64,000 nucleotides of DNA from a virus. Positions within the stretch are counted from its first letter, which is position 1. Each line of letters starts with the position of its first letter. This document shows positions 1 through 64,000 of the stretch, piece by piece. A model generated the notes under the pieces. It did no database searches. It had not been told where the DNA came from and saw nothing but the letters and a program-made list of their open reading frames with translations. The DNA lies in IMG/VR virus record IMGVR_UViG_3300018063_000012, positions 1 through 64,000 of that record; one strand, 5' to 3'. Made by a program: the position numbers and the translations under genes.

Positions 1-17
1 GCACAAGAAAGTAACGT

Positions 18-752
18 ATGAAGTCAACAGGCAGAAACTTTAGAGTAGGATTCAGGTCTATCTGGCCTGAACAACACGCTTTTAACGAGGACGCCCACGT
101 CCCAACAGGGGAGATTTTGAAACCTAATGAACCATCAAAACCATTGCCTGAAACAATGGAAGAGTTCGTTGCCCAGTATAGCATCAAAATCAAAGCTATC
201 ATTCATCGGCTTGGGGTCCGCAATCAACAGGATGTAGAGGACTTGGAGCAAGATGTTTATATCAAGATGATGAAATATGGTCTGCCGGGCAAGCGCACCA
301 ACGCACAGGGCAAAGTATTCAAACCAAACTACGGACTGATTGTCAAATCGGTCGTCCTAAACTGGAAGAAAAAACAGACTACTGACTCATTATCCTCTGC
401 AGGGAGCATTGACCAAATAATGGAAACTAAGACTGGTAAAAAGATTAAAGTCGTTGAGAAAGAACATCCGGTAATGCCAGAGGACGAGAAGGTAGATATT
501 GAGGAGTTCCTGCAGAAGTGGGATGCAGAATTGGCACAGAAGGCACCCTGGTCTAAACCGTCCCACAGGGGTAATGAGGCCAAGTGTCTATCGGATGTTA
601 TGCATATGCTTGCATCAGGTATGAAAGCAAATGCAATAGCAAAGCACTTTAAAGTCGCACCCCAGACCGTAAGTGTATGGAAACAGAAGCTTTACGAGTC
701 GGCACGGGAGTTGCATAACAAAGGGCTTGATGAAGAAAACAGAAATGACTAA
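18..752 (+). CDS. Sigma-70-like RNA polymerase sigma factor (phage-encoded)
   Basis: A 244-residue protein. Residues about 53-86 look like sigma region 2: the stretch DVEDLEQDVYIKM matches the usual D-x-E-D-L-x-Q-x-x-F/Y pattern of region 2.1/2.2. The C-terminal helix-turn-helix (ANAIAKHFKVAPQTVSVWK, near residue 205) would be region 4. The middle is charged and unlike a standard ECF linker. An in-frame stop at 12-14 fixes the start. Inferred role: directing RNA polymerase to phage promoters, possibly the late ones such as the AT-rich repeats before the scaffold gene. It could instead be a non-sigma HTH protein; the region 2 match is the main support. Confidence 0.6.
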   Translation: MKSTGRNFRVGFRSIWPEQHAFNEDAHVPTGEILKPNEPSKPLPETMEEFVAQYSIKIKAIIHRLGVRNQQDVEDLEQDVYIKMMKYGLPGKRTNAQGKVFKPNYGLIVKSVVLNWKKKQTTDSLSSAGSIDQIMETKTGKKIKVVEKEHPVMPEDEKVDIEEFLQKWDAELAQKAPWSKPSHRGNEAKCLSDVMHMLASGMKANAIAKHFKVAPQTVSVWKQKLYESARELHNKGLDEENRND

Positions 753-772
753 GTCGGGGAAGAAAGGATAAA

Positions 773-952
773 ATGAAAGTCAAAGCGATAGTTAAATCGG
801 AGCTCGTCGGATTCGGGTATCATTACCTCTGCGAAATCGACGGAGAGGAATATCAACTCCATATCGGTATCAACGATGCGACTACTTTGGATAAGCTTTT
901 TACAGATGCGGGTAAAATGCTTAGGCAGATATTTCCACACAAAGTAATGTAA
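773..952 (+). CDS. Small protein, 59 aa, unknown
   Basis: Begins MKVKAIVKSELVGFGYHYLC after a good ribosome site (gaagaaagg, about 8 bases upstream). The N-terminal half alternates hydrophobic and polar residues as in a small beta-sheet fold, followed by one helix. I do not recognise a family. It sits 20 bases after the sigma-like gene and just before the next unit. Confidence 0.6.
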   Translation: MKVKAIVKSELVGFGYHYLCEIDGEEYQLHIGINDATTLDKLFTDAGKMLRQIFPHKVM

Positions 953-970
953 TTGAGGAGGAGACATTCT

Positions 971-1282
971 ATGCCAAGCAAGACTAAATTTAAAAAGAAG
1001 AAACTGCCAGATAGGTTCGTAGAATTGATTCAGTTCCTGAAGGATTTGTCTGAAATGCTAACTGAACACGGATTGTCTTATCCATCGCTATGGGAACAAG
1101 TCAAACCAAAGTATCGAGCTGAATTCAAATCTTGGGTTGAAAATTATAAGTGCCAGACCTGGGAGGATAATTGGAGGAGAGCCTGGGAGATATATCAACT
1201 CGATTTTTTCCAATTCCTGATTTATAACATCACTGGCGGACAGACGAATTGCCACGAGGAAGCAGAGTCAAATGCCGATTAA
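971..1282 (+). CDS. Hypothetical protein, 103 aa, basic N-terminus
   Basis: ATG at 971 follows the strong ribosome site gaggagg; a TTG at 953 in the same frame lies upstream of that site and is less likely. The first 13 residues are lysine-rich (PSKTKFKKKKL); the rest is helical and rich in Trp and aromatic residues. No family recognised. It overlaps the next gene by 11 bases. Confidence 0.6.
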   Translation: MPSKTKFKKKKLPDRFVELIQFLKDLSEMLTEHGLSYPSLWEQVKPKYRAEFKSWVENYKCQTWEDNWRRAWEIYQLDFFQFLIYNITGGQTNCHEEAESNAD

Positions 1283-1538
1283 ACCTAAGATACTTGGAAC
1301 GTCCCCAAATAGACCTTCATATGAAAAGGAAGGGCCGAGATGTCAATACTGCAAAGAATTACTACCATATACTTATTATATATTTGATGGGAGCTACGGG
1401 CCGAAGAAGAATGGCCTACATAGTAGTGACGAATGTATGAGAAATATGTTGAAAAAAATAACGGAGCAGAGTACTGAAATAATGAAACTTATTGAAAGGA
1501 TAATATGTCAACTAAAACACGGAATCGCAGAGAAGTAA
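1272..1538 (+). CDS. Small Cys-containing protein, 88 aa
   Basis: Contains CQYCKELLPY near residue 24 and a later Cys (SSDECMRN, near residue 55), so a small metal-binding knuckle is possible. The C-terminal third is a helix (ITEQSTEIMKLIERI). The ribosome site gaggaag lies 12 bases upstream. Its 3' end overlaps the next gene by 34 bases in another frame. Function unknown. Confidence 0.55.
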   Translation: MPIKPKILGTSPNRPSYEKEGPRCQYCKELLPYTYYIFDGSYGPKKNGLHSSDECMRNMLKKITEQSTEIMKLIERIICQLKHGIAEK

Positions 1539-2125
1539 AACCACCGGTAGTCGGACGGGAGTATTATGTCGTCAGCTCACGACACGGATCCTTCCGAGGC
1601 ATCTGCACTGAATCCGGAAAGGAGTGGGCGGACTTTAGAATTACTGACGGAATGGTCAAGTATATGACCCAAAGCGATAGTATGGTCGGAGAAGTTTGTA
1701 GATTCCGGCTGGACCTGCTTTATGGATTCTATGATGTTATAGAAACATTGGAGCAGGTCAAGCAAGAGAAGAATATGTCTCTGATGGCGCGGCTTGAGAT
1801 GATGGATAAGCGTGCCCGTAACTTGCTACTATACTTCTGGGCCCGGGCGGTAGACCATGCCGGCAAGGTTGACGTTCGGCATATGAACGAAGAGGACTTT
1901 CAGTTTGCTTTCGAGATGGACTTTAAAGGATTGATTCAATTCCGGCCGATTGATCCGAAAGGAAAACATAACCACGTCTGGGGTGAGACAGCAAGTGAGA
2001 TGGGCGTTAACACTACCTACTATGTGATACTCTCTAAAGAGGCCTGGGACTTGGCAAAGGCTGAATATATCGCACGGTCACGCAGGATGTTCTTTGACCC
2101 ACAGCGATGGGACGAAAATTTATGA
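1505..2125 (+). CDS. Hypothetical protein, 206 aa
   Basis: Start ATG is preceded by gaaagg. The protein has a beta-rich N-terminal half (VGREYYVVSSRHGSFRGI) and a helical segment near residues 85-125 (MSLMARLEMMDKRARNLLLY). No motif I recognise. It overlaps genes on both sides, so it is probably translated in series with them. Longest unknown in the early cluster. Confidence 0.6.
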   Translation: MSTKTRNRREVKPPVVGREYYVVSSRHGSFRGICTESGKEWADFRITDGMVKYMTQSDSMVGEVCRFRLDLLYGFYDVIETLEQVKQEKNMSLMARLEMMDKRARNLLLYFWARAVDHAGKVDVRHMNEEDFQFAFEMDFKGLIQFRPIDPKGKHNHVWGETASEMGVNTTYYVILSKEAWDLAKAEYIARSRRMFFDPQRWDENL

Positions 2126-2556
2126 TGAACATTCAAACTACTATTCCTTGTCCGGGATGTCAATCATTAGTTCGGGCAACAGGTTCCAGTCAAGAAGGGC
2201 TTTTCTTTTTCTGTCCTAACTATGATTGTGACTATCTTAACCTAACTACAAACGATGATATGGTTGAATGTCTGAATGCTAAAATACGGGAAGAACTTTA
2301 TTTTGAGCTCGACTTTGTGAAAGCACAGGAAGAACAGGATAGAGAAAATCAACTAAAGAACGAGGCTGAACAGAATAAGCTAGCCATTAGCGATAAGTCA
2401 TTAGACTTCTCACCATTTGATTATGGAATAGCTAAAATGCCACCTCTCGCCGGATATCATATGCCACCAAGTCTTTATGCATCCGGCAAAAATGATAGAC
2501 TGACTGATTGGTCCTTTGGCGGTATGATATTTAAGACTATAACGAGGAAAGGATAA
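2122..2556 (+). CDS. Zn-ribbon protein, about 144 aa
   Basis: The N-terminus has two Cys pairs, CPGC near residue 12 and CPNYDCDY near residue 34, typical of a zinc ribbon. A charged helix follows (KAQEEQDRENQLKNEAEQNK). I chose ATG 2122 because it overlaps the upstream stop (ATGA) and sits after gggacg; ATG 2107 and 2125 are alternatives. Possible nucleic-acid-binding adaptor; no function established. Confidence 0.55.
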   Translation: MMNIQTTIPCPGCQSLVRATGSSQEGLFFFCPNYDCDYLNLTTNDDMVECLNAKIREELYFELDFVKAQEEQDRENQLKNEAEQNKLAISDKSLDFSPFDYGIAKMPPLAGYHMPPSLYASGKNDRLTDWSFGGMIFKTITRKG

Positions 2557-2558
2557 AT

Positions 2559-2840
2559 ATGGCAGAACTAACATCCGGACAGAAAGTCAAAGCACAGATA
2601 CGCGATGCCGTGCATGCATTTAAGATGGAGACTAGTTATTTTCCTGACTTGATTCTGATTAAGCCAGACACATTAAAAATGCTGGAGAGTGGGGCGACCT
2701 CTATTGATCCAGTTTGTTTCTGGGAAGGCGGATGTAAACTGTATCGACTCTTTGGAGTTGAAGTGTTAGTGTCACCATATTTGAAAGTTTCTTTTAAATG
2801 CGTACTTCAGTACTTCAGTACCACAATGAGAGGAGAATAA
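2559..2840 (+). CDS. Hypothetical protein, 93 aa
   Basis: Starts MAELTSGQKVKAQIRDAVH two bases after the previous stop, with ribosome site gaggaaagg. Mixed helix/strand composition and two isolated cysteines; no family recognised. A direct repeat tacttcagtacttcag lies in its 3' end. Confidence 0.5.
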   Translation: MAELTSGQKVKAQIRDAVHAFKMETSYFPDLILIKPDTLKMLESGATSIDPVCFWEGGCKLYRLFGVEVLVSPYLKVSFKCVLQYFSTTMRGE

Positions 2841-2842
2841 AA

Positions 2843-3034
2843 ATGAAAACGGAGGAAGAAATGAGTGAGGTAATAGAGAATCTGGAGCGGAAGGTAAAAA
2901 TATTAAAAGAACGAATTGACCAAGCTCTGCTAGAAGGGTTTAATTGGCGTGAGGATGATGTAATTTTGAAAAGAATGGAAGCTAAGATTGCACAGAAAAA
3001 GGCGCTCCTAAAGGAATTTGAACCACTGACATGA
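2843..3034 (+). CDS. Small coiled-coil protein, 63 aa
   Basis: ATG 2843 follows gagaggag. The sequence is almost all charged helix (VIENLERKVKILKERIDQAL, then RMEAKIAQKKALLKEF), with leucine and isoleucine at heptad spacing, so a short coiled coil is likely. Its stop overlaps the next ATG by four bases (translational coupling). Function unknown. Confidence 0.6.
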   Translation: MKTEEEMSEVIENLERKVKILKERIDQALLEGFNWREDDVILKRMEAKIAQKKALLKEFEPLT

Positions 3035-3315
3035 AAGAGAGGTTAGATGAGGCGGAGGGGAAGGAACTTGTTGGTAAAACTGGAGAGGAAGAGAGGAGAA
3101 TAAAAGTGGCAACCAAACAAATTAAAGGTGAATTTAAACTCCGACTACATAAACAGCAACCACCTGGAACCCTGTTTTTAGCAGTAACACATCCAGAACA
3201 CGGGACTGGCGGAGGCACATTTTTTTTGAAGATTGAACTTCCTTTTTTTATGACTGAAGCTGACTTCCTTAAAGTACTTGGTGAAATAAATGTAAGGCTT
3301 TGTGAGACAGAATAA
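3031..3315 (+). CDS. Hypothetical protein, 94 aa
   Basis: A charged N-terminus (MKERLDEAEGKELVGKTGEE) precedes a beta-rich region with GTGGGTFFLKIELPFF. No motif recognised. The start is inferred from the ATGA overlap with the upstream stop; the GTG at 3107 after gaggaga is an alternative that would drop the charged leader. Confidence 0.5.
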   Translation: MKERLDEAEGKELVGKTGEEERRIKVATKQIKGEFKLRLHKQQPPGTLFLAVTHPEHGTGGGTFFLKIELPFFMTEADFLKVLGEINVRLCETE

Positions 3316-3814
3316 GAAACGAATAAAATGCGCAGTATGCCGAAAGATGCGCAAACCAAATAGGCCCGATGGGGTGTTGTGTACTAAATGCTATAGCATA
3401 GTTATCCAACCAAAAGAGGATGATAGGGACGCAGTCAAATCCGATGGCTATATTATGCTGGTCAAAGGAGTTGGGCCGAAGGGACTTTTTAAACAGCTAA
3501 CAGTATCAGTATTTAAATGTGCTGTTAACGATGTGTTATATCCACCAGCCGCGTATGAAGATGAACTGGGATGGAGAGCCTCACTTAGCGATGACGATGA
3601 TGAAGACAGTGACAGGTGGAAGAAAGCCGCAGGATATAGCGGAATAGCTCAGCAAAGATTTATCGTTCTGGCATATGCTTCTTGGGGTAATCTGGGTATG
3701 AAGAAAATTTATGATACTGTGCGATATACTTATCTGTATCTCTTCGCACCACGATTTAAGAAGCTGGTAGATGAGTATCGAAAGAATCATGACTATTTGA
3801 GCGACGGGGATTAA
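3302..3814 (+). CDS. Zn-knuckle protein, 170 aa
   Basis: GTG start inside the previous gene, after taagg. CAVCRKM and CTKC within the first 35 residues form a treble-clef-like or ribbon zinc site. The middle has an acidic run (SDDDDEDSDR, near residue 95) and a C-terminal basic/aromatic helix. It lies immediately before the nucleotidyltransferase gene. Function unknown. Confidence 0.55.
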   Translation: MRQNKKRIKCAVCRKMRKPNRPDGVLCTKCYSIVIQPKEDDRDAVKSDGYIMLVKGVGPKGLFKQLTVSVFKCAVNDVLYPPAAYEDELGWRASLSDDDDEDSDRWKKAAGYSGIAQQRFIVLAYASWGNLGMKKIYDTVRYTYLYLFAPRFKKLVDEYRKNHDYLSDGD

Positions 3815-3815
3815 A

Positions 3816-4457
3816 ATGGAAGAAGGAGAAAAAATACAGCATAGTATCTTCTATAAAGAGGGATTCGATAAAGCGGTTCGGATCCTTGCACGGATTCAGA
3901 CAGTAGTACCGGAGGCCATTCTGGCTGGTGGAGCGCTTCGGGATATAGACTTTGGAATACTGCCTAAAGACTTGGACATCTGGATTAACGTAGATTCAGA
4001 GGATGCTTTTGATAGGAAGCTTCGACTGATTGCCGACCTTTTTGGAATTCCTTTTGAATCAGAAGGAGAAGGTAACTATGACGGTATCAGTGAACGCATT
4101 TTCATTTCCCAGTATCACTTGCCTATGAAGAACGGCATAGACTTGAATATCATCGGTGTCAATCTGGCCGATAATTTTACTGTCCAACGACTAGTGCAGG
4201 AGTTCGACTTTGGTATCTGCCGCATAGGATACCACTCCGGGAATCAGGTTTATGTTTCGGCAGAGTACCTGAAAGACAAACAAAATGAAACCTTCTCTCT
4301 TGACTTAAACGATGTATGTGTAGATAGGGAGAGGTCTATGGGACGCTGGGACAGATTGCGGTTTAAATATCCCGGGTTTACTTTGAAAATAATCGGACAC
4401 GGTGGGAACGTATATGTGAAGGAAGGGGAATTTATATTTAAGAAGAAAGGAACATAG
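3816..4457 (+). CDS. Nucleotidyltransferase, poly(A) polymerase/CCA-enzyme head fold
   Basis: A 213-residue protein with the hallmark ILAGGALRD near residues 34-42 and LPKDLDIWI near residues 48-56: the G-G-x-x-R-D element and paired Asp of the Pol-beta superfamily seen in PcnB/Cca head domains. Only the head domain is present, which is common for phage versions, so there is no RNA-binding body to define a substrate. It could transfer a nucleotide to RNA or protein, or act as a toxin-like modifier; I cannot choose. The stop is a TAG two bases before the next ATG. Confidence 0.75.
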   Translation: MEEGEKIQHSIFYKEGFDKAVRILARIQTVVPEAILAGGALRDIDFGILPKDLDIWINVDSEDAFDRKLRLIADLFGIPFESEGEGNYDGISERIFISQYHLPMKNGIDLNIIGVNLADNFTVQRLVQEFDFGICRIGYHSGNQVYVSAEYLKDKQNETFSLDLNDVCVDRERSMGRWDRLRFKYPGFTLKIIGHGGNVYVKEGEFIFKKKGT

Positions 4458-4458
4458 G

Positions 4459-4644
4459 ATGCCACTTCATTTAATTGAAAGCACCGAGAATACTAATATA
4501 CTTCGGCTTGTATTAGAAGTTGGTAGTTTTATAGTAGAAGAAACAGTGATTGCAGAGATAGAAATAAACGCACATCTTTCTCAGGAAGAAAGAGATAGAA
4601 TCAAAGGTGTACTGAAAAGTAAGTTAGATGGATACTTCCTCTAA
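4459..4644 (+). CDS. Small protein, 61 aa
   Basis: MPLHLIESTENTNILRLVLE, then a helix HLSQEERDRIKGVLKSKLDG. Ribosome site aaagga lies 6 bases before the ATG. Directly follows the nucleotidyltransferase and is probably co-translated. No family recognised. Confidence 0.5.
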   Translation: MPLHLIESTENTNILRLVLEVGSFIVEETVIAEIEINAHLSQEERDRIKGVLKSKLDGYFL

Positions 4645-4656
4645 AAGGAGAACTCA

Positions 4657-4977
4657 TTGCCACCTAAAGGGTTTATAGAACGTCGTCAGTTCGCCGCACA
4701 GCTTTCAGGGCTTAGAATTGAGGCCAGTACTTTAGGTCTTTTTCGAACTATGCACGCTATTGACAATGCACTAAAGATTATTGGATATGAGATAGCAGAT
4801 ATAGCTACAGGGAAACAAGCTGACTTATCACGAATTGGTATAAATATAGAGACCGGTGTGGTAAAGTGTAAAAGGCACCTGCGATATAAAGCACTGCGAG
4901 CTCCCGAGGGATGTACTGATTGCTGGAGTATGTTTCTGAACCGAAAAAATTCAATAGAACAGGCCAAGAAAGCCTAA
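4657..4977 (+). CDS. Hypothetical protein, 106 aa, TTG start
   Basis: The frame opens at TTG 4657, correctly spaced after aaaggag. Predicted helical N-terminal two thirds, then VVKCKRHLRYKALRAPEGCT with three cysteines (KCKRH, GCTDC) that could bind a metal. Function unknown. Confidence 0.55.
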   Translation: MPPKGFIERRQFAAQLSGLRIEASTLGLFRTMHAIDNALKIIGYEIADIATGKQADLSRIGINIETGVVKCKRHLRYKALRAPEGCTDCWSMFLNRKNSIEQAKKA

Positions 4978-4986
4978 GGAGAACTA

Positions 4987-5181
4987 ATGGCACTAAAAGT
5001 AACTGTTGGAGCATTGGGTGTTAGCCTGCGGGCCGACACAAAGAGTGAGATTATGTACTATCTACGGGAGCGAGGGGTGAAGGTAAGTGCAGATGAGATT
5101 ACCAAAGAAGGACTGACCGGACAATTCAAATTTTTTAAGATGGGTAGGGTCCCAGAGAAAGGAAAAAAGGGTGGTAAGTAG
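4987..5181 (+). CDS. Small protein, 64 aa
   Basis: Starts MALKVTVGALGVSLRADTKS after aaggag. A short alpha/beta protein with a basic C-terminal tail (KGKKGGK) that contains the ribosome-site-like purine tract of the next small gene. No family recognised. Confidence 0.55.
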   Translation: MALKVTVGALGVSLRADTKSEIMYYLRERGVKVSADEITKEGLTGQFKFFKMGRVPEKGKKGGK

Positions 5182-5305
5182 AATCCAACGAGGTGCCATT
5201 GAATCTTTGGTAGCCGGCATTGTATTTGGTTTCTGGATGCATAGCTTTCTGGCCGGGATATTTATGATTTTCGCACTATCAATGTTTATTGTGGACAAAG
5301 AATGA
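5171..5305 (+). CDS. Small membrane protein, 44 aa
   Basis: GTG start within the end of the previous gene, preceded by aaaagg. After VSRIQRGAIESL the protein is a hydrophobic segment (VAGIVFGFWMHSFLAGIFM and on), one or two membrane passes, ending VDKE. Its TGA overlaps the next ATG. Function unknown; such peptides in phage early regions often act on host envelope processes, but nothing here proves it. Confidence 0.5.
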   Translation: MVSRIQRGAIESLVAGIVFGFWMHSFLAGIFMIFALSMFIVDKE

Positions 5306-5460
5306 AGCCGAATAAGAAGCGTTGTGTATGCGGACACCGACTACACCGCAAAGGTCGCGCCGGTGGTTTTCTGGTTGTGAAATGTTCCACATCCGGATGT
5401 CCGTGCCTAACATTGAAACCAAGGCTTCCAAAACCTTCTCTTAACCTGGAGGGGGTATGA
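5302..5460 (+). CDS. CxCGH-type Zn miniprotein, 52 aa
   Basis: MKPNKKRCVCGHRLHRKGRA, then KCSTSGCPC. The C-x-C-G-H ... C ... C-x-C spacing is the small zinc-binding pattern also seen in the miniprotein at 11352. The codons for its last residues (LEGV) contain the ggaggggg ribosome site of the next gene, so the 3' end is dual-purpose. Probably a metal-stabilised adaptor; function unknown. Confidence 0.55.
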   Translation: MKPNKKRCVCGHRLHRKGRAGGFLVVKCSTSGCPCLTLKPRLPKPSLNLEGV

Positions 5461-5654
5461 AAGCTTTCGAACAGTCACAATTCAGACCTAGTAATGGATG
5501 TGAGACTCTGGTTTACTGTCCTCTATGTCGTCAACGGGCAAAATATAAACACGAGGAAAAGGATTTTAATCACGACTGTTTCGACCAAGTGTTTGAATGT
5601 ATTAATGATGAATGTGAGATGCAGACTTTTATATTGCAGAAACAGAAAGGATAA
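5457..5654 (+). CDS. Ogr/Delta-like Zn-finger protein, 65 aa
   Basis: CPLCRQRAKYKHEEKDF followed by FECINDECEMQTFIL has the spacing of the Ogr/Delta zinc fingers (CPxC ... CxNxxCxxTF) of P2-type late transcription activators. Ogr proteins contact host RNA polymerase alpha, so an activator role is possible. The match is by pattern only. ATG overlaps the upstream stop and follows ggaggggg. Confidence 0.45.
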   Translation: MKAFEQSQFRPSNGCETLVYCPLCRQRAKYKHEEKDFNHDCFDQVFECINDECEMQTFILQKQKG

Positions 5655-5659
5655 ATACT

Positions 5660-5806
5660 ATGTGTGTAATTTGCGTAGAAACAATAGCAGTAGGAGTTGC
5701 GGTATGCACCATTGGAGCAGGATACTTAAAAATTCATATTGACAAGAAGAAGTTAGAGAAGGAAGAATGCAAGAATGAGAGTAATCAAGAGAAGAAAAAT
5801 TCATAA
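5660..5806 (+). CDS. Small single-pass membrane protein, 48 aa
   Basis: MCVICVETIAVGVAVCTIGA is a hydrophobic N-terminal segment with three cysteines; the remainder is a highly charged Lys/Glu helix (KKKLEKEECKNESNQEKKN). Topology: membrane anchor with a charged tail. Ribosome site aaagga upstream. TAATG overlap with the next gene. Function unknown. Confidence 0.5.
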   Translation: MCVICVETIAVGVAVCTIGAGYLKIHIDKKKLEKEECKNESNQEKKNS

Positions 5807-6084
5807 TGGAAATATTTAAGAAGGATCCAGAATCCGGCGCACCAATCTGGTCAGTGACGTGTCCGAACTGTACTAAAGTTCATAGCTTTCCACTCGACTG
5901 GAGCCGGATGCCTTTTACAATAACACTCCCTTGCGGATATAAACTAAGCGGATATAAACCAAACTTTGTTGAAATGAAAGCGATACCAGAGATATTGAAA
6001 GATGGACATCCTGTAGGTGTGCAGGATTGTGTTTATCTGAATGGGACGTGTATTTTCTGCCATATACCGTGGAAAAGAAACTAA
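5806..6084 (+). CDS. Cys-rich small protein, 92 aa
   Basis: Contains CPNCTKVHSF near residue 19, a single Cys at LPCGYK, and CIFCHIPW near the end: two CxxC pairs that could form one zinc ribbon. The ATG overlaps the upstream stop (TAATG). No named family. Confidence 0.5.
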   Translation: MEIFKKDPESGAPIWSVTCPNCTKVHSFPLDWSRMPFTITLPCGYKLSGYKPNFVEMKAIPEILKDGHPVGVQDCVYLNGTCIFCHIPWKRN

Positions 6085-6305
6085 CTAATCCAGTTCGATT
6101 GGTGATGCAATGCACTGCCTGTAAGAACGCCCAGTTTGTAGATGTGATTGCAGAGACGGATACTATAGTGGATTGTGTGAAATGTGCCAAGCCAGTAACC
6201 CTTCTCTGGCGCACGATCCCACTACATATTCAGAGTGAAATTATTAATAGGTCTAAATCAGGACCGCCAAAGAGAGGAACAGATGAGATTACCAGCACTA
6301 CATAA
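6027..6305 (+). CDS. Zn-ribbon protein, up to 92 aa (start uncertain)
   Basis: MQCTACKNAQFVDVIAETDT followed by VDCVKCAKPVTLLW gives two CxxC pairs spaced as in a zinc ribbon. The first possible start is TTG 6027, overlapping the previous gene by 58 bases; ATG 6104 would give a compact ribbon protein but has no clear ribosome site. I keep the long form with low certainty on the start. Confidence 0.45.
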   Translation: MCLSEWDVYFLPYTVEKKLTNPVRLVMQCTACKNAQFVDVIAETDTIVDCVKCAKPVTLLWRTIPLHIQSEIINRSKSGPPKRGTDEITSTT

Positions 6306-6588
6306 GTTGATGGAGTTGTTGAGTCAGTTGCCAAGATTGACTGAGCAGTTAGTTCCAGATGAGGACTTACAAGCCGCGAAAAAGGAACTCGATAAGACAG
6401 AAATTCTTGTAGAGGCCTGCTATAGAGCTGAAACTGCACACGATTGGATGGATACGGTTGATCTTATGGTAGAAGCGATGGAAGAGTTTGAATATGATGT
6501 TCCAGATTCTACTGATACTAATATAACTTCCAAAGGATCTTCAGTAAGCGGGGGATGTAACAATTCAGAAGAATTAATCCCTGACTAA
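6283..6588 (+). CDS. Hypothetical acidic helical protein, 101 aa
   Basis: ATG 6283 follows gagagga. Begins MRLPALHKLMELLSQLPRLT; mostly helical and acidic (VDLMVEAMEEFEYDVPDSTD), with a low-complexity Ser/Gly/Asn tail. No family recognised. It ends 27 bases before the DNA methyltransferase. Confidence 0.55.
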   Translation: MRLPALHKLMELLSQLPRLTEQLVPDEDLQAAKKELDKTEILVEACYRAETAHDWMDTVDLMVEAMEEFEYDVPDSTDTNITSKGSSVSGGCNNSEELIPD

Positions 6589-6614
6589 ACAGCCCAAGAA
6601 TTGTATAACTAACG

Positions 6615-7733
6615 ATGCAGTATCTTGGCAATAAAAATAAGCTACTTAAAGTCATCTGGGATGTCATCGATAGCAAAGGAATTGGCGGAGATACCTTTTT
6701 TGACTTATTTTCCGGAACAGGGACTGTAGGTGCATCCGCCAAGCTTCGCGGATATCAAGTAATCAGTTCAGACTTGCTTTACTTATCATATATCCTGCAG
6801 AAGACTTACATAGGATTAAATTCATATCCAACTTTTGAAGGATTACTCACATGGCGAGGAAGTATTGGTAAGGTGCGACGCATAGAAAATAATCCAGCGA
6901 AAGATCCAGCTCGGCGAGTGATTGACTATCTAAATCAACTGGAAGGCGTGGAGGGGTTCATATTCAAAGAGTATTCTGAAGAAGGCACAGCATCGGGTCC
7001 CTTCAAACGGAAGTATTTTTATGGAATTACAGCGAAAAGGATTGATGCTATCAGGTTACAGATAAGAGAGTGGGATAATAAGGGTTTACTGACTATCAAT
7101 GAGAAATGTTTTCTACTTGCTTCCTTGATTGAAGCGGCATCCGAAGTAGGGAACAGTTGCGGACACTTCTCATACTTCTTGGATAAAGAAGGAGATAAAT
7201 CATTTGAAGAACTCGACTTATTAATTCCAGAATTAAATACTAAAGAATTGATACTCGGTAGAAAGGATTATGGACATTATGCTTATCAGTGTGACGGTGT
7301 TAAAGTACTAGAGATGTTGCCGGCAATGCTTCCGCAGGGAGTAGATATACTATATTTGGATCCACCGTATAACGGGGCGCAATATTCACGGAACTATCAC
7401 GTGATTGAAACCATAGCTAAGTATGATAACCCGAAACTGTATAATCAAACTGGGATGCGGCCGGATATTGCTAACATCAGTTCGAGCTTCTGTAGTGCCG
7501 AAGGGGCATACGAAGGCCTGCGAGACATTCTGGAAATAGGCGGTTTCAAACATTTGCTGTTAAGCTATAACAGCGAAGGTGTAATGAAACACGAGAAGAT
7601 TATGGATGTACTATCGATGTGCGGTGAAGTGGATTTCGTCCAAGAGAAGTATAAACGGTATGTGACTAATCAAGCGGCTAAAGCTACAGCTGGCAAAGTT
7701 TATGAAAGGGTGTACCATCTTCGAGTGCGATGA
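6615..7733 (+). CDS. D12-class N6-adenine DNA methyltransferase
   Basis: A 372-residue Dam-like enzyme that would transfer a methyl group from SAM to adenine N6 in DNA. Visible signatures: N-terminal QYLGNKNKLL, SAM motif FFDLFSGTGTVG near residues 28-39, and the catalytic DILYLDPPYNG near residue 248. Length and motif order fit the D12 (MT-alpha) class. No restriction endonuclease lies nearby, so it is most likely a solitary enzyme protecting phage DNA from host restriction, with two further DNA methyltransferases at 8519 and 19506. Confidence 0.9.
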   Translation: MQYLGNKNKLLKVIWDVIDSKGIGGDTFFDLFSGTGTVGASAKLRGYQVISSDLLYLSYILQKTYIGLNSYPTFEGLLTWRGSIGKVRRIENNPAKDPARRVIDYLNQLEGVEGFIFKEYSEEGTASGPFKRKYFYGITAKRIDAIRLQIREWDNKGLLTINEKCFLLASLIEAASEVGNSCGHFSYFLDKEGDKSFEELDLLIPELNTKELILGRKDYGHYAYQCDGVKVLEMLPAMLPQGVDILYLDPPYNGAQYSRNYHVIETIAKYDNPKLYNQTGMRPDIANISSSFCSAEGAYEGLRDILEIGGFKHLLLSYNSEGVMKHEKIMDVLSMCGEVDFVQEKYKRYVTNQAAKATAGKVYERVYHLRVR

Positions 7734-7735
7734 TA

Positions 7736-7817
7736 TTGCTGGGTGACCTATGCTCGCCCCGAGTGGGAGAGTGTGGGACGGACTATCCAACCCGTGCGGG
7801 AACGCGAAGCCCAGCAA
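7736..7817 (+). ncRNA. Candidate structured RNA, 82 nt
   Basis: The gap between the methyltransferase and the HAD gene has a perfect 8-bp closing helix: ttgctggg (7736-7743) pairs with cccagcaa (7810-7817). Inside are two hairpins, ctcg-ccc-cgag (7753-7763) and ccc-gtgc-ggg (7791-7800), and a possible third (gga...tcc). The stretch is much more G+C-rich than neighbouring genes. It could be an independent small RNA or a leader of the HAD gene 23 bases downstream. No known class recognised. Confidence 0.45.
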
Positions 7818-7839
7818 ACTTTTATAACAGGAGAAAAGA

Positions 7840-8244
7840 ATGTTACTTTCTAACGCAATTGTAGTTGACTTTGATGGCTTTCTGGTTGAGCATAGCTTCC
7901 CAGAGATAGGCACACTAAAAGAAGGTGCCCAAGAGTTCCTGGAAGGACTGCGATCTGACGGGTATAAAATCATAATCAGCTCTTGCCGGAACAACAAAGA
8001 GCTTCGCGCAACTGATACTGAAAACCGCAACTATCTAGAAGAGATACGGATTTTTCTGGAAGCCAAGAATTTGCATTATGACTGGATTGATGATGGACAG
8101 AATGGCAAACCAATAGGCAGAGCGTACTGTGATGATAGAAATGTGCCATTCTTTAGTACGGACGATTCACATAGGGACTTTGAAAAGATGAGGAAGTATA
8201 TTCAGATCCGATTCCCAGCATCTACTTTTAAGAGAGAATTTTAG
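7840..8244 (+). CDS. HAD-superfamily phosphatase
   Basis: A 134-residue minimal HAD hydrolase. Motif I is VVDFDGFLVE near residues 9-18 (D-x-D with Gly-Phe in place of the common Gly-Thr), motif II is IISSCR near residue 46, and a late DD pair (WIDDGQNGKPIG) carries the Lys/Asp end. There is no cap domain, so the substrate may be large, such as a nucleic acid end or a protein, or a nucleotide. Ribosome site caggag. Its stop codon shares a G with the tRNA-like element that follows. Confidence 0.75.
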   Translation: MLLSNAIVVDFDGFLVEHSFPEIGTLKEGAQEFLEGLRSDGYKIIISSCRNNKELRATDTENRNYLEEIRIFLEAKNLHYDWIDDGQNGKPIGRAYCDDRNVPFFSTDDSHRDFEKMRKYIQIRFPASTFKREF

Positions 8245-8323
8245 CTGGTGTAGCTTAAGACAAAGCACTGCGTATGCATACAATAAAACGAGAGCAGAGT
8301 TCCGGTGAAAGTCCGGCACCAGC
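8244..8323 (+). ncRNA. tRNA-like cloverleaf element, 80 nt
   Basis: The sequence folds into a four-way cloverleaf: closing helix gctggtg (8244-8250) with caccagc (8317-8323); hairpin gctt/aagc (8253-8266) after TA, like a D arm; ctgc/gcag (8268-8271 and 8294-8297) enclosing a 22-base loop with the palindrome gtatgcatac; and ccgg-7-base loop-ccgg (8302-8316) like a T arm. It lacks the GG of a D loop, a TTC T loop and a 7-base anticodon loop, so it is not a normal tRNA. The 3' part also resembles part of a cobalamin riboswitch core. Confidence 0.4.
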
Positions 8324-8522
8324 GACTGTTTTAGTAGGAGAGCTTCTATGGGCGGTCCTCAAACTTTTCTGGATATTGTTTATCACAGTTGGGTACTACA
8401 TATTTATTGTAGTGCCAGAACTGTTTTTCCGCACGATTCAGTATGCCGCACTGCAGGCGATTCATTGGCTTTATACAGGTGAATTCTGGAAGGACGATAC
8501 TAAAGATAAGGAGATTAGATGA
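8274..8522 (+). CDS. Membrane protein, 82 aa
   Basis: The first in-frame start is ATG 8274, which lies inside the cloverleaf element and lacks a clear ribosome site. Residues 24-60 are hydrophobic (LLWAVLKLFWILFITVGYYI and on), one long or two short membrane segments, then a charged tail (WKDDTKDKEIR). Its expression may be coupled to the RNA structure over its 5' end. Function unknown. Its stop overlaps the next ATG. Confidence 0.55.
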   Translation: MHTIKREQSSGESPAPATVLVGELLWAVLKLFWILFITVGYYIFIVVPELFFRTIQYAALQAIHWLYTGEFWKDDTKDKEIR

Positions 8523-9268
8523 GCAAAATCAAATTGAGTGAAATGGAGAAGAAAGTTTTTGGCGACAGATTACTGACGCTTACTGGTAAGACCGATATTA
8601 AGACCTTAACTAACAAAGTAGTCAATCAAGACTTGTTCCTGCAACTGGTTGCTAACTATCTGCCCGGAAATTTTGCCGACCTTCTGATTTTGGATCCACC
8701 ATATAGCCTGATGAAGTTGCAGACCGGAGAAAATGAGCGACAGGTAGAAAAGTATGCCCGCTGGCTGGACTTCTGGCTTCCAAATTTGATGAGGACTCTA
8801 AAGAAAGACGGAACTATTTATATATTCGCTGACTGGAAATCATCCTCTGCAGTGCATCAAGTAGCAGAGAAATACTTGAAGGTTCAGAATAGGATTACCT
8901 TTATAAGAGAAAGGCGTAAATTAGATAAGAACTATGCCGACTATCACGAGGATATCTGGTTCTGTACTAAAAGTGATTCATATATGTTAGATACCAGATT
9001 CGCACTGTCGAACTGGATGGAGATAAAAGAGAATGACTATCAGTATCACCCATCCCAAAGAAAAGTTAGCCTGATGGAGATTCTGATTTTATCGAGTACT
9101 AAAAAAGGCGACTTTGTATTCGACCCATTTATGGGATCTGGAACTACTCTTGTGGCGGCTAAACAACTCGGACGTAAGTATCTGGGTATAGAACTTGACC
9201 GAGACTACTGTATGATTGCTGAAAAACGTCTGGAAGAGTTGGACGGAATAAGGTATGGACTGAAGTGA
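8519..9268 (+). CDS. DNA N6-adenine/N4-cytosine methyltransferase (beta-type)
   Basis: A 249-residue N6_N4_Mtase family enzyme. Catalytic LLILDPPYSL at residues 55-64 comes before the SAM motif VFDPFMGSGTTLVAAKQLGR near residue 200, the circularly permuted order of the beta class. DPPY favours adenine N6 as target. It is solitary, so an anti-restriction or regulatory role is likely. ATGA overlap with the membrane protein upstream, GTGA overlap with the next gene. Confidence 0.88.
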   Translation: MSKIKLSEMEKKVFGDRLLTLTGKTDIKTLTNKVVNQDLFLQLVANYLPGNFADLLILDPPYSLMKLQTGENERQVEKYARWLDFWLPNLMRTLKKDGTIYIFADWKSSSAVHQVAEKYLKVQNRITFIRERRKLDKNYADYHEDIWFCTKSDSYMLDTRFALSNWMEIKENDYQYHPSQRKVSLMEILILSSTKKGDFVFDPFMGSGTTLVAAKQLGRKYLGIELDRDYCMIAEKRLEELDGIRYGLK

Positions 9269-9453
9269 TTGGATTGTATATACTCTTTGCGGTCATACTT
9301 TGTTTTACGGGCGCTTGGGTGATAGAATATGGATTTCCACAGTTGTACGCCTGGTGGTTAGTGCGAAGAGATAGAAAACGGGACGCAATGCTGGACGGCA
9401 AATTATTAAGGGATGCCCAGTTTATAAAGGAGCAACGTCGCAGAAGGAGTTAA
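9265..9453 (+). CDS. Small membrane protein, 62 aa
   Basis: GTG start overlapping the methyltransferase stop. An N-terminal hydrophobic segment (IGLYILFAVILCFTGAWVIE) is followed by a strongly basic tail (RRDRKRDAML ... QRRRRS), predicted to leave the tail in the cytoplasm. Function unknown. Confidence 0.55.
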   Translation: MIGLYILFAVILCFTGAWVIEYGFPQLYAWWLVRRDRKRDAMLDGKLLRDAQFIKEQRRRRS

Positions 9454-11355
9454 TTGAGTAAAAAATATTATATTCGTCATATCGCCGGAGATGATTCGAA
9501 TAGCGGACTATCACCATCAACAGCTTGGAGGACCTTCCTCAACGTCAATAAGTCCGATTCCCCACTCATCCCCGGCGATACTGTTTATGTAGGTTCCGGA
9601 GCATATCACGGAGATAACGTGATAGATACTAATGGCCAGATATATCCAACGAAGATATTCGGAGGAGCGGTTCATTTTATTGCCGACATATCAGGAGATT
9701 TTACAGGGGATGGCGGAGAAGTATCAATCCAGCAACTTAACTATATTGACTATCTTACATTCGATGGATTTACTGTGCAGTTTCAATCAGATAGCACTGC
9801 CGGAGGAGGGTCGGGAACGGCTATAGATTTAAAGATTGAGAACTGTATTTTTATTAGCGGGATACGCATAACCCGCCCAACAGGGATAGCTACATTTAGA
9901 AATAATATAGTTGGATTAAAATTCGCCTTCGGATCTATCGCTGCAGGAGATAGCTTAGCAGTGTCTTTTCTAGGTGGAAACCGTGCCATTGAGGCAGAAA
10001 AACATTATTCAGAAGATCCAGATGCCGGTAAATTTATATGTGAATTTAATACTATATACTCACCGAGCGAGAATACCGGACGAGCATTCAGTTGCTTTGT
10101 TCAAACAAATAATAAATATATAAATCCAGATGGGATGTGGTTTAAGAATAATTTGATAATTAACACAGCCCCAGCCAGGACAGCATATATGATGTTTTGG
10201 GAACCCCAAAGAGCAGAAGACTGGGACTGGAACTGGCACATTGATAATAACTTCTACGCATATGGAAATTTTAATGGTAAGTTCGCAGAGCTGTTATTTT
10301 TCTTTGAAACCTCACCATTTGACTTTACATTTGCCGAATTTGATGATTGGCAGTTCGCTACCATAAGTCCCGATAGTTACGGATTTGTAGGAACCGGGGA
10401 TTCAAATGGAAGTCAAGGAGACCCTTTGTTTGACTCGGATGGGCGTCATATAACAATTAATTCACCGGTGATTAATGAGGCATATATAGTTGGAAATGCG
10501 AAAGATTTTGAAGGAGATTCACGAGGGAACGATTTTCAAGATATAGGAGCAGATGAGTTCTTAAATGAACCGCCAGGAGATAACTATATCTTTACATCAA
10601 AGATTTACGGACATATTTCGGATAATTTTGTTCCTAACAAAGCATACTTTAAGTTTGATTTCTTTGTGTATCCTAACGACTGGATTCGTCTATTAGCTTC
10701 TTGGAATGGCGGATATCGATGGTGGGAAATTGTAAATACTAATACTAATAAATTCTTGCTTGAAGAAGAACTTACGATTCCCGGTAGTGTTAGAGGGCGG
10801 AACTTTATATTTAAGGTAGAGATATTCCAGCACGCTTCTAACAGAGGGATTCCTGATTTTGGTGTAGAGGATATGTCTAAGCTACGCACAGAGCTAGTCA
10901 CGCAGGAAGATATCCAGGAGAACCTAAAGCCTGGGATGGAGTTGGACTTCTGGTCTATTCAATTCCCGGGAGAACGGGCCGCAACTGTAATAGTAGATAA
11001 GTATGGCAACTTTCGCACCTACGTATGGCCGGGTAGCTATCGGGTGAAAATGGTCGGCGGAGGTAAGTTAGCAGGGAAGGAAGTCATAGTTGCTAAAGGA
11101 TTCTCTGATACCTTTGCACGATTCGGCCAACCGAGTTGCATGCATCCCCAGCAATATAATTGGTCAGATTTTGAGCAACAGTTTATGGGTATCGAATGGG
11201 CGCAGTTCGGAGTGATGGAGCTATTTAATAACGAAGACGGTCGATTGAATCCTGAACCAGCACCTCTGCCAGCTTTGGTCCGGTGCGGTAAGGTAGTGAA
11301 AGGGCAGACAGGTAGTCGAATGGTCTTCATGGCGTGCAATCCAACTCTTAAATGA
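9454..11355 (+). CDS. Tail spike / receptor-binding protein with right-handed beta-helix
   Basis: A 633-residue protein. The start is TTG 9454, directly after the upstream stop and behind agaaggag. The N-terminus (DDSNSGLSPSTAWRTF ... GDTVYVGSGAY) is the common opening of parallel beta-helix proteins, and the body is rich in Asn/Gly turns (NNIVGLKF, FNTIYSPSEN). It is paralogous to the spike at 12489 at both ends; the two share a C-terminal part beginning near MELDFWSIQF / TELDVFDLGG with PGSYxVxxxGGG. Expected role: host surface binding, possibly polysaccharide cleavage. No catalytic residues identified. Confidence 0.75.
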   Translation: MSKKYYIRHIAGDDSNSGLSPSTAWRTFLNVNKSDSPLIPGDTVYVGSGAYHGDNVIDTNGQIYPTKIFGGAVHFIADISGDFTGDGGEVSIQQLNYIDYLTFDGFTVQFQSDSTAGGGSGTAIDLKIENCIFISGIRITRPTGIATFRNNIVGLKFAFGSIAAGDSLAVSFLGGNRAIEAEKHYSEDPDAGKFICEFNTIYSPSENTGRAFSCFVQTNNKYINPDGMWFKNNLIINTAPARTAYMMFWEPQRAEDWDWNWHIDNNFYAYGNFNGKFAELLFFFETSPFDFTFAEFDDWQFATISPDSYGFVGTGDSNGSQGDPLFDSDGRHITINSPVINEAYIVGNAKDFEGDSRGNDFQDIGADEFLNEPPGDNYIFTSKIYGHISDNFVPNKAYFKFDFFVYPNDWIRLLASWNGGYRWWEIVNTNTNKFLLEEELTIPGSVRGRNFIFKVEIFQHASNRGIPDFGVEDMSKLRTELVTQEDIQENLKPGMELDFWSIQFPGERAATVIVDKYGNFRTYVWPGSYRVKMVGGGKLAGKEVIVAKGFSDTFARFGQPSCMHPQQYNWSDFEQQFMGIEWAQFGVMELFNNEDGRLNPEPAPLPALVRCGKVVKGQTGSRMVFMACNPTLK

Positions 11356-11492
11356 AAAATAAAGAAGACTTACGAGAATTGTGTAAATGCGGACACCAAA
11401 AACAAGACCATCACTATTACGATGGATTCGGTTTCTGTGATTGTGGAAAGTGTTTCTGTTTTAAATTTAGACGACTAAGGAATAAAAGATGA
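11352..11492 (+). CDS. CxCGH-type Zn miniprotein, 46 aa
   Basis: MKNKEDLRELCKCGHQKQDH, then GFCDCGKCFCFKF. Seven cysteines and several histidines within 46 residues; the C-x-C-G-H ... H ... C-x-C-x-x-F layout matches a widespread zinc miniprotein pattern and the protein at 5302. Overlaps the spike stop (ATGA) and the next start. Function unknown. Confidence 0.55.
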   Translation: MKNKEDLRELCKCGHQKQDHHYYDGFGFCDCGKCFCFKFRRLRNKR

Positions 11493-12085
11493 CTTACAAC
11501 CCTATTCAATTCTGGCATGAGAAGGCACGCTGGTATTTAAGTCAACTAAATCTTTGGGATGTGCAGGATCCCCATAAAGACGAAGAAAAAAAGTTCCTGT
11601 CTGACTTAATGAAAGAAAGGAATAGACAAACTGTTTTAGAAGTTGGGTGCGGGGTAGGAAAGAATATAGCATACTTAAAGCGATACAATAAAGAGGCGAC
11701 TTTCACCGGGATGGATATATCCGCACCGATACTAAACCAAGCACGACTAGGATTAAACGGAAGTGGGATGTGTGTCAATGGGATTAAGCTAGTGCAAGGA
11801 GATAGCCGGTCTCTTCCGTTTAAGAGTGGGAGCTTTGATCTGGTCTTCACAAGGGTATGTTTTATGCATATCCCTGCCGATAATGCAGAAATGGCACTAA
11901 AAGAATTGCTTAGGGTAGGAAATAATTGTATTATGATAGAAACCATAGGAACATTTGAACACGATTTTACTATAAATCACGACTATAAGGAATTAGCCCA
12001 AAGAGTAAATGCGTCATTAATTGAGTACGCAAGACGAAAATTAGATAAAAATTTTGAGAGAGTGATAATGGAGATTGTAAAATGA
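11489..12085 (+). CDS. Class I SAM-dependent methyltransferase (Methyltransf_11-like)
   Basis: A 198-residue enzyme with SAM motif VLEVGCGVGKNIAYL near residue 50, acidic FTGMDIS near residue 73, and SFDLVFTRVCFMHI near residue 112, typical of small-molecule, glycan or protein methyltransferases rather than DNA enzymes. It lies between two spike genes, suggesting modification of a spike or glycan. The last residues (FERVIMEI) reappear at the end of the HNH gene immediately downstream, evidence that the HNH gene inserted here. Confidence 0.8.
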   Translation: MTYNPIQFWHEKARWYLSQLNLWDVQDPHKDEEKKFLSDLMKERNRQTVLEVGCGVGKNIAYLKRYNKEATFTGMDISAPILNQARLGLNGSGMCVNGIKLVQGDSRSLPFKSGSFDLVFTRVCFMHIPADNAEMALKELLRVGNNCIMIETIGTFEHDFTINHDYKELAQRVNASLIEYARRKLDKNFERVIMEIVK

Positions 12086-12492
12086 TTAAAAAGTGCGGTG
12101 AGTGTGAAAGAGAGTTAGACGTTATAAATTTTTCTAAAGATAAAACCCGTTCAGATGGACTACAAAATAGATGTAAGCAGTGCCAATCTGAAATTGGAAT
12201 TCAGACGAGAGCAGGAGAATTATATAGAGAGAAGAGATTCCTAATGAAATTTGGAATAAACTACCAAACTCAACTTAAAAAACAAAATGGTATCTGCGAT
12301 GTTTGTCATCAACCACCAGAAGAAAATGAACGACTAGTAGGTGACCACGACCACTTGACTGATAATTTTAGAGCATTGATACATAAAAGACATAATTCAG
12401 TATTAGGTTTTGCGAGTGATTCATTATCCGAACTTAGACTATGTTTAATTTATCTTGAAAAGTTCGAGCGTGTCATTATGGAGATTGGATGA
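12082..12492 (+). CDS. HNH / endonuclease VII-like homing endonuclease (1)
   Basis: A 136-residue free-standing endonuclease. N-terminal Zn knuckle KKCGECERELDVINF ... RCKQCQ, then CDVCHQPPEENERLVGDHDH with the catalytic D-H-D-H and a downstream RHNSVLGF (the usual C-x-x-C-N here is H-K-R-H-N). Such genes spread by cutting uninvaded alleles. Its last nine residues are FERVIMEIG, matching the 3' end of the upstream methyltransferase at the protein level but with different codons. It overlaps genes on both sides by 4 bases. Confidence 0.85.
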   Translation: MIKKCGECERELDVINFSKDKTRSDGLQNRCKQCQSEIGIQTRAGELYREKRFLMKFGINYQTQLKKQNGICDVCHQPPEENERLVGDHDHLTDNFRALIHKRHNSVLGFASDSLSELRLCLIYLEKFERVIMEIG

Positions 12493-14300
12493 GCGTATAT
12501 TATATTACACTAACCGGAGATAATTCTAACGACGGACTGTCTATCGGAAATGCTTGGCGTGATTTTAATCCTGTCAATAAAGTAGCATCAGTAGTCGTCG
12601 CTGGAGATACTGTTTATGTAAAGACAGGAGATTATACCGGGCAGGCAGGTACGGACGGATACGCGAATCCTCGTAACGCAGGAACATTCGGAAGTCGAAT
12701 TACTATCTGGGGAGATAAGAATGGGATTATCTTCGGAGGCGCTGGCGGGGACGCTATAGTGACTGGCCACGATGACAGTAGCGGTGGGTCCCCAAGCTAT
12801 ATTACTTTTGTTGGACTAAAATTTACTAATACTATTAGCTGTGTTCATAATGAGCTTGGGATTATCGCCAAAGCTTGCGAGATAAACCTGCGATTTAACA
12901 GCAACGGTAATTTTAAACTCATCAGTTGTGTAATTGGCAAAGGGCAAACAACCAATACTACAGTGATAGATTTTACATTATATCTTAGTCTGGAAGCTGA
13001 GATATATAACTGTACTATTTACTCAAGTACTAATAGCGGCACAAGCGCAGATATGATAAAGGAAATTCCTACTGGTGGAGCACCGGTATCTAACTTTATT
13101 AAATTCTATAACAACATTTTAATTCGGCGTAATAATAGATATGTATTTAATTTCGATATTCCTATTGAAGCTGACTGGAATGCGAACTGGTTCTGGGACT
13201 ATAACTTTTATCAATATGAAAACCAAGTATTCGACTTAGGGACAATTTTTATTGATACCCCAATTCAAACTTTTAATGTGCAGACTTTAGAAGATTTGCA
13301 GAATGGGATAAATAATATACTACCAAAAGATATACTTGGCCAGAAGGGTGACCCTTTCCTCGATCCAGACGGGATTCATTTACTGACTAATTCACCCTGT
13401 TATAATACAGCATTGGAAATTGCAGATGTAAATGTCGATATTGATTTGGGTCCGCGCAATGTCTTCTTCGTTTCAGACCGTGGCGCAGATGAAATAAAGC
13501 CAGATAGTGCCGACTATACTTACTACGGATTTACATCAGTTGTCTATCCTACTTGGACAGATGGGGCGGGAAATCCAGAGAGATGCACTATTGTATTAGA
13601 TGCCTTTCCGGATATAGCAGATAACGTAAGAGTGAAAGTATCCTTTAATGGTGGATCCAGCTGGCTAACTTTGGTAGATGCTCTGGAAGGGATAAGTTAC
13701 GTAGGAAAGACATTTCCGATTCCGGCACCAGATAGAGGTTCCTCATTGCAGTTTCGATTGGAGATAGGTGTATACATAGGGAATGCGACAAAAGGTGATG
13801 TCGGGACTAACTTTAATGTTGATACTGAAACCTTTAACGAGGACATAATTCGGGAACAGTTTCCACCTGGCACAGAGTTAGACGTGTTTGATTTGGGCGG
13901 TAATCTGATGGCTAAATTGACATCGGGGAGTATTCGGCAATATAAGGTCTTCCTGCCACCCGGAAGTTATACTGTAAGAGCAAAGGGCGGAGGATTCTTC
14001 GGCGAGCGTATTCGGCAGATAACACTTGGACATAGCTCTTGGTTCGGGCGATATGCTTTCCGGGTATCCGAAATCTGGAAACAGTTCTACAGGAGCCGAG
14101 GCTTGGCAACCTTTAACGGAGTGAATTGGACAACATTCGCTTGTGAGGATACTTTTGATGACCAGACAAGGCGGACACTTCCAGATTCTTATTATGGGAG
14201 CAATCTTCTAGTGGTAAGAGAAGGCAAATTATTGAAGTCACATAGTGCTATCGACTATATAATGTTAATGACAGATCCTTCGGTGATACAAGGACTATGA
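12489..14300 (+). CDS. Tail spike / receptor-binding protein with beta-helix (second paralogue)
   Basis: A 603-residue paralogue of the spike at 9454: the N-terminal layout is the same (DNSNDGLSIGNAWRDF ... GDTVYVKTGDY), then Asn/Gly-rich coils (FYNNILIRRNNRY), and a C-terminal module with PPGSYTVRAKGGG. The central regions have diverged strongly, as expected if the two recognise different surface glycans. It sits between two HNH genes. Role inferred from fold and context; no active site identified. Confidence 0.75.
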   Translation: MSVYYITLTGDNSNDGLSIGNAWRDFNPVNKVASVVVAGDTVYVKTGDYTGQAGTDGYANPRNAGTFGSRITIWGDKNGIIFGGAGGDAIVTGHDDSSGGSPSYITFVGLKFTNTISCVHNELGIIAKACEINLRFNSNGNFKLISCVIGKGQTTNTTVIDFTLYLSLEAEIYNCTIYSSTNSGTSADMIKEIPTGGAPVSNFIKFYNNILIRRNNRYVFNFDIPIEADWNANWFWDYNFYQYENQVFDLGTIFIDTPIQTFNVQTLEDLQNGINNILPKDILGQKGDPFLDPDGIHLLTNSPCYNTALEIADVNVDIDLGPRNVFFVSDRGADEIKPDSADYTYYGFTSVVYPTWTDGAGNPERCTIVLDAFPDIADNVRVKVSFNGGSSWLTLVDALEGISYVGKTFPIPAPDRGSSLQFRLEIGVYIGNATKGDVGTNFNVDTETFNEDIIREQFPPGTELDVFDLGGNLMAKLTSGSIRQYKVFLPPGSYTVRAKGGGFFGERIRQITLGHSSWFGRYAFRVSEIWKQFYRSRGLATFNGVNWTTFACEDTFDDQTRRTLPDSYYGSNLLVVREGKLLKSHSAIDYIMLMTDPSVIQGL

Positions 14301-14301
14301 T

Positions 14302-14742
14302 ATGAATAAAGTGTGTTCAAAATGTAAGGAAGAAAAGAATGTTATTAATTTTGATGTCAATAACCTCGGTGGTAAATTAAATAGACATTCTATTTGTAAA
14401 GAATGCAAAAGTAGATATATAAAACAGTATAGAAAGACACACGATAAAGAATTTAAACGCAGGAATCAAGAGTATAGAATAAAACTAAAGTTAGAAGTAT
14501 TAACTCATTATTGTAATGGAAAACCTTATTGTCAGTGTATAGGATGTAATATTACTGATATAGAGTTCCTGACTATTGACCACTGTAATGGAGACGGCGC
14601 TAAACATCGAAGAGGTATGACTGTGAATTTTTATAATTGGTTAAAAACGACAGGGTATCCAAAAGAGTATAGAGTATTATGCTGGAACTGTAACTGTGTG
14701 CGACGGTTTAATAATCAATGTCCACATCAGAGAACCAGATAA
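14302..14742 (+). CDS. HNH homing endonuclease (2)
   Basis: 146 residues. Zn knuckle KVCSKCKEEKNVINF with ICKECKSRY, a basic helix, then LTIDHCNGDGAKHRRG and a distal VLCWNCNCVRRFN, the order of the common phage HNH family. The A+T-rich codon use differs from the spike upstream. It begins two bases after the spike stop and ends just before the ribosome site of the membrane protein, so it is a clean intergenic insertion. No copied flanking sequence was found here, unlike endonuclease 1. Confidence 0.85.
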   Translation: MNKVCSKCKEEKNVINFDVNNLGGKLNRHSICKECKSRYIKQYRKTHDKEFKRRNQEYRIKLKLEVLTHYCNGKPYCQCIGCNITDIEFLTIDHCNGDGAKHRRGMTVNFYNWLKTTGYPKEYRVLCWNCNCVRRFNNQCPHQRTR

Positions 14743-14756
14743 AAAGGAGAGTAAGA

Positions 14757-15280
14757 TGAATATTCACGCAAAGATTTTTTCCTTCTCCGCAGTGGAAACT
14801 GCGGCTTTGGCTTTATGGCTGTCGATACTTGGTCCGGTTGGATTACTGATAATGGACATTGGATTATCAATCGAACACTGGATGAGCTACAATACTAATC
14901 GAGGTAAGAAGCTGTTTAATTTGAAGGATGTGCCATTCGGAAAGATTATCGCCTTTTCAACCAGTGAGACAGCAATCTGGGCCCTTTGGTTACTAGTTTT
15001 CCAAGCATACGGATTTATCGCCGGAGCTATATTCCTAACTGCATTACTGATTCCACAGCATAAGATTGAATTGAATGTTGTAGAGAAAAAACCATTCTTC
15101 CATCAGCTTTTGTCAGGACGGACTGTGGTGATTTCAGCTATCGAAGGAATTGGCGGGACTCTCTGGGGAGCAGTGGCACAGCAAGCTGGAACGATAGCAG
15201 AGAAGGTTGCGGCCGTATTAGTGTTATTGATAGTGATGCAGGTTGAACATGAAGAGCAGGCAGAGGAGATTCGGACGTAG
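14757..15280 (+). CDS. Integral membrane protein with three internal repeats, 174 aa
   Basis: ATG 14757 follows aaaaggagag; an upstream in-frame ATG would overlap the HNH gene and is unlikely. Three related units are visible: FSAVETAALALWLSIL near residue 8, FSTSETAIWALWLLVF near residue 66 and ISAIEGIGGTLWGAV near residue 126, each an amphipathic S-x-x-E-x-x-x-x-x-L-W membrane helix paired with a second hydrophobic helix. About six membrane segments in all. Possibly a pore, a superinfection-exclusion protein or a host membrane modifier; family unknown. Confidence 0.6.
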
Positions 15281-15281
15281 T

Positions 15282-15677
15282 ATGGCACTATTTCCTCAAC
15301 TTCCTATCTGGACAAAGACAGAAGAGCACTTCTATGAGAAGATTGCTAGATCCGGACTATCAATAGCATTTGCTATAGAACAAGCACAGATGAATGGATA
15401 TCCTAAACGCTCTGATGAAGAGGTAGAGCGTCATTTTATATATAGACGACTTCCGTGGAAGTTGATTGCCAATACTTCGTATATGCCATATAAAGATGAA
15501 GAAGTCGAAGTGATGGATGACGCACCCAGTCTGGAACAAGGAGTAGATTTGACTGGCGGAGTTACAAGAGAGAGTAGGGAAAACTTCGACGGGAATATGG
15601 GTAGTAGTATTAATATGGGTAATGACCCGAGTATGGGAGAAGAACCTAACTTCGGAAATAAGAGGCGCAAGAAATGA
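15282..15677 (+). CDS. SANT/Myb-like HTH protein, 131 aa
   Basis: ATG 15282 directly follows the upstream stop (ATG 15249 is an alternative). The N-terminal half (WTKTEEHFYEKIAR ... PKRSDEEVERHFI) matches the N-terminus of the phosphoesterase at 31890 (WTAEEEAFYRKHAR ... PRRTPKQVKSHF), a Myb/SANT-like three-helix pattern. The C-terminal half is acidic and Asn/Gly/Met-rich (GNMGSSINMGNDPSMG), probably disordered. It overlaps the tagged basic protein that follows. DNA or protein binding is inferred. Confidence 0.5.
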   Translation: MALFPQLPIWTKTEEHFYEKIARSGLSIAFAIEQAQMNGYPKRSDEEVERHFIYRRLPWKLIANTSYMPYKDEEVEVMDDAPSLEQGVDLTGGVTRESRENFDGNMGSSINMGNDPSMGEEPNFGNKRRKK

Positions 15678-15982
15678 CTTGGACAGACGAAGCCCGTAGA
15701 GCATCCGCTTTAGCACGTAGAGGTATAAAGCTAAATCCAAAGACCCCAAAACAAAATAAAGGTTTATTCCAACGAAAGCCATTTATTAATCCTCCGGGTC
15801 AGAAAAGGAAAACTTGGAAGCAGAGAAATACAGATGTTCTGAGAACTATGAAAACAAGCACTGTTAGGGGAGAAGTAAAAAGATTAAAATCAAAATATCC
15901 AAAACCCAGTAAATATGTTAAAAGAAATATTAAAAGATGGGAAAGAATTCTGAGGATAAAAGAATCAATAGGAGCTAAATAA
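15674..15982 (+). CDS. Tagged basic protein A (WTDEARRASALARR family), 102 aa
   Basis: Begins MTWTDEARRASALARRG, the shared N-terminal tag, followed by a unique Lys/Arg/Pro-rich body (RLKSKYPKPSKYVKRNIKRW). The first 52 bases are identical to those of the tagged gene at 27491, while the bodies are unrelated. Net charge is strongly positive, suggesting nucleic-acid or capsid-interior association. Located just before the 860-residue fibre. Function unknown. Confidence 0.65.
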   Translation: MTWTDEARRASALARRGIKLNPKTPKQNKGLFQRKPFINPPGQKRKTWKQRNTDVLRTMKTSTVRGEVKRLKSKYPKPSKYVKRNIKRWERILRIKESIGAK

Positions 15983-16160
15983 TGACTTGTATTAAATGTA
16001 AAAGAGAAGGAGCGGTGCGACTATCCCAATCATAATTCAACGTGTAGACCGTTCATTTAAAAAGGTTAAGTTAGATACGGAATTTATAGCACAGCCGGAT
16101 ACTCTGCAGACAGTTACGACTAATGGGAACTTCACTGATGAGAGCATTTTCGTCGAGGAT

Positions 16161-18743
16161 TTGTATCTAAACCAGAATGGGCCGGATGCAACATCTAATA
16201 TATTCTTTTGGGACGGATCCGCCCAAGCCGGACAATATTTGCGTTGGCTGGACGCCGCATCACGATTTGAATTTAGCACTAAACTTCGGGCGCTCGGTGA
16301 ACTTGAAACCAATGCAAACTTAGCACTTAACATCGATGCAGGAGATGCAGATTCTGTAATTACTTTCTATAAACCTACATCCGGAACGCAGACACTTCGA
16401 TGGGATAAGACCAATTTTTACTTCAAATTCGACGCAAAACTTTTTATTGATGGGGATTTGGAAGTTACAGGTGATTTGACCGTAGGTGGAAGCGGACTAA
16501 CTCTACAGGCAGTAACGGATGCAGGAAATGAGACAAATCACGATGTCAAGATAGAAAACTTATATATTAATTTTAACGGTGGAATATTTAATATTTCAGA
16601 TGTCGGATATAAGTCTAACGATACAACTCCACCATCAGGTGGTCCTACTTCTTGGGGATATACTGGAATGCACGATGGGGATTTAACTACTCAAGTTATT
16701 GCCGCCGGGGCTGATAAAGATTCCGTATATATTGATTTAGGTGCCGCACAACTTGTTGATAAACTTCGGCATTATGATAACCGATCGGAAGATGGGATAT
16801 ATGGCGGCGGTGGATTTGACCACTACGCAGTTTACTATAGTGCAGACGGAACTACTTGGACATTACTAGAGGATTTTAATCCAGTAACCAGAACAGCAGG
16901 AACTGGATACCACTATGTCGAAGTTACACTATCTACACCTACGAGTGCAAGATACTGGAAACTGCATTGTCCAGAAAACGCTTTAGCTGGCGGAGTAGGC
17001 ACACAGTTAAATCATACTGAAGTTAGGGCATTAGGATCCGGAGGATCTGATTCTGATTCATATATTTACTTTTGGGAAGGTGATTCCCAAACTGGAGCTT
17101 ATTTGCAATGGGATAATACTAATACTAGATTTAAGATGAGTCATGGGTTGTATGTTACTGGTCAATTAAGAGTAAATACTGATGCATATTTGAATGCGTT
17201 GCAAGCTAATGCAGATGTCGTTCTTAATTTTGGCAACGGTGACGGCGGTAATTCATCTTTGTATTTACAGAATTCAGACCATACCTTTCATATGTCTAAA
17301 TCATTATTTGTTAGTGGGTCCCAACTTGAACTAAGCGGTGCAGGATTCGCCGTAAATACTGACCATTCAAACGTTGATGTGAATCTTTCTTTGGGTGTAT
17401 TCCCTTCGGGATTCGCAACATTAAGGTGGGATACAGCCCTCTCAGCATTTAGAATTTTGAGCGGCTCAAATTTATATTTTGACGGCGGACTATTTCAATT
17501 GAATCATGGTGCAGGCGCAGGCGATGTAACTATACAGTTTCAGAAAACATCAGGTAGTCAGAATTTTAAATATAGCCAAGCAAATTCACGTTTTGAAATG
17601 GATGCTAATTTTGCTACTGTAGGAGACATAGTCCTGAATTCAGACTCCGGGAACGTGGATGTAGTACTGACATTTACTAAATCATCCGGTTCGGAAACTT
17701 TGAAATGGGTAGCGGCCAGTACTTACTTCAAATTCTCTAACAAGCTTTACGTGGCAGGAGATATACTATCAGACGGGAACCTTGAACTAAACGAAGATTT
17801 GACTGATGCGAACGTTCTGATTACTTTCTGGAAAGTCGCCCAGACAGCAGTTAACACAGGTGCATTCGCTCCTACTGCTACAGATACAGGCACCTGGACA
17901 AATGGTGCGAATGTCAAAGTCTCTGATGATGCTTGGGCGACATCTGCCGGCTTTAATCAGATAATGACATCCTCTATTTATAATCTTCCAGCGATTCCAT
18001 TTGGTTCTGTTATCGTTGGAATAGAAGTTATATTAGAAGGACAAGCATATGGAACTACAGATGCGGGTGTGGCTAATGTTGGTGTTGAACTTTCTTGGGA
18101 TGGTGGAACGTCTTTTTCTACTGGTATTAATAATGCATTCACGAATACAACTCCGGCAACAACGGCACCAACTGGAGCTAATGATTCAAATTTGACTTAC
18201 GGCGGACCTACAACTTTATTCGCCGGACATACTTGGGTTTATTCCGATTTTACCAATACTAATCTTTTTGTTAGATTTAGAAATAACGGAAATTCAGCCG
18301 CTACAACGTCCGCCGTTGATTATGTAACTATAAAAGTATACTACAAACCGCCAGCGTCCCAGGTTTTGATGTGGGATAAGACAAACCTGTGGTTTAATAT
18401 GGATAGCGCCTTGCAAATCCAAGGATCCTTTCAGGTACCATTCTATACTCGAACACAAGCAGACTATTCGACATATACACTGAATGCGACCGACTTTACA
18501 GTTTATGCGGATACGACCGCCGGGAGTATGACCGTTACTTTACCAACCGCAATCGGAATTGCCGGACGAATTTATGTAATAAAGAAAAAGGTAGCGGCAA
18601 ATACCTTGACTATAAATACGACTTCATCCCAAACAATTGATGGAGCTACTTCCTGGGCGGATACTGACCAGTATGCAACTTTAATGGTGCAGAGTGATGG
18701 GGCGAACTGGATTAAATTGTCATCGATTGGAACCTGGCTCTAA
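16161..18743 (+). CDS. Tail fibre with F5/8-type C-like domain, 860 aa or longer
   Basis: Repeated units of the form LRWDxxxxxFxF ... GDLEVTGDLTVGGS build a fibre shaft. A discoidin (F5/8 type C)-like segment lies near residues 140-295 (VYIDLGAAQLVDKLRHY ... SARYWKLHCPE). The C-terminus (VTLPTAIGIAGRIYVIKKK ... IDGATSW) is the usual fibre tip. The frame is open upstream to 16002 with protein-like sequence (IIIQRVDRSFKKVKLDTEF) but has no ATG, GTG or TTG there; aaggag at 16007-16012 suggests the true start is near 16023 with a non-standard codon, or a frameshift from a 17-codon reading frame at 15982. Confidence 0.75.
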   Translation: MYLNQNGPDATSNIFFWDGSAQAGQYLRWLDAASRFEFSTKLRALGELETNANLALNIDAGDADSVITFYKPTSGTQTLRWDKTNFYFKFDAKLFIDGDLEVTGDLTVGGSGLTLQAVTDAGNETNHDVKIENLYINFNGGIFNISDVGYKSNDTTPPSGGPTSWGYTGMHDGDLTTQVIAAGADKDSVYIDLGAAQLVDKLRHYDNRSEDGIYGGGGFDHYAVYYSADGTTWTLLEDFNPVTRTAGTGYHYVEVTLSTPTSARYWKLHCPENALAGGVGTQLNHTEVRALGSGGSDSDSYIYFWEGDSQTGAYLQWDNTNTRFKMSHGLYVTGQLRVNTDAYLNALQANADVVLNFGNGDGGNSSLYLQNSDHTFHMSKSLFVSGSQLELSGAGFAVNTDHSNVDVNLSLGVFPSGFATLRWDTALSAFRILSGSNLYFDGGLFQLNHGAGAGDVTIQFQKTSGSQNFKYSQANSRFEMDANFATVGDIVLNSDSGNVDVVLTFTKSSGSETLKWVAASTYFKFSNKLYVAGDILSDGNLELNEDLTDANVLITFWKVAQTAVNTGAFAPTATDTGTWTNGANVKVSDDAWATSAGFNQIMTSSIYNLPAIPFGSVIVGIEVILEGQAYGTTDAGVANVGVELSWDGGTSFSTGINNAFTNTTPATTAPTGANDSNLTYGGPTTLFAGHTWVYSDFTNTNLFVRFRNNGNSAATTSAVDYVTIKVYYKPPASQVLMWDKTNLWFNMDSALQIQGSFQVPFYTRTQADYSTYTLNATDFTVYADTTAGSMTVTLPTAIGIAGRIYVIKKKVAANTLTINTTSSQTIDGATSWADTDQYATLMVQSDGANWIKLSSIGTWL

Positions 18744-18796
18744 ACTGCAGAGTGATAATCCTTTGGGTATAAACAGATAACAAAAGGAGAGATAAA

Positions 18797-19072
18797 ATGG
18801 AAAAATCAGAAGCTATAAAGGTTGTAACACCAGGAACGACTCCAATGGTGCCGGGTCCGGGTAGTGCAAGAGCTGTTATGGAAACAGAGAAGGGGCCGAG
18901 TGTTAAACCAGCATCGACTAAACGCTCCGTTACGCTTATTATTAATGGAAACGAACTTGCCATGCACGTAGAGAGTATAGGGTCGATGTTCGAAGTCTAT
19001 GGTGTGTTAGTCAAAGCACTACAGGCCGTAGAACAGGAGATTAACGGCGGCAACAGTACTAAAAAGGGATAA
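18797..19072 (+). CDS. Hypothetical protein, 91 aa
   Basis: A Pro/Gly/Ser-rich N-terminus (VTPGTTPMVPGPGSARAVM), then SVTLIINGNELAMHVESIGS and an amphipathic helix. Ribosome site aaaggagag. No family recognised. It begins a unit of replication and nucleotide genes after the fibre. Confidence 0.5.
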   Translation: MEKSEAIKVVTPGTTPMVPGPGSARAVMETEKGPSVKPASTKRSVTLIINGNELAMHVESIGSMFEVYGVLVKALQAVEQEINGGNSTKKG

Positions 19073-19077
19073 CTATA

Positions 19078-19512
19078 ATGGCAGATAACTTCAATCTGGA
19101 AAAAGGCGGAGTAAAGGATGATAAGGAAAAACTTCGCTTCGATTTGATTCCAGTAAGGCCGCTGTTAGAAGAAGCTTGGGTATTCACGACGGGTTGCCGT
19201 AAGTATGACGACAGGAATTGGGAGAAAGGAATGCGGTGGGGCCGAGTTTTTTCTGCTCTTATGCGCCATAGCTGGAAATGGTTTTGGGGCGAGAAGTTTG
19301 ATAGAGAATGTCAAAACCCGAATTGTAAAGAGTTGCTCCCTAAAGCGGCGGCGCAGGATGCATACTTTCCTTGTCAACACTGTGGTAGCGTGATTCGTCG
19401 ATTTCATCATTTGGCCGCAGTGGCTTGGTGCGCACACGTGTTAATGGAGTATGAATTGACTCGGACGGAGTTTGATGATAGACCAAAATCAGAGGGTGAC
19501 TTGGAATGGTAG
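19078..19512 (+). CDS. DUF5664 / dATP-dGTP diphosphohydrolase N-terminal-like protein
   Basis: 144 residues with the signature CRKYDDRNWEKGMRWGRV, LMRHSWKWFWGEKFD and HHLAAVAWCAHVLMEYE, the helical MazG-like arrangement with Arg/His/Glu residues seen in the phage DUF5664 family. Members are annotated as nucleotide pyrophosphohydrolases. Unusually, CQNPNCKELL and CQHCG in the middle add a four-Cys zinc ribbon. A role in shaping the dNTP pool is likely; no PurZ-type gene is present, so base-Z synthesis cannot be claimed. Confidence 0.65.
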   Translation: MADNFNLEKGGVKDDKEKLRFDLIPVRPLLEEAWVFTTGCRKYDDRNWEKGMRWGRVFSALMRHSWKWFWGEKFDRECQNPNCKELLPKAAAQDAYFPCQHCGSVIRRFHHLAAVAWCAHVLMEYELTRTEFDDRPKSEGDLEW

Positions 19513-20315
19513 AGTTGAATAAAATTTACTGTGGTGATTCGGCAGAAGTAATGAAAGCAATACCAGACCGGTCAGTTGATATAGTGATAACAAGCTGTCC
19601 ATATAACTTCGGTCGCCCGTACGCGGACACGCATGACGGGTATAATTGGCCGGAGTATTATGCACTGATGGGAGCAGTCTGGGCGCAATGTATGCGGGTA
19701 TTAGTAAAGGGTGGACGTCTCTGTATCAACATCCAACCACGACTTCAGCATAAAGAACCGATACACAGGAAATTTACCACTCAGTTACTGGGTATGGGAA
19801 TGCTCTGGTTAGATGAAATTATATGGAATAAAAATAACTCCGCTCTATTTATGTTAAATGGTAAACCACATCCAGCAGAGCCTATGCTTCGATACACTTG
19901 GGAGTATATCGATATCTATTGCAAAGAAGCGTATAATAAACCAAGCCGCCGTAAGTTCGGCGACTTGGGTGCAGGGAGTGCAGGAGTAGATATTACTGAA
20001 GAAGAGTTTAAGAAATGGGCAGGAGCTATATGGACGATGGCACCAGAGAATCAGATGTCAACTAAATTTGACCATCCGGCAATGTTTTCTAAAGAACTGC
20101 CTAAGCGACTGATGAAGATGTATTCATATGTCGGCGATGTAGTTTTGGATCCTTTTAATGGGTGTGGAACTACGACTCTGGTAGCTAAACGTTTAAAGCG
20201 TAGATATATTGGGATTGATATATCAGAGCAGTATTGTCAAACAGCAAATGAACGTATGGAATCTGACGAAGGAATAGATATCGTTTGCGAACTAGTGAAA
20301 GAGGATGAGGTGTAA
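19506..20315 (+). CDS. DNA methyltransferase, beta-type, SCPY variant
   Basis: 269 residues. Catalytic motif IVITSCPYNF at residues 27-36 replaces the first Pro of S-P-P-Y by Cys; the SAM motif VLDPFNGCGTTTLVAKRLKR lies near residue 213, after the catalytic motif (beta class). S-P-P-Y-like motifs favour cytosine N4; the Cys variant makes the target base uncertain. It overlaps the DUF5664 gene by 7 bases. Third solitary DNA methyltransferase in the window. Confidence 0.82.
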   Translation: MVELNKIYCGDSAEVMKAIPDRSVDIVITSCPYNFGRPYADTHDGYNWPEYYALMGAVWAQCMRVLVKGGRLCINIQPRLQHKEPIHRKFTTQLLGMGMLWLDEIIWNKNNSALFMLNGKPHPAEPMLRYTWEYIDIYCKEAYNKPSRRKFGDLGAGSAGVDITEEEFKKWAGAIWTMAPENQMSTKFDHPAMFSKELPKRLMKMYSYVGDVVLDPFNGCGTTTLVAKRLKRRYIGIDISEQYCQTANERMESDEGIDIVCELVKEDEV

Positions 20316-20316
20316 G

Positions 20317-20616
20317 ATGACTGAAGACAGGAAATTTGAACTGGTAATTATTCTCTGGGAAGATGCACACGAGGATTCGGATTGGATTGAGTATAATGAT
20401 ATACAAAGACTGGTAGGAACACCAACTATATGCAGACGAGTTGGGTGGCTTCTATTTGATGACGATGATGCAGTTATAGTTGCATCTGAAAGAGATGAGA
20501 ATAATAAGTTTTGCGATATAGTACGTATTCCACGCGGTATGATTAGAGGAAGGAAATTACTGAAAGCTGAAGCTATATGGTTACCCGGTCAGGACAAATT
20601 AAAATTAGAAAATTGA
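20317..20616 (+). CDS. Hypothetical protein, 99 aa
   Basis: ATG 20317 follows gaggtg. MTEDRKFELVIILWEDAHED, then a beta/alpha layout with an acidic loop (FDDDDAVIVASE) and a basic C-terminus. The pattern could be a small RNA- or protein-binding fold; no family recognised. It overlaps the next gene. Confidence 0.5.
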   Translation: MTEDRKFELVIILWEDAHEDSDWIEYNDIQRLVGTPTICRRVGWLLFDDDDAVIVASERDENNKFCDIVRIPRGMIRGRKLLKAEAIWLPGQDKLKLEN

Positions 20617-20894
20617 ATCTGTGCGCTAAGCGCAGAGATGTGAATGGCGTTATTGCAATGTCATATCCTCTTGTAGAATATTGGCTACGGTTAAAAAAAA
20701 TAACCTGTAGAGAAGATATTGAAGATATTCAACAGGATGTAGCAATGGAGATATGGAAACGTTTTACAGTAGGGACTGAAATTATTCAAGACCCATTCAG
20801 CTTGGAATTAGAGGCAATGACACAGGTGAAGACTTTACTACATCTTCATCTATTCAATAACGGACAAGTTTATGTGGAGGGATTATGCAATTGA
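20577..20894 (+). CDS. Sigma-region-2-like protein, about 105 aa
   Basis: The core LVEYWLRLKKITCREDIEDIQQDVAMEIWKRF (split here as a sigma region 2.1/2.2 pattern) is close in layout to the sigma-like protein at 18 (REDIEDIQQDV against QDVEDLEQDV). There is no region 4 HTH, so it may be a truncated sigma factor, an anti-sigma decoy or a partner protein. Start uncertain: ATG 20577 overlaps the previous gene; ATG 20658 is an internal alternative. Confidence 0.45.
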   Translation: MVTRSGQIKIRKLNLCAKRRDVNGVIAMSYPLVEYWLRLKKITCREDIEDIQQDVAMEIWKRFTVGTEIIQDPFSLELEAMTQVKTLLHLHLFNNGQVYVEGLCN

Positions 20895-21550
20895 AATTAC
20901 CAAGTTTTTTCCAAGGACTAAAATTCACAGTAGGAATGGGGATCGCGGTTATCATCGCCATTTTTGTTCTACGGCTGGAATGCGAGAACCAACGACTGCG
21001 GAAACAAGTAGAGAGAGGGGACACCACACAGGTAGGCATAGTGATTCAGCCACCAGCAGTGAATAATGAGAATGCTGATTCTACTAAGACCAAGACTAAG
21101 ATTGTAAAGAAGAAAAAGACACTCCCTGATTCTACGCAGGTACTGGAGATTCATCATTATCCGTATGCAGTGACATACATTCACCAACCATTATTTGACT
21201 TGGAATTGCGCATCAATACAATGCCAGTAGATTCTACACGGGACTCCATAGATGTGAAATTTGACATTAAGTATGCACGGTGGAAGTTGATATTGAGATT
21301 CAGTGACCGATATAACTTCAAAAATGGTTTTAGGATAGAGACAGACCCGGCCGGAATTATAGGACAACCGGTAGTGGATTGGGGCAACTATACAGCAACT
21401 AAAAAGCCGAGGTCATTTGGTTTAGCCGCTGGGGGCGGAGTTTTCTTTCATAAACCGGTAGTCGCTGGCGGATTGCAAATCAAGAAGTATACTTTTATCT
21501 ATGTTCAAGGAGATAAATCTAGGGGGTTTTTGATTCTTCGGAGTTTTTAA
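20885..21550 (+). CDS. Membrane-anchored periplasmic protein, 221 aa
   Basis: An N-terminal membrane segment (FTVGMGIAVIIAIFVLRL, residues 13-30), a short charged stretch, a Lys/Thr-rich linker (STKTKTKIVKKKKTLPDSTQ), then a beta-rich outer domain ending in AGGLQIKKYTFIYVQGDKS. This layout is seen in membrane-anchored phage proteins of the DUF6808 kind, and an i-spanin role is possible. Ribosome site gtggagg within the upstream gene. Family assignment is tentative. Confidence 0.5.
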   Translation: MQLKLPSFFQGLKFTVGMGIAVIIAIFVLRLECENQRLRKQVERGDTTQVGIVIQPPAVNNENADSTKTKTKIVKKKKTLPDSTQVLEIHHYPYAVTYIHQPLFDLELRINTMPVDSTRDSIDVKFDIKYARWKLILRFSDRYNFKNGFRIETDPAGIIGQPVVDWGNYTATKKPRSFGLAAGGGVFFHKPVVAGGLQIKKYTFIYVQGDKSRGFLILRSF

Positions 21551-21610
21551 ATGAAATTAGAGGTGAACAAATGATGATGTTGATTAAAAAGATTATAGAA
21601 GAGGAAAATA

Positions 21611-21862
21611 ATGCCTAATTACAGTTATGTATGCAGTCGACATGGTATTTTTGATTTGTTGCGTCCGATGAAGGAATGCAGTCAAAAAGGTGAATGCCCA
21701 GAATGTAAGGACTTATGTGAAAAAGTTATTGTAGCACCCAATGTAAACATTCCGCTTCAACACCAATCATCCCCTAAAACTAAAGGGAAATCAATGGACT
21801 GGATTCAGAAAAATTACGCCGGTAGTGCGGCCGACCCTAACTATGGCAAGAAGAAGGGATGA
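21611..21862 (+). CDS. FmdB-like Zn-ribbon protein, 83 aa
   Basis: MPNYSYVCSRHGIFDLLRPM, then CSQKGECPECKDLCEKVIVA. The opening M-P-x-Y-x-Y-x-C, the later C-P-x-C and the tail with Lys/Gly resemble the FmdB putative regulatory zinc ribbon family. The small frames at 21551-21610 (7 and 15 codons) look too short to be genes. Its last codons overlap the next ATG. Confidence 0.65.
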   Translation: MPNYSYVCSRHGIFDLLRPMKECSQKGECPECKDLCEKVIVAPNVNIPLQHQSSPKTKGKSMDWIQKNYAGSAADPNYGKKKG

Positions 21863-22038
21863 GTTTATCTAAACCGTTACTAAGAATTGCCGAGGAACAA
21901 GGACTAAAAGAGACTCCAAAAGCGATTAGAGAGTTTCTGATGAAACTAAAGAATCAGGGGTATAACTGGTCAGAGATAGCCGTGATTTGCGGAGTATCGA
22001 CTAAAAGTTTATCAGTATGGCGGAAGATGTTAAAATGA
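21859..22038 (+). CDS. Small HTH protein, 59 aa
   Basis: MSLSKPLLRIAEEQGLKETP, then a helix-turn-helix NWSEIAVICGVSTKSLSVWR near residues 36-55. Overlaps both the FmdB-like gene and the primase-like gene by four bases. It may be a DNA-binding accessory to replication or a small regulator. Confidence 0.6.
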   Translation: MSLSKPLLRIAEEQGLKETPKAIREFLMKLKNQGYNWSEIAVICGVSTKSLSVWRKMLK

Positions 22039-22664
22039 CGAAAACAAAAAGACTATTGACAGAAGAGCATACAAAGTATGCACTGAAAAGGGGCTGGGCA
22101 GAGAGTGAGCTAAAAGCCATTGGTGTTTATTCCGGAACGGGTCCGATTATTGGTAAAATATGCTTTCCTCTGACTACATTTACTGGCGCAGAGATTGGAG
22201 TAGTGGCCCGAAATATAGAAGGTAAAAAGGAGTATGTCTTTCGTTTCTGGGAGCAGTTTTGGTCCTACTTTGTCTGGAAACCTAAAGATAACGATAAAAC
22301 AATAGTTCTCTGTGAAGGGCCTTTTGACTTGGGATGGATACTATCAAATGGATTTAATGGGGCCGCATACTTAGGGTCCGGACTGAATCAGGCGCAGGCT
22401 AAAGTGATAGCCAGATTTTATGATAATGTAATTTTCATTCCTGATAATGATGCGGCCGGACTGAATGGATTTAAGCGGTCAGAGATTATGTTGGAGAGAA
22501 TGGGTGTGAATGTCTTCTCCCTGCGCACGATAGGATGTAAAGATGTCTCTGAGCTTTGTGAGACTTACCCTAAAGAGGCAGGCACATTTTTTGCAATACT
22601 AAGAGATAGAATGCTGAAGATTAAAACTGCAGATTTATCAATTGAATTTTCAGGAATGGATTAA
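22035..22664 (+). CDS. TOPRIM-domain primase-like protein
   Basis: 209 residues. TIVLCEGPFDLGWILSNG (catalytic Glu) and VIFIPDNDAAGLNGFKR (D-x-D) form a DnaG-type TOPRIM core near residues 90-155. The N-terminus lacks the CHCC zinc finger of full DnaG and there is no C-terminal helicase, so it is a minimal primase or a remnant of a primase-helicase. It adjoins the clamp-loader gene, supporting a replication role. I chose ATG 22035 for the ATGA overlap and the ggaag site. Confidence 0.75.
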   Translation: MTKTKRLLTEEHTKYALKRGWAESELKAIGVYSGTGPIIGKICFPLTTFTGAEIGVVARNIEGKKEYVFRFWEQFWSYFVWKPKDNDKTIVLCEGPFDLGWILSNGFNGAAYLGSGLNQAQAKVIARFYDNVIFIPDNDAAGLNGFKRSEIMLERMGVNVFSLRTIGCKDVSELCETYPKEAGTFFAILRDRMLKIKTADLSIEFSGMD

Positions 22665-23917
22665 TGAGTAGTGAGAATCTAAGAAATAAATGGCGTCCGC
22701 AAACCTTTGAAGAGGTTGTAGGACAAATAGAAGTTGTGAAAACACTTAAAGCTCACGTTGCTAAGAACCAAGTATTGAATACTCACTATCTAATTGTCGG
22801 ACCGTACGGAACCGGTAAAACTACAATAGGTAAAATCCTTGCAAAAGCCATGATGTGTCCAGATAGACCTGAAGGTGGAACAGACGGGTGCGGAAAATGC
22901 GAAACGTGCAGAGGGGTATCCGAAGGTTTCGCTACGGACTACGAGGAATTAAACGCCGGCGCTTTCGAAGATGTAGCAATTGTTAAGAGGAAAATAAAAG
23001 ACGCACAGTTTTTCCCAATGGGTAACGCCAAGTGTAAGGTCTGGATTATAGATGAATGTCATAAATTAACTAAAGGTATGGCCGAGGCATTACTCCAACT
23101 TTTAGAAATGGAGAATCTTCCAACACGATTTATTTTCCTGACTACTGAACAACATAAGATACTAGATACAATTAAGAGTCGATTGGATTATTTTGAATTA
23201 AGCCTGATAGACCAGTATGAAGTCAAACGTCAATTAATTAAAATTTGTCAGTCAGAGAATTTCCAGTATGAAGATAAAGCTCTCGATTTGATTGTCACTC
23301 GGTCGCGCGGGCATATGCGGAATGCCGTAGGTGCCCTTAATACATATGCGGGTAACCTAACATATAAAGAACTGCTTGATAAGATGGGCGACTCTGACGA
23401 TGTATATGTTGAGCACTTTCTCAAAGCAATTAAAATGGGGGTTCCAGCCGTGCAAGAGCTAGTTATTAAGTTTAACTCAGAAGCTCGGAAGGATAGAAGT
23501 GAAAATGAGGCAGTTATCAAGTTGGAAAAAAAGCAAGGCGAATATATTACAGAGAAACTTAGAACAGATAGACAATTCATACTACTCGCTGAAGCTGTAA
23601 TGAACTATGTGGGATTAGCAATTCTGAATGTACCGGGTAAAAATAATTGCGGATTCGGGACTGAACAGCTCCTAACTATCTTCAAGACATTTGATAATTT
23701 GAGAACAGAGTTTAATACTGGTGGCGGTCAATGGGTAAGACTGTTAGGCGCGCTTATGGAATTAGCACGCGCGTACGAGCGCAAGACACTCGGGAGCGAG
23801 AGCTTCTATGTCTCCGCCAAACAGAGAGACCAAGCATTACAGACAGGTAAGATAAAAGATGAGAAGTCAGAATTAACTGTCCTATATGCTGGTGCTAAAA
23901 AGAAAGTGACTGAATGA
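22664..23917 (+). CDS. dnaX: Clamp-loader ATPase, DnaX (gamma/tau)-like
   Basis: 417 residues. Opens NKWRPQTFEEVVGQ, the DnaX signature; Walker A GPYGTGKT at residues 46-53; four-Cys zinc module (Cys 65, 76, 79, 82); Walker B IIDECHKL near residue 130; and the SRC box reads KSRLDYF, with Leu for Cys. Length fits gamma without a tau extension. It would load a sliding clamp on primed DNA, probably the host beta clamp, since no clamp gene is in this window. Confidence 0.9.
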   Translation: MSSENLRNKWRPQTFEEVVGQIEVVKTLKAHVAKNQVLNTHYLIVGPYGTGKTTIGKILAKAMMCPDRPEGGTDGCGKCETCRGVSEGFATDYEELNAGAFEDVAIVKRKIKDAQFFPMGNAKCKVWIIDECHKLTKGMAEALLQLLEMENLPTRFIFLTTEQHKILDTIKSRLDYFELSLIDQYEVKRQLIKICQSENFQYEDKALDLIVTRSRGHMRNAVGALNTYAGNLTYKELLDKMGDSDDVYVEHFLKAIKMGVPAVQELVIKFNSEARKDRSENEAVIKLEKKQGEYITEKLRTDRQFILLAEAVMNYVGLAILNVPGKNNCGFGTEQLLTIFKTFDNLRTEFNTGGGQWVRLLGALMELARAYERKTLGSESFYVSAKQRDQALQTGKIKDEKSELTVLYAGAKKKVTE

Positions 23918-23949
23918 GAATAAATACAAAACAAACGGAGGATTGATAT

Positions 23950-24393
23950 ATGGCTACATCATTTTATGGCAAAGGTAGAAATGCTTTTGCGTTCGGGGAT
24001 ATTGTTTGGAAAGCTTCGGGTGGGTCTACAATTAAGATGACATTGATTGATACCGCTGATTATGTAATTGGTGCCAATATTGATGTTCATCAATATATGA
24101 ATTTAGATACTGTCGTAGCGGCGGCTAAAATTGCTACAGCAACATTGACTTTGATTGATGGCGCACTCGGTGTATTAGATGCCGCAGACGGGGCATTCGC
24201 ATCCGTTTCTGGAGATTCTGTAGAAGCAATTATTATTTGGAAAGATGGGGGTGGTGGTGGAACATCACAAAGCGGAACTACTGATTTATTGTTAATGTAT
24301 ATTGACAATTCGAACGGATTGCCTATTACGCCAAACGGACTCGATATTAATTATGCGTTTGATAATGGCGCAAATAAACTAGCCAAGTTATAA
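23950..24393 (+). CDS. Phage structural protein, 147 aa
   Basis: MATSFYGKGRNAFAFGDIVW, IKMTLIDTADYVIG, GVLDAADGAFASVSGDSVEA and NGLPITPNGLDI follow a widespread phage family of about 130-150 residues found near packaging and fibre genes (known to me by pattern only). A decoration or adaptor role is likely. A Rho-independent terminator follows. Confidence 0.55.
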   Translation: MATSFYGKGRNAFAFGDIVWKASGGSTIKMTLIDTADYVIGANIDVHQYMNLDTVVAAAKIATATLTLIDGALGVLDAADGAFASVSGDSVEAIIIWKDGGGGGTSQSGTTDLLLMYIDNSNGLPITPNGLDINYAFDNGANKLAKL

Positions 24394-24416
24394 TTTGGTT
24401 CAAATTTCACCACATT

Positions 24417-24438
24417 AGCCAGCCAAGTGCTGGCTTTT
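24417..24438 (+). terminator. Rho-independent terminator
   Basis: Perfect 7-bp stem agccagc (24417-24423) with gctggct (24429-24435), 5-base loop caagt, followed by tttt. It lies between the structural gene ending at 24393 and the repeat protein starting at 24458. Confidence 0.75.
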
Positions 24439-24457
24439 GGTGTTTAGAGGAAGGTAA

Positions 24458-26212
24458 ATGGCCGCTCCTACATTACAAGCTGCAGGTGCTACAATTGCTA
24501 ATACAACTGGGACTTTAACAGTTGTTCTTCCTGCACATCAGACAGATGATATTCTGATTCTGTGTCTCTCTATATGGGCACCAAATTCAACTTTACCTAT
24601 CGCTGACATTCCAACACCAACGGGTTGGACTCTAATTGAAACTTTAACCAATGGACTAGAATCTGGTTGGATAGCTGTCTTTTGGATAAGGGCAACTGTC
24701 GCCGGAGTTACGAATCCGATTTGTTTGAGAGGTGCGCTTTGGGATACTGGAACGGATACCAATTTTGGGGGCAGAGCTTATGTGATTCGTGGCTGTATTG
24801 TAAGTGGGGATCCTTGGGATGCAGAAATATTTGTGGGACCTTACACATCCGCTAATCAACCTTTTGCCGCAATAACTGTTTCAGGTTCTGAAAGATTAGT
24901 TATCCATTTTGGACTGATAACCGATAATTTATCTTTCTCTATGGCTTCCTCAGGTTGGACTACGGGAACGGAAGACAATGACCCAGCCGGAACCGATTGT
25001 TCTTTTCAGACTGCACGGAAAGATAATGTTTCTTCAAGCACTTCTGCTGATACAGCCACTGTAACGGCTCCTGGGCAAGGATTTTATGGATTCTTAGGTG
25101 CTTCTTTTAAACCACCGCCAGTTGTCCAAAATATTACTAATATTGGTGCCATCGCCTCTGGCGAAGCAATAGGAACCTTATCTTTAACTCAAGAACAAAT
25201 AATTACCGCTATTGGTAATATAGCGTCTGCTGAAGCAATTGGCATTGTAACTTTAACACAGATTCAATTAATTACGTCTATTGGCGGTATAGCGTCCGCA
25301 GAAGCTCCCGGAACTTTATCACTAAATTTGAATTTAAGTACCATTGGTGGAATAGCTTCTGCAGAAGCCTTCGGCACTTTAGCCCTACAACTTAACTTAT
25401 CCTCAATTGGTGGAATTCCTACAGGAGAATCCTTTGGTTCCGCCCAGTTAACTCCTGTTCAATTATTATCCTCAATTGGTGGAATCGCCTCTGGCGAAGC
25501 CATCGGAACAGCGTTACTTACTCTTAATTTATCTGGAATCGGCGGCATCTTTTCAGAGGAAGGATTTGGAGTACTAACTTTAACTCCTGTTCAATTATTA
25601 AGCTTAATCGGCGGAATCACCACAGGAGAAGCCGTTGGCACTGCCCAGTTAACTCTTAATTTATCTGGAATCGGTGGAATAGATTCCAGTGAAGCCGCAG
25701 GGATATTATCCCTTAAACTAAACATATCGATTATCGGAGGAATTAATTCTCAAGAAGATATAGGAATATTGTCCTTGACTGGAGAAGGGCAAGGATTAAC
25801 CAATATTGGCGGTATAGCGTCTGGAGAGGCTATTGGAGTACTAACTTTAACTCCTGTTCAATTATTAAGCTTAATCGGCGGAATCGCTTCTGATGAATCT
25901 GTCGGGACTATTAGTCTTCGACTTGATTTAAATAGCATCGGCGGCATCCCTTCCGGGGAGGTTATCGGCCAATTAAACCTTATTCCTATTCAACTGGTTA
26001 CTAATATCGGAGGTATCGAATCGGCAGAGATTGTTGGTATTATATCATTAGGGGAGGGAACTGATATCACTAATATTGGTGGTATAAGTGGAGAGGAGTT
26101 AATTGGTACTATGACTATAAAATTTAATGTTACTAATGCCGATAGATTGAGGATTAGAAGAATGTGTATGAAAAGGGCTAGGGTTCCGATACCTACTGGG
26201 GGGGGGGAATAA
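24458..26212 (+). CDS. Fibre/adhesin protein with 15 tandem IGGIASAEA repeats
   Basis: 584 residues. The N-terminal globular part (residues 1-220) carries Gly/Thr/Trp-rich beta sequence (LPAHQTDDILILCLS, WTTGTEDNDPAGTD). Residues about 225-560 are 15 tandem copies of 21-25 residues, I-G-G-I-x-S-x-E-x-x-G-x-x-x-L followed by LNLS or LTPVQLLS. This GI-SAEAFG repeat is common in phage tail proteins. The C-terminal codons run into a tract of ten G at 26198-26207 that also forms the ribosome site of the next gene. Confidence 0.7.
   Translation: MAAPTLQAAGATIANTTGTLTVVLPAHQTDDILILCLSIWAPNSTLPIADIPTPTGWTLIETLTNGLESGWIAVFWIRATVAGVTNPICLRGALWDTGTDTNFGGRAYVIRGCIVSGDPWDAEIFVGPYTSANQPFAAITVSGSERLVIHFGLITDNLSFSMASSGWTTGTEDNDPAGTDCSFQTARKDNVSSSTSADTATVTAPGQGFYGFLGASFKPPPVVQNITNIGAIASGEAIGTLSLTQEQIITAIGNIASAEAIGIVTLTQIQLITSIGGIASAEAPGTLSLNLNLSTIGGIASAEAFGTLALQLNLSSIGGIPTGESFGSAQLTPVQLLSSIGGIASGEAIGTALLTLNLSGIGGIFSEEGFGVLTLTPVQLLSLIGGITTGEAVGTAQLTLNLSGIGGIDSSEAAGILSLKLNISIIGGINSQEDIGILSLTGEGQGLTNIGGIASGEAIGVLTLTPVQLLSLIGGIASDESVGTISLRLDLNSIGGIPSGEVIGQLNLIPIQLVTNIGGIESAEIVGIISLGEGTDITNIGGISGEELIGTMTIKFNVTNADRLRIRRMCMKRARVPIPTGGGE
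25141..26136 (+). repeat. Tandem repeat array inside the adhesin gene
   Basis: Fifteen protein repeats of 63-75 bases. Several neighbours are nearly identical in DNA: actcctgttcaattatta recurs at least three times and atctggaatcgg at least twice, a sign of recent duplication or gene conversion. Copy number could change by slippage or recombination. Confidence 0.85.
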
Positions 26213-26216
26213 ATAA

Positions 26217-27026
26217 ATGAGAATAGTTAAACAAAATCAAATAGCTTGGGTAGCTGTAGTTTTATGGAATGAATTTGATGGTATTTCCCCGATAGAAGGT
26301 AAGACGTATACTAATTTTACAGTTAAGTATGCGAAAGAAGGAGCAACATCTTTAACTACTAAAGTTTTAGCCGACACAGATTTTCGTGAAATTGGACGGG
26401 GTATTTATGAGATTAGATTTACTGCAGTGGAGTTAAATACTTTAGGAATAATAAAAATATCTGTAGATGTATCTGGCGCAGTAACTTATCATACTTTTTT
26501 AGATGTATCTAGAGTTCCATTTACTGATATGGTGAGCAAAGTTACAGATTGGGATCCAGAGGTATCAGCCGAATCAGACCATAGGTCTTTAACGATGACC
26601 ATTCAACTGAATGGCGTTTTCTATAATTTGGTAGATAAGGCAGTCGTGTATGATAAGTCACTCCTGACTAAAACTTACTTTAAACAGAACGAGAAGAAAG
26701 TATCATTTGTAGCGACGATTTCAGGACTGGATTATGACGCTACTGGCAGTACTGTTTTATTTACAATGAGGCGACAAAGTGACCCACTTAAAGCGAAGAC
26801 ACCTAAGATTGATTCAGCCGCAGGGGAATTAATAAGTTCGACAGACTTGGGTAACGGACTATGGGAGATAGTCCTAAAATATACCTTTGATAATACAGAC
26901 CTGTCAGAACTGGGAGCTTTCTGGGGTGAGTTTGAAGTAGATACCAACTCCGGAACATCGGAGATAATTAACTTCTTCCCTGACGAGGTCGAGGGCTTCC
27001 CGATTAACGTAATTTCATCTATCTAA
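26217..27026 (+). CDS. Phage structural protein, 269 aa
   Basis: MRIVKQNQIAWVAVVLWNEF, then two beta-sandwich-like halves: residues 1-100 (GRGIYEIRFTAVELNTLGII) and 135-269 (GNGLWEIVLKYTFDNTDLSE), which look like repeats of the same G-x-W/Y-E-I unit found in baseplate or receptor-binding-protein N-terminal domains. Likely virion protein acting with the repeat adhesin upstream. Family not named. Confidence 0.5.
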   Translation: MRIVKQNQIAWVAVVLWNEFDGISPIEGKTYTNFTVKYAKEGATSLTTKVLADTDFREIGRGIYEIRFTAVELNTLGIIKISVDVSGAVTYHTFLDVSRVPFTDMVSKVTDWDPEVSAESDHRSLTMTIQLNGVFYNLVDKAVVYDKSLLTKTYFKQNEKKVSFVATISGLDYDATGSTVLFTMRRQSDPLKAKTPKIDSAAGELISSTDLGNGLWEIVLKYTFDNTDLSELGAFWGEFEVDTNSGTSEIINFFPDEVEGFPINVISSI

Positions 27027-27040
27027 ATAAAGGAGAGAGA

Positions 27041-27490
27041 ATGTTTACAATTTACCTAGCTCATCCGATGACAGGGCTAACTACAGAGGAAGTTACTGAT
27101 TACTATTCAGAGATTAAACGTATACTTGCAGATATGGGATATTGCGTTTTACATCCTATGGTAGCTAAGGGAGTAGATTTAAATGGTGTTATTCGACCAA
27201 CAGGAGAAGTGAGCTCTGTGTGTAATAAGCACGCTGTAATTGAACGGGATAGCTGGATGGTTAATCAAGCCGATGTTGTGTATCTGGACCTGTCCGGTTC
27301 ATCACAGATATCAATTGGGTGTATGATGGAGTTAGCTTGGTCTTACATACTTAAGAAACATACTATTGTTGTGATGCCAAAAGGTAATATTCACGAGCAC
27401 TACTTTTCTTTGGAGGCATCAGATATAATCTTCGAAACGAATACTGAAGCGATAAACTATTTGAAGAAATTAGCGATGCAGGAGATATAA
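27041..27490 (+). CDS. Nucleoside 2-deoxyribosyltransferase-like protein
   Basis: 149 residues. FTIYLAHPMTGL at the start is the nucleotide-binding opening of the family, followed by a DADVVYLDL-type strand (NQADVVYLDLSGSSQISIGC) and MMELAWSY with the expected catalytic Glu. Members move deoxyribose between bases or hydrolyse nucleoside phosphates. Probable nucleotide metabolism or anti-host NAD/nucleotide function. Ribosome site aaggagaga. Confidence 0.7.
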   Translation: MFTIYLAHPMTGLTTEEVTDYYSEIKRILADMGYCVLHPMVAKGVDLNGVIRPTGEVSSVCNKHAVIERDSWMVNQADVVYLDLSGSSQISIGCMMELAWSYILKKHTIVVMPKGNIHEHYFSLEASDIIFETNTEAINYLKKLAMQEI

Positions 27491-27760
27491 ATGACTTGGA
27501 CAGACGAAGCCCGTAGAGCATCCGCTTTAGCACGTAGAGGTAAGAAAGTAGTCATTCCTAAACAACCTACTCATAAACAAATGGTAGGTCAACTTTTAAA
27601 GTGGAAACCGGAAAATTTATTTACAGCCCACTATCGGGCAATTGTGCATAAGATGGGGGGTCCCCCATGGAACCCAGCACAACTAAAAGCAATCAAAACC
27701 GCGTTTAATAAACGTTGGCCGGAATATCATAAAAAATGGCCGAGGATGTATCCGAAATGA
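27491..27760 (+). CDS. Tagged basic protein B (WTDEARRASALARR family), 89 aa
   Basis: MTWTDEARRASALARRGKK with its first 52 bases identical to tagged gene A at 15674; the body is different (FTAHYRAIVHKMGGPPWNP, then NKRWPEYHKKWPRMYPK). It begins directly after the upstream stop and its end overlaps the terminase small-subunit candidate. Very basic. Function unknown; its position in the packaging operon supports a virion-related role. Confidence 0.65.
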   Translation: MTWTDEARRASALARRGKKVVIPKQPTHKQMVGQLLKWKPENLFTAHYRAIVHKMGGPPWNPAQLKAIKTAFNKRWPEYHKKWPRMYPK

Positions 27761-28335
27761 AAAAAGTAAGAGACGAGATACTTAAACTGGTTCTATCTGA
27801 AATAGAACCAAAGGGTAAGTCCCCAGTAGCACTATCGCCGCATTTCGCAGAGATTATCGCCCGGGTGCTCTGTGGATTCTCTTGGAAAGAGATTGCGACT
27901 TGGCTAAAGGAATCATATCAGGAAGAGATAAAATGGGAAGATATTCGTCTTTACTATGATAGATTCCTACGGGATGATTATAGAGACTTACGAAATAATG
28001 AAAGAGACCTTGTATTAGATACCTTGCAGGAGATGAATAATCGTTATCACGAGATTCGGAAGTTGAATAAGGATTGTGCCACTGACTTAGTAGCGGCAAA
28101 GATTTCATGGAGTAAAGAACTACAGGAAGGACTAAAGCTGGAGATGATGTTTCTTAAGAACATACGGGAGATACAGAAAGAAATGGGAATGTTAAAACAA
28201 CCCGAAGTTGAGGCACCAACCCCAGAACAAGCATTAGGTTTTCCTATGGAAGACCAAACTTTAAACCAGATCGAGAAAATACTCATGGACACAATTAAAC
28301 AGGAGATGAAATCTGGGACAATTGAGGAAAGGTAA
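27757..28335 (+). CDS. Candidate terminase small subunit
   Basis: 192 residues from ATG 27757 (ATGA overlap). An N-terminal helix-turn-helix-like region (CGFSWKEIATWLKESYQEEI) is followed by long charged helices (VLDTLQEMNNRYHEIRKLNK) and a Pro/Glu-rich tail, the HTH-plus-oligomerisation layout of small terminases. It lies immediately upstream of TerL. Assignment rests on position and architecture, not on a recognised family. Confidence 0.6.
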   Translation: MKKVRDEILKLVLSEIEPKGKSPVALSPHFAEIIARVLCGFSWKEIATWLKESYQEEIKWEDIRLYYDRFLRDDYRDLRNNERDLVLDTLQEMNNRYHEIRKLNKDCATDLVAAKISWSKELQEGLKLEMMFLKNIREIQKEMGMLKQPEVEAPTPEQALGFPMEDQTLNQIEKILMDTIKQEMKSGTIEER

Positions 28336-29847
28336 GTGCCCATTGCGATTACAGACGCGCAGATTAAAAAAGCTACAATATTTGTTGCAAAGAGAAACTA
28401 TCTACTATTCTTTAAATTCGTGCTTGGCGCGGATATGGAGGAGTTTCACCTTGAGTGGTTAGGATGGCTTCAGAATCGATATGTAAATATCCTCGCACCA
28501 CGTGACCACGGAAAGAGTCACTTTTTCACCGTTGGATATGCCATCTGGAACGCATACTACAAACGTCATAAATCAATTTACATTTTCTCTGCATCCGAAC
28601 GCCAGGCTGGAAAAATGCTTGCACGTATTAAAGATGAGATTGAAGAACGGCCCGACTTGTTATGGTTAAAACCACTTAAACTGGAACAGTGGAATAGACT
28701 AAGTATTAAGCTCTCAAATGGTGTTGAGATTCATGCCCAAGCAATCAACTCGCGCACACGCGGCCCGCGCGCGGGACTTATTATTTTGGACGATATTCTG
28801 GACGAGAAGAATTGCGCTACTAAAGATATGCGTGAGACAATGGATAACGTAGTGTTAGAGAAAATTTTACCTATGTTGAATAAGGACTTTAAGGACCGCC
28901 AGTTTATCGTAGTTGGAACTCCACAGCACTACAAAGATACACATCATACGCTCCTGGCTAATCCACTGTTTAAAGGGAAGAAGTATAAAGCCATTATCGA
29001 CGAGAATAACAAAATAGTATTGTCACCACGACGTAGACCATACGAACGTCTTATGGAAGAAAAAGCGGCGATGGGATCCGTACTTCGATTTACTAAAGAA
29101 TATCAGTGTGAACCTGTAGACGAATCAAGTACCATATTCCAGATGAAACTATTGGGGATGGCAAAGGATATAAATTCCATAGCACCATTATCATACAACG
29201 GGACCGGTATCTGGAGAACATTTATGGGTGTAGACTTTAGCGTGCCAAATGTAACGAAGAACTGGACAGTCATCTGCGTGATTGGCGTTGACAACGTCGG
29301 GCGAATAACGCTTTTAAATCTGCACTGGTCCCGAGGACACAACTTCACAGCTCAAATGGCTATTGTAGAAGATGCCTGCACACGGTTTAACGTGTCATTG
29401 GGATTCCTTGAGGCAAATGCTTTTCAGGGTATTTATGCGGATACTATAAATGATAATACTGCACTGCCACTCAGAAAGTATGTGACTACAGGAAAAAATA
29501 AAAATGACCAGACTTGGGGACTACTCGGACTTGAAAATATGTTTATTACTCGCAAGATACTATTGCCGTATCATCCCGACGATGCACGAGGTAAGGCAAT
29601 GACGGATAGACTATGCCTTGAATTGAATCAACTACGGCTGGTAGATGGCAAAGTTAAGTCGGCGGGAGAGCATGATGATTGTGTTATGGCTTTCTGGCTT
29701 GCATTGTGTGCGGCGAGATCCGGTATCATAACAGCAGGAGCATCATCTATGCAGACTAATCCTTTCTTTAGAAGAGGGATGGAGCCAGGTAGTGGTAGAG
29801 GTCAGATAGGAAATATAGAGGGAAATCGAGGATGGAAAAAGTCTTAA
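28336..29847 (+). CDS. Terminase large subunit (TerL)
   Basis: 503 residues, GTG start after gaggaaagg. ATPase: Walker A variant APRDHGKS at residues 54-61, Walker B LIILDDILDE near residue 148. RNase H-like nuclease: MGVDFSVPN near residue 295, FLEANAFQG near residue 358, and GEHDDCVMAF near residue 457 supply the acidic metal ligands. It would pump and cut DNA at the portal. The C-terminus is Gly-rich. Confidence 0.92.
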   Translation: MPIAITDAQIKKATIFVAKRNYLLFFKFVLGADMEEFHLEWLGWLQNRYVNILAPRDHGKSHFFTVGYAIWNAYYKRHKSIYIFSASERQAGKMLARIKDEIEERPDLLWLKPLKLEQWNRLSIKLSNGVEIHAQAINSRTRGPRAGLIILDDILDEKNCATKDMRETMDNVVLEKILPMLNKDFKDRQFIVVGTPQHYKDTHHTLLANPLFKGKKYKAIIDENNKIVLSPRRRPYERLMEEKAAMGSVLRFTKEYQCEPVDESSTIFQMKLLGMAKDINSIAPLSYNGTGIWRTFMGVDFSVPNVTKNWTVICVIGVDNVGRITLLNLHWSRGHNFTAQMAIVEDACTRFNVSLGFLEANAFQGIYADTINDNTALPLRKYVTTGKNKNDQTWGLLGLENMFITRKILLPYHPDDARGKAMTDRLCLELNQLRLVDGKVKSAGEHDDCVMAFWLALCAARSGIITAGASSMQTNPFFRRGMEPGSGRGQIGNIEGNRGWKKS

Positions 29848-29910
29848 ATATTCGGACAGTCCTAACTGGTTTCTGTATGAAGAGATGGAGATATAAGCAC
29901 AGGAGACTAA

Positions 29911-31473
29911 ATGCCAGTAGATAAACCTAAAAGTGAAGTTGGAACATCAGTAGTTCCAGAATTACCAGCAATAAAAAAAGAGTATATTTCCGCTACTTTT
30001 GATACCGATATTCGACGGACAAAATTAAAACTACTTCGGAGATATATAGATTCGACCAATAAACCACCTTTTCCGGGATTGGATAAAGAAGACTCGGATG
30101 GTGTAAAACGTCGAGTAGCTGAAGGTATTGCAAGAGGAATTATAATCGAAAGAGTAGGTCTCCTCCTTGGAAGAGCTAAATTCGCCGGAGCAAAAGCTAT
30201 TGAGATGACTAACGATTCGGTAGAAAAATTAGTCAAAGACGTATGGGAGAAGAATAAATTATCTAATCAGATGAGACTGTTTCATCGTGCCGTTCTTTGG
30301 GCAGGTTGTTGTGGCTGGAAATTTGTTGTTGATCCAACTCAAGAGCTGAAGTATAGATTCAATTTAATTCCCCCAGAGCAGATATTTCCAAGATTTAAGA
30401 ATAAGGATGACCAGACCGCGTATAATATATCATACTGGGATATTATGTATAAACGGATAGACGGTTCATACTACTTGGAGCGAATTGGACCGGATTATTC
30501 AGTTGTGTATGAAGGTATACTTATGGATGATAAAGCCGTCCAAGATAACGCTGTAGCTACTCTGGGGATTACAAATCCTATTGAATTTGTTCCGGTTATC
30601 GTATTTGCACATCAGTTAGGGATATTTCCTTTTGTCTTTATGGCAAGAGACGCAGATACAAGTATTTTTGGCGAATCATTGATAGAAGGAATCATTGACC
30701 GTATTGACCGAGTGAATGAGATATTAGTCAATTCACTTTGGGCGATGAGAAATATGGCCGACCCCATTATGGTTATTCGAGGGGCTAAAAAAGAACATCT
30801 CTTTAAAGATTCAGATGCCATATGGTTCTTGCCTAATAAAGACGGCTCCGTCCAAATATTAACTTGGGAAGGTGTAACCGATGCAACGTATAAAATGATT
30901 GAATATTTAGTTAAGCGAATGCATAAAGAATGCGCCGTGCCTTTGATACTTAATTCTTTTGACCAAAATATTCCAGATCTATCTTCAAGAGCTCTTGAGA
31001 TTATATATACAGATGCTGTGAATGCTATCGAAGGAGAGCGTGATGACTATGAGACGATGTTCAAACAGATATTTAATCTGATTGTAAAGGCCGCACAAGT
31101 TACTAAAGAAGAAAACATTCCCACAGATGAGAAAGCGGCAGAACTTAAAGAAATTAGATGGGGTAGTATCCTTCCTGTAGGAGCGGACAATATTGTAACT
31201 CTTACAATTCAAAAGTATAGTTCCGGTCTGATTGACCAACAAACCGCACTGGCTGAAATGGGATACCAGGAAGAAAAGATTAAGGAAATTATGCAACTAA
31301 CCGCCGCTCAAGCCGCCTCACAGAACGCTCCGGGAATGGATGGTGGCGGTGGCGAGACTATGACTTGGGCTGAACTGGCCCCGGAAGACCAGCAAGCATT
31401 AACAGATGCCGGAATTGACCAGACACAATGGGAAACACTTACATTAGACCAACAGAAAGGTATACTCGGTTAA
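29911..31473 (+). CDS. Portal protein
   Basis: 520 residues directly after TerL. A charged N-terminus, then WAGCCGWKFVVDP, FNLIPPEQIFPRF and FVPVIVFAHQLGIFPF, and the long helices around FGESLIEGIIDRIDRVNEIL and YETMFKQIFNLIVKAAQ, fit the SPP1 gp6-like portal family (DUF1073/Phage_prot_Gp6 type). Its Gln/Met-rich C-terminus ends in a helical TWAELAPEDQQAL segment. Forms the dodecameric DNA entry ring. Confidence 0.85.
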   Translation: MPVDKPKSEVGTSVVPELPAIKKEYISATFDTDIRRTKLKLLRRYIDSTNKPPFPGLDKEDSDGVKRRVAEGIARGIIIERVGLLLGRAKFAGAKAIEMTNDSVEKLVKDVWEKNKLSNQMRLFHRAVLWAGCCGWKFVVDPTQELKYRFNLIPPEQIFPRFKNKDDQTAYNISYWDIMYKRIDGSYYLERIGPDYSVVYEGILMDDKAVQDNAVATLGITNPIEFVPVIVFAHQLGIFPFVFMARDADTSIFGESLIEGIIDRIDRVNEILVNSLWAMRNMADPIMVIRGAKKEHLFKDSDAIWFLPNKDGSVQILTWEGVTDATYKMIEYLVKRMHKECAVPLILNSFDQNIPDLSSRALEIIYTDAVNAIEGERDDYETMFKQIFNLIVKAAQVTKEENIPTDEKAAELKEIRWGSILPVGADNIVTLTIQKYSSGLIDQQTALAEMGYQEEKIKEIMQLTAAQAASQNAPGMDGGGGETMTWAELAPEDQQALTDAGIDQTQWETLTLDQQKGILG

Positions 31474-31893
31474 ATGGCCGAACCATTAGTTCCTGAGACC
31501 ACCAAAGAATTACCCGTAGCAGAGACTGAAAAAGTCGAAATGCTCCGGAAGAATGTAACAGACTTCGTCGATTTAGACACGGAACTGGAAAATAAACTAC
31601 AAGCTAAATTGGCTGTAGCCCTAAATAAGGCACTGGCCGCTCTACGCAAGGAATTAAAGAAGATACTCGAATCACCCGAAGGTCACGATTATAACTCAAA
31701 GAAATCTAAACTGATGATTGAAAAGGCGGTAGCACAGTTCAATGAGGAATGGGTGATAGAAGCTAATAAAATATTGGGTCCGGAAATTGAGGCTTCCGTT
31801 TCACGCGGTATACTCCAGAGCAAGGATATGATCGCGGTTGTTGAGGGAGATAAGAGTCAACTAAGAAAATATACGAAGAGCGAGGCTAAATGA
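31474..31893 (+). CDS. Helical head-associated protein, 139 aa
   Basis: Almost all charged helix (LENKLQAKLAVALNKALAAL, EAKWV-type segments), starting at the base after the portal stop. It could be the N-terminal part of a split head-morphogenesis protein whose Mu gpF domain is at 33229, with the phosphoesterase gene in between. No family recognised. Confidence 0.5.
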   Translation: MAEPLVPETTKELPVAETEKVEMLRKNVTDFVDLDTELENKLQAKLAVALNKALAALRKELKKILESPEGHDYNSKKSKLMIEKAVAQFNEEWVIEANKILGPEIEASVSRGILQSKDMIAVVEGDKSQLRKYTKSEAK

Positions 31894-33227
31894 GTAAGAG
31901 AGATTGGACAGCGGAAGAAGAAGCTTTTTATAGGAAACACGCACGTAAGAATTGCTTATTGAGAGATACTATTGACGAGGCAGTATCCACCAAGTTACCA
32001 AGACGCACCCCTAAACAAGTAAAAAGTCATTTTGAGAATACTGGTGAGTCGTGGACTGGAATGGGTGGGGCATCCGCACGGACCGCACTTAAAAGTATTC
32101 CAGATAAAAAACCAATATCGACATCTGAAAAAGTTGTATATGATAAGCAGATTCAAACTCTAAAGTCACAGAATGCTGAAGTACTGTCTAAGTATAAATC
32201 AGTGCTTCAACAAGTTGGACGGAAAGAATATATATCAGCATTGATTAGCGAAGCCTGCACCAGATTGTCCAATGATACTCTGGAGATAGGAAAATTCAAC
32301 CCGCCGAAGAGAGATAATAAAGGAGTCATAGACGAGACAATGGTGATGATTCTCAGTGACTTGCACGCGGGTGAAGCGGTGAGTGAAACGGATACTATGG
32401 GATTTGGAAAGTATGATGAAATCCTTTTCCAACGACGAATGGAGTATTATGTTGATATTGTAAAATTATATGCAAGAGACTTACTGAGTAATTATCGATA
32501 TCGAAAGCTACATATTTTCTGTCTGGGTGATATGATTACTGGACTGATTCACGAGGAGCTGATGCAGTATCAGACATTGTCTCTTGTTGAATCGGTTATC
32601 CTATGTGTCAAAGTAATGGAGAGAGTCATTCTGGATTTACTTAATACCTTCGAGACAATTGAATTGGACTGCGTAGTTGGCAATCACGGTAGATTAAAAC
32701 AACAGTATGTGCATAAAAAACGGGCGATAGATAACTTTGATTTCATCTGCTATAAGATGCTCGAGGCTTCCTTCGCAAGTGAGAAGCGGGTGAAGTTTGT
32801 GATAGCTGATGCACCGCATTTGATTGTAGATGTTGAGGGCTGGAAATGGTTCCTAACTCACGGAGATAATATTAAATGCTTTAATGGAATTCCGTACTAT
32901 GGCGTGATGCGGGAGATTAAGAAATGGGGAGATTTAATGGCTGCCCAGAATTGTGCATTTGACTATGTCTGCCTAGGACACTTTCATACAGCGTATACTT
33001 TTTCACGGGCGAATAACGGTAAAGTATTCGGGAATGGTTCCTTGATTGGGCCGACCGAGTATTCATTAGACGGTTCATTCGATCCGGCTTGTGCATCCCA
33101 ATGGCTACTGGGCGTGCATAAAGAGATAGGTGTAACACTGCAGATTGACGTATATCTACAAGACCCAAAAATAAAAGAAGACTATAGATATAACTTTACT
33201 GTAAAAAAGAATAACCAGAAGGCCTGA
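31890..33227 (+). CDS. Metallophosphoesterase with N-terminal SANT/Myb-like domain
   Basis: 445 residues. N-terminal WTAEEEAFYRKHAR ... PRRTPKQVKSHF (residues 6-48) is SANT/Myb-like, then a coiled-coil linker (residues 83-110). The calcineurin-like core has all metal motifs: SDLHAGE (D157, H159), GDMITG (D214), GNHGR (N265, H266), THGDN (H324) and GHFH (H364, H366). A DNA phosphodiesterase or phosphatase is expected. Its place inside the portal-gpF cassette is unusual. It overlaps the previous stop by 4 bases. Confidence 0.85.
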   Translation: MSKRDWTAEEEAFYRKHARKNCLLRDTIDEAVSTKLPRRTPKQVKSHFENTGESWTGMGGASARTALKSIPDKKPISTSEKVVYDKQIQTLKSQNAEVLSKYKSVLQQVGRKEYISALISEACTRLSNDTLEIGKFNPPKRDNKGVIDETMVMILSDLHAGEAVSETDTMGFGKYDEILFQRRMEYYVDIVKLYARDLLSNYRYRKLHIFCLGDMITGLIHEELMQYQTLSLVESVILCVKVMERVILDLLNTFETIELDCVVGNHGRLKQQYVHKKRAIDNFDFICYKMLEASFASEKRVKFVIADAPHLIVDVEGWKWFLTHGDNIKCFNGIPYYGVMREIKKWGDLMAAQNCAFDYVCLGHFHTAYTFSRANNGKVFGNGSLIGPTEYSLDGSFDPACASQWLLGVHKEIGVTLQIDVYLQDPKIKEDYRYNFTVKKNNQKA

Positions 33228-33228
33228 T

Positions 33229-33852
33229 ATGGCTGATTTATCCCGGATTAAACTAAGCAAACGTCTAAGAGGAAAACTAGACTTTTATAGAAAGGCTGGA
33301 ACACTTAAAGCGGCTGGTTTTAGTGGTCGAGAGATGCAACGGATTACTAACTTCCTACGAGAGACCTCATCTAATAAAATCACAGCAGTAACGGATTTAG
33401 TACGGTCCCAGATACAACGCACGCTTGCAGATGCGCACGCTAATCAACTACCATTTATTTCGGTAGTGAACAGACTTGTAGCTGAGACTGACTTAAATAG
33501 AGGGATATACTCCACTGTGAGAAAGAGGGCCGCGGTGATAGCAACTAATGAGTTACATCGCGCGCGTACGGCCGCTATGTTCGCGCACGCGGTAGACCAA
33601 GGATATACTTATTTTGTCTGGATTTCGGTGCTTATGCAGTCTACTTGCCCTATCTGCCAGCGAAGGCACGGACGTAATAAGACTTGGGAATCTTGGTTAA
33701 AGATTGGGATTCCACCTGCACCACATGTAAATTGTAAATGCACATTGGTGCCCGGACGGGGTATACCTATTCCGCGAGAGCCCATTCAAAGGACAGTGGT
33801 TAGAAGATTAGGTATTATGACTCGAATGCTAAGACAAGCACCGAATGTTTAG
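33229..33852 (+). CDS. Mu gpF-like minor head protein (SPP1 gp7 family)
   Basis: 207 residues. The conserved C-terminal domain is complete: ATNELHRARTAAMFAHAVDQ, TYFVWISVLMQSTCPICQRR and PPAPHVNCKCTLVP (residues about 105-180), the E/R helix, CPxC and P-H-x-N-C-x-C zinc-like motifs of Phage_Mu_F. The N-terminal half is basic helix. Such proteins are capsid-interior ejection or morphogenesis factors. Confidence 0.88.
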   Translation: MADLSRIKLSKRLRGKLDFYRKAGTLKAAGFSGREMQRITNFLRETSSNKITAVTDLVRSQIQRTLADAHANQLPFISVVNRLVAETDLNRGIYSTVRKRAAVIATNELHRARTAAMFAHAVDQGYTYFVWISVLMQSTCPICQRRHGRNKTWESWLKIGIPPAPHVNCKCTLVPGRGIPIPREPIQRTVVRRLGIMTRMLRQAPNV

Positions 33853-33893
33853 ACTATATCTCTATAACAATAGATTGATTGAGGAGGTTCGAT

Positions 33894-34133
33894 ATGGCGA
33901 AAGCTAAAAGGTTAGCAGTAAGAAGGAAAGCCCGTAAAGCATATGAACGGGCAGTAAAGAAAAGTAAACCAGGTGGCGGTGCCAGATTCCGCACATTAGA
34001 GGCCTCTGCCGCTAAAGGTGGAGCTAGCAATCCAGCCGCTGTAGCTGCCACCGCAGGACGTATGAAATACGGTCGTGAAGGAATGGCCAGACTTAGCGCG
34101 ATGGGTAAACGCGGCGGGAAGCGGGGTAGATAG
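33894..34133 (+). CDS. Very basic Arg/Lys/Gly-rich protein, 79 aa
   Basis: ATG 33894 follows the strong site gaggagg. MAKAKRLAVRRKARKAYERA, a Gly/Ala middle (ASAAKGGASNPAAVAATAGR) and the tail GKRGGKRGR. It lacks the W-S/T-D/E-E-A-R tag of the tagged basic proteins but resembles them in size, charge and the RGGxR end. Likely capsid-interior or DNA-binding. Confidence 0.6.
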   Translation: MAKAKRLAVRRKARKAYERAVKKSKPGGGARFRTLEASAAKGGASNPAAVAATAGRMKYGREGMARLSAMGKRGGKRGR

Positions 34134-34526
34134 ATGGGAGTTAAAACGTCGTTGACAGGACAATTCCTTGTTATAGAACAAGTTACCCAGGGTCAGAATA
34201 AAGTCGCCAAACCATTTGATTTTAAACTAACAGAACAATCTAAGTATTTCAGCGTTAATGTCGCTCTGGATAGATTTACCTTAAATCAGGCTGTGAATCT
34301 GAATATGGGTGTTGCCACTAGTCTATACGTGAGCGCTAAGAAAGTTAGCGATGGGTCTAAACTTCCTATTCGTATAAATATTTCAGAAACAGCCGGGTCC
34401 GTTTCAGTTGTTGATAACGATATCAGAGCTTCCGTATTAATTCTTATGGAATGTGATGTAGTGAGTCTATCGTTAGATAACGATACGACTGATGACTGTG
34501 AGGTTGAGATAATTGCGGTCGGCTAA
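34134..34526 (+). CDS. Structural protein candidate, 130 aa
   Basis: Begins one base after the previous stop. Beta-rich with alternating hydrophobic residues (KYFSVNVALDRFTLNQAVNL, VSVVDNDIRASVLILMECDV). Size and position after head genes suggest a head decoration or capping protein. No family recognised. Confidence 0.5.
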   Translation: MGVKTSLTGQFLVIEQVTQGQNKVAKPFDFKLTEQSKYFSVNVALDRFTLNQAVNLNMGVATSLYVSAKKVSDGSKLPIRINISETAGSVSVVDNDIRASVLILMECDVVSLSLDNDTTDDCEVEIIAVG

Positions 34527-34532
34527 GATAAA

Positions 34533-34712
34533 GTGCCTGTAAGGTCTAAAGACCAGTGGAGATTTGTACTAAGTCAAAGGAGTAAAGGCGCGACTTGGGC
34601 GAAAATTCCCGACTGGAATCTAAAAGGTCGTTTTAAACGACTGCCGGAGAAAGTAAAAACAGGAAAGAGAACTAAGCGTGGAAAACAAAAGAATAAAGCA
34701 GGAAAACGATAG
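34533..34712 (+). CDS. Very basic protein, 59 aa, GTG start
   Basis: VPVRSKDQWRFVLSQRSKGA, then an extremely basic tail (KTGKRTKRGKQKNKAGKR). The P-x-R-S-x-x-Q-W-R-x opening is common in small phage proteins beside head genes. The ribosome site is weak, so expression is less certain. It overlaps the next gene by 35 bases. Confidence 0.5.
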   Translation: MPVRSKDQWRFVLSQRSKGATWAKIPDWNLKGRFKRLPEKVKTGKRTKRGKQKNKAGKR

Positions 34713-34938
34713 TTACGCCACGGAATGGGATGCTCTGCGTGCAGGGATGTTGGTCATCGCAAGAGAAGTTGAAGTAGATTCTGAAAAGGGTGATCCAGTA
34801 GAGCCGGGGGCTAAATTTGTAATAGAAAAAGTTCAATTTAAGACATATCCATTTCATAAATGGATTATACACTATTTGCCAGCAGTGGATAACTGGCCGT
34901 GTAAGAAATGCCAAGCAAGATTAGATAAGGAAAATTAA
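34678..34938 (+). CDS. Small protein, 86 aa, C-terminal CxxC
   Basis: GTG start after ggaaagaga. A beta-barrel-like middle (GDPVEPGAKFVIEKVQFK) and the ending WPCKKCQARLDKEN. The single CxxC could bind metal in a dimer. It overlaps the first glycosyltransferase by one base, so it is linked to that unit. Confidence 0.5.
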   Translation: MENKRIKQENDSYATEWDALRAGMLVIAREVEVDSEKGDPVEPGAKFVIEKVQFKTYPFHKWIIHYLPAVDNWPCKKCQARLDKEN

Positions 34939-35954
34939 TGAGAATCTTAATTGCTCACGGTTATGGAATGTCGTGGGATCCGGATTCACCACACGGCGGC
35001 GCTGAAGAATTTACTATACAACTTGCAACAAGATTAGTACAGTATAATGGGAACCAGGTTACTGTGGTTAGAAATCCACTCAATTTAGTTAATGTTCGGG
35101 CAGGCGTTTATTGGATTGGACCTGGTAGTTGGATAAAAACACAAGAGTACGATGTACTAATTTCTGTTAAAGATTTTGATGCTATTCGCCAAGTAAAAGC
35201 CACTAAGAAGATTTTAGTATATCCGCAATTTTTTGTAGCACCCTCCAACATAAATAAATTAGTTGACCTGCATTGTGTTATGACTGAAGCCCAGAAAGAT
35301 TTGCTTATGGGTAAGGGGATTGAAGAACATCGAATAGTTGTCACACCGAATTGCTATGATTCAGAAACATTAGATTATAACTATGGATTAGAACGAGATA
35401 CATATCAAGTAATGTTTGCCGGAGCTACAGTACTGAAAAAAGGTATTGATTTGCTCCTGATAGCCTGGAAGGAAATACTTGATTACGAACCTGAAGCTAA
35501 TTTAGTCATCGTTGGATCCGCGAGTCTCTGGGGACAAGCCAATAAGGAAATTGAAGGATATGGAGTTCACGAGTTACCAGAAAGAGTTACATATAAAGGA
35601 TTCATATCTAAAGACGATGTATTTACCACGATGTGGGAATCCGGAATGTTTGTGCATCCATCCATAAATGACTGCGCCCCAACTACTGTGATTGAGGCAC
35701 AGGCGGCAGGGTGTTATGTCGTGGCAAGCAGAGTAGGTGGAGTACCAGAATATATGGCAGGCGGCGCAATGTTTGAACCAGGGAATCTGTCCGAGTTAGT
35801 GAAATCATTAAAATTTTATTTCGCGAATATAGCTGTATGCCAAGAGAAGGCTAAACGAGGACAGAAGATAGTTGAAGAAATGTATCGTTGGAGAGATAGA
35901 ATATGGGATTGGAGTCAATTAATTCAAGTGCCGTATGAGAAACGAATTAAGTGA
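34938..35954 (+). CDS. Glycosyltransferase, GT-B fold (GT4-like)
   Basis: 338 residues. N-terminal RILIAHGYGMSWDPDSPHGG (acceptor side), and C-terminal sugar-nucleotide region MFAGATVLKKGIDLLLIAWK, VIVGSASLWGQ, YKGFISKDDVF, and FVHPSINDCAPTTVIEAQAA with the retaining-enzyme Glu in an EA-x-A-x-G context. Substrate unknown. First of an island of eight glycan-related genes placed between head genes and the protease. Confidence 0.85.
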   Translation: MRILIAHGYGMSWDPDSPHGGAEEFTIQLATRLVQYNGNQVTVVRNPLNLVNVRAGVYWIGPGSWIKTQEYDVLISVKDFDAIRQVKATKKILVYPQFFVAPSNINKLVDLHCVMTEAQKDLLMGKGIEEHRIVVTPNCYDSETLDYNYGLERDTYQVMFAGATVLKKGIDLLLIAWKEILDYEPEANLVIVGSASLWGQANKEIEGYGVHELPERVTYKGFISKDDVFTTMWESGMFVHPSINDCAPTTVIEAQAAGCYVVASRVGGVPEYMAGGAMFEPGNLSELVKSLKFYFANIAVCQEKAKRGQKIVEEMYRWRDRIWDWSQLIQVPYEKRIK

Positions 35955-35977
35955 ACGCACATATTTAGAAGGAGTGT

Positions 35978-36694
35978 ATGAACCAGACCATATGGGTTGA
36001 GCTATTGCTGGATAAAGATAATGAGAAGTTCCTTCAAGACTATCTAATGAATATAGTAGGATATGCCTTCGGGTTAGTATGTATCGGACATCGAATTACA
36101 CCAGCGGCACTGAAGATATTGAAACAGGCACCATTACCCGTCGTGTTACACGAGTATCGTGACGAATTTCATGAAGGATTGATGCGTAGTAAAGCTTTGG
36201 AGTTAGCTAAAGAACAGAAAGCTGACTATATTCTTATTCAAGATGCAGATGAACAGATGAGTGAACAATTTTGTAAAGAGATTGTAGAGTACCTTTCACA
36301 ACCAAATCCACCAAATTGTATTACTTGTCCTTGGGTAAACTTCTGGAATACTAAAAATAAAGTTCGAGTAGATGGATATTGGTTCCCTGAATGGCGGAGA
36401 CGTATTAAAGTTATGAAGACAGATAAGGTTTTGAGACGTCCAATGGGCAAAGTTCACTATGGGCCGGTCATAGAAGAAGGTAATAAATTTGACTCAAAGT
36501 GGTTTTGTAAACACTACGGGTATATGTATGAAATGGACAGAATACGGAAAAATGGTCGCTGGCAAGATTCTGGTATTAAGTTTTTCGCTGATTATTCTTA
36601 CCACGTTGGTGGCGTTCCCGTCCTTATGGACTGGATTGAAGAAGAAACATACGAAAACTTTTTATCACGAGCAAAGGCGACACTGAATGGATAA
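35978..36694 (+). CDS. GT2-like glycosyltransferase, 238 aa
   Basis: GT-A-type features: RSKALELAKEQKADYILIQD (nucleotide-binding helix) then DADEQM (metal-binding D-x-D) near residue 88, and a His-rich C-terminal region (FCKHYGYMYEMDRI). It lacks the typical N-terminal V-x-x-Y-N, starting IWVELLLDKDNEKFLQDYL. Ribosome site gaaggagtg. Overlaps the next gene by 8 bases. Confidence 0.7.
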   Translation: MNQTIWVELLLDKDNEKFLQDYLMNIVGYAFGLVCIGHRITPAALKILKQAPLPVVLHEYRDEFHEGLMRSKALELAKEQKADYILIQDADEQMSEQFCKEIVEYLSQPNPPNCITCPWVNFWNTKNKVRVDGYWFPEWRRRIKVMKTDKVLRRPMGKVHYGPVIEEGNKFDSKWFCKHYGYMYEMDRIRKNGRWQDSGIKFFADYSYHVGGVPVLMDWIEEETYENFLSRAKATLNG

Positions 36695-37628
36695 ACCATC
36701 CATTTTATTTTTAATAGATAATACTACTATCTATTCGCATGGTAAAATAATATCATGTGCGTTTACTCAATTAGGATATCGTACTCGAGTACTTGATTTT
36801 AATTCTAAATGGAGTATGATTGAGGATACAATTAAAACATTTAAGCCAGATGTAGTTTTTAGTATTGGTGTCCGGCATACGTGGATGAGTAAGCGGATAA
36901 AAGATACTGGATGTAAATTAGTATACTGGTATCCAGATGCGTATTTTATATTTGATAATAGAACCCGAGATGGAATTTTGGAAGTATTGACTAACTGTGA
37001 TAAATTTATTACTACAATGAGAGGACATGTAGAAGCGGCTAAAAATATTACTAATAAAGTAGTATGGATTCCAGCATTCTTCTCATATGATTACTATACA
37101 CTTACAGGTAATAGGCCAGACCATCCGGCGATTGATATTTGTTTTATAGGTAATAAGCATAGCGCCTCACCGCAACGAGCGCCGTATATGGAGACAATAC
37201 GTAAATTAATTCCCGCTAATATTTGGTGGATTGGACACGGGGGATGGTATAAACCCATCTTGAATGGTCCTAAGGTTGCCCAGATTTTACAAGAATCAAA
37301 GATAGGACTAAATTTTATATCCGGAGGTCCCTTGAATTGTGACTTACAACATTCAGTGAGAATTTTTACCGTAATGGGTTGTGGTGCAATGCTATTGACG
37401 GAACGTATTCCAAATATGGATGATTTGTTTATTGATGGGATCCATTTAGTGCAGTTCGATGGGGTGACTGATTTAGTGGATAAGTCTGTGTATTATTTAC
37501 ATAATACTGATGCACGAGAAAAAATAGCAAAAGTAGGACAGAAGTTAGTATTGCAGAAACATACATTGAAGAATAGACTAATTGAATTTGAAAAAGTTAT
37601 TAATGAGATAGTCTGTGTTAAAGCTTAA
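36687..37628 (+). CDS. CgeB-like glycosyltransferase, 313 aa
   Basis: GT-B protein of the CgeB/Glyco_trans_1_2 type: SILFLIDNTTIYSHGKIISC opening, KPDVVFSIG, LVYWYPDAYF, and the C-terminal KIGLNFISGGPLNCDLQHSV ... RIFTVMGCGAMLLTE with the characteristic R-x-F-x-x-x-G-C-G motif. Acceptor unknown. It overlaps the methyltransferase downstream. Confidence 0.8.
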   Translation: MDKPSILFLIDNTTIYSHGKIISCAFTQLGYRTRVLDFNSKWSMIEDTIKTFKPDVVFSIGVRHTWMSKRIKDTGCKLVYWYPDAYFIFDNRTRDGILEVLTNCDKFITTMRGHVEAAKNITNKVVWIPAFFSYDYYTLTGNRPDHPAIDICFIGNKHSASPQRAPYMETIRKLIPANIWWIGHGGWYKPILNGPKVAQILQESKIGLNFISGGPLNCDLQHSVRIFTVMGCGAMLLTERIPNMDDLFIDGIHLVQFDGVTDLVDKSVYYLHNTDAREKIAKVGQKLVLQKHTLKNRLIEFEKVINEIVCVKA

Positions 37629-38091
37629 TCTTGGATGCGGCAGTGAAGAGATATTATCCGGATACATCAATGTTGATATTCGACCAGTGCATACAGCAGT
37701 GAGAATAGATGATATTATTTATCTTTCAACCTTTGAATCTAATATAGTAGATGAAGTTCGGGCGAGCCATTGTATTGAGCATATTCCAGTTGAACATATT
37801 CAGACTGCAGTTAATAATTGGGCCCGAGTATTAAAACCAAGTGGGGTGCTATTTGTGTATTGCCCAGACGGCCATTTGATCGCCCAGGACTTAATAGACA
37901 GTAGAATTAATATTAGAGATTTTTCTTACTATATTTTTGGTGCCCAGACATATAATGAAAATTTGCATAGGGCCGCATTTGATTATGAGCGGTTAGTAGA
38001 TGTCGTCCAAAAAGCAGGATTAACTGTAATTGGTCCCGCGAAACGTCCTAAATGTTATAGATATGAACTCGGGATTCACTGCATAAAATGA
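37615..38091 (+). CDS. SAM-dependent methyltransferase, 158 aa
   Basis: GTG start. KLNLGCGSEEILSGYINVDI is motif I with its acidic partner; VDEVRASHCIEHIPVEHIQT and WARVLKPSGVLFVYCPDG complete a class I fold often found in glycan clusters (Methyltransf_11 / predicted SAM methyltransferase of capsule loci). Probably methylates a sugar added by the neighbouring enzymes. Confidence 0.82.
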   Translation: MLKLNLGCGSEEILSGYINVDIRPVHTAVRIDDIIYLSTFESNIVDEVRASHCIEHIPVEHIQTAVNNWARVLKPSGVLFVYCPDGHLIAQDLIDSRINIRDFSYYIFGAQTYNENLHRAAFDYERLVDVVQKAGLTVIGPAKRPKCYRYELGIHCIK

Positions 38092-39098
38092 AAGTTGGAA
38101 TTGTTGGCTACGCCAATACCAGCGGACTGGGACAGCTGATTTTTAATTTGAAAGAAATGATATCAGAAATTGCCGGGCAGTTTATTGTAAGTCATAAAGT
38201 GAAAGATAGAGAAGTGAATTACTATCCAGCCGAATATGATTATAGGTCCCCATATTCCTGTGCATTTCATTCGGATGACTTTATGACTTGGTTTAATTCA
38301 TTTAAACCCGGTGTAATAATTTTACTCGAGACCCCTTTTAATTGGGAGATTATTCCAATATTAAAAAAAGAAGGGTGTAAGATAGTATTTATGCCGATGC
38401 TTGATTCTGTACCTCTGTCGAGAATTACTCATAGTAGTTTAATCGATTGCTGGATTGTGTGTAATCAATGGTCTAAGGATTTACTTAATAATTTAGAAAA
38501 TGTTTTTTTAGTGGGAGCACCAATTAATACTAAAAAGTTTTACTATAAAACTCGAGGACTTGGCAGTGGATTATTATTACATCATGCCGGATATGCGGGT
38601 ACGCGCGGGCGTAAGGGAACACAGGAGATACTGACGGCATTTGAATATATGAAGAAAATGCCAGAATATAAAGACGTTCGATTAAAGTTGTATTCCCAAA
38701 CACCATTGAAGATTGATAATAAAGATATAGACTATCATATCGGAGACGAACCGAATCAAATAACAATGTTTGAAGAAGGAGATGTATTTTTAGCGCCATC
38801 AAAAAGAGAAGGGGTAGGAATGCATATTTTAGAAGCGATGGCATCTGGATTTCCAGTTTTAACGACTAATTATCCACCAATGAATGAGTATGTAAATTGT
38901 CCGAGACTGTTAGTTAATGCAAATATTACGATTAATAATATGAGTATAGATATTGCAGAATTATCAACTAAGATGGGGTCCGCCGCACTATCATCTTTGT
39001 CTCTAATTGGAGAATATAATCGAAAGAGGATTGAAAAGTTTTGGTCTTATGATGCTGTGAGACCTGTGTATAAAATGATACTGGAGAGCTTAGTTTAA
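38088..39098 (+). CDS. Glycosyltransferase, GT-B fold (GT4-like) 2
   Basis: 336 residues. KVGIVGYANTSGLGQLIFNL at the N-terminus; the C-terminal half has HHAGYAGTRGRKGTQEILTA, VRLKLYSQTPL, FEEGDVFLAPSKREGVGMHI and LEAMASGFPVLTTNYPPM, the E-x7-E region of retaining GT4 enzymes. ATGA overlap with the methyltransferase. Acceptor unknown. Confidence 0.85.
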   Translation: MKVGIVGYANTSGLGQLIFNLKEMISEIAGQFIVSHKVKDREVNYYPAEYDYRSPYSCAFHSDDFMTWFNSFKPGVIILLETPFNWEIIPILKKEGCKIVFMPMLDSVPLSRITHSSLIDCWIVCNQWSKDLLNNLENVFLVGAPINTKKFYYKTRGLGSGLLLHHAGYAGTRGRKGTQEILTAFEYMKKMPEYKDVRLKLYSQTPLKIDNKDIDYHIGDEPNQITMFEEGDVFLAPSKREGVGMHILEAMASGFPVLTTNYPPMNEYVNCPRLLVNANITINNMSIDIAELSTKMGSAALSSLSLIGEYNRKRIEKFWSYDAVRPVYKMILESLV

Positions 39099-39102
39099 TA
39101 AG

Positions 39103-39723
39103 ATGAAATTTGAAAAGTTGATATTACCATTTGCACCTGATGTATATTGGACTCGGGGATACTCTCACGCTATATCGAAACTTTCCGATAAGATTTCCTG
39201 TAGTGATTCGCAAGCAGAGTTACTATACAATCTGGCGTTACAATTACCTTTTCGTTCAGTGATAGTCGCACTGGGTATATGGACTGGAAAGTCGACTATT
39301 GCAATGGGAGAAGCTGCCAAAGAAAAAAGCCATCGCATATATGCAGTTGACCATTTTATGGGGAGTCCCTCTGATGAGACTAAAGACTTGTCCCAACAGA
39401 GAGATATTGCTTCCGAATTTCAGGCCAATGTTGATAAATTTGGACTAGGACATTGGATTAGTACTATTCATTTTCCCTTTAATGAACTACTCTCTTGTTG
39501 GACAATTCCGATTGATTTAATTTTTATCGATGGAGACCACGAGTATGCCAGTGTAAATAATGATATAAATGGATGGGCGGGATGGGTTAAAGTAGGCGGG
39601 ATAATAGCGGGACACGACTACGATATTCCGGGAGTAGAGCAAGCAGTTAAAGAAAGTTTCTCAGAGTTTACGGTAGAAGATAATATCTGGATTGCTAAAC
39701 GAGTGTATGACCAAAAGGTATGA
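39103..39723 (+). CDS. Class I methyltransferase, Methyltransf_24-like
   Basis: 206 residues. SVIVALGIWTGKSTIAMGEA is a SAM site of the E-x-G-x-x-x-G-x-S/T type with Ala-Leu for the usual acidic/Ile, IYAVDHFMGSP, LIFIDGDHEYASVNNDINGW and VGGIIAGHDYDIPGV. The D-G-D-H-x-Y motif is typical of Methyltransf_24 enzymes acting on glycans or rhamnosyl groups. It overlaps the next glycosyltransferase by 4 bases. Confidence 0.8.
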   Translation: MKFEKLILPFAPDVYWTRGYSHAISKLSDKISCSDSQAELLYNLALQLPFRSVIVALGIWTGKSTIAMGEAAKEKSHRIYAVDHFMGSPSDETKDLSQQRDIASEFQANVDKFGLGHWISTIHFPFNELLSCWTIPIDLIFIDGDHEYASVNNDINGWAGWVKVGGIIAGHDYDIPGVEQAVKESFSEFTVEDNIWIAKRVYDQKV

Positions 39724-40430
39724 TGTATAATTTTTCAGTAGTGATTCCAACATATAATAGACCACACACTTTACTTCGAGCGATAGGTTCGGTATTATCC
39801 TGCGATAAACCACCAGACTCCGAGATTGAAGTGATTGTAGTTAATGATGGCGGAAACTGGGTAGATATCGGAGGTATGACTAAAGGAAATGTAACTATTA
39901 TTAATTCCCTTTCTAATATTGGAATATCAGCCGCACGGAATGTTGGGGTGCAAGAAGCTAAACATTCGTGGATTTGTGTATTGGACGATGATGACTGGTA
40001 TCAACCAAACTATTTTAAGTTGTTAAAGAAAGCAATTATCGAACAAAGTGATAAAGAATTTTTCTATACAGCCTTCTGGGACTGGAACTGCGGAGATGAG
40101 ATATACTGTTATTTTAGACAAGCACAGTCCTTTCAGCCAGAGAAATTATCAAGAGCGATATATCGAAAGGATTTTATAGGCGCATCAACGATGAGTTTTA
40201 CTAAACATGCGTGGCAGAGCGTAGGCGGATTTGATGCGGACTTACGATGCAACGAAGATTGGGACTATAAGATTAAAATGTGTAAGATGTTCGGGGCTGG
40301 AATTGTAGAGACAGCAGTAGTGAATATTACTACTCATGAAAATGGGATATATAAACAGTGTGTGAAGTCTGGTCTGGCAAAGCAGACAGAGCGCATTGTG
40401 AAAGAAAGATATAAGGAATTGGCAGAATGA
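39720..40430 (+). CDS. GT2 family glycosyltransferase
   Basis: 236 residues. Canonical GT-A signatures: FSVVIPTYNRPHTLLRAIGS, IEVIVVNDGG, NIGISAARNVGVQEA and ICVLDDDDWY (D-x-D near residue 84), then GGFDADLRCNEDWDYKIKM (E-D catalytic region). Complete domain. It probably extends a glycan on a virion or host component. Confidence 0.88.
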   Translation: MMYNFSVVIPTYNRPHTLLRAIGSVLSCDKPPDSEIEVIVVNDGGNWVDIGGMTKGNVTIINSLSNIGISAARNVGVQEAKHSWICVLDDDDWYQPNYFKLLKKAIIEQSDKEFFYTAFWDWNCGDEIYCYFRQAQSFQPEKLSRAIYRKDFIGASTMSFTKHAWQSVGGFDADLRCNEDWDYKIKMCKMFGAGIVETAVVNITTHENGIYKQCVKSGLAKQTERIVKERYKELAE

Positions 40431-41176
40431 CTACGATTATAATATGTGTATTCGGTAGGTCAGAACTAACTCGAAAGTCCCTGCAATCACTGATTGATAA
40501 TACCGATGGATCCAGATATCGTCTGATTATAGTAGATAATGGTTCTGGTCCTCAGACACAACAAGTTTTACGAGACTTTCAAAACCGTATCAATTTATTG
40601 ATCCTGTCCAGCCAGAATCACGGGAAACCATATGCGTGGAATCTGGGATTCCAAGCGGCAGAGACTAATTGTATTTTTCATTCAATATCGCCATCCGAGA
40701 TTTATGTGTTTGCAGATAACGATGTCGACTACAAAAAAGATTGGCTAAATAAGATGGAGAGAGTATATGAAAGACTAAGACAGAGGAAAGAAAAAATTGG
40801 GATAATGTCAGGATTCGCATCACGGGGTGCCAAGATATTACGAGAAGAATTACTGCATTTTACTAAGGATGGACAGTCGTTGATTGATGATGCCAGCAAT
40901 ATACTGGCCCCAACGACTGATAGGATAGAGACTATAAAAGTGCAAATGGTAAAGTATCCGGCCGGATGTAACTTTATGATTGGCCGAGACATACTACTAA
41001 ATGAAGGACTGTTTAATACTGATAGACTAATTCGAGCCGTGGATACGGAGTATGCTAAATTCCTGACCTTGAAAGGGTATAGGCATTTTATAGTGCCAGG
41101 AATGGTTAATCATCTGGGAGAACATCAACGCACTTGGAAGATAGGTGCCCAGAATGAAGTGACTTTATATAACTGA
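40427..41176 (+). CDS. GT2 family glycosyltransferase 2
   Basis: 249 residues. TTIIICVFGRSELTRKSLQS, RLIIVDNGSG, NHGKPYAWNLGFQAAET and IYVFADNDVDYKKDWL (D-N-D in place of D-D-D), then YPAGCNFMIGRDILLNEGLF. Complete GT-A core. Last enzyme of the glycan island. Confidence 0.86.
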   Translation: MTTIIICVFGRSELTRKSLQSLIDNTDGSRYRLIIVDNGSGPQTQQVLRDFQNRINLLILSSQNHGKPYAWNLGFQAAETNCIFHSISPSEIYVFADNDVDYKKDWLNKMERVYERLRQRKEKIGIMSGFASRGAKILREELLHFTKDGQSLIDDASNILAPTTDRIETIKVQMVKYPAGCNFMIGRDILLNEGLFNTDRLIRAVDTEYAKFLTLKGYRHFIVPGMVNHLGEHQRTWKIGAQNEVTLYN

Positions 41177-41228
41177 AGATTCTCAAATAGACGATAACTT
41201 ATTGTATAAGAAAGGAATGGGGTAGAGT

Positions 41229-41408
41229 ATGGGTAAGACTTTTAAAGACCGTAAGGAGTTTAAGAAAAAAGTAAAACAAAAGGAGACTAACGAGAGGGAT
41301 AAAAAACCAAGCCGATTCGATTGGCGCAGAGTAGTATCTGATGAAGACAGTATAGATTTAGACGATGTTGACGATAACCAGATAAACGAAGGAGATTCAA
41401 ATGCATGA
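41229..41408 (+). CDS. Small bipolar-charge protein, 59 aa
   Basis: MGKTFKDRKEFKKKVKQKET is strongly basic, and the second half is strongly acidic (SDEDSIDLDDVDDNQINEGD). Ribosome site aaaggaatggggtagag upstream. Such charge-split peptides can be scaffold-like or nucleic-acid mimics; function unknown. Its end overlaps the next ATG. Confidence 0.5.
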   Translation: MGKTFKDRKEFKKKVKQKETNERDKKPSRFDWRRVVSDEDSIDLDDVDDNQINEGDSNA

Positions 41409-41604
41409 ACCGAAAGAACCAATCCAGAAATTAATAGTAGAGGAAGTGGGCGACTCAAATATGGAAAACCGTAAATTTAAGGTGCTCTCCTGCACTAACT
41501 ACTTTCCTCCTCAAGAGATATTCACATTGCAGGAACTGAAAGACATATTTTCTAATGGTGTCCAATTGCAGATGAAGTATAGGAATTCTAAAGGGCTGAT
41601 ATAA
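41401..41604 (+). CDS. Small protein, 67 aa
   Basis: MHEPKEPIQKLIVEEVGDSN, then a short alpha/beta stretch (FTLQELKDIFSNGVQLQMKY). Ribosome site gaaggag. ATG 41461 is an internal alternative. No family recognised. Confidence 0.5.
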   Translation: MHEPKEPIQKLIVEEVGDSNMENRKFKVLSCTNYFPPQEIFTLQELKDIFSNGVQLQMKYRNSKGLI

Positions 41605-41617
41605 GAACGGAGGCTGT

Positions 41618-42439
41618 ATGTTTAGAAAGTTAGCGAGAGTCATAGGACTATTTGCCTTGTTGTGCTTAGGGTGCGCGAATACATCCTGCGATACTTTTAA
41701 AGAACGGATAACGATGAAAAATCCGGATATTAAAAAAGTATACGTTGTTCACATCACGGGTAGAATATCAACAGAATGGATTCGTAGAGCAGACAGTGCT
41801 TTACGAATAGCTAATGGGGATCCCGTAATTTTCCATATTAACTCGCCGGGCGGCGGAGCATCAGAGAGCTTCCTGACAGAACACGGACTTTCACTGTTAA
41901 GGAAGAAGTATATGTCGCCAGTATATGTGTACTCAGATTACGGAATTTACTCCGGAGGATATCTAGCGGCACTTCCACTGGGCAAGATAGTTATCGCACC
42001 GGCCGGTGGGGTAGGATCCATTGGTGTAATTAGTGAGGTTGATATAATCGTAAAGTCAGATTCTATGCGGGGAATTAAACGTATTCTATTTCGTTCAGGT
42101 AAGATGAAATGGGTAGAAGCTGGGTATTATGAATTGACACCCGAACAGACTAAGTACCTACAGAGTATCGTCGATAATGTGTACTCAATGTTTATAGATA
42201 GGATTATTGTGAATCGTCACGACGCTGTCTTTAGAGCAGTGGCTAACAGATTACATAAACAACCATCAATTGCACAAGTAGACTCTGTATTACGAGTTGT
42301 TTGTGATGGACGGGAATACGCACCAACCCAAGCACTTGCACTTGGACTAATAGACGGGGTTGCATATTTTGACGAGTTGTTAGAAGTAGTCAAGTATGAG
42401 AATATAATTCCGAGTGCAATGGTAGTCGATATTTATTAG
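41618..42439 (+). CDS. Exported S49 (SppA/ClpP-fold) protease, probable lipoprotein
   Basis: 273 residues. Signal peptide MFRKLARVIGLFALLCLGC with a candidate lipobox Cys at 19. Protease core: FHINSPGGGASES (oxyanion strand), GIYSGGYLAALP with nucleophile Ser near 112, GGVGSIGV, and SGKMK offering the S49 catalytic Lys (162 or 164). Phage S49 enzymes are often prohead proteases, but those lack signal peptides, so an envelope role (exclusion, host lipoprotein or signal peptide processing) is more likely here. Confidence 0.78.
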   Translation: MFRKLARVIGLFALLCLGCANTSCDTFKERITMKNPDIKKVYVVHITGRISTEWIRRADSALRIANGDPVIFHINSPGGGASESFLTEHGLSLLRKKYMSPVYVYSDYGIYSGGYLAALPLGKIVIAPAGGVGSIGVISEVDIIVKSDSMRGIKRILFRSGKMKWVEAGYYELTPEQTKYLQSIVDNVYSMFIDRIIVNRHDAVFRAVANRLHKQPSIAQVDSVLRVVCDGREYAPTQALALGLIDGVAYFDELLEVVKYENIIPSAMVVDIY

Positions 42440-42452
42440 AAAGGGCGAGGAT

Positions 42453-43313
42453 ATGTCTATTTGGATTCTTTACCACAGAAACTGCCCGGACGGTTTTACA
42501 GCCGCTTGGGTTGCTAAAAAGGCACTTAAGACAGAGGACGATTTCGGATTTGTAAAATTTAAAGCTATGTCTTATGGTGATGATGTCCCTTCACAGATAG
42601 AAGATGGGGATAGGGTGTATATACTGGATTTTTCATTCGCCAGAGATGTGATTGATAAATTAGCTAAACGTTGTAGTGTTAAGATTTTAGACCATCATCA
42701 AACATCAGAGAAGATACTTAAAGGACTGCCATATGCATTTTTTGATTCTAAAAAATCAGGAGCAATGATGACTTGGGATTACTTTTTCCCCGGAACTGAA
42801 CCACCTCAGATTGTTAAGTATGCACAAGATAGAGATCTGTGGACTTGGGAGTTGAATGAGAGTAGAGCGATATCGGCCGCGATGCGCCTGTATGATTATG
42901 AGTTCGCTAAGTGGGATACTATTCACTGGAAGTTAAATAACGACTTTAGTGGAATGGTGCGAGATGGAGAAGTGGCACTTTTGCTAACACATCAAACCGT
43001 ATCAATGATGATTAAGAATTGTCTTTGGGCGAAGATTGGAGATTATATGGTGCCAGCAGTAAACTCAGCCTGCTTTATGAGTGAGGTGGGTAATCGACTT
43101 TTAGATGAATATCCGGATGCACCCTTCTCAGCATACTTTTTTCTGACCGGTAAGGGACAGGAACACTGGGGCTTGCGAGCGGACGGGAAAGTAAACGTTG
43201 CACAGGTGGCGGAGAGATATGGGGGCGGTGGACATAAGAACGCGGCCGCATTTATAGTTGGGTGTAATACGATTGATGTGTATTCGTCCGAAGAGATGCA
43301 AGAGTTTGCATAG
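42453..43313 (+). CDS. DHH-family phosphoesterase
   Basis: 286 residues. YHRNCPDGFTAAW (N10, D13), VYILDFSF (D59), KILDHHQT (D80-H81-H82) and the DHHA1 substrate motif YGGGGHKNAAAF near residue 252. The order and length fit NrnA/oligoribonuclease-like or c-di-NMP phosphodiesterases, without the N-terminal sensory domains. Plausible roles: recycling short oligonucleotides or cleaving cyclic-dinucleotide alarm signals used in host defence. Substrate not determinable from sequence. Confidence 0.82.
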   Translation: MSIWILYHRNCPDGFTAAWVAKKALKTEDDFGFVKFKAMSYGDDVPSQIEDGDRVYILDFSFARDVIDKLAKRCSVKILDHHQTSEKILKGLPYAFFDSKKSGAMMTWDYFFPGTEPPQIVKYAQDRDLWTWELNESRAISAAMRLYDYEFAKWDTIHWKLNNDFSGMVRDGEVALLLTHQTVSMMIKNCLWAKIGDYMVPAVNSACFMSEVGNRLLDEYPDAPFSAYFFLTGKGQEHWGLRADGKVNVAQVAERYGGGGHKNAAAFIVGCNTIDVYSSEEMQEFA

Positions 43314-43322
43314 TAAGTAGGG

Positions 43323-43354
43323 ATTGCAATTTGCATAAAATATTGCAATTTGCA
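43323..43354 (+). promoter_or_regulatory. Tandem palindromic operator (candidate enhancer-binding site)
   Basis: The 13-mer attgcaatttgca occurs twice, at 43323-43335 and 43342-43354, period 19 bases. Each contains the perfect 11-bp palindrome tgcaa-t-ttgca. The pair lies about 65-85 bases upstream of the sigma-54-like promoter at 43408, a normal distance for an activator site. Confidence 0.55.
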
Positions 43355-43369
43355 AAGGGTTTAGTTTTC

Positions 43370-43419
43370 GATGGCGTGTAAGTCATTGCCCCGGTGATGG
43401 GCAGAACTGGCACGCCATC
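43370..43419 (+). promoter_or_regulatory. 9-bp inverted repeat overlapping the promoter
   Basis: gatggcgtg (43370-43378) and cacgccatc (43411-43419) are perfect reverse complements; the second arm covers the -24 element. A smaller inverted pair (tgccc/gggca) lies between. It may act as a second operator or a DNA/RNA cruciform. Confidence 0.4.
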
Positions 43420-43423
43420 TGCA
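43408..43423 (+). promoter_or_regulatory. Sigma-54-type promoter P1
   Basis: tggcacg-ccat-ctgca: GG at 43409-43410 and GC at 43421-43422 are separated by exactly 10 bases, as sigma-54 requires, with TGGCACG matching the -24 consensus and C for T in the -12 TTGC. Predicted transcript start near 43434, 19 bases before ATG 43453. Confidence 0.65.
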
Positions 43424-43452
43424 TTCTGTAAGGGGTGAAAGGAAGGTGTCAA

Positions 43453-43650
43453 ATGAAAGAGCTGACTATAGAAGAAATCGTCGAGATTGACGTCATACTT
43501 AAAGAAAAGAAAATGGCTGACTTTCTGGACGAGGAGTTCCGGATCCGGATTTCACCGGAAATGGCAATGAGGATTGGGATTGATACTGCCAGGGCAATCT
43601 ATATGCAGGGTGTATGGGCTGGGGTCCGGGTGGCCAAAAGGATGAAATAA
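43453..43650 (+). CDS. Small protein under P1, 65 aa
   Basis: ATG 43453 follows gaaaggaaggt, a leader sequence identical to that of the gene at 43798. MKELTIEEIVEIDVILKEKK, then a helical region (EMAMRIGIDTARAIYMQGVW). Predicted all-helical; no family recognised. First gene after promoter P1. Confidence 0.6.
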   Translation: MKELTIEEIVEIDVILKEKKMADFLDEEFRIRISPEMAMRIGIDTARAIYMQGVWAGVRVAKRMK

Positions 43651-43750
43651 CAAATAAAGAAAAATTGGATTCAGGCAATAAAGTATGGGAATAATCGCAT
43701 AGTTTTTGCACAGTCATAGGTGTAACTTGTTGTGTCCCTTAGGGCAGTGA

Positions 43751-43767
43751 TTGGCACGGGTATTGCA
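43751..43767 (+). promoter_or_regulatory. Sigma-54-type promoter P2
   Basis: ttggcacgggtattgca is a full match to the sigma-54 consensus (YTGGCACG-N4-TTGCW), GG at 43753-43754 and GC at 43765-43766 with 10 bases between. Predicted start near 43778; ATG of the next gene at 43798. The gggcag box upstream and gaaaggaaggt downstream are shared with P1. Confidence 0.75.
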
Positions 43768-43797
43768 GTAGTATAGGGTAGAGAAAGGAAGGTTGAT

Positions 43798-44334
43798 ATG
43801 GCAGGCATAACAGAAAAGCAATGCAGTCCAAATACCGGATGTGGGCAGACCAAGCCCATTAGCGCATTCTTCCGGTCATCCAAAAGTCCGGACGGGTGGT
43901 ATTATAAATGCACGGCGTGTCATAAGGCCGGTGTCGGTAGCCGTGGTCCGCGGAAGGCAAAGGCCAAGATTCAAAAGGTGAAACTGGAAGGGCTGTCTGG
44001 ATTGCAGAAACAGATTGCTACGGAATTGGTGGAAGGTACTAAAGATTACGGGATCCCACCGATGCCTACGGAGTGGACGTTAGAAACCATTCAGAGGTAT
44101 GTGCGTAATCTGATGATTCAGGAAAGGGCGCAGGGTGGTGCATTTCATCCGTTTACTAAACTGTCCATGATCGAGTGGAAAAAACGGCTGGTAGATAAGG
44201 TCGGCAAGGATGAGGCCGACAAGTTTATCAGCGAGGTGCAGGCTGGGCTGGAAGTGGCACAGGAACCAGTACCGGTAGTCGTTAGTCCAGTGGTGGGCAA
44301 GCACTCAGTAAAACGTAAAGGATTTAAACAGTAA
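43798..44334 (+). CDS. Protein with endonuclease-VII-type Zn knuckle, no nuclease core, 178 aa
   Basis: The N-terminus (KQCSPNTGCGQTKPISAFFR ... YKCTACHKA) matches the Zn knuckle that opens the HNH genes at 12082 and 60358, but no H-N-H catalytic region follows. Instead there is a basic linker (GPRKAKAKIQKVKLEG), helices, and a Val/Pro-rich end. It may be a DNA-binding protein derived from a homing endonuclease. Transcribed from promoter P2 by position. Confidence 0.6.
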   Translation: MAGITEKQCSPNTGCGQTKPISAFFRSSKSPDGWYYKCTACHKAGVGSRGPRKAKAKIQKVKLEGLSGLQKQIATELVEGTKDYGIPPMPTEWTLETIQRYVRNLMIQERAQGGAFHPFTKLSMIEWKKRLVDKVGKDEADKFISEVQAGLEVAQEPVPVVVSPVVGKHSVKRKGFKQ

Positions 44335-44354
44335 ACCAGAAAGGGTGGACTGAA

Positions 44355-44561
44355 ATGAAACCGTGGACAAAAGAAGACTTCGATCGGGCCGGGTATAACG
44401 AAGGTACGCCAGTTGTAGTGCATCCAGAGAACGTGATTGTGGTACCCGAACCAGTTCTGGAAGGACAGGACTTGGTGCAGGGGGCAGTCGAAGTGTCGTT
44501 TGAGGATTTTGAACTGGAAGGTCGTAAGATGCAGTGGCGCGTAGAAAGGCACAGGTATTAA
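44355..44561 (+). CDS. Small acidic protein, 68 aa
   Basis: MKPWTKEDFDRAGYNEGTPV, then Val/Glu-rich beta sequence (GAVEVSFEDFELEGRKMQWR). Ribosome site aaagggtgg. Downstream of P2 in an apparent operon; function unknown. Confidence 0.55.
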   Translation: MKPWTKEDFDRAGYNEGTPVVVHPENVIVVPEPVLEGQDLVQGAVEVSFEDFELEGRKMQWRVERHRY

Positions 44562-44562
44562 G

Positions 44563-44754
44563 ATGAAAAAAGAACGGCAGTGGAAGACGTATAGGATTAC
44601 GATTGAAGAGCAACTGAATCAGGTCAGTAAGACTGGCTGGCGGGTCCGGGCAAAACGATATGTATATACTAATGGGGGGTGGGTATCAGCAATTTATGAG
44701 GCATTCACCCTAACTAAGTATATTCTCTTAGACCAACTCAAAAAGAAAGGATGA
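44563..44754 (+). CDS. Small basic protein, 63 aa
   Basis: MKKERQWKTYRITIEEQLNQ, a beta-rich middle (WRVRAKRYVYTNGGWVSAIY) and a Leu/Lys helix at the end. One base after the previous stop. No family recognised. Confidence 0.5.
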   Translation: MKKERQWKTYRITIEEQLNQVSKTGWRVRAKRYVYTNGGWVSAIYEAFTLTKYILLDQLKKKG

Positions 44755-44758
44755 CTGA

Positions 44759-46315
44759 ATGGGTATGAGAAAGGCAGGGATAGGCGACGTGAAAACGATG
44801 CAAGGTGCCGCACAGTCGCTTCTCACAGGTATCAAGCAGAAGATGGGCATCTTAACTACGTGCAAGCATAATTCAGTTAATTGGGTAATCACAACGGAAA
44901 GAGTCATCTGCGTGGACTGTGAACGGTCGATGCAGAGGGCATATAAGATGTGCCTAAATGTTGCTAAGCTTCTTTGGGTCCTTTTATTTTTGGTGAGTGG
45001 ATGCACCAAACGGATTACTAACGTGATGTGTAATCCACAGGAAGTGTTCACGGTTGTAGCCTCACTGCCATCCGATTCATTGACGGATGCGGCACCGGGA
45101 CTTCAGACCGCAATCAATTCCTTGCCAGCGACTGGTGGTGAAGTTCGGATTGAAGATGGGGTGCATTTAATTGCCAGCAACTGGTCAGTGAATAAATCCA
45201 ATGTATCACTACGTGGAACCAGTATGTTTACTTGCGTACTGAAAGTAGCGGATAGCTCTAATCTGAATGCTGTCAATATTGCGAATCACAACCGGAACAT
45301 TGAGCTCAGTGAGTTTCAAATAAATGGTAATAAAAATACACAATCAAGTATCTGGTGTGTAGGTGTGAATGCAAACGGTAACGATATTTATGGTGTCAAG
45401 ACCAAATATTTGTGGATTAGGAATACTAAAAACGCAGGTATTATCTTCGCTAATGGTGCATCAGATGGGGAAGTGTATCGGTGTAGGATTGATTCAACTG
45501 GACCGACTGGGAATACAAGCGTAAATACAGGTTTTGGTGTTCACATTATATCCGGATGTAAGAATATCTGGGTGCAGGAAAATACATTTACTGGCACATC
45601 AGCTACGGCCTGCGTGAGGGTGAATAATGGGTGCAGAGTAATTCGCATTCTGGATAATGGATTTTATAATAATGACCATTCAGGATACGCAGACCGTCGG
45701 GCAGTATTTGTGGATGGCCCCTTAACACGTTGCTGGGATGTGATTGTGTCAGGTTCCAAGATTAAAGGGATGGACGAGAATGGTCTCTTCTTGAATGATA
45801 TCGATGGGCTGACTGCAGATGATAACGATATAGATAGTACCGGGTATAACGGTATAGAAGTGAATGGTTCTACAGATATAAAGTTGCGCCGCAATGATAT
45901 GAACAGGTGTCGTGGGGAAGGAATGTCCTTGAACCAGAATAAGGGCGCACTGTTAGAACAGAATACGAACATCAACTGCGGCAAGCGCGGGATCCACGTG
46001 TACGCGGCAGGGAATGATTCAACAACGGATATCGTACTGAACGATAATCATTGTTATAGTAATAGCGACAGCATACTGAACACATGGCACGGGATTGAGA
46101 TTGGTGTGTCATATCCGGCCATAGCGCGTCGAATAACGGCAACTAATAATGATTGCGTAGACCAGGGGATTGTGAAGTCCCAGAAGTATGGGATGCAGAT
46201 TACGAACGACGTTGATTACTATATACTGAAGGATAATATCCTGAATCCGAATGCGACGGGTGGGTTGAATGACGGTGGTTACGGAACGCATAAAACGGTT
46301 GAGGGGAATCAGTAA
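44759..46315 (+). CDS. Beta-helix (pectate-lyase-like) lipoprotein, 518 aa
   Basis: C-terminal 430 residues form a PbH1/pectate-lyase-3-type helix: ASLPSDSLTDAAPGLQTAIN (the D-x-T-x-A-x-Q-x-A-I-type opening), then Asn/Gly coils (NGNDIYGVKTKYLWIRNTKN, GADDNDI-like). A lipobox signal CLNVAKLLWVLLFLVSGC lies at residues 65-82, with ATG 44948 after gagggc as the probable start of the exported form. Residues 1-60 include CKHNSVNW...CVDC and may be a small upstream gene now in frame. A surface glycan lyase or binding protein made in the host is likely. Confidence 0.7.
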   Translation: MGMRKAGIGDVKTMQGAAQSLLTGIKQKMGILTTCKHNSVNWVITTERVICVDCERSMQRAYKMCLNVAKLLWVLLFLVSGCTKRITNVMCNPQEVFTVVASLPSDSLTDAAPGLQTAINSLPATGGEVRIEDGVHLIASNWSVNKSNVSLRGTSMFTCVLKVADSSNLNAVNIANHNRNIELSEFQINGNKNTQSSIWCVGVNANGNDIYGVKTKYLWIRNTKNAGIIFANGASDGEVYRCRIDSTGPTGNTSVNTGFGVHIISGCKNIWVQENTFTGTSATACVRVNNGCRVIRILDNGFYNNDHSGYADRRAVFVDGPLTRCWDVIVSGSKIKGMDENGLFLNDIDGLTADDNDIDSTGYNGIEVNGSTDIKLRRNDMNRCRGEGMSLNQNKGALLEQNTNINCGKRGIHVYAAGNDSTTDIVLNDNHCYSNSDSILNTWHGIEIGVSYPAIARRITATNNDCVDQGIVKSQKYGMQITNDVDYYILKDNILNPNATGGLNDGGYGTHKTVEGNQ

Positions 46316-46491
46316 TGACTCAGGCACAGGCACTGCAGAAGTTAGAAGATATGTCGGACGAGGACTTTATGTCATTCCTAAATAATCTTCCTATGAGGGT
46401 TCAGTTGTGTGTTAAAGGTGGATTGGTGGACTGGAGAGAGGTCTTACCAGGATGGTATATCAAACAAAGAAAGGAAGGTAAAGTAAAATGA
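46315..46491 (+). CDS. Small protein, 58 aa
   Basis: MTQAQALQKLEDMSDEDFMS, then FLNNLPMRVQLCVKGGLVDW and a basic tail. TAATG overlap with the beta-helix gene and ATGA overlap with the next, so translation is coupled. Function unknown. Confidence 0.6.
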   Translation: MTQAQALQKLEDMSDEDFMSFLNNLPMRVQLCVKGGLVDWREVLPGWYIKQRKEGKVK

Positions 46492-46877
46492 AACTGATTT
46501 ATGAATGCGGAGATAAGGTTAAGATTGAAAAGAATCATTCGCACTGGGCCGGTCGAGAGGGGTATATTACCCAGATTTTACAGAGAGCCGGAAATGAAAC
46601 CGAATATTCTGTAAAATTGGATGATGTTATTCTAAAGTTGACATTCTACAAATGGGACTTTGAAAATGATAGTCCGAACAGAGGGGGATATCAGGCGAAG
46701 TTTTACCACATTGATGTGTACCGGTGTATTCGGACTGAACTGAAATCCTCTAAATATCTTCTGGACTCCATCTTCTTGAATAAGAAGCTGGAAGCCACCA
46801 GTGAGCGCGCAGAAAACTCGATTGAATTCCGGGTGAATAACAGTATCTACGGAATTGAATTCGAAGAAGTGAAGTAG
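46488..46877 (+). CDS. KOW-like small protein, 129 aa
   Basis: The opening (YECGDKVKIEKNHSHWAGRE, then GYITQI) is like KOW/SH3-type nucleic-acid or ribosome-binding folds: G-D-x-V-x-I ... G-x-x-G. The rest is beta/alpha with no motif I recognise. Ribosome site gaaaggaaggt. Tentative. Confidence 0.45.
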   Translation: MKLIYECGDKVKIEKNHSHWAGREGYITQILQRAGNETEYSVKLDDVILKLTFYKWDFENDSPNRGGYQAKFYHIDVYRCIRTELKSSKYLLDSIFLNKKLEATSERAENSIEFRVNNSIYGIEFEEVK

Positions 46878-46878
46878 T

Positions 46879-47433
46879 ATGTCAGAACAGAAAAACATAA
46901 ATATGTTGGCGAATGCACTCGGTAAAATACGAGAGGCCTGTGCCGAGCTTGAGAAATTAGCTAAGACGGACTTTCAATTGATTGATGTATCACTGACTGA
47001 GACATATGAAGTGACTAATGCACTATCATATTGTGTTGCAGTTTTACGTAGGGATAGGGTAACGATTACACCCGGCACACTCGGTAACACATTTATTAGA
47101 CCAGAAAAGAAAGCACCAGAAGATAAGACAAAGGTTTACGGTGGTCCGGCTTGGGTGAAGGGTCAACACTATCGCGCCATAGTTCGGGTGAGATTCGATA
47201 AACAGGCAGTAGACGCACTTAAACCATATCAAGTACGAGCATACTACTTTAAGAAGTATTATGCAAAGACCGGTAATGAAAAGGAACTGGAAATTGCTAA
47301 AGAGATTGGACAAGTGTACGTGTCAAAGTATACCCATAGCGGAGAAGGGGATTATATAAAAGTGCAAGTAGTTGATACAGACCCGGCTTGGCAGAGCGGA
47401 CAAGAACCATATACGGAAGGTGATTCGAAATGA
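46879..47433 (+). CDS. Hypothetical protein, 184 aa
   Basis: N-terminal helix (IREACAELEKLAKTDFQLI), a proline-rich linker (RPEKKAPEDKTKVYGGPAWV), then a beta domain (HYRAIVRVRFDKQAVDALKP, YVSKYTHSGEGDYIKVQVVD). No family recognised. Confidence 0.5.
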   Translation: MSEQKNINMLANALGKIREACAELEKLAKTDFQLIDVSLTETYEVTNALSYCVAVLRRDRVTITPGTLGNTFIRPEKKAPEDKTKVYGGPAWVKGQHYRAIVRVRFDKQAVDALKPYQVRAYYFKKYYAKTGNEKELEIAKEIGQVYVSKYTHSGEGDYIKVQVVDTDPAWQSGQEPYTEGDSK

Positions 47434-47603
47434 ACGGTAGATGTGGCTGGTGTTATGCAGATGAAGAAGATGTGCGGATGGTGCAGTTGACTCATAGCAC
47501 ACGGTCAGGCATCTGGCAGGAACATAAACCGGTAGGCAAGGACTGTCGTGTGCATCTACGTGGATTTTTTCGCTATGTGAGAAAGGTAAAAGTGACCAAA
47601 TGA
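47430..47603 (+). CDS. Small Cys-containing protein, 57 aa
   Basis: MNGRCGWCYADEEDVRMVQL, then HKPVGKDCRVHLRGFFRYVR. CxxC with a later Cys and His residues could bind zinc. Overlaps genes on both sides by four bases. Confidence 0.55.
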   Translation: MNGRCGWCYADEEDVRMVQLTHSTRSGIWQEHKPVGKDCRVHLRGFFRYVRKVKVTK

Positions 47604-47794
47604 AAAAGGTAAGAGAATGTCCGGGATGTCATCAGCCATCGCGGCGTATGATGACTCATTCACCAAGAGGCGAAAAATTGCAGTGCAAGATATGCTCTAA
47701 ATGCTGGTGCAAGGTTTATAATGTACCAGCACACTATAAGATAGCAGGTCAATCTAAAGCGATGCTGAAACTAGAAGGCATCTCGAAAGGATAA
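47600..47794 (+). CDS. Zn-ribbon protein, 64 aa
   Basis: VRECPGCHQPSRRMMTHSPR then LQCKICSKCWCKVYNV: C-x-x-C ... C-x-x-C-x-x-C-x-C, a compact zinc ribbon. Basic. No named family. Confidence 0.55.
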   Translation: MKKVRECPGCHQPSRRMMTHSPRGEKLQCKICSKCWCKVYNVPAHYKIAGQSKAMLKLEGISKG

Positions 47795-47797
47795 GAT

Positions 47798-48079
47798 ATG
47801 CGTAGGTGGTGGATGATACAGGTACTTGACCATATTGGATTTAAGAAGTACGTAACCAATCTGGTGAAGCGAACTAACTGTTATGAAGTTGGATTCAGTG
47901 GCCACGGGAAATCCGGACTGGATGACATACTAATTAAAGAACATCAACTGAAACCACTGAATAAATTCGAGAAGTGGCTGATGGCGAGATATATTATTGA
48001 GATTAAAAAGTTCCACGCTAAAGTATGGCAGGAAGTATGCTTAGAAGTACTTGGCGAGGATCCGGAGGATTGGTATTAA
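47798..48079 (+). CDS. Hypothetical protein, 93 aa
   Basis: MRRWWMIQVLDHIGFKKYVT, then helices (KFEKWLMARYIIEIKKFHAK). No motif recognised. It ends two bases before the next ATG at 48081. Confidence 0.5.
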   Translation: MRRWWMIQVLDHIGFKKYVTNLVKRTNCYEVGFSGHGKSGLDDILIKEHQLKPLNKFEKWLMARYIIEIKKFHAKVWQEVCLEVLGEDPEDWY

Positions 48080-48080
48080 A

Positions 48081-48275
48081 ATGGAAGTCGGACGTGTCGA
48101 GATACGAATTGAACCAAATGTCAGCAAGACTAAACTGAAGTTTATACTGACCATCTACGAAGGCAAGATAGACGTTTCATATGAATCCGGAGTTCACCAT
48201 AAGCGAATACTGCTAACTGGACAGCATATCATCTACGAGGGTGCAGAGAGCCAACAATGGGTAGAGTACTGGTAG
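48081..48275 (+). CDS. Small protein, 64 aa
   Basis: MEVGRVEIRIEPNVSKTKLK, mostly beta (FILTIYEGKIDVSYESGVHH). ATG 48081 follows ggaggattggtattaaa; a 48051 start in the same frame would overlap the previous gene by 29 bases. Function unknown. Confidence 0.5.
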   Translation: MEVGRVEIRIEPNVSKTKLKFILTIYEGKIDVSYESGVHHKRILLTGQHIIYEGAESQQWVEYW

Positions 48276-48305
48276 AGATTGCTAAATTAATTAGGGAGAG
48301 TTAAG

Positions 48306-48674
48306 ATGGAGACTAATCAGGGTATGGCGATAGCGGTTGATATGGCAAAGAAGAAAGGATTGATGCGGGTCCGTAGAGAGACATTGATTGGATTTAAGAG
48401 ATGGTTAAAGAGTAAAATGACTACTGTTATAGCCGATACGCAATCAACAGAATTGAAGTTTGACTATGAAGATGTGTTACTGATTGTAGACTTCGCACTG
48501 GAACAATCGAAAGATATCAAGCAATATAGAAAGGCACTAGAAGAGAATCTTTACTTGTTTAAAAATAGTTGCGGATTCTTTGGACGAGGTGCCAGCAGAG
48601 AAAGGGCGGAGAGAATTTGCAAAGTTTTATATGGTCACGAGGATGTTGGGATGATAAAATGGGGGAAGAATTAG
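48306..48674 (+). CDS. Hypothetical protein, 122 aa
   Basis: METNQGMAIAVDMAKKKGLM, then mostly helical with a basic stretch (RRETLIGFKRWLKSKMTT) and CGFFGRGASRERAERICKVL. Ribosome site ggagagt. No family recognised. Confidence 0.5.
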   Translation: METNQGMAIAVDMAKKKGLMRVRRETLIGFKRWLKSKMTTVIADTQSTELKFDYEDVLLIVDFALEQSKDIKQYRKALEENLYLFKNSCGFFGRGASRERAERICKVLYGHEDVGMIKWGKN

Positions 48675-48744
48675 AGTTAGTAGATTCCACTATTCGGTAA
48701 TCACTAAACGGGTGACTGTAGACCTAAAGAGAGACGATAGGAAG

Positions 48745-49077
48745 ATGATAAAGATACTAAAAGTTGAGGATGGCACCGAAATGAAAGAAACTGAAGTGAA
48801 GGGTGTCCTGACTAACTATCAGATACTTTTGGTGCAGAAACAACTCCAGAAAATAGTTGACTGCGAAGGCGGCGAGTTTGAGAAAGGGTGGGATACTGTA
48901 ACTCTGGTACTGAAAATGGTCGGCGGGATCCCGTTTGATTGCTGGTGTCCAGACTGTATGAAAAAGTTGGCAAATGTCAATGACTTAATTCAGAGACTTA
49001 TGGCGCTTAATGTTAAGTCGAGAGAAAAACTACTTGCGAAATTCTCCCTGAAAGTTTTGGTTCCAACTAATGGATAA
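48745..49077 (+). CDS. Hypothetical protein, 110 aa, CPDC motif
   Basis: ATG 48745 sits behind taggaag; GTG 48712 in the same frame lacks a good ribosome site. MIKILKVEDGTEMKETEVKG, then PFDCWCPDCMKKLANVNDLI, a Cys cluster that may bind metal. The gap 48675-48744 shows no convincing gene. Confidence 0.5.
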   Translation: MIKILKVEDGTEMKETEVKGVLTNYQILLVQKQLQKIVDCEGGEFEKGWDTVTLVLKMVGGIPFDCWCPDCMKKLANVNDLIQRLMALNVKSREKLLAKFSLKVLVPTNG

Positions 49078-49109
49078 GACTTCTTCTTATAAGTCTATGT
49101 GCCATAAAG

Positions 49110-49134
49110 ATTATTCTGTATCATTATTCTGTAT
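49110..49134 (+). promoter_or_regulatory. Direct repeat upstream of the tagged-protein array
   Basis: attattctgtat occurs at 49110-49121 and again at 49123-49134, period 13 bases, in the 79-base gap before the array. gacttcttcttataagtc just upstream is a partial inverted repeat. Candidate promoter or operator for the array; no standard -35/-10 pair is clear. Confidence 0.35.
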
Positions 49135-49156
49135 GATAGAACGGGAGGGTGACTAA

Positions 49157-49396
49157 ATGGCTTGGAGTGAAGCGGCAAGAGCCGCATCGGCGGCAGTTAG
49201 ACGACAACGTGGTAAGAAGATTACACCCATGCGACGGAAAGAGCCAGCATATGCTCGAGTAAGCAGGGTGCTGAGAAAGTTGCATCGGGAAAAAACGAAA
49301 GCGGACATCCCTTATCCCAATGCAAAAGAAACAAGTCGATTTAGAACTTTGCAAAAAAGGATTCGTAAAGTTAAGAGTTATACAGTCAAAAGGTAA
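49157..49396 (+). CDS. Tagged basic protein C, 79 aa
   Basis: MAWSEAARAASAAVRRQRGK is the family tag; the body is all basic helix (RVLRKLHREKTKADIPYPNA, then RTLQKRIRKVKSYTVKR). Preceded by gggaggg. First member of the array. No Gly-Gly-Arg end. Confidence 0.65.
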   Translation: MAWSEAARAASAAVRRQRGKKITPMRRKEPAYARVSRVLRKLHREKTKADIPYPNAKETSRFRTLQKRIRKVKSYTVKR

Positions 49397-49398
49397 AG

Positions 49399-49632
49399 AT
49401 GGCTTGGTCAGATGCGGCACGAGCCGCCAGCGCTCAAGTTAGACGTCAGCGGGGTAAGAAGATTATACCAAAAAGACAAATAAAGAGATCGCTAACTAAA
49501 AGGTATACTCCAGTTCAATTGGAACGCATTAAAGCTGGTCGCCCCCATAAGGGTCGTGAAGGTGGGCTAACAAGACGAGAACATAAAAAAGGTATTAATA
49601 GATATGTTCAAATTATGCGAGGACAAAGATAA
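49399..49632 (+). CDS. Tagged basic protein D, 77 aa
   Basis: MAWSDAARAASAQVRRQRGK; the tag DNA is nearly identical to that of protein J at 51240 (only the body differs). Body: SLTKRYTPVQLERIKAGRPH and GREGGLTRREHKKGINRYVQ. Ends MRGQR. Overlaps the next ATG (TAATG). Confidence 0.65.
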   Translation: MAWSDAARAASAQVRRQRGKKIIPKRQIKRSLTKRYTPVQLERIKAGRPHKGREGGLTRREHKKGINRYVQIMRGQR

Positions 49633-49922
49633 TGGCCTGGAGTGATGAAGCGAGAGCGGCGGCGTTAGCTAAAAGAAAGGCGAGTCCTAAAAATCGTCAG
49701 AGTAATAGGAAACGGGTGCTAAGTCCATATGGGAATATGAAACGTAAACAGACAGCAGGAATTCTATTCAAACGCAAACAAGCGTATCAAGTAGTGCAAG
49801 GGTTAAAGAAACAATTCACTAAAGCTTTAAAGACGGGTAATGAAGCCCGCGTAAGGACATTACGTAAAAGATATCAACGAGTGAAAGATACTGGATTTTA
49901 TATTAGTCGGGGAGGCAGATAA
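49632..49922 (+). CDS. Tagged basic protein E, 96 aa
   Basis: MAWSDEARAAALAKRKASPK, then basic helix (QAYQVVQGLKKQFTKALKTG). Ends QRVKDTGFYISRGGR; the ggaggcaga codons of the last GGR also make the ribosome site of the next gene. A 3' fragment related to this end occurs at 50912. Confidence 0.65.
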   Translation: MAWSDEARAAALAKRKASPKNRQSNRKRVLSPYGNMKRKQTAGILFKRKQAYQVVQGLKKQFTKALKTGNEARVRTLRKRYQRVKDTGFYISRGGR

Positions 49923-50264
49923 ATGGCTTGGTCAGATGCCGCAAGAGAGGCTTCAGCAAGAGCACGTAAAGGGGGATTTGGTAGATTACGTGCGGCAGTA
50001 GATAAAAGACGTAAACAACAATTAGAAGGGAGTAGTGTACTATCCTTAAAAAATATTAATCAACTTAAACGGATTCGTAATCGTCAAGCTCGTCGAATTG
50101 AATCTAAAGTTAAAAGTTTACGAGCTAAAGCTACTGGCACATATGCCGGACACCCATCAGATAGACGAGCGCATAGAGCAAACTTAAGACTTCGTAAATT
50201 ACAAAGCTCTAAATCAGGAAGTATGGCTGGAGTTAATTGGCATATAAATAGAGGTGGACGGTAA
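49923..50264 (+). CDS. Tagged basic protein F, 113 aa
   Basis: MAWSDAAREASARARKGGFG, then Arg/Lys/Gln helices (LKRIRNRQARRIESKVKSLR) and HINRGGR at the end. Tag DNA close to that of the broken gene H. TAATG overlap with the next gene. Confidence 0.65.
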   Translation: MAWSDAAREASARARKGGFGRLRAAVDKRRKQQLEGSSVLSLKNINQLKRIRNRQARRIESKVKSLRAKATGTYAGHPSDRRAHRANLRLRKLQSSKSGSMAGVNWHINRGGR

Positions 50265-50587
50265 TGGCTTGGACAGACGAAGCCCGTAGAGCATCTGCTT
50301 TAGCAAGAATTAATCGCGGACCTAAACGTGCTAAATATGAACGTGTTATCCGTAAAGTTGATAGGGCGATTAAGAATGACCGTCAAACTATTAATAATAT
50401 GCAAAAAGTTATTGCTGGAATGCGGAAGGTTAGACCGGCGATAAGGGAAGTTCAGAAAGCACAGAAACAGTTAGGTAAATATTCTAAACGGTTCCAAATA
50501 AATAAAAAGAGGGCATTGAGAGTGAGACTACGATATCCCGGTTTTTCAGGTTATAAAGGAATTGATATAGCTAAAGGAGGCAGATAA
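50264..50587 (+). CDS. Tagged basic protein G, 107 aa
   Basis: MAWTDEARRASALARINRGP; the tag matches A and B in DNA except for a few bases. The body is a long basic coiled-coil-like helix (IKNDRQTINNMQKVIAGMRK). Ends DIAKGGR with ggaggcaga ahead of the next ATG. Confidence 0.65.
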   Translation: MAWTDEARRASALARINRGPKRAKYERVIRKVDRAIKNDRQTINNMQKVIAGMRKVRPAIREVQKAQKQLGKYSKRFQINKKRALRVRLRYPGFSGYKGIDIAKGGR

Positions 50588-50908
50588 ATGGCTTGGTCAG
50601 ATGCGGCACGAGAGGCCTCAGCAAGAGCACGTAGAGGAAACAGACGGATTAACCCTACTGTAGCAGTAAGTAGAAGTAAAGGGATTTCGTAAGCTTCCGA
50701 AGGACAAAGAGAGGTAACTATAACTGGACGCCGTTCCTGGAAGGCAAAGATATACCATCCGGGGAAGGGGTCACTGAAAAGACTTAGAAAACTTATTAGA
50801 GCAAGTAAAAAGAGTGGAAATGTCAAAAATGAGACACGGAGACCGCTGCGATACACAAAAGGAGCTACTAAATTACATACATTTTTTCTAATTAAAGGTG
50901 GTCGTTAA
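50588..50908 (+). pseudogene. Tagged basic protein H, interrupted by one in-frame TAA
   Basis: Tag MAWSDAAREASARARRGNRR, then a TAA at 50690-50692 (codon 35). The same frame continues open for 71 codons (ASEGQREVTITGRRSWKAKI ... TFFLIKGGR) and ends at 50906-50908, giving a normal family length of 106 codons. Either a recent nonsense mutation or a read-through site. The end still has the family GGR. Confidence 0.7.
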
Positions 50909-50911
50909 AAA

Positions 50912-50968
50912 GTGGTATCAGAAAGAGTAAAAGATACCGAACATTATATTATTAGAGGTGGACGATAA
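50912..50968 (+). pseudogene. 3'-end remnant of a tagged protein
   Basis: The frame reads VVSERVKDTEHYIIRGGR before its TAA at 50966-50968. This matches the end of protein E (QRVKDTGFYISRGGR) at 9 of the last 13 residues, but there is no tag or body. It looks like the tail of a deleted paralogue left in the array. Confidence 0.6.
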
Positions 50969-51240
50969 TGGCTTGGGGACCTGAGGCAAGAGCGGCTAGT
51001 GCTTTGGCTAGACGAACGAGCAGAGGATTTGCAAAATTAAATAGACAGAAACGTTTAACTCTTAAACATGCATCCAAATTGACAATGTTACATAAGAAGC
51101 TTTCTGGCATAGGTAATGTAATAGGTAAAAATCATCCTATGTATAAGATCGCCCAAAAACGGTCAGCAAGAGTGTTTCGTAAATTACAATCACTGAAAAG
51201 TAAACGTCCAGAATATTTTGTGAGTAGAGGTGGACGGTAA
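50968..51240 (+). CDS. Tagged basic protein I, 90 aa
   Basis: MAWGPEARAASALARRTSRG, with Gly-Pro replacing Ser-Asp in the tag. Body: NRQKRLTLKHASKLTMLHKK and RVFRKLQSLKSKRP. Ends YFVSRGGR; ggtggacgg serves as ribosome site for the next gene. TAATG overlaps on both sides. Confidence 0.65.
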   Translation: MAWGPEARAASALARRTSRGFAKLNRQKRLTLKHASKLTMLHKKLSGIGNVIGKNHPMYKIAQKRSARVFRKLQSLKSKRPEYFVSRGGR

Positions 51241-51572
51241 TGGCTTGGTCAGATGCGGCACGAGCCGCCAGCGCTCAAGTTAGACGTCAGAGAGGTAAGA
51301 CTCTAACTGGATCTAAATTAACACCGGCAGGTGCTAAACCATTACAGAAACAGTTAGCGCGACTACGCGTCACAAGACAATCCCAGCGGAGAAACGCATT
51401 AGCAGATTTTAGGCTTAAACATGTCACCAAAACTTCACCCGGAATGCGAAAAATATCATTTGCTGAACGCAGGAAATTTTTGAGAGGATATAGAGGGACT
51501 AAAGAGAAAATAAGTAAAACATTGAAACGATTGAGATTCGTTAGAAATGCATCTAAGAGAGGGGGCAGATAG
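51240..51572 (+). CDS. Tagged basic protein J, 110 aa
   Basis: MAWSDAARAASAQVRRQRGK; tag DNA matches protein D almost base for base. Body: KPLQKQLARLRVTRQSQRRN, EKISKTLKRLRFVRN. Ends KRGGR with gggggcag before the following ATG. Last member of the array. Confidence 0.65.
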   Translation: MAWSDAARAASAQVRRQRGKTLTGSKLTPAGAKPLQKQLARLRVTRQSQRRNALADFRLKHVTKTSPGMRKISFAERRKFLRGYRGTKEKISKTLKRLRFVRNASKRGGR

Positions 51573-51573
51573 T

Positions 51574-51876
51574 ATGAAGGGACGACCAATTAAATCATTT
51601 ACCGGAGCGCAATCAAATGTTCCATTAGCCGCCGCAGGTGAAAAGTTTTTGTTATATGGTTTTACATATGTTGGTACTGGAACCGGAAATTTAGCGGGAT
51701 TAAACGATACGTTTTATTTCGCATCATCTACAGCAGGTGATATGAGATCGGAAAATTTTGAGGAACCTATTGAATTAATTGGTCCCGTTCTTTTAACTAT
51801 AACTACAGGGGGTAATTTAACTCTTGTGGGTAAAGTACTTAAGGAGATTGCGACTGGTAAGATAGGAACAAACTGA
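51574..51876 (+). CDS. Small beta-rich protein, 100 aa
   Basis: ATG 51574 directly after the array. MKGRPIKSFTGAQSNVPLAA, then GTGNLAGLNDTFYFASSTAG and VLLTITTGGNLTLVGKVLKE; all-beta, neutral, unlike the tagged proteins. Resembles head decoration or fibre-tip folds; no family named. Confidence 0.5.
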   Translation: MKGRPIKSFTGAQSNVPLAAAGEKFLLYGFTYVGTGTGNLAGLNDTFYFASSTAGDMRSENFEEPIELIGPVLLTITTGGNLTLVGKVLKEIATGKIGTN

Positions 51877-51885
51877 GGATTAGTA

Positions 51886-52254
51886 ATGAATGGGAAGGAT
51901 ATAAAATCACTGGAAGAACTGGTAGGACATTTTATCGAGTTTAAAGAAACAGTGAAAGAAAGATTAGATAGGATTGAAAAGAAGGCAGATAAAGCGGCAA
52001 ATTTAGCAGAGTCAATAGCTACGACTGTTAAATCAGATATGCAAACCCTGAAAGATAGTATTAACTCTACAGAGACTGAATTAAAAAATCAAGGAAAGAC
52101 ATTTACCATATTAGCACAGATTCCTAAAGTCGCACGTATTATCATATCAATCTTCGTTGCATTCGGCGGATTGGCTGTGGTAGCATTCCTCATTAATAAT
52201 TGGAGTAAAATAATCTTCTGGTTTAAAGGTAAGCTTGGAGCTGGGGGTCTATAA
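51886..52254 (+). CDS. Coiled-coil membrane protein, XhlA/holin-accessory-like
   Basis: 122 residues. Residues 8-75 form a coiled coil (VKERLDRIEKKADKAANLAE), followed by a single membrane helix (IIISIFVAFGGLAVVAFLIN) and a basic C-terminus. This is the XhlA layout. It lies before a two-helix membrane protein and the endolysin, so a lysis-cassette role is likely. Confidence 0.6.
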   Translation: MNGKDIKSLEELVGHFIEFKETVKERLDRIEKKADKAANLAESIATTVKSDMQTLKDSINSTETELKNQGKTFTILAQIPKVARIIISIFVAFGGLAVVAFLINNWSKIIFWFKGKLGAGGL

Positions 52255-52536
52255 ATGGAACTGATGAACAATGTAATAAAGGCCAAAGAATCCTTTAAAC
52301 GACTGGAGTTACATAAATCTATCAGAGAAAACTACAAGAGTAGGAAGTTTATTTCCTTCTGCGTAGTCTGGTCCTTCGGAAGCTTGATGTTTTATATGAA
52401 AGCGATGACCGCCGCTGAATGGATCGGATTCTCCGAATGGCTATTAGGTATATTTTTCTTTTTCAATATCGCCGACAAATCGGGGTTACTGGGGATGATT
52501 AAGAAACAGGATAGCGATACTGAGAGATTGAAATGA
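52255..52536 (+). CDS. Candidate holin, 93 aa, two membrane helices
   Basis: A charged N-terminus (KESFKRLELHKSIRENYKSR), membrane segments FISFCVVWSFGSLMFYMKAM and WLLGIFFFFNIADKSGLLGM, and a charged tail ending DTERLK. Size and position before the endolysin suggest a holin. The HNH gene has inserted at its stop codon. Confidence 0.55.
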   Translation: MELMNNVIKAKESFKRLELHKSIRENYKSRKFISFCVVWSFGSLMFYMKAMTAAEWIGFSEWLLGIFFFFNIADKSGLLGMIKKQDSDTERLK

Positions 52537-52994
52537 AGTCTATAATTCAGATAGAAAAAGATAGGGAGTATCAACGACTTTATAAAATAAAGAAGTCTAT
52601 AATTCAGATAGAAAAAGATAGGGAGTATCAACGACTTTATAAAATAAAGAATAGAGATAAGATTAATAGTCAAGTCCAAGCGTGGGTTAAAAATCATCCT
52701 GACTATTATCCCGAATATAGGTGTCAGTATAAGTACCAAATATCATTTAAAGATAAACAAGATATGCTGATTAACCAGAATTCTGAATGTGCTATCTGTA
52801 GACAATTACTACAGATAGATAAAGCGTTTATTGACCATGACCACAAATCAAGTAAGATACGAGGATTACTGTGTTATAATTGTAATATGGGGATAGGTCA
52901 TTTACATGATTCTATAGTTGTTCTTGAACAAGCTATTGAATATCTAAAAATATATGCTACGGATACTTCTACAACGACTAAAGATAAAAGGTAA
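52533..52994 (+). CDS. HNH / endonuclease VII-like homing endonuclease (3)
   Basis: 153 residues. Core CAICRQLLQIDKAFIDHDHK and RGLLCYNCNMGIGH are complete. The N-terminal Zn knuckle seen in the other copies is missing; in its place is a 19-residue segment present twice (IIQIEKDREYQRLYKIK), encoded by an exact 57-base tandem repeat. ATG overlaps the holin stop. Its 3' end covers the start of the endolysin. Confidence 0.85.
   Translation: MKSIIQIEKDREYQRLYKIKKSIIQIEKDREYQRLYKIKNRDKINSQVQAWVKNHPDYYPEYRCQYKYQISFKDKQDMLINQNSECAICRQLLQIDKAFIDHDHKSSKIRGLLCYNCNMGIGHLHDSIVVLEQAIEYLKIYATDTSTTTKDKR
52536..52649 (+). repeat. 57-base exact tandem duplication
   Basis: Two identical copies, 52536-52592 and 52593-52649, in frame at the start of the HNH gene. 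No base differs between copies, so the duplication is recent or maintained. Confidence 0.95.
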
Positions 52995-53607
52995 TTCCGC
53001 ATACATAAAAGTGGATCCAACCGGTTTTGTGGTGCCAGAGAAGGCGCTGCTTTATCCACCGGCCGCAAAAGCATTCAATCAATACTTAGATTGGATGGCC
53101 GCAGAAAGAGAACTACACCCATTGGTAAATGACTGCTTTCGTAGTCCACAGGAGCAGATTGAAATTAAGAAAAAGAAACCGACTCTGGCATACTTGCCCG
53201 GTCAATCAGGTCACAATTGGGGGATCTCTGTAGATTTATCTACGGCATTACTACGGCAAGAGGCGACTAAGAATGGGATTAAATATGCGACTATGAGAGA
53301 AGACTTAGCACGCTTCGGGTGGACACCATCACCTAAAGAGGCGTGGCATTTTAATTTTCTAGAAGGACGCGCTGGAATTCAGGATTGGGTATCCTTTAAA
53401 TACGGGACGGCCTGGGACGGTGCAGATGATTTACCGGCGCATGATCTTCAACAGGCATTGCAGAAGTTAGGATACTATAATTTCGATACTATTAAAGCTG
53501 TTCAAGCATTCCAGAAAGACTATATGTTAGATATCGACGGTAAGGTCGGTCCTAACACCCGTAAGGTTTTACTAATAGCTACGGCAGAACTCTCTATCAT
53601 TTCCTAA
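52954..53607 (+). CDS. Endolysin: M15 peptidase with peptidoglycan-binding domain
   Basis: 217 residues. M15 zinc site: SGHNWGISVDLS (H87, D94) and AWHFNF (H132), with CFRSPQEQIE upstream. A PG_binding_1-like repeat closes the protein (LQQALQKLGYY ... AVQAFQKDYMLDIDGKVGPN). Cleaves peptide cross-links of the wall. ATG 52954 lies within the HNH gene and lacks a clear ribosome site; the native start was probably ATGAAAGGTAATTCC, whose ATGA now starts the HNH gene. Confidence 0.85.
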   Translation: MLRILLQRLKIKGNSAYIKVDPTGFVVPEKALLYPPAAKAFNQYLDWMAAERELHPLVNDCFRSPQEQIEIKKKKPTLAYLPGQSGHNWGISVDLSTALLRQEATKNGIKYATMREDLARFGWTPSPKEAWHFNFLEGRAGIQDWVSFKYGTAWDGADDLPAHDLQQALQKLGYYNFDTIKAVQAFQKDYMLDIDGKVGPNTRKVLLIATAELSIIS

Positions 53608-53677
53608 GCTCTAACATACTATATTTTTAATTATTCTAAATTAGACATCGTTTCCTAAGTTATACTTCCTATTTTTA
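53600..53677 (+). promoter_or_regulatory. Late-promoter candidate: repeated AT-rich element
   Basis: tttcctaag followed by an AT-rich block ending in tattttta occurs twice (53600-53629 and 53651-53677). The 11-bp palindrome tctaa-a-ttaga lies between them at 53635-53645. A third partial copy (atcctaaac) is near 53690. The 137-base gap precedes the scaffold-capsid unit, where strong late transcription is expected. Confidence 0.45.
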
Positions 53678-53744
53678 CCAGAATCCTAAACGGGACTCTG
53701 TATATAGTTATGACAATCACTTAAATAACCCATGAGGAGGCTTT

Positions 53745-54569
53745 ATGTCACAGACAAAAACTGAAGACGAATTGAAGAAAGAGGCGGAGGAAAAAGCACA
53801 GGAAGAGGCGAAGGCTAAAGCCGAGGCTGAAAAGAAAGCTAAGGATGAGGCAGACGCGAAGGCTAAAGCAGAGGCAGAGGAAAAAGCTAAAGCAGAAGCC
53901 GAGGTTAAGAAACAGCTTGATGATTTAGTTAAGCGTGGAATTTTGAAGAAAGAGGGCGGGGTATTAGTTGAGGCGAAGTTTGACCCAACTTTGACACCAG
54001 CCTACAAAGAGTTAAACACAACGGTAGTTCAGAAAATAAGCGCCGCAACAGATAGAGTTGCACAACTCGAGAAAGAGTTGGAAAAGACTTCAAATGTCCT
54101 TAAATCAAAAGAGGATATGGAAGCGGCAGACAAACAGCGGATGACCGAGGAGTTGAGTAAATTGAAAAGTGACTTGACGATTGAAAATCAAAAGGCTCGC
54201 GAAGCCGGGATTCAATTGCTGAAGACGCAAACTGCGGTAAAAAAGGGATTGCCCTTTAACTTCTTGGCGTATGTAACTGGAGAGACGGCCGAGGCGATTG
54301 AGGCCTCAGTTGAGAAAGTAATGGGAGATTTCGCTCTTCAAGCGAATAAATTTACTAAAGAACAGTTACAAGCCGCAGAGGCCGCGGCCGCAGAGAAGGC
54401 AAGCAAGGAGACCGAGGAGAAACTAAAACCTCGGGGTAAATCAACCCAGAATGCCGCTGAACCGGGACATATCTTTACTCGCGAAGAGATTAGAAGAATG
54501 ACCTCGGCTGAATTTGCTGCAAACCGAGTCGATATCCTGCGCCAACAGAGCGAAGGATTAATAAAATAA
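53745..54569 (+). CDS. Capsid scaffolding protein
   Basis: 274 residues. Residues 3-62 are a Glu/Lys/Ala coiled coil (EKKAKDEADAKAKAEAEEKA), then a second coiled coil (VAQLEKELEKTSNVLKSKED) and a helix before the basic tail (KLKPRGKSTQNAAEPGHIF). Composition and position immediately before the major capsid gene are those of a scaffold. Ribosome site gaggagg. Confidence 0.82.
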   Translation: MSQTKTEDELKKEAEEKAQEEAKAKAEAEKKAKDEADAKAKAEAEEKAKAEAEVKKQLDDLVKRGILKKEGGVLVEAKFDPTLTPAYKELNTTVVQKISAATDRVAQLEKELEKTSNVLKSKEDMEAADKQRMTEELSKLKSDLTIENQKAREAGIQLLKTQTAVKKGLPFNFLAYVTGETAEAIEASVEKVMGDFALQANKFTKEQLQAAEAAAAEKASKETEEKLKPRGKSTQNAAEPGHIFTREEIRRMTSAEFAANRVDILRQQSEGLIK

Positions 54570-54584
54570 ACGGAGGATTAGACT

Positions 54585-55877
54585 ATGCCCAGTTCATTAG
54601 GTAGTCAGAATTTAGCACCCAACATTGCGGAAGCTTTTGGTAAACTTGTACCAGAAGTGTTTTCGCAGGAAATCGAGTTGAAGACTCGGGAATTGGGGTT
54701 TACCCGATTTCGGGATTTTGTAGTTTTGAAAGAGGATCTGCAGAAAGATCCAGGGAATTCTCTTCACATTCCTAAAGTAGCTGAATTGCGTGGTGCGCAG
54801 AGCCTCGGTCAGACTAAAATTCTGGCTGGGTCCGGTCAAGCTATTAACACTGGCTTTTTGACCCTGACTCCGACTGAATTTGGTGATGAGATTCAAATCA
54901 CCCAGTATGCTGGCCTTGTATCGCCATCTGATTTGGTAGATATGGCACGTGAACTGTTAGCCCGTCAGGCTCTGAAGTCTGAAAATTTTACAGTTCGTGA
55001 CGTTATGTTCGGAGCTTCCGCTAACCGGCGTTTCGCTGGTGGTGTGGCCGCGAAGACTGACGTTACCGCAGATTTAGACAAGGATGATATCGACGCTGTA
55101 GTCGAGAACCTTGAGAACAACGAGTCTTTGAAATGGGCAGGAGAAACCTTTATGGGTTTCATCCATCCGTTTGCGAAAACGGTCATTTTGAATGATGTTG
55201 TGAGCGCCGCTGTGTATCAGGCCGCAGTCGGTGGACAGCTGTATGCTGGTGAGATTGGTATGGTAAATAGATGCCGGTTTATCGAATCTTCCTACGTTCC
55301 TCAGGATGCATATTCTGCGGCTGGGTTGGCTTCGGCCGGTTCCTCCGGTATTACGATCGCTGATGCCAATGGTTATACTTTGGCTCCGAATCTGTGTCGA
55401 GCGGAGACGATTACCTTTACGTATACTGCTTCTGGAGATTCTTGGGCCGTGTCCGGTTCCAAATCCGGAGCGCGTAAAGCCGCTCTTTTTACTTCGACTG
55501 ATAACCCGAACGATGCTACGAAGAGTCCTGTGGTGGCGAAAGCCGCGTCATATACTGACGGTAACGCAACGACTTATAAAGTGGCGTTGGCTGTGGAAGA
55601 TGAAGATGGGAATACGATCGGCTACGATGTTGTACTGAACGCTGGCGCTATGACTGGCGCGGCCTCTGATGACACCGCTACATTGCTGATTGTGGTTCAT
55701 ACCTTGACTTCTATTTTCGGTCAGAGACATCTGGCCTTCGGTGTGATTAAGCCAGTTACCTTCTTGGGTGCTGAGGCATTTGACTATGGACGTATCGTGG
55801 GCATAGCTTGGAACGCGTTTTGGGCATGCGACTTTCTTCATAAATCATATGGATATGTCATGCAGGCTCTAAGGTAA
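54585..55877 (+). CDS. Major capsid protein
   Basis: 430 residues after the scaffold and before a strong terminator. The N-terminal arm and core (FRDFVVLKEDLQKDPGNSLH, TPTEFGDEIQITQYAGLVSP, SPSDLVDMARELLARQ) resemble N4-gp56-type HK97-fold capsids. Residues about 235-365 (ADANGYTLAPNLCRAETITF) are an added Ala/Ser/Thr-rich domain, possibly a surface Ig-like insertion. Codons are richer in G+C third positions than neighbours, consistent with high expression. Confidence 0.82.
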   Translation: MPSSLGSQNLAPNIAEAFGKLVPEVFSQEIELKTRELGFTRFRDFVVLKEDLQKDPGNSLHIPKVAELRGAQSLGQTKILAGSGQAINTGFLTLTPTEFGDEIQITQYAGLVSPSDLVDMARELLARQALKSENFTVRDVMFGASANRRFAGGVAAKTDVTADLDKDDIDAVVENLENNESLKWAGETFMGFIHPFAKTVILNDVVSAAVYQAAVGGQLYAGEIGMVNRCRFIESSYVPQDAYSAAGLASAGSSGITIADANGYTLAPNLCRAETITFTYTASGDSWAVSGSKSGARKAALFTSTDNPNDATKSPVVAKAASYTDGNATTYKVALAVEDEDGNTIGYDVVLNAGAMTGAASDDTATLLIVVHTLTSIFGQRHLAFGVIKPVTFLGAEAFDYGRIVGIAWNAFWACDFLHKSYGYVMQALR

Positions 55878-55916
55878 TTGAATAAGGATAATTAAGTAGT
55901 TAGTTGTATACATATT

Positions 55917-55943
55917 GGCCGGGCCGGTTAAACCGGCCCGGCC
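55917..55943 (+). terminator. Strong hairpin terminator after the capsid gene
   Basis: ggccgggccgg (55917-55927) and ccggcccggcc (55933-55943) form a perfect 11-bp G+C stem with a 5-base loop ttaaa, followed by atttgtgtt. The T run is short, so it may also act as an RNA-end protector or attenuator. Confidence 0.75.
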
Positions 55944-55968
55944 ATTTGTGTTAGAAAGGAGAGATAAT

Positions 55969-56154
55969 ATGGATACGAATAAACCAAACCAGAATATAGG
56001 TAACGCTAAGAAACATAGAGTATTGGTAGTGAAGGATGAGTCCTTTGAATATGGTCAGACAAAGAAAAACTTTTTTCGCGGACAGTTAATCAATATTGAA
56101 CATGAACTATATGATAAACTTAAGACAGCGGGGATTATAGTAGACGCTCCGTAG
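55969..56154 (+). CDS. Small protein, 61 aa
   Basis: ATG 55969 after aaaggagag. MDTNKPNQNIGNAKKHRVLV, then a beta unit (FEYGQTKKNFFRGQLINIEH) and a helix. In this position phages often keep a small head-completion or decoration protein. No family recognised. Confidence 0.55.
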   Translation: MDTNKPNQNIGNAKKHRVLVVKDESFEYGQTKKNFFRGQLINIEHELYDKLKTAGIIVDAP

Positions 56155-56163
56155 GAGTTTTAA

Positions 56164-56685
56164 ATGCGTGTTTTTGAAGCCAAACAAGGCGATACCATCA
56201 TTCTGGAAAAGATCTTCGTTCGTAATGACCAGTTAAAGATAGCTTCGTCCGATGTATTAGTTTTTGTATTTGCATTACCAAGCGGATTTGAGCAGGCACC
56301 AATAGAAACATACGGAAATTACATAGGAGAGCCTTTTATAATAGGTGAGAAGGCGGTACTAAATACTGTGACTAATCGATATGAATATAGTTTGCAGGTC
56401 GGACAGTCCTGGGGATTGGGAACATACTTAGTCCGCTGGAATGCAACCATAGAGTCCGGAAATATATTTGAATGGGACCGCCTAATGATTATTGGAGCGA
56501 CAACTCAGGATATAGCGGACGTGATGGCGATGCCTAATTCTGTAACTGCTAATGGAATATCAGTTGATTATAGTCAGAAATTAGATAATCTAACAAGCCA
56601 AAGACCAATTGATGTTGGACAAATATCCAAAGATAGAGCCAGAGCAGTTCCGGATATTAGAAACAAGGACTATAAGAGAAAGTAA
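56164..56685 (+). CDS. Neck/head-completion candidate, 173 aa
   Basis: MRVFEAKQGDTIILEKIFVR, all-beta with GLGTYLVRWNATIESGNIFE (immunoglobulin-like). A basic C-terminal tail (RARAVPDIRNKDYKRK). Lies between capsid and tail-completion genes; function from position only. Confidence 0.5.
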   Translation: MRVFEAKQGDTIILEKIFVRNDQLKIASSDVLVFVFALPSGFEQAPIETYGNYIGEPFIIGEKAVLNTVTNRYEYSLQVGQSWGLGTYLVRWNATIESGNIFEWDRLMIIGATTQDIADVMAMPNSVTANGISVDYSQKLDNLTSQRPIDVGQISKDRARAVPDIRNKDYKRK

Positions 56686-57113
56686 TGGGAATACAGTATT
56701 TATCGGAAAAACAAATACGGCAGATGAAGATAGACTTTGAAAAGTCTGTTTTGATTGCCGGTTTTGATATTACATATAAGAAGTTCGAGAACTTAAATGA
56801 ATCGGATCCTCTATATGATGGAGAACGTAAAAAGAAGGATTTAATATATCGGAATGTCAAGATTAAAGCCCTTGTGAATCTGAACCCTCGGGCGTGGGTG
56901 ACAGATGACTTGGGTAATAGGAAAGATATAGATGCACAATTTACTATAGCTGCAAAGTCATTTGAGGATTTGCAGTTGGACGCGGTGGATGCAAGAGATA
57001 GGGTTGAGTTTGGAGACGAGGAGTATATTATAATACAGATAAGAAAAGGTCCGCTTCCGATGGGAGAGGTATTATCATATATGTTATCCTGTAAAACAAT
57101 GGTGGGAATCTAA
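56685..57113 (+). CDS. Head-tail connector candidate, 142 aa
   Basis: A basic helical N-terminus (EKQIRQMKIDFEKSVLIAGF), then beta strands (ARDRVEFGDEEYIIIQIRKG). The R-V-x-x-G-D-E-E-Y-x-I-I-x-I segment is typical of head-tail joining (HK97 gp9/SPP1 gp16-like) proteins. One-base overlaps on both sides. Confidence 0.55.
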   Translation: MGIQYLSEKQIRQMKIDFEKSVLIAGFDITYKKFENLNESDPLYDGERKKKDLIYRNVKIKALVNLNPRAWVTDDLGNRKDIDAQFTIAAKSFEDLQLDAVDARDRVEFGDEEYIIIQIRKGPLPMGEVLSYMLSCKTMVGI

Positions 57114-57613
57114 TGATTAAAGTCACCATAGAAAAAAATGACCTTGATAAACTTAAATCATTATTTTCTGCATTAGGGGAGAATGCTCCAAGAGCCGCCG
57201 ATGGACTTATGCAGACTATAGCATCAGATTTGAAGTTCGCCTTTAAACAGAATCTATGGGAACGTAAACTAAAATTGGAACCACTTAAACCATCATACTT
57301 ACAGAGTAAAGTTGCAATGGGTAGGTTTCCACAAATATTGATTAGCACAAGTCAAATGGTAGCGTCGGTAGAATCTCGAAAATTAGAGAACTTTGTATAC
57401 TTTATTGGAGTACCATCAGGGAAGGTGCATAAAAAGACAGGTATTAAATTGAGTGATTTGGCGATGATACATGAGTTCGGTTCAATTGCAAGAGGTATAC
57501 CACCACGTCCAGCTTGGACATTGACAGCAGTGCGATTTGAGAAACAGGTGCCAAAGATAATTGATAAGTTCCTAACTAAGTTCGCTAAAGATTTACTAGC
57601 AGGTAAAGTATAA
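57113..57613 (+). CDS. Tail completion protein, HK97 gp10/virion morphogenesis-like
   Basis: 166 residues. LAMIHEFGSIARGIPPRPAW near residue 120 is the signature H-E-F/Y-G-x ... I-P-x-R-P of the gp10 / Phage_tail_S (virion morphogenesis) families. The N-terminal helix (DLDKLKSLFSALGENAPRA) also fits. Joins the tail to the head. Confidence 0.78.
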   Translation: MIKVTIEKNDLDKLKSLFSALGENAPRAADGLMQTIASDLKFAFKQNLWERKLKLEPLKPSYLQSKVAMGRFPQILISTSQMVASVESRKLENFVYFIGVPSGKVHKKTGIKLSDLAMIHEFGSIARGIPPRPAWTLTAVRFEKQVPKIIDKFLTKFAKDLLAGKV

Positions 57614-57936
57614 TGGCTTGGACAGAGGCCGCAAGAGCCGCGAGTGCATTAGTTAGACGACAGCGTGGTAAGAAGATTACTCCAATAGGAGATAAGAAAT
57701 TTGCCGGACTTAAACTAAAAGCAACTGGAAAATCACTAACGAAAAGAGTACCGTTCGGTATTAATAGAGCGGGGAAGACTGTATATACAAGAGTGCCGAT
57801 AAAACCAAACCTGAAGTATAAGAATAGGAAATCTAATCAACAGAAACCCTTTGTTCCAAGTGGTAGATTTTATAACGTGGTAGGACGCCACGGCTGGAAG
57901 AAGAGGATTAAAAATACAATAAAGTTGGGCGGATAA
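57613..57936 (+). CDS. Tagged basic protein K, 107 aa
   Basis: MAWTEAARAASALVRRQRGK, then a body rich in Lys, Arg and Pro (VYTRVPIKPNLKYKNRKSNQ). Inserted between the tail-completion and tail-terminator genes with one-base overlap. Ends TIKLGG, and ggcgga is the ribosome site of the next gene. Confidence 0.65.
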   Translation: MAWTEAARAASALVRRQRGKKITPIGDKKFAGLKLKATGKSLTKRVPFGINRAGKTVYTRVPIKPNLKYKNRKSNQQKPFVPSGRFYNVVGRHGWKKRIKNTIKLGG

Positions 57937-57937
57937 G

Positions 57938-58555
57938 ATGGCGGACTACGCTGATATTTTAAATATATTTGTAAAAGTTGACCAAGCTATCAAAGACGTT
58001 GTTCACGAGAAATTGATTATCCTGCAGGGAACTAATATGGAGACTAAGATACCAGCACGGATCCTTGGGGTAGAAGAAGAATTTAACTCCGCCAGCTATC
58101 CATCATTTATAGTTAATCCCTTAGATGTACGACTTGACCTAAGGAGGTTTAATGATGAACGTCAAATCGAAGATGCAACATCGCTGACTAAAAGAGTGAA
58201 AGCACCAAAACAACCTTATCTGGCGACTTACATTGTGTCGGGATTTGCCCAAAATATGCGAGTCCTCAGAGAGATGCAGTTTTTTCTTGCGTCGGCCTTT
58301 CCGGTAAATGGATTCATAACTATAAATGGAACGGAGGATATCAGGATTGACTTAAAGTCACAGGATAGTAATGTGGACTTTCCGAATAAGGAATTTGTGT
58401 CCAGAATGATTCTGGATGCTTGGATACTACTTGATGTTGATGTCACAGGAGAATTAGTGAAACGAGTATATAATACTATTACTATTTCATTCCATAATCA
58501 AGACGGACGGTCAGCAGTAGTTGATACAGAAGACTTTAGTTGGGATGTATCCTAA
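57938..58555 (+). CDS. Tail terminator candidate, 205 aa
   Basis: MADYADILNIFVKVDQAIKD, then KLIILQGTNMETKIPARILG and YLATYIVSGFAQNMRVLREM; position just before the sheath fits the gene of a tail terminator or neck protein. Family not recognised with certainty. Confidence 0.55.
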   Translation: MADYADILNIFVKVDQAIKDVVHEKLIILQGTNMETKIPARILGVEEEFNSASYPSFIVNPLDVRLDLRRFNDERQIEDATSLTKRVKAPKQPYLATYIVSGFAQNMRVLREMQFFLASAFPVNGFITINGTEDIRIDLKSQDSNVDFPNKEFVSRMILDAWILLDVDVTGELVKRVYNTITISFHNQDGRSAVVDTEDFSWDVS

Positions 58556-58569
58556 GAGGAGATTCTAAT

Positions 58570-58833
58570 ATGTTGAGTCGCAGAAAGAAAAAAGATGTAG
58601 CCATAGAACGAGCGAAAGCTATTAAAGAATTGAAGGTCGATGTGCCAGATGTGATACTAAATAATCAGGCATCGCCCATAGATATATGTGGCAAGAATGG
58701 AAAATCTATTCTTGTGCTTGAACCTTACGGGAGTGTCACTCTGAGTGATAGCTTGAAGGAAACGCTGAATAACAGCGAACAGTATAGAAACCTAATAGCC
58801 AGAGGAATTTTGGCAAAGGTGAAATACCAGTAA
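58570..58833 (+). CDS. Small protein, 87 aa
   Basis: ATG 58570 behind aggag. A basic start (MLSRRKKKDVAIERAKAIKE), then beta sequence (GKSILVLEPYGSVTLSDSLK). Lies before the sheath gene; perhaps a sheath or tube accessory. No family recognised. Confidence 0.5.
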   Translation: MLSRRKKKDVAIERAKAIKELKVDVPDVILNNQASPIDICGKNGKSILVLEPYGSVTLSDSLKETLNNSEQYRNLIARGILAKVKYQ

Positions 58834-58847
58834 CGGAGGAATGACTT

Positions 58848-60356
58848 ATGACAATTGGGATTAACATAACAGAGTTGGTGTCGCAAGGTTCACCGGTCTT
58901 AGAAGGTGATAACGAACTGACTCCGGGATTCTTGGTAGTGTCTAAACGAGGCCCGGCTGACTTTCCAATACTGATTACCAGTATGAATCAATTCAAAAGA
59001 CTATTCGGTGAGCATACTACTGCCGGATACGGAGCTTATGTTTTGGAAGGTTATTTTTTGAACGGCGGAAGAAAAGCTTTTGTGAGTCGTATAGTTGGCT
59101 CCGGTGCCGCGGCTTCCGCGGTTACATTGGTCGATAGAGCCAGTACGCCATTGGACACATTGACGATTGAAGCTGGATATAAAGGACGACTTGACAAAGG
59201 AACTTGGGGGGATAATCTATCGGTAGCTATTACTGATAACGTAGACGATACCACTCTGTTTGACTTAGAAGTACTTCTCTCCGGTGTGACTAAAGAAGTA
59301 TGGCGAGGAGTGACTCCTGCGACAGCTGTCACAGCAATAAATGACTCTGTATCAGGTTCCGAATATATCAAAGCGACTAACGAGAACTCTACTTCAACAG
59401 CACCGGATAATAATCCAGCAGTCGGAAGTTCAAACTTAAGTGCCGGTGTCGCAGGTTCCGCCCCGGCCGTTACAGCATATAATGGAGTGCAGGCTGACTT
59501 TACAGGGGTGTATGCTTTCGATGCACTTGATATTAGTCATCTGGCTAATGCGGAGTCGACTGATGCAACGCATTTAGATAATCTGCGAGATTATTGTTCA
59601 GCGAGAGGAACCATTCTTGGAGTGGCCTCTATTCCAGTTGCATCAACTGTGTCTTCCGCTAAGACATTCGGACAGGCATTGCAAATTTCAAATGCTTATA
59701 TGGCACTGTATGGCGGATGGGTTTTGGTGAGTGACCCAATTGGTTCGGGTCCTAATCCACTTAAATGGGTGTCCCCGGTTGGACATGTCCTTGGAGTATA
59801 TGCCAGAACATTGCGTGACCGTGGAGTGCATAAAGCCCCGGCTGGTGTAACAGACGGCCAGCTAAAAGGAGTTTTTGATATTGATATGGATGTGAATAAT
59901 GATACAGACTTGACAGACTTAGCCACTAATGGTGTGAATACGCTTAAGGCAGTGCCAGGTTATGGTAATTGCGTTCTGGTGTCCAGAACTCTCTCCAAAG
60001 ATGTTCGGTGGAGATTCGTGAACGTTCGGAACTTGTTTAACTATGTAAAACGGGCGCTGAAGAATGGATTGGCTTTCGTTCAGCAAGAACCGAATGATGG
60101 GGTGCTAAGGGCGAAGGTTAAGAATAACACTGTCCTTCCTTTTATGCGCACTTTGTTTCAGGCAGGAGCTTTTGGGTCCGGTAAATTTGAGGACTTGGTA
60201 AGTATCATTTGTGATGAATCTAATAACCCGCCAAACGAGATTGAGTTGGGAAATTTCCATCTGGATATGACTTTCTTCCCAAGCAAACCAGCGGAGAGTA
60301 TTTTCATCTCTGTAGCCCAGCAACAGACAGGTAGTTCAGCCGCGTCCGAGACTTAA
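58848..60356 (+). CDS. Contractile tail sheath protein
   Basis: 502 residues. N-terminal G-x-N-I-T-E region, TSMNQFKRLFGEHTTAGYGA and NGGRKAFVSRIVG are typical of PF04984 sheath proteins; the C-terminal domain has FVNVRNLFNYVKRALKNGLA and FVQQEPNDGVLRAKVKNNTV. Followed by the tail-tube gene. Shows that the phage is a myovirus. Ribosome site ggagg. Confidence 0.9.
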   Translation: MTIGINITELVSQGSPVLEGDNELTPGFLVVSKRGPADFPILITSMNQFKRLFGEHTTAGYGAYVLEGYFLNGGRKAFVSRIVGSGAAASAVTLVDRASTPLDTLTIEAGYKGRLDKGTWGDNLSVAITDNVDDTTLFDLEVLLSGVTKEVWRGVTPATAVTAINDSVSGSEYIKATNENSTSTAPDNNPAVGSSNLSAGVAGSAPAVTAYNGVQADFTGVYAFDALDISHLANAESTDATHLDNLRDYCSARGTILGVASIPVASTVSSAKTFGQALQISNAYMALYGGWVLVSDPIGSGPNPLKWVSPVGHVLGVYARTLRDRGVHKAPAGVTDGQLKGVFDIDMDVNNDTDLTDLATNGVNTLKAVPGYGNCVLVSRTLSKDVRWRFVNVRNLFNYVKRALKNGLAFVQQEPNDGVLRAKVKNNTVLPFMRTLFQAGAFGSGKFEDLVSIICDESNNPPNEIELGNFHLDMTFFPSKPAESIFISVAQQQTGSSAASET

Positions 60357-60357
60357 G

Positions 60358-60831
60358 ATGAAGATTTGCTCTAAATGTAGAATAGAGAAAGAGCTCTCCG
60401 ATTTTGGATTAGATAACAGAATGAGACTGGGGAGAAGATCCGCCTGTCGGGAATGTAATGCTAAATTTAAACGAGAGCAGTATTCTAAAAATAGAGAACA
60501 AATTTTAATAGACGTTAAAAAATACCAAGCAAAATATCCAGAAGTGGGATTAAACGCCACTTTGAAACGGTCATATGGAATAATGAGTAAAGATTGGGAT
60601 AGGATGTTTAATACCCAAGAAGATATGTGTGCAAGATGTCATAAACTAATGGATAGAAATAAGAGAAGAGAAATTCACGTCGACCATAATCATTTAACTG
60701 GACAAGTGCGAGCTTTAATCCACCGCAGGTGTAACCTTTTGATTAGTGGAGTAGATGATAAGGATGAACTAAAGTTGTCGCTAGAATACTTGAAAAAGTA
60801 TGATAGAGAATGGGCTATGGAGGTTAAATAA
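60358..60831 (+). CDS. HNH / endonuclease VII-like homing endonuclease (4)
   Basis: 157 residues. Zn knuckle KICSKCRIEKELSDFG ... SACRECNAKF, then CARCHKLMDRNKRREIHVDH with N-H and RALIHRRCNLLISG. It lies one base after the sheath stop and three before the tube gene, splitting two genes that normally adjoin. C-terminus ends KKYDREWAMEVK. A+T-rich codons compared with the sheath. Confidence 0.85.
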   Translation: MKICSKCRIEKELSDFGLDNRMRLGRRSACRECNAKFKREQYSKNREQILIDVKKYQAKYPEVGLNATLKRSYGIMSKDWDRMFNTQEDMCARCHKLMDRNKRREIHVDHNHLTGQVRALIHRRCNLLISGVDDKDELKLSLEYLKKYDREWAMEVK

Positions 60832-60833
60832 TT

Positions 60834-61292
60834 ATGACAGAGAAGTGGAAAGGTAATCATTTCGTAGTAGAGATTGACGGGATTCAGTCCCCAACTATAG
60901 ATGCCGTGCAGGGATTGTCAATGGGATCCACTACGGCACTTGAAATCGTGGATGCGGGAACTAATTTAATTGATAAGATTAGCTCCGGGATTGTAAAATT
61001 CGCACCACTTATTTTGATGCGTAATATGGACGGTTCACCGGCTGACCAAGCTTTTATTGACTGGTTTAAAGAGATGTTTGATTTGACTGACCCTATTGCA
61101 TCACTGGGGAGTAATACCAGACGGAATGGTGCAATTGTTAAAAGGGAATTCGGTCAAGAAGTCCTACGCATAGGATTTGTAGGTGCATGGATTCGTGAGA
61201 TGACACTCGGCGACCTGACTTCAAATGCCGAAGATCTGTGGAAAAGAACTATTACATTAGAACACCAAGGATTATTCGAAACAATATCGTAA
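60834..61292 (+). CDS. Tail tube protein (T4 gp19-like)
   Basis: 152 residues. KGNHFVVEIDGIQSPTIDAV at the start, KFAPLILMRNMDGSPADQAF and MTLGDLTSNAEDLWKRTITL are the order of Phage_T4_gp19-type tube and Hcp-fold proteins. It forms the rigid inner tail tube. Ribosome site ggagg inside the HNH gene. Confidence 0.88.
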   Translation: MTEKWKGNHFVVEIDGIQSPTIDAVQGLSMGSTTALEIVDAGTNLIDKISSGIVKFAPLILMRNMDGSPADQAFIDWFKEMFDLTDPIASLGSNTRRNGAIVKREFGQEVLRIGFVGAWIREMTLGDLTSNAEDLWKRTITLEHQGLFETIS

Positions 61293-61311
61293 ATTAAAAC
61301 AGGAGGAATGT

Positions 61312-61530
61312 ATGGAAAATTTTACAGGTAGTAAGATGGACGATTCCGGAAAGTTGCCCCTTAGTCAAGCCGGTGACGGGAAAAATATGAGTCCAGAGGC
61401 TGGAAATCAGGGAGACCCCTCGAGCGCCGGACCGACTAAAGAAGCCGCCGCATCCGGTAATCTTGATAGTGTTGTTGGTAATAAGGGGGACGAGTCAAGC
61501 AATAAACCATATAATAAAACCGGTAATTAA
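61312..61530 (+). CDS. Low-complexity protein, 72 aa
   Basis: MENFTGSKMDDSGKLPLSQA, Gly/Ser/Pro/Asn-rich throughout (GNQGDPSSAGPTKEAAASGN); disordered. Ribosome site ggagg. It lies between tube and chaperone genes. A 14-codon lysine-rich frame at 61545 is too short to call. Confidence 0.5.
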   Translation: MENFTGSKMDDSGKLPLSQAGDGKNMSPEAGNQGDPSSAGPTKEAAASGNLDSVVGNKGDESSNKPYNKTGN

Positions 61531-61602
61531 GATTCGGAAGACTTGTGTCCAAAAAGAATAAGAAACGCAAAAGGAAATCACTTAAATAAAAGGAGAACTA
61601 CA

Positions 61603-62361
61603 ATGGACTTTACATTACCAATCGGTGTTCAGAAAGACGGAAAGACGATTAAGAGCATGGAAGTTAAGGAACTGGATGGATATGCCAGAAGGATCCTAAC
61701 GGACATCAAGAAGAATAAGAATGCGGCTAAAGTTGTGACCGGTCTTCTAGGGCATTGCCTTATGGTAGATGGAAAGTCTATTGGTGATGTATTAGCACAG
61801 AGGATGTTTGTTGTAGATAGGAATGCGGCACTGGTCGCCCTGCAGAGGGAGTCTAACGGAGATAACGTGGTCGCGCATTATAACTGTGTATGGTGCAATC
61901 AGGGATTTGAATTTGAGGATAATCTGGCACTACTTGACTGTCAGATACTTCCTGAAGGAGAACTACTTGAAACTGTAACAGTGCAACTCGATAAGGGATT
62001 TAAAGATTCTGAAGATAATGTCCACAGAGATGTAACGATGAGAGTGCCGACTGGACAGGACGAAGAGGTAACTGCGCATATGTTTTTGGAGAGCTATCAG
62101 CAATGGTGCTCGACTATTATAATTCGACTGACTACTAAATTCGGTGATTTAGATATGGATAAATTCGCTGGACTCGGTGTTAAAGTTATCGACGCAATAT
62201 CCGCCCGGGATATTGATAAATTGATTGCGGCAGTGAATACCGAGCTCCCGGGGTATAAAACTAAGCACGATGTCATTTGTGCTAACTGTCAAAAAGTTGT
62301 GACAGTAAGTCAGGATATGTCAAGTTTTTTCTTGCCGAATCAAATGGTGAATATGCGATAA
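61603..62361 (+). CDS. Tail assembly chaperone (T4 gp26/baseplate-chaperone-like)
   Basis: 252 residues from ATG 61603 (aaggag), not the TTG at 61543. KTIKSMEVKELDGYARRILT near the start and the Cys pairs YNCVWCNQGF and VICANCQKVV give a zinc-ribbon-containing chaperone of the type found between tube and tape measure. The 3' end holds a t-ttt-ttc slip site that leads into the overlapping frame at 62343. Confidence 0.68.
   Translation: MDFTLPIGVQKDGKTIKSMEVKELDGYARRILTDIKKNKNAAKVVTGLLGHCLMVDGKSIGDVLAQRMFVVDRNAALVALQRESNGDNVVAHYNCVWCNQGFEFEDNLALLDCQILPEGELLETVTVQLDKGFKDSEDNVHRDVTMRVPTGQDEEVTAHMFLESYQQWCSTIIIRLTTKFGDLDMDKFAGLGVKVIDAISARDIDKLIAAVNTELPGYKTKHDVICANCQKVVTVSQDMSSFFLPNQMVNMR
62325..62331 (+). 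promoter_or_regulatory. Programmed -1 ribosomal frameshift site (candidate)
   Basis: The heptamer t-ttt-ttc in the zero frame follows X-XXY-YYZ. Slipping back one base continues into an open frame to the TGA at 62517-62519, skipping the zero-frame stop 30 bases later. Tail chaperones commonly use this device (lambda G/GT). Confidence 0.65.
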
Positions 62362-62519
62362 ACGAGGTTATATATTTGCTGGCCAGTAAATATCACTGGG
62401 GCTACGAGGAGATCCTGCGAATGCCATATCAAGCAATTGATTGGCACTTTAATAGATTGATGAGAGATCTGGACGCAGAGAAACGCGCAGTAGATGAGAT
62501 TAAGAGTAAAAACCGGTGA
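62343..62519 (+). CDS. -1 frame extension of the tail chaperone (DUF6760-like)
   Basis: The frame reads NGEYAINEVIYLLASKYHWG then YEEILRMPYQAIDWHFNRLM. The E-V-x-x-L-A-x-x-Y-H-W-x-x-x-E-I-L-x-M-P pattern matches the DUF6760-type small tail proteins that follow gp26-like chaperones. Its conserved part begins upstream of the only start (TTG 62376), so synthesis as a frameshift fusion is more likely than independent initiation. Confidence 0.6.
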   Translation, partial: NGEYAINEVIYLLASKYHWGYEEILRMPYQAIDWHFNRLMRDLDAEKRAVDEIKSKNR

Positions 62520-62525
62520 TGAGGA

Positions 62526-64000
62526 ATGGCTACAGGACAAGAATTCGGATTTGGCTTTAAACTGACGCTCAATGACCAACTAACAAATTCATTAAAAACT
62601 GCGGCCGCTGGAATTAACCAATTTTCAGGTCAATTCAACGGATTTATTAGTTTAGTGAAGTATGCAACAAGCGCACTAGTTGGCTTCTACGCAACATCAC
62701 GAGTAATTCAACAGATTCGCCAATTGCTATACTTCGGTCAGGATCTGGAACAGAAACAAGTTCAGTTGCAAGCACTGACTGGTTCCTTGAAAGAGGCCAG
62801 AGGTCTCTTTGAGTTCGCCCGGAAGAAGGCGGAGCAGTTACCATTCGGAAGTATCACAGAGATTCTCGGTGCAATCAAAGCTATGAATCTTTTCGGATTT
62901 AGCGCCCAAAAGCATTTTGATGCTATAGCTGGACTTGCCGCTGTCTCCGGTGAATCACTTGAATCAGTCGTATATAATCTGAACTTCTTTACACAGTCCG
63001 GATTTGCACGCGGGCTTGCGCGTATGGGCGTGAACGTAAAGGAACTGCAAAAAGCTACCCATGGATTAAGGGCAGGTACTGATGAATTCAGAGAGGCAAC
63101 TATCAAATTCATTGGAAGTCAAGAGAAGTTTAAGAATGCAGTCAGTGTGCAGAGAAATACTCTGGCCGGTCTACGAGATGATATTCAAGATGTCTTTGAA
63201 GCGTTTAAATTAGATATCATAGGATTGAATAAAGAAGGTGGATTACTGGGTGGGTATAAGAGATTCCTGCGACAGATTAGAAACTTTCTGGTAGAACATA
63301 AAGAAGGATTGAAACAAATAGCAGTATCTATCGGTCGAGTCCTTGGCGGTGTATTTGATATACTTGGACAAGCATTTACAAGAATGACTAAGAGTTTTGG
63401 TGGGTGGATTGATTCAACAGGGAACATGTTTAAGACTAATCAGGACTTGATTACTCAATTTTTATTTTGGATAGGACTGATTGAGTTGAGAATCGAGGGC
63501 ATAATGAAAACAGCATGGGAATGGATGAATAAAATAGCTGATGCTCTGGGCGGCTGGAAAGCAGTTAGTGCTGGACTGGCCGTAATGGTTGCCGGAACTG
63601 GCATAGCGACTTTAGGTTCCTCCATGGTAACACTGGCATCTGCATTAGGGTTATCCTTAGGACCTATGGCGCTGTTAGCGGCCAATTTGTTTATATGGTC
63701 CGATGTTGTAATTCAATGGCAACACTTAAAAAAGTCAATGTCAGATATGACTTGGGGAGAGATTGCTCAGTCAATAGGATACTACAGTAATTTAGGCGGA
63801 TTAATGGAAAGTGTAAAGGGCATTCCTTCCGCCGGAAAACAAAGTATTACTCCAGCTGAATCAACCGCCGCTACAGAACGCATACATGAAATTACAATCG
63901 GAACCGTGCATAATCATTATGATAATGCCGACCCGAATAAAGCACCAGCGCATGCAACTAAAATGATTGATAGCCTAAAAAATAAACGTGGGGGAGAACA
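62526..64000 (+). CDS. Tail tape measure protein (partial, runs off the window)
   Basis: At least 491 codons open to the edge. MATGQEFGFGFKLTLNDQLT, then helices and YFGQDLEQKQVQLQALTGSL, KAMNLFGFSAQKHFDAIAGL, the usual tape-measure tail-length ruler pattern (A-x-A-G-L-A-A-V-S-G). A hydrophobic region near residues 350-400 (GLAVMVAGTGIATLGSSMVT) fits a membrane-inserting segment. Ribosome site gatgagg. The end near 64000 (TVHNHYDNADPNKAPAHATK) looks close to a C-terminus, so it may be short. Confidence 0.8.
   Translation, partial: MATGQEFGFGFKLTLNDQLTNSLKTAAAGINQFSGQFNGFISLVKYATSALVGFYATSRVIQQIRQLLYFGQDLEQKQVQLQALTGSLKEARGLFEFARKKAEQLPFGSITEILGAIKAMNLFGFSAQKHFDAIAGLAAVSGESLESVVYNLNFFTQSGFARGLARMGVNVKELQKATHGLRAGTDEFREATIKFIGSQEKFKNAVSVQRNTLAGLRDDIQDVFEAFKLDIIGLNKEGGLLGGYKRFLRQIRNFLVEHKEGLKQIAVSIGRVLGGVFDILGQAFTRMTKSFGGWIDSTGNMFKTNQDLITQFLFWIGLIELRIEGIMKTAWEWMNKIADALGGWKAVSAGLAVMVAGTGIATLGSSMVTLASALGLSLGPMALLAANLFIWSDVVIQWQHLKKSMSDMTWGEIAQSIGYYSNLGGLMESVKGIPSAGKQSITPAESTAATERIHEITIGTVHNHYDNADPNKAPAHATKMIDSLKNKRGGE

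Follow-up and report, generated by a model that had tools for sequence, protein, structure and literature searches.

Two spellings of one protein end around an Endonuclease VII-type gene: probable entry of a homing endonuclease gene into a phage methyltransferase gene

Why should a phage methyltransferase gene and the HNH endonuclease gene that follows it end in the same eight residues, spelled in different codons? The question is raised by the virus record IMGVR_UViG_3300018063_000012 (101,317 bp), of which positions 1 to 64,000 are the stretch analysed here (the window). The record belongs to a contractile-tailed phage, in which tail sheath, terminase, portal and major head protein were recognised using PHROGs. 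Between 9454 and 14300, five genes are packed together with ATGA overlaps, in the order first spike, 46-aa ORF, methyltransferase, HNH gene and second spike (Table 1). Probably, although by no means certainly, an Endonuclease VII-type homing endonuclease gene has inserted in the terminal FERVIMEIG of the methyltransferase, the upstream copy of the shared end being a substitute and the downstream copy the native end.

Table 1. Features of the methyltransferase/HNH locus and the paralogous HNH gene
Feature	Position	Strand	Basis
Spike-like protein 1 (633 aa), paralogous to the second spike and part of its overlapping cluster	9454..11355	+	ORF; 28-42% identity to second spike over two stretches
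46-aa ORF between spike 1 and methyltransferase, ATGA overlap on each side	11352..11492	+	sequence, ORF list
Class I SAM-dependent methyltransferase (198 aa), presumed host gene of the insertion, end FERVIMEIVK	11489..12085	+	PF13649 2e-19; ORF
Upstream FERVIMEI copy, TTTGAGAGAGTGATAATGGAGATT; presumed substitute 3' end from the element; HNH-like codons	12053..12076	+	sequence, codon usage
GGAG inside upstream copy, likely Shine-Dalgarno of HNH gene, 8 nt before its ATG	12070..12073	+	sequence
Endonuclease VII-type (HNH) homing-endonuclease-like gene (136 aa), end FERVIMEIG	12082..12492	+	PF02945, phrog_2633, residues as in PMC6083498
Downstream FERVIMEI copy, TTCGAGCGTGTCATTATGGAGATT; presumed original methyltransferase 3' end, now in HNH frame; codons atypical of HNH genes	12463..12486	+	sequence, codon usage
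GGAG inside downstream copy, likely Shine-Dalgarno of second spike, 5 nt before its ATG	12480..12483	+	sequence
Second spike-like protein (603 aa), ATGA overlap with HNH stop; presumed original 3' neighbour of the methyltransferase	12489..14300	+	ORF; spike paralogy
Endonuclease VII-type paralogue of the HNH gene, located between tail sheath and next gene, tail YDREWAMEVK	60358..60831	+	sequence comparison

The duplicated end is present on either side of the endonuclease body. In its upstream spelling the methyltransferase end reads tttgagagagtg...gtaaaa. The two FERVIMEI copies are identical at 19 of 24 bases, and all five differences are silent and lie within FERVI, the first five codons, where 10 of 15 bases are shared. 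Over the 60 bases that precede each copy only 20 are identical, so that the likeness ends abruptly upstream. The positions and reading frames of both copies (12053-12076 and 12463-12486) had been given by a first-pass annotation and proved correct, as did its figure of five synonymous differences in 24 bases. The two stop/start junctions it described are also present, flanking the HNH gene at 12082-12085 and 12489-12492, although such overlaps are frequent across the genome, occurring in 10 of about 105 pairs of adjacent ORFs.

The match of eight residues is the longest among the 6,105 pairs of protein ends in the phage genome, the runner-up being five residues. At other loci (17,295 nearby ORF-end pairs in 1.34 Mb), more than five residues are shared in one pair only (L057), which was rejected as a second case of a duplicated end, being a whole-gene tandem paralogue. 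The last ten bases of the two copies, ATGGAGATTG, are identical and contain GGAG; such a Shine-Dalgarno core is found in about half of the gene ends of this phage. ATGGAGATTG was probably retained in each gene for its role in ribosome binding. A Shine-Dalgarno constraint can explain the identity of ME(I), and since ATGGAGATTG is the Shine-Dalgarno region in both copies, only FERVI needs a historical explanation. Another reading is coincidence combined with constraint: MEI would be fixed in both genes as the ATGGAG Shine-Dalgarno of the next gene, and FERVI would be a chance match. The confinement of identity beyond the codon level to the ATGGAGATTG part agrees with this, as do the modest base identity of FERVI and the frequency of such cores at gene ends. 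Residue frequencies, however, put FERVI in fixed register at only about 7e-7 per pair, and unrelated neighbours among the 17,295 pairs never have more than five residues in common, figures to be read with the fact that the duplicated end was picked out of a scan, so that the effective number of trials is large. On balance a chance match is improbable.

The gene whose body lies between the two copies is of a type that includes a proven homing enzyme. Its protein matches PF02945 (Recombination endonuclease VII; 3.4e-9, above cutoff) and phrog_2633 (3.4e-22), and gene 13.5 of phiYeO3-12 is among its relatives, as is F-CphI of cyanophage S-PM2, a member of the Endonuclease VII class for which homing has been demonstrated experimentally (PMC6083498). 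The catalytic residues of T4 Endonuclease VII are D40, H41, H43, R54 and N62 (PMC6083498); in the HNH protein D88, H89, H91, R97 and N105 are all present. The first putative pair of zinc ligands is C72/C75, while the second is H101/H104 and not Cys-Cys; histidines are plausible zinc ligands at these two positions. In this protein (12082-12492) and in that encoded at 60358-60831, RALIH replaces the RGLLC usual elsewhere, so that the second zinc pair becomes His-His or His-Cys. A strict RALIH-subfamily pattern had no match in IMG/VR, and a looser one matched four genomes, three of them with RGLLH HNH proteins. Several further HNH genes occur elsewhere in the record, and the end of the upstream neighbour is repeated by none of the three others compared inside the window. 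A different second HNH gene lies at 14302-14742, directly 3' of spike 2, which is thereby bracketed by two endonuclease genes.

The C-terminus of the HNH protein is also unusually long. In 13 of 17 phage relatives the protein ends 2-6 residues past a conserved YL, compared with 11 residues here, and in this protein YL directly precedes FERVIMEIG. Long unrelated tails do occur in some relatives (11 residues in L045, 14 in L173), and a similar duplicated end was seen in none of the 17.

Relatives were sought by scans of IMG/VR with the methyltransferase, the HNH protein, the terminase and a FERVIMEI pattern, and by tblastn of INPHARED and PLSDB; the methyltransferase was also sought in 392 + 399 genomes of two phyla. 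No close relative, invaded or uninvaded, was found in IMG/VR, INPHARED, PLSDB or the roughly 790 sampled bacterial genomes. The single FERVIMEI match at the DNA level (L006) was discarded as chance, being antisense to a structural gene. By its terminase large subunit (28336-29847) the phage is an orphan, with a best match of about 30% identity in IMG/VR or INPHARED, and the nearest named phages are Bacteroides phages such as SJC03. The whole case consists of one locus in one assembly, with eight codons, and because no relative with or without the insertion was found, the direction of the event was tested from inside the genome.

The codons of the two copies provide such a test. In this phage, HNH genes favour the codons TTT, AGA and ATA, whereas the downstream tail, although inside the HNH gene, uses TTC CGT GTC ATT. 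Under codon usage pooled from the HNH genes of the phage, this tail has a probability of 0.001, and under that of the body of this HNH gene alone 0.018, compared with 0.10 under core usage and 0.19 under spike usage. The upstream tail, in contrast, is typical of HNH codon usage (P = 0.66). The same asymmetry is seen in GC3, which is 0.23 in the HNH body and 0.63 in the downstream tail. From the log-likelihoods, an upstream copy derived from the HNH element and a native downstream copy are favoured over the reverse by a likelihood ratio of about 60-115, a figure that draws on only four informative codons.

The reverse direction would make FERVIMEI the HNH gene's own tail, and the end of the methyltransferase would derive from an HNH copy formerly at that place, for example through a deletion between the methyltransferase and one member of a tandem HNH pair. 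HNH tails do differ in length, and the paralogue at 60358 ends YLKKYDREWAMEVK, an end that BLASTP aligns through to the FERVIMEIG tail. This tail likeness, which first pointed to the reverse direction, is weak (P about 0.05) and stems in part from a Shine-Dalgarno-encoding ATGGAG common to both tails; the tail of the paralogue also encodes ATGGAGG just before the next start, and a shared ribosome-binding constraint is the likelier cause of the resemblance. The sheath end is not duplicated at the paralogous gene, and a search for HNH genes with YLxK[FY][DE]R...ME tails gave only chance matches among the 118 stretches listed. The reverse direction moreover predicts the opposite of the observed codons, since the downstream copy should then not be foreign to HNH genes. 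Judging by the class I fold, the methyltransferase would need a strand after its last helix. FERVIMEIVK would be the only candidate for that strand here, so that a methyltransferase without this tail would have none, while the HNH protein would not need its tail. Taken with these points, the reverse direction is unlikely. The codon asymmetry and the tail length favour a reading in which the element entered the 3' end of the methyltransferase gene and brought the upstream copy with it. The first-pass annotation had read the locus in just this way, and to that extent its reading holds, on the indirect evidence of the codons and of a tail that runs beyond the stop of its relatives.

It had also proposed that the upstream copy was recoded, perhaps with loss of the cleavage site, and the silent differences can be accounted for without this. 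Were five bases changed at random, the probability that every change was silent would be about 5e-5, which indicates that both copies were under selection at the protein level for most of their separate history. This bears on the idea of a target-site duplication, in which a stretch of about 24 bp at the end of the methyltransferase gene was doubled on HNH insertion, the copies then diverging in place. The repeat is indeed sharp-edged and brackets the HNH body. One of the copies would then have been a mere appendage of the HNH protein, however, and should have accepted amino acid changes, where five silent and zero replacement differences are observed. Long target duplications are not known from homing by double-strand-break repair, which also counts against an origin of this kind, and it is unlikely that the repeat was formed in this way. 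Most simply, the synonymous-only differences would reflect a copy taken by co-conversion from a diverged methyltransferase homologue. An end from such a homologue would look alike, and the silent differences therefore need no selection for recoding. They may nevertheless protect the repaired gene from the enzyme.

The insertion proposed here as the best explanation would have proceeded as follows. A free-standing Endonuclease VII-type homing endonuclease gene would have entered at the codon for F of the terminal FERVIMEIG of a methyltransferase that originally ended ttcgagcgtgtcattatggagattggatga, overlapping the spike start. The element would span roughly 12053-12462, its left edge being its own version of the last methyltransferase codons, gained by co-conversion from a diverged methyltransferase homologue during homing. 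These left-edge codons would complete the methyltransferase (as FERVIMEIVK) and carry the Shine-Dalgarno of the endonuclease. At the other edge, the endonuclease frame would run out into the original terminal codons and so end in FERVIMEIG, whereby the original Shine-Dalgarno and the ATGA coupling to the second spike would be retained. The left edge may instead lie upstream of 12053, deeper inside the methyltransferase gene. The DNA itself shows the two copies, their purely silent divergence, the codon asymmetry and the family and catalytic residues of the HNH protein; the insertion, its direction, homing and protection from cleavage are inferred. A narrower version, a minimal adaptor, is a tentative possibility: a recoded octapeptide would complete the invaded gene and carry the ribosome-binding site of the endonuclease, while the frame leading into the original end would preserve, for the next gene, both its ribosome-binding site and its stop-start coupling, and the recoding would in addition remove the cleavage site.

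Fungal mitochondria provide a known arrangement of this kind: mobile endonuclease ORFs bring a substitute C-terminus in atp6 of Allomyces and in atp6, atp9, cox2 and nad3 of Glomus (PMC3630166). As at the phage locus, the endonuclease ORF lies in the 3' part of the host gene, with the substitute C-terminus upstream and the displaced native C-terminus downstream, and the divergence between the two is high in DNA but largely silent in protein (PMC3630166). For atp6 and nad3, the endonuclease ORF and the host gene are in phase (PMC3630166). The fungal enzymes are mitochondrial and of the LAGLIDADG or GIY-YIG type, in contrast to the Endonuclease VII-type enzyme of the phage, and their C-termini comprise tens to hundreds of bases with uninvaded relatives known (PMC3630166), whereas the phage repeat has only eight codons. 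The phage locus further differs in that the endonuclease frame runs on into the native end, which still provides the start signal of the next gene.

Among phage systems, F-CphI (PMC6083498) is homologous in sequence to the phage HNH protein and shares with it the Endonuclease VII catalytic motif, N-terminal zinc-ribbon cysteines and a free-standing gene beside its presumed target, but its second zinc pair is Cys-Cys where the HNH protein has His-His. F-CphI owes its protection to an intron in psbA (collaborative homing) and has no duplicated end (PMC6083498), while the present locus has no intron. Gene 13.5 of T3/phiYeO3-12 and other PHROG 2633 genes are of the same family, lie between conserved structural genes and have a 4-base start overlap, but they stop 2-6 residues past YL and lack any repeat of the upstream gene's end. 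The free-standing mob and seg genes of T4 (such as mobE after nrdA) resemble the HNH gene in commonly overlapping the upstream stop codon, which suggests translational coupling; they are described as intergenic, and a duplicated host-gene end is not mentioned in the review passages searched (PMC2988022). No phage example with a duplicated gene end was found in the open-licence literature searched. The layout is therefore already known from fungal mitochondria, and the phage case with an Endonuclease VII-type enzyme appears to be new. If the insertion reading is true, this is a compact phage example of a selfish endonuclease gene that enters a coding end without breaking the gene or its translationally coupled neighbour, and without an intron or intein. 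It would also be a convergent answer to a problem solved in fungal mitochondria by other endonuclease families.

Two further ORFs related to HNH genes were noted. One, of 77 aa, lies beyond the window (G000 86507-86740, locus L033) and encodes only an HNH-type N-terminal zinc-ribbon (MLKKCSKCKAEKDESEFGKNKTRPDG...) followed by an Ala/Glu-rich tail, without a nuclease core. The other, an Endonuclease VII-like ORF at 52533-52994, starts with a perfect in-frame tandem duplication of 57 bp (KSIIQIEKDREYQRLYKIK x2); as the two repeats are 100% identical, this would be a very recent event or an effect of the assembly.
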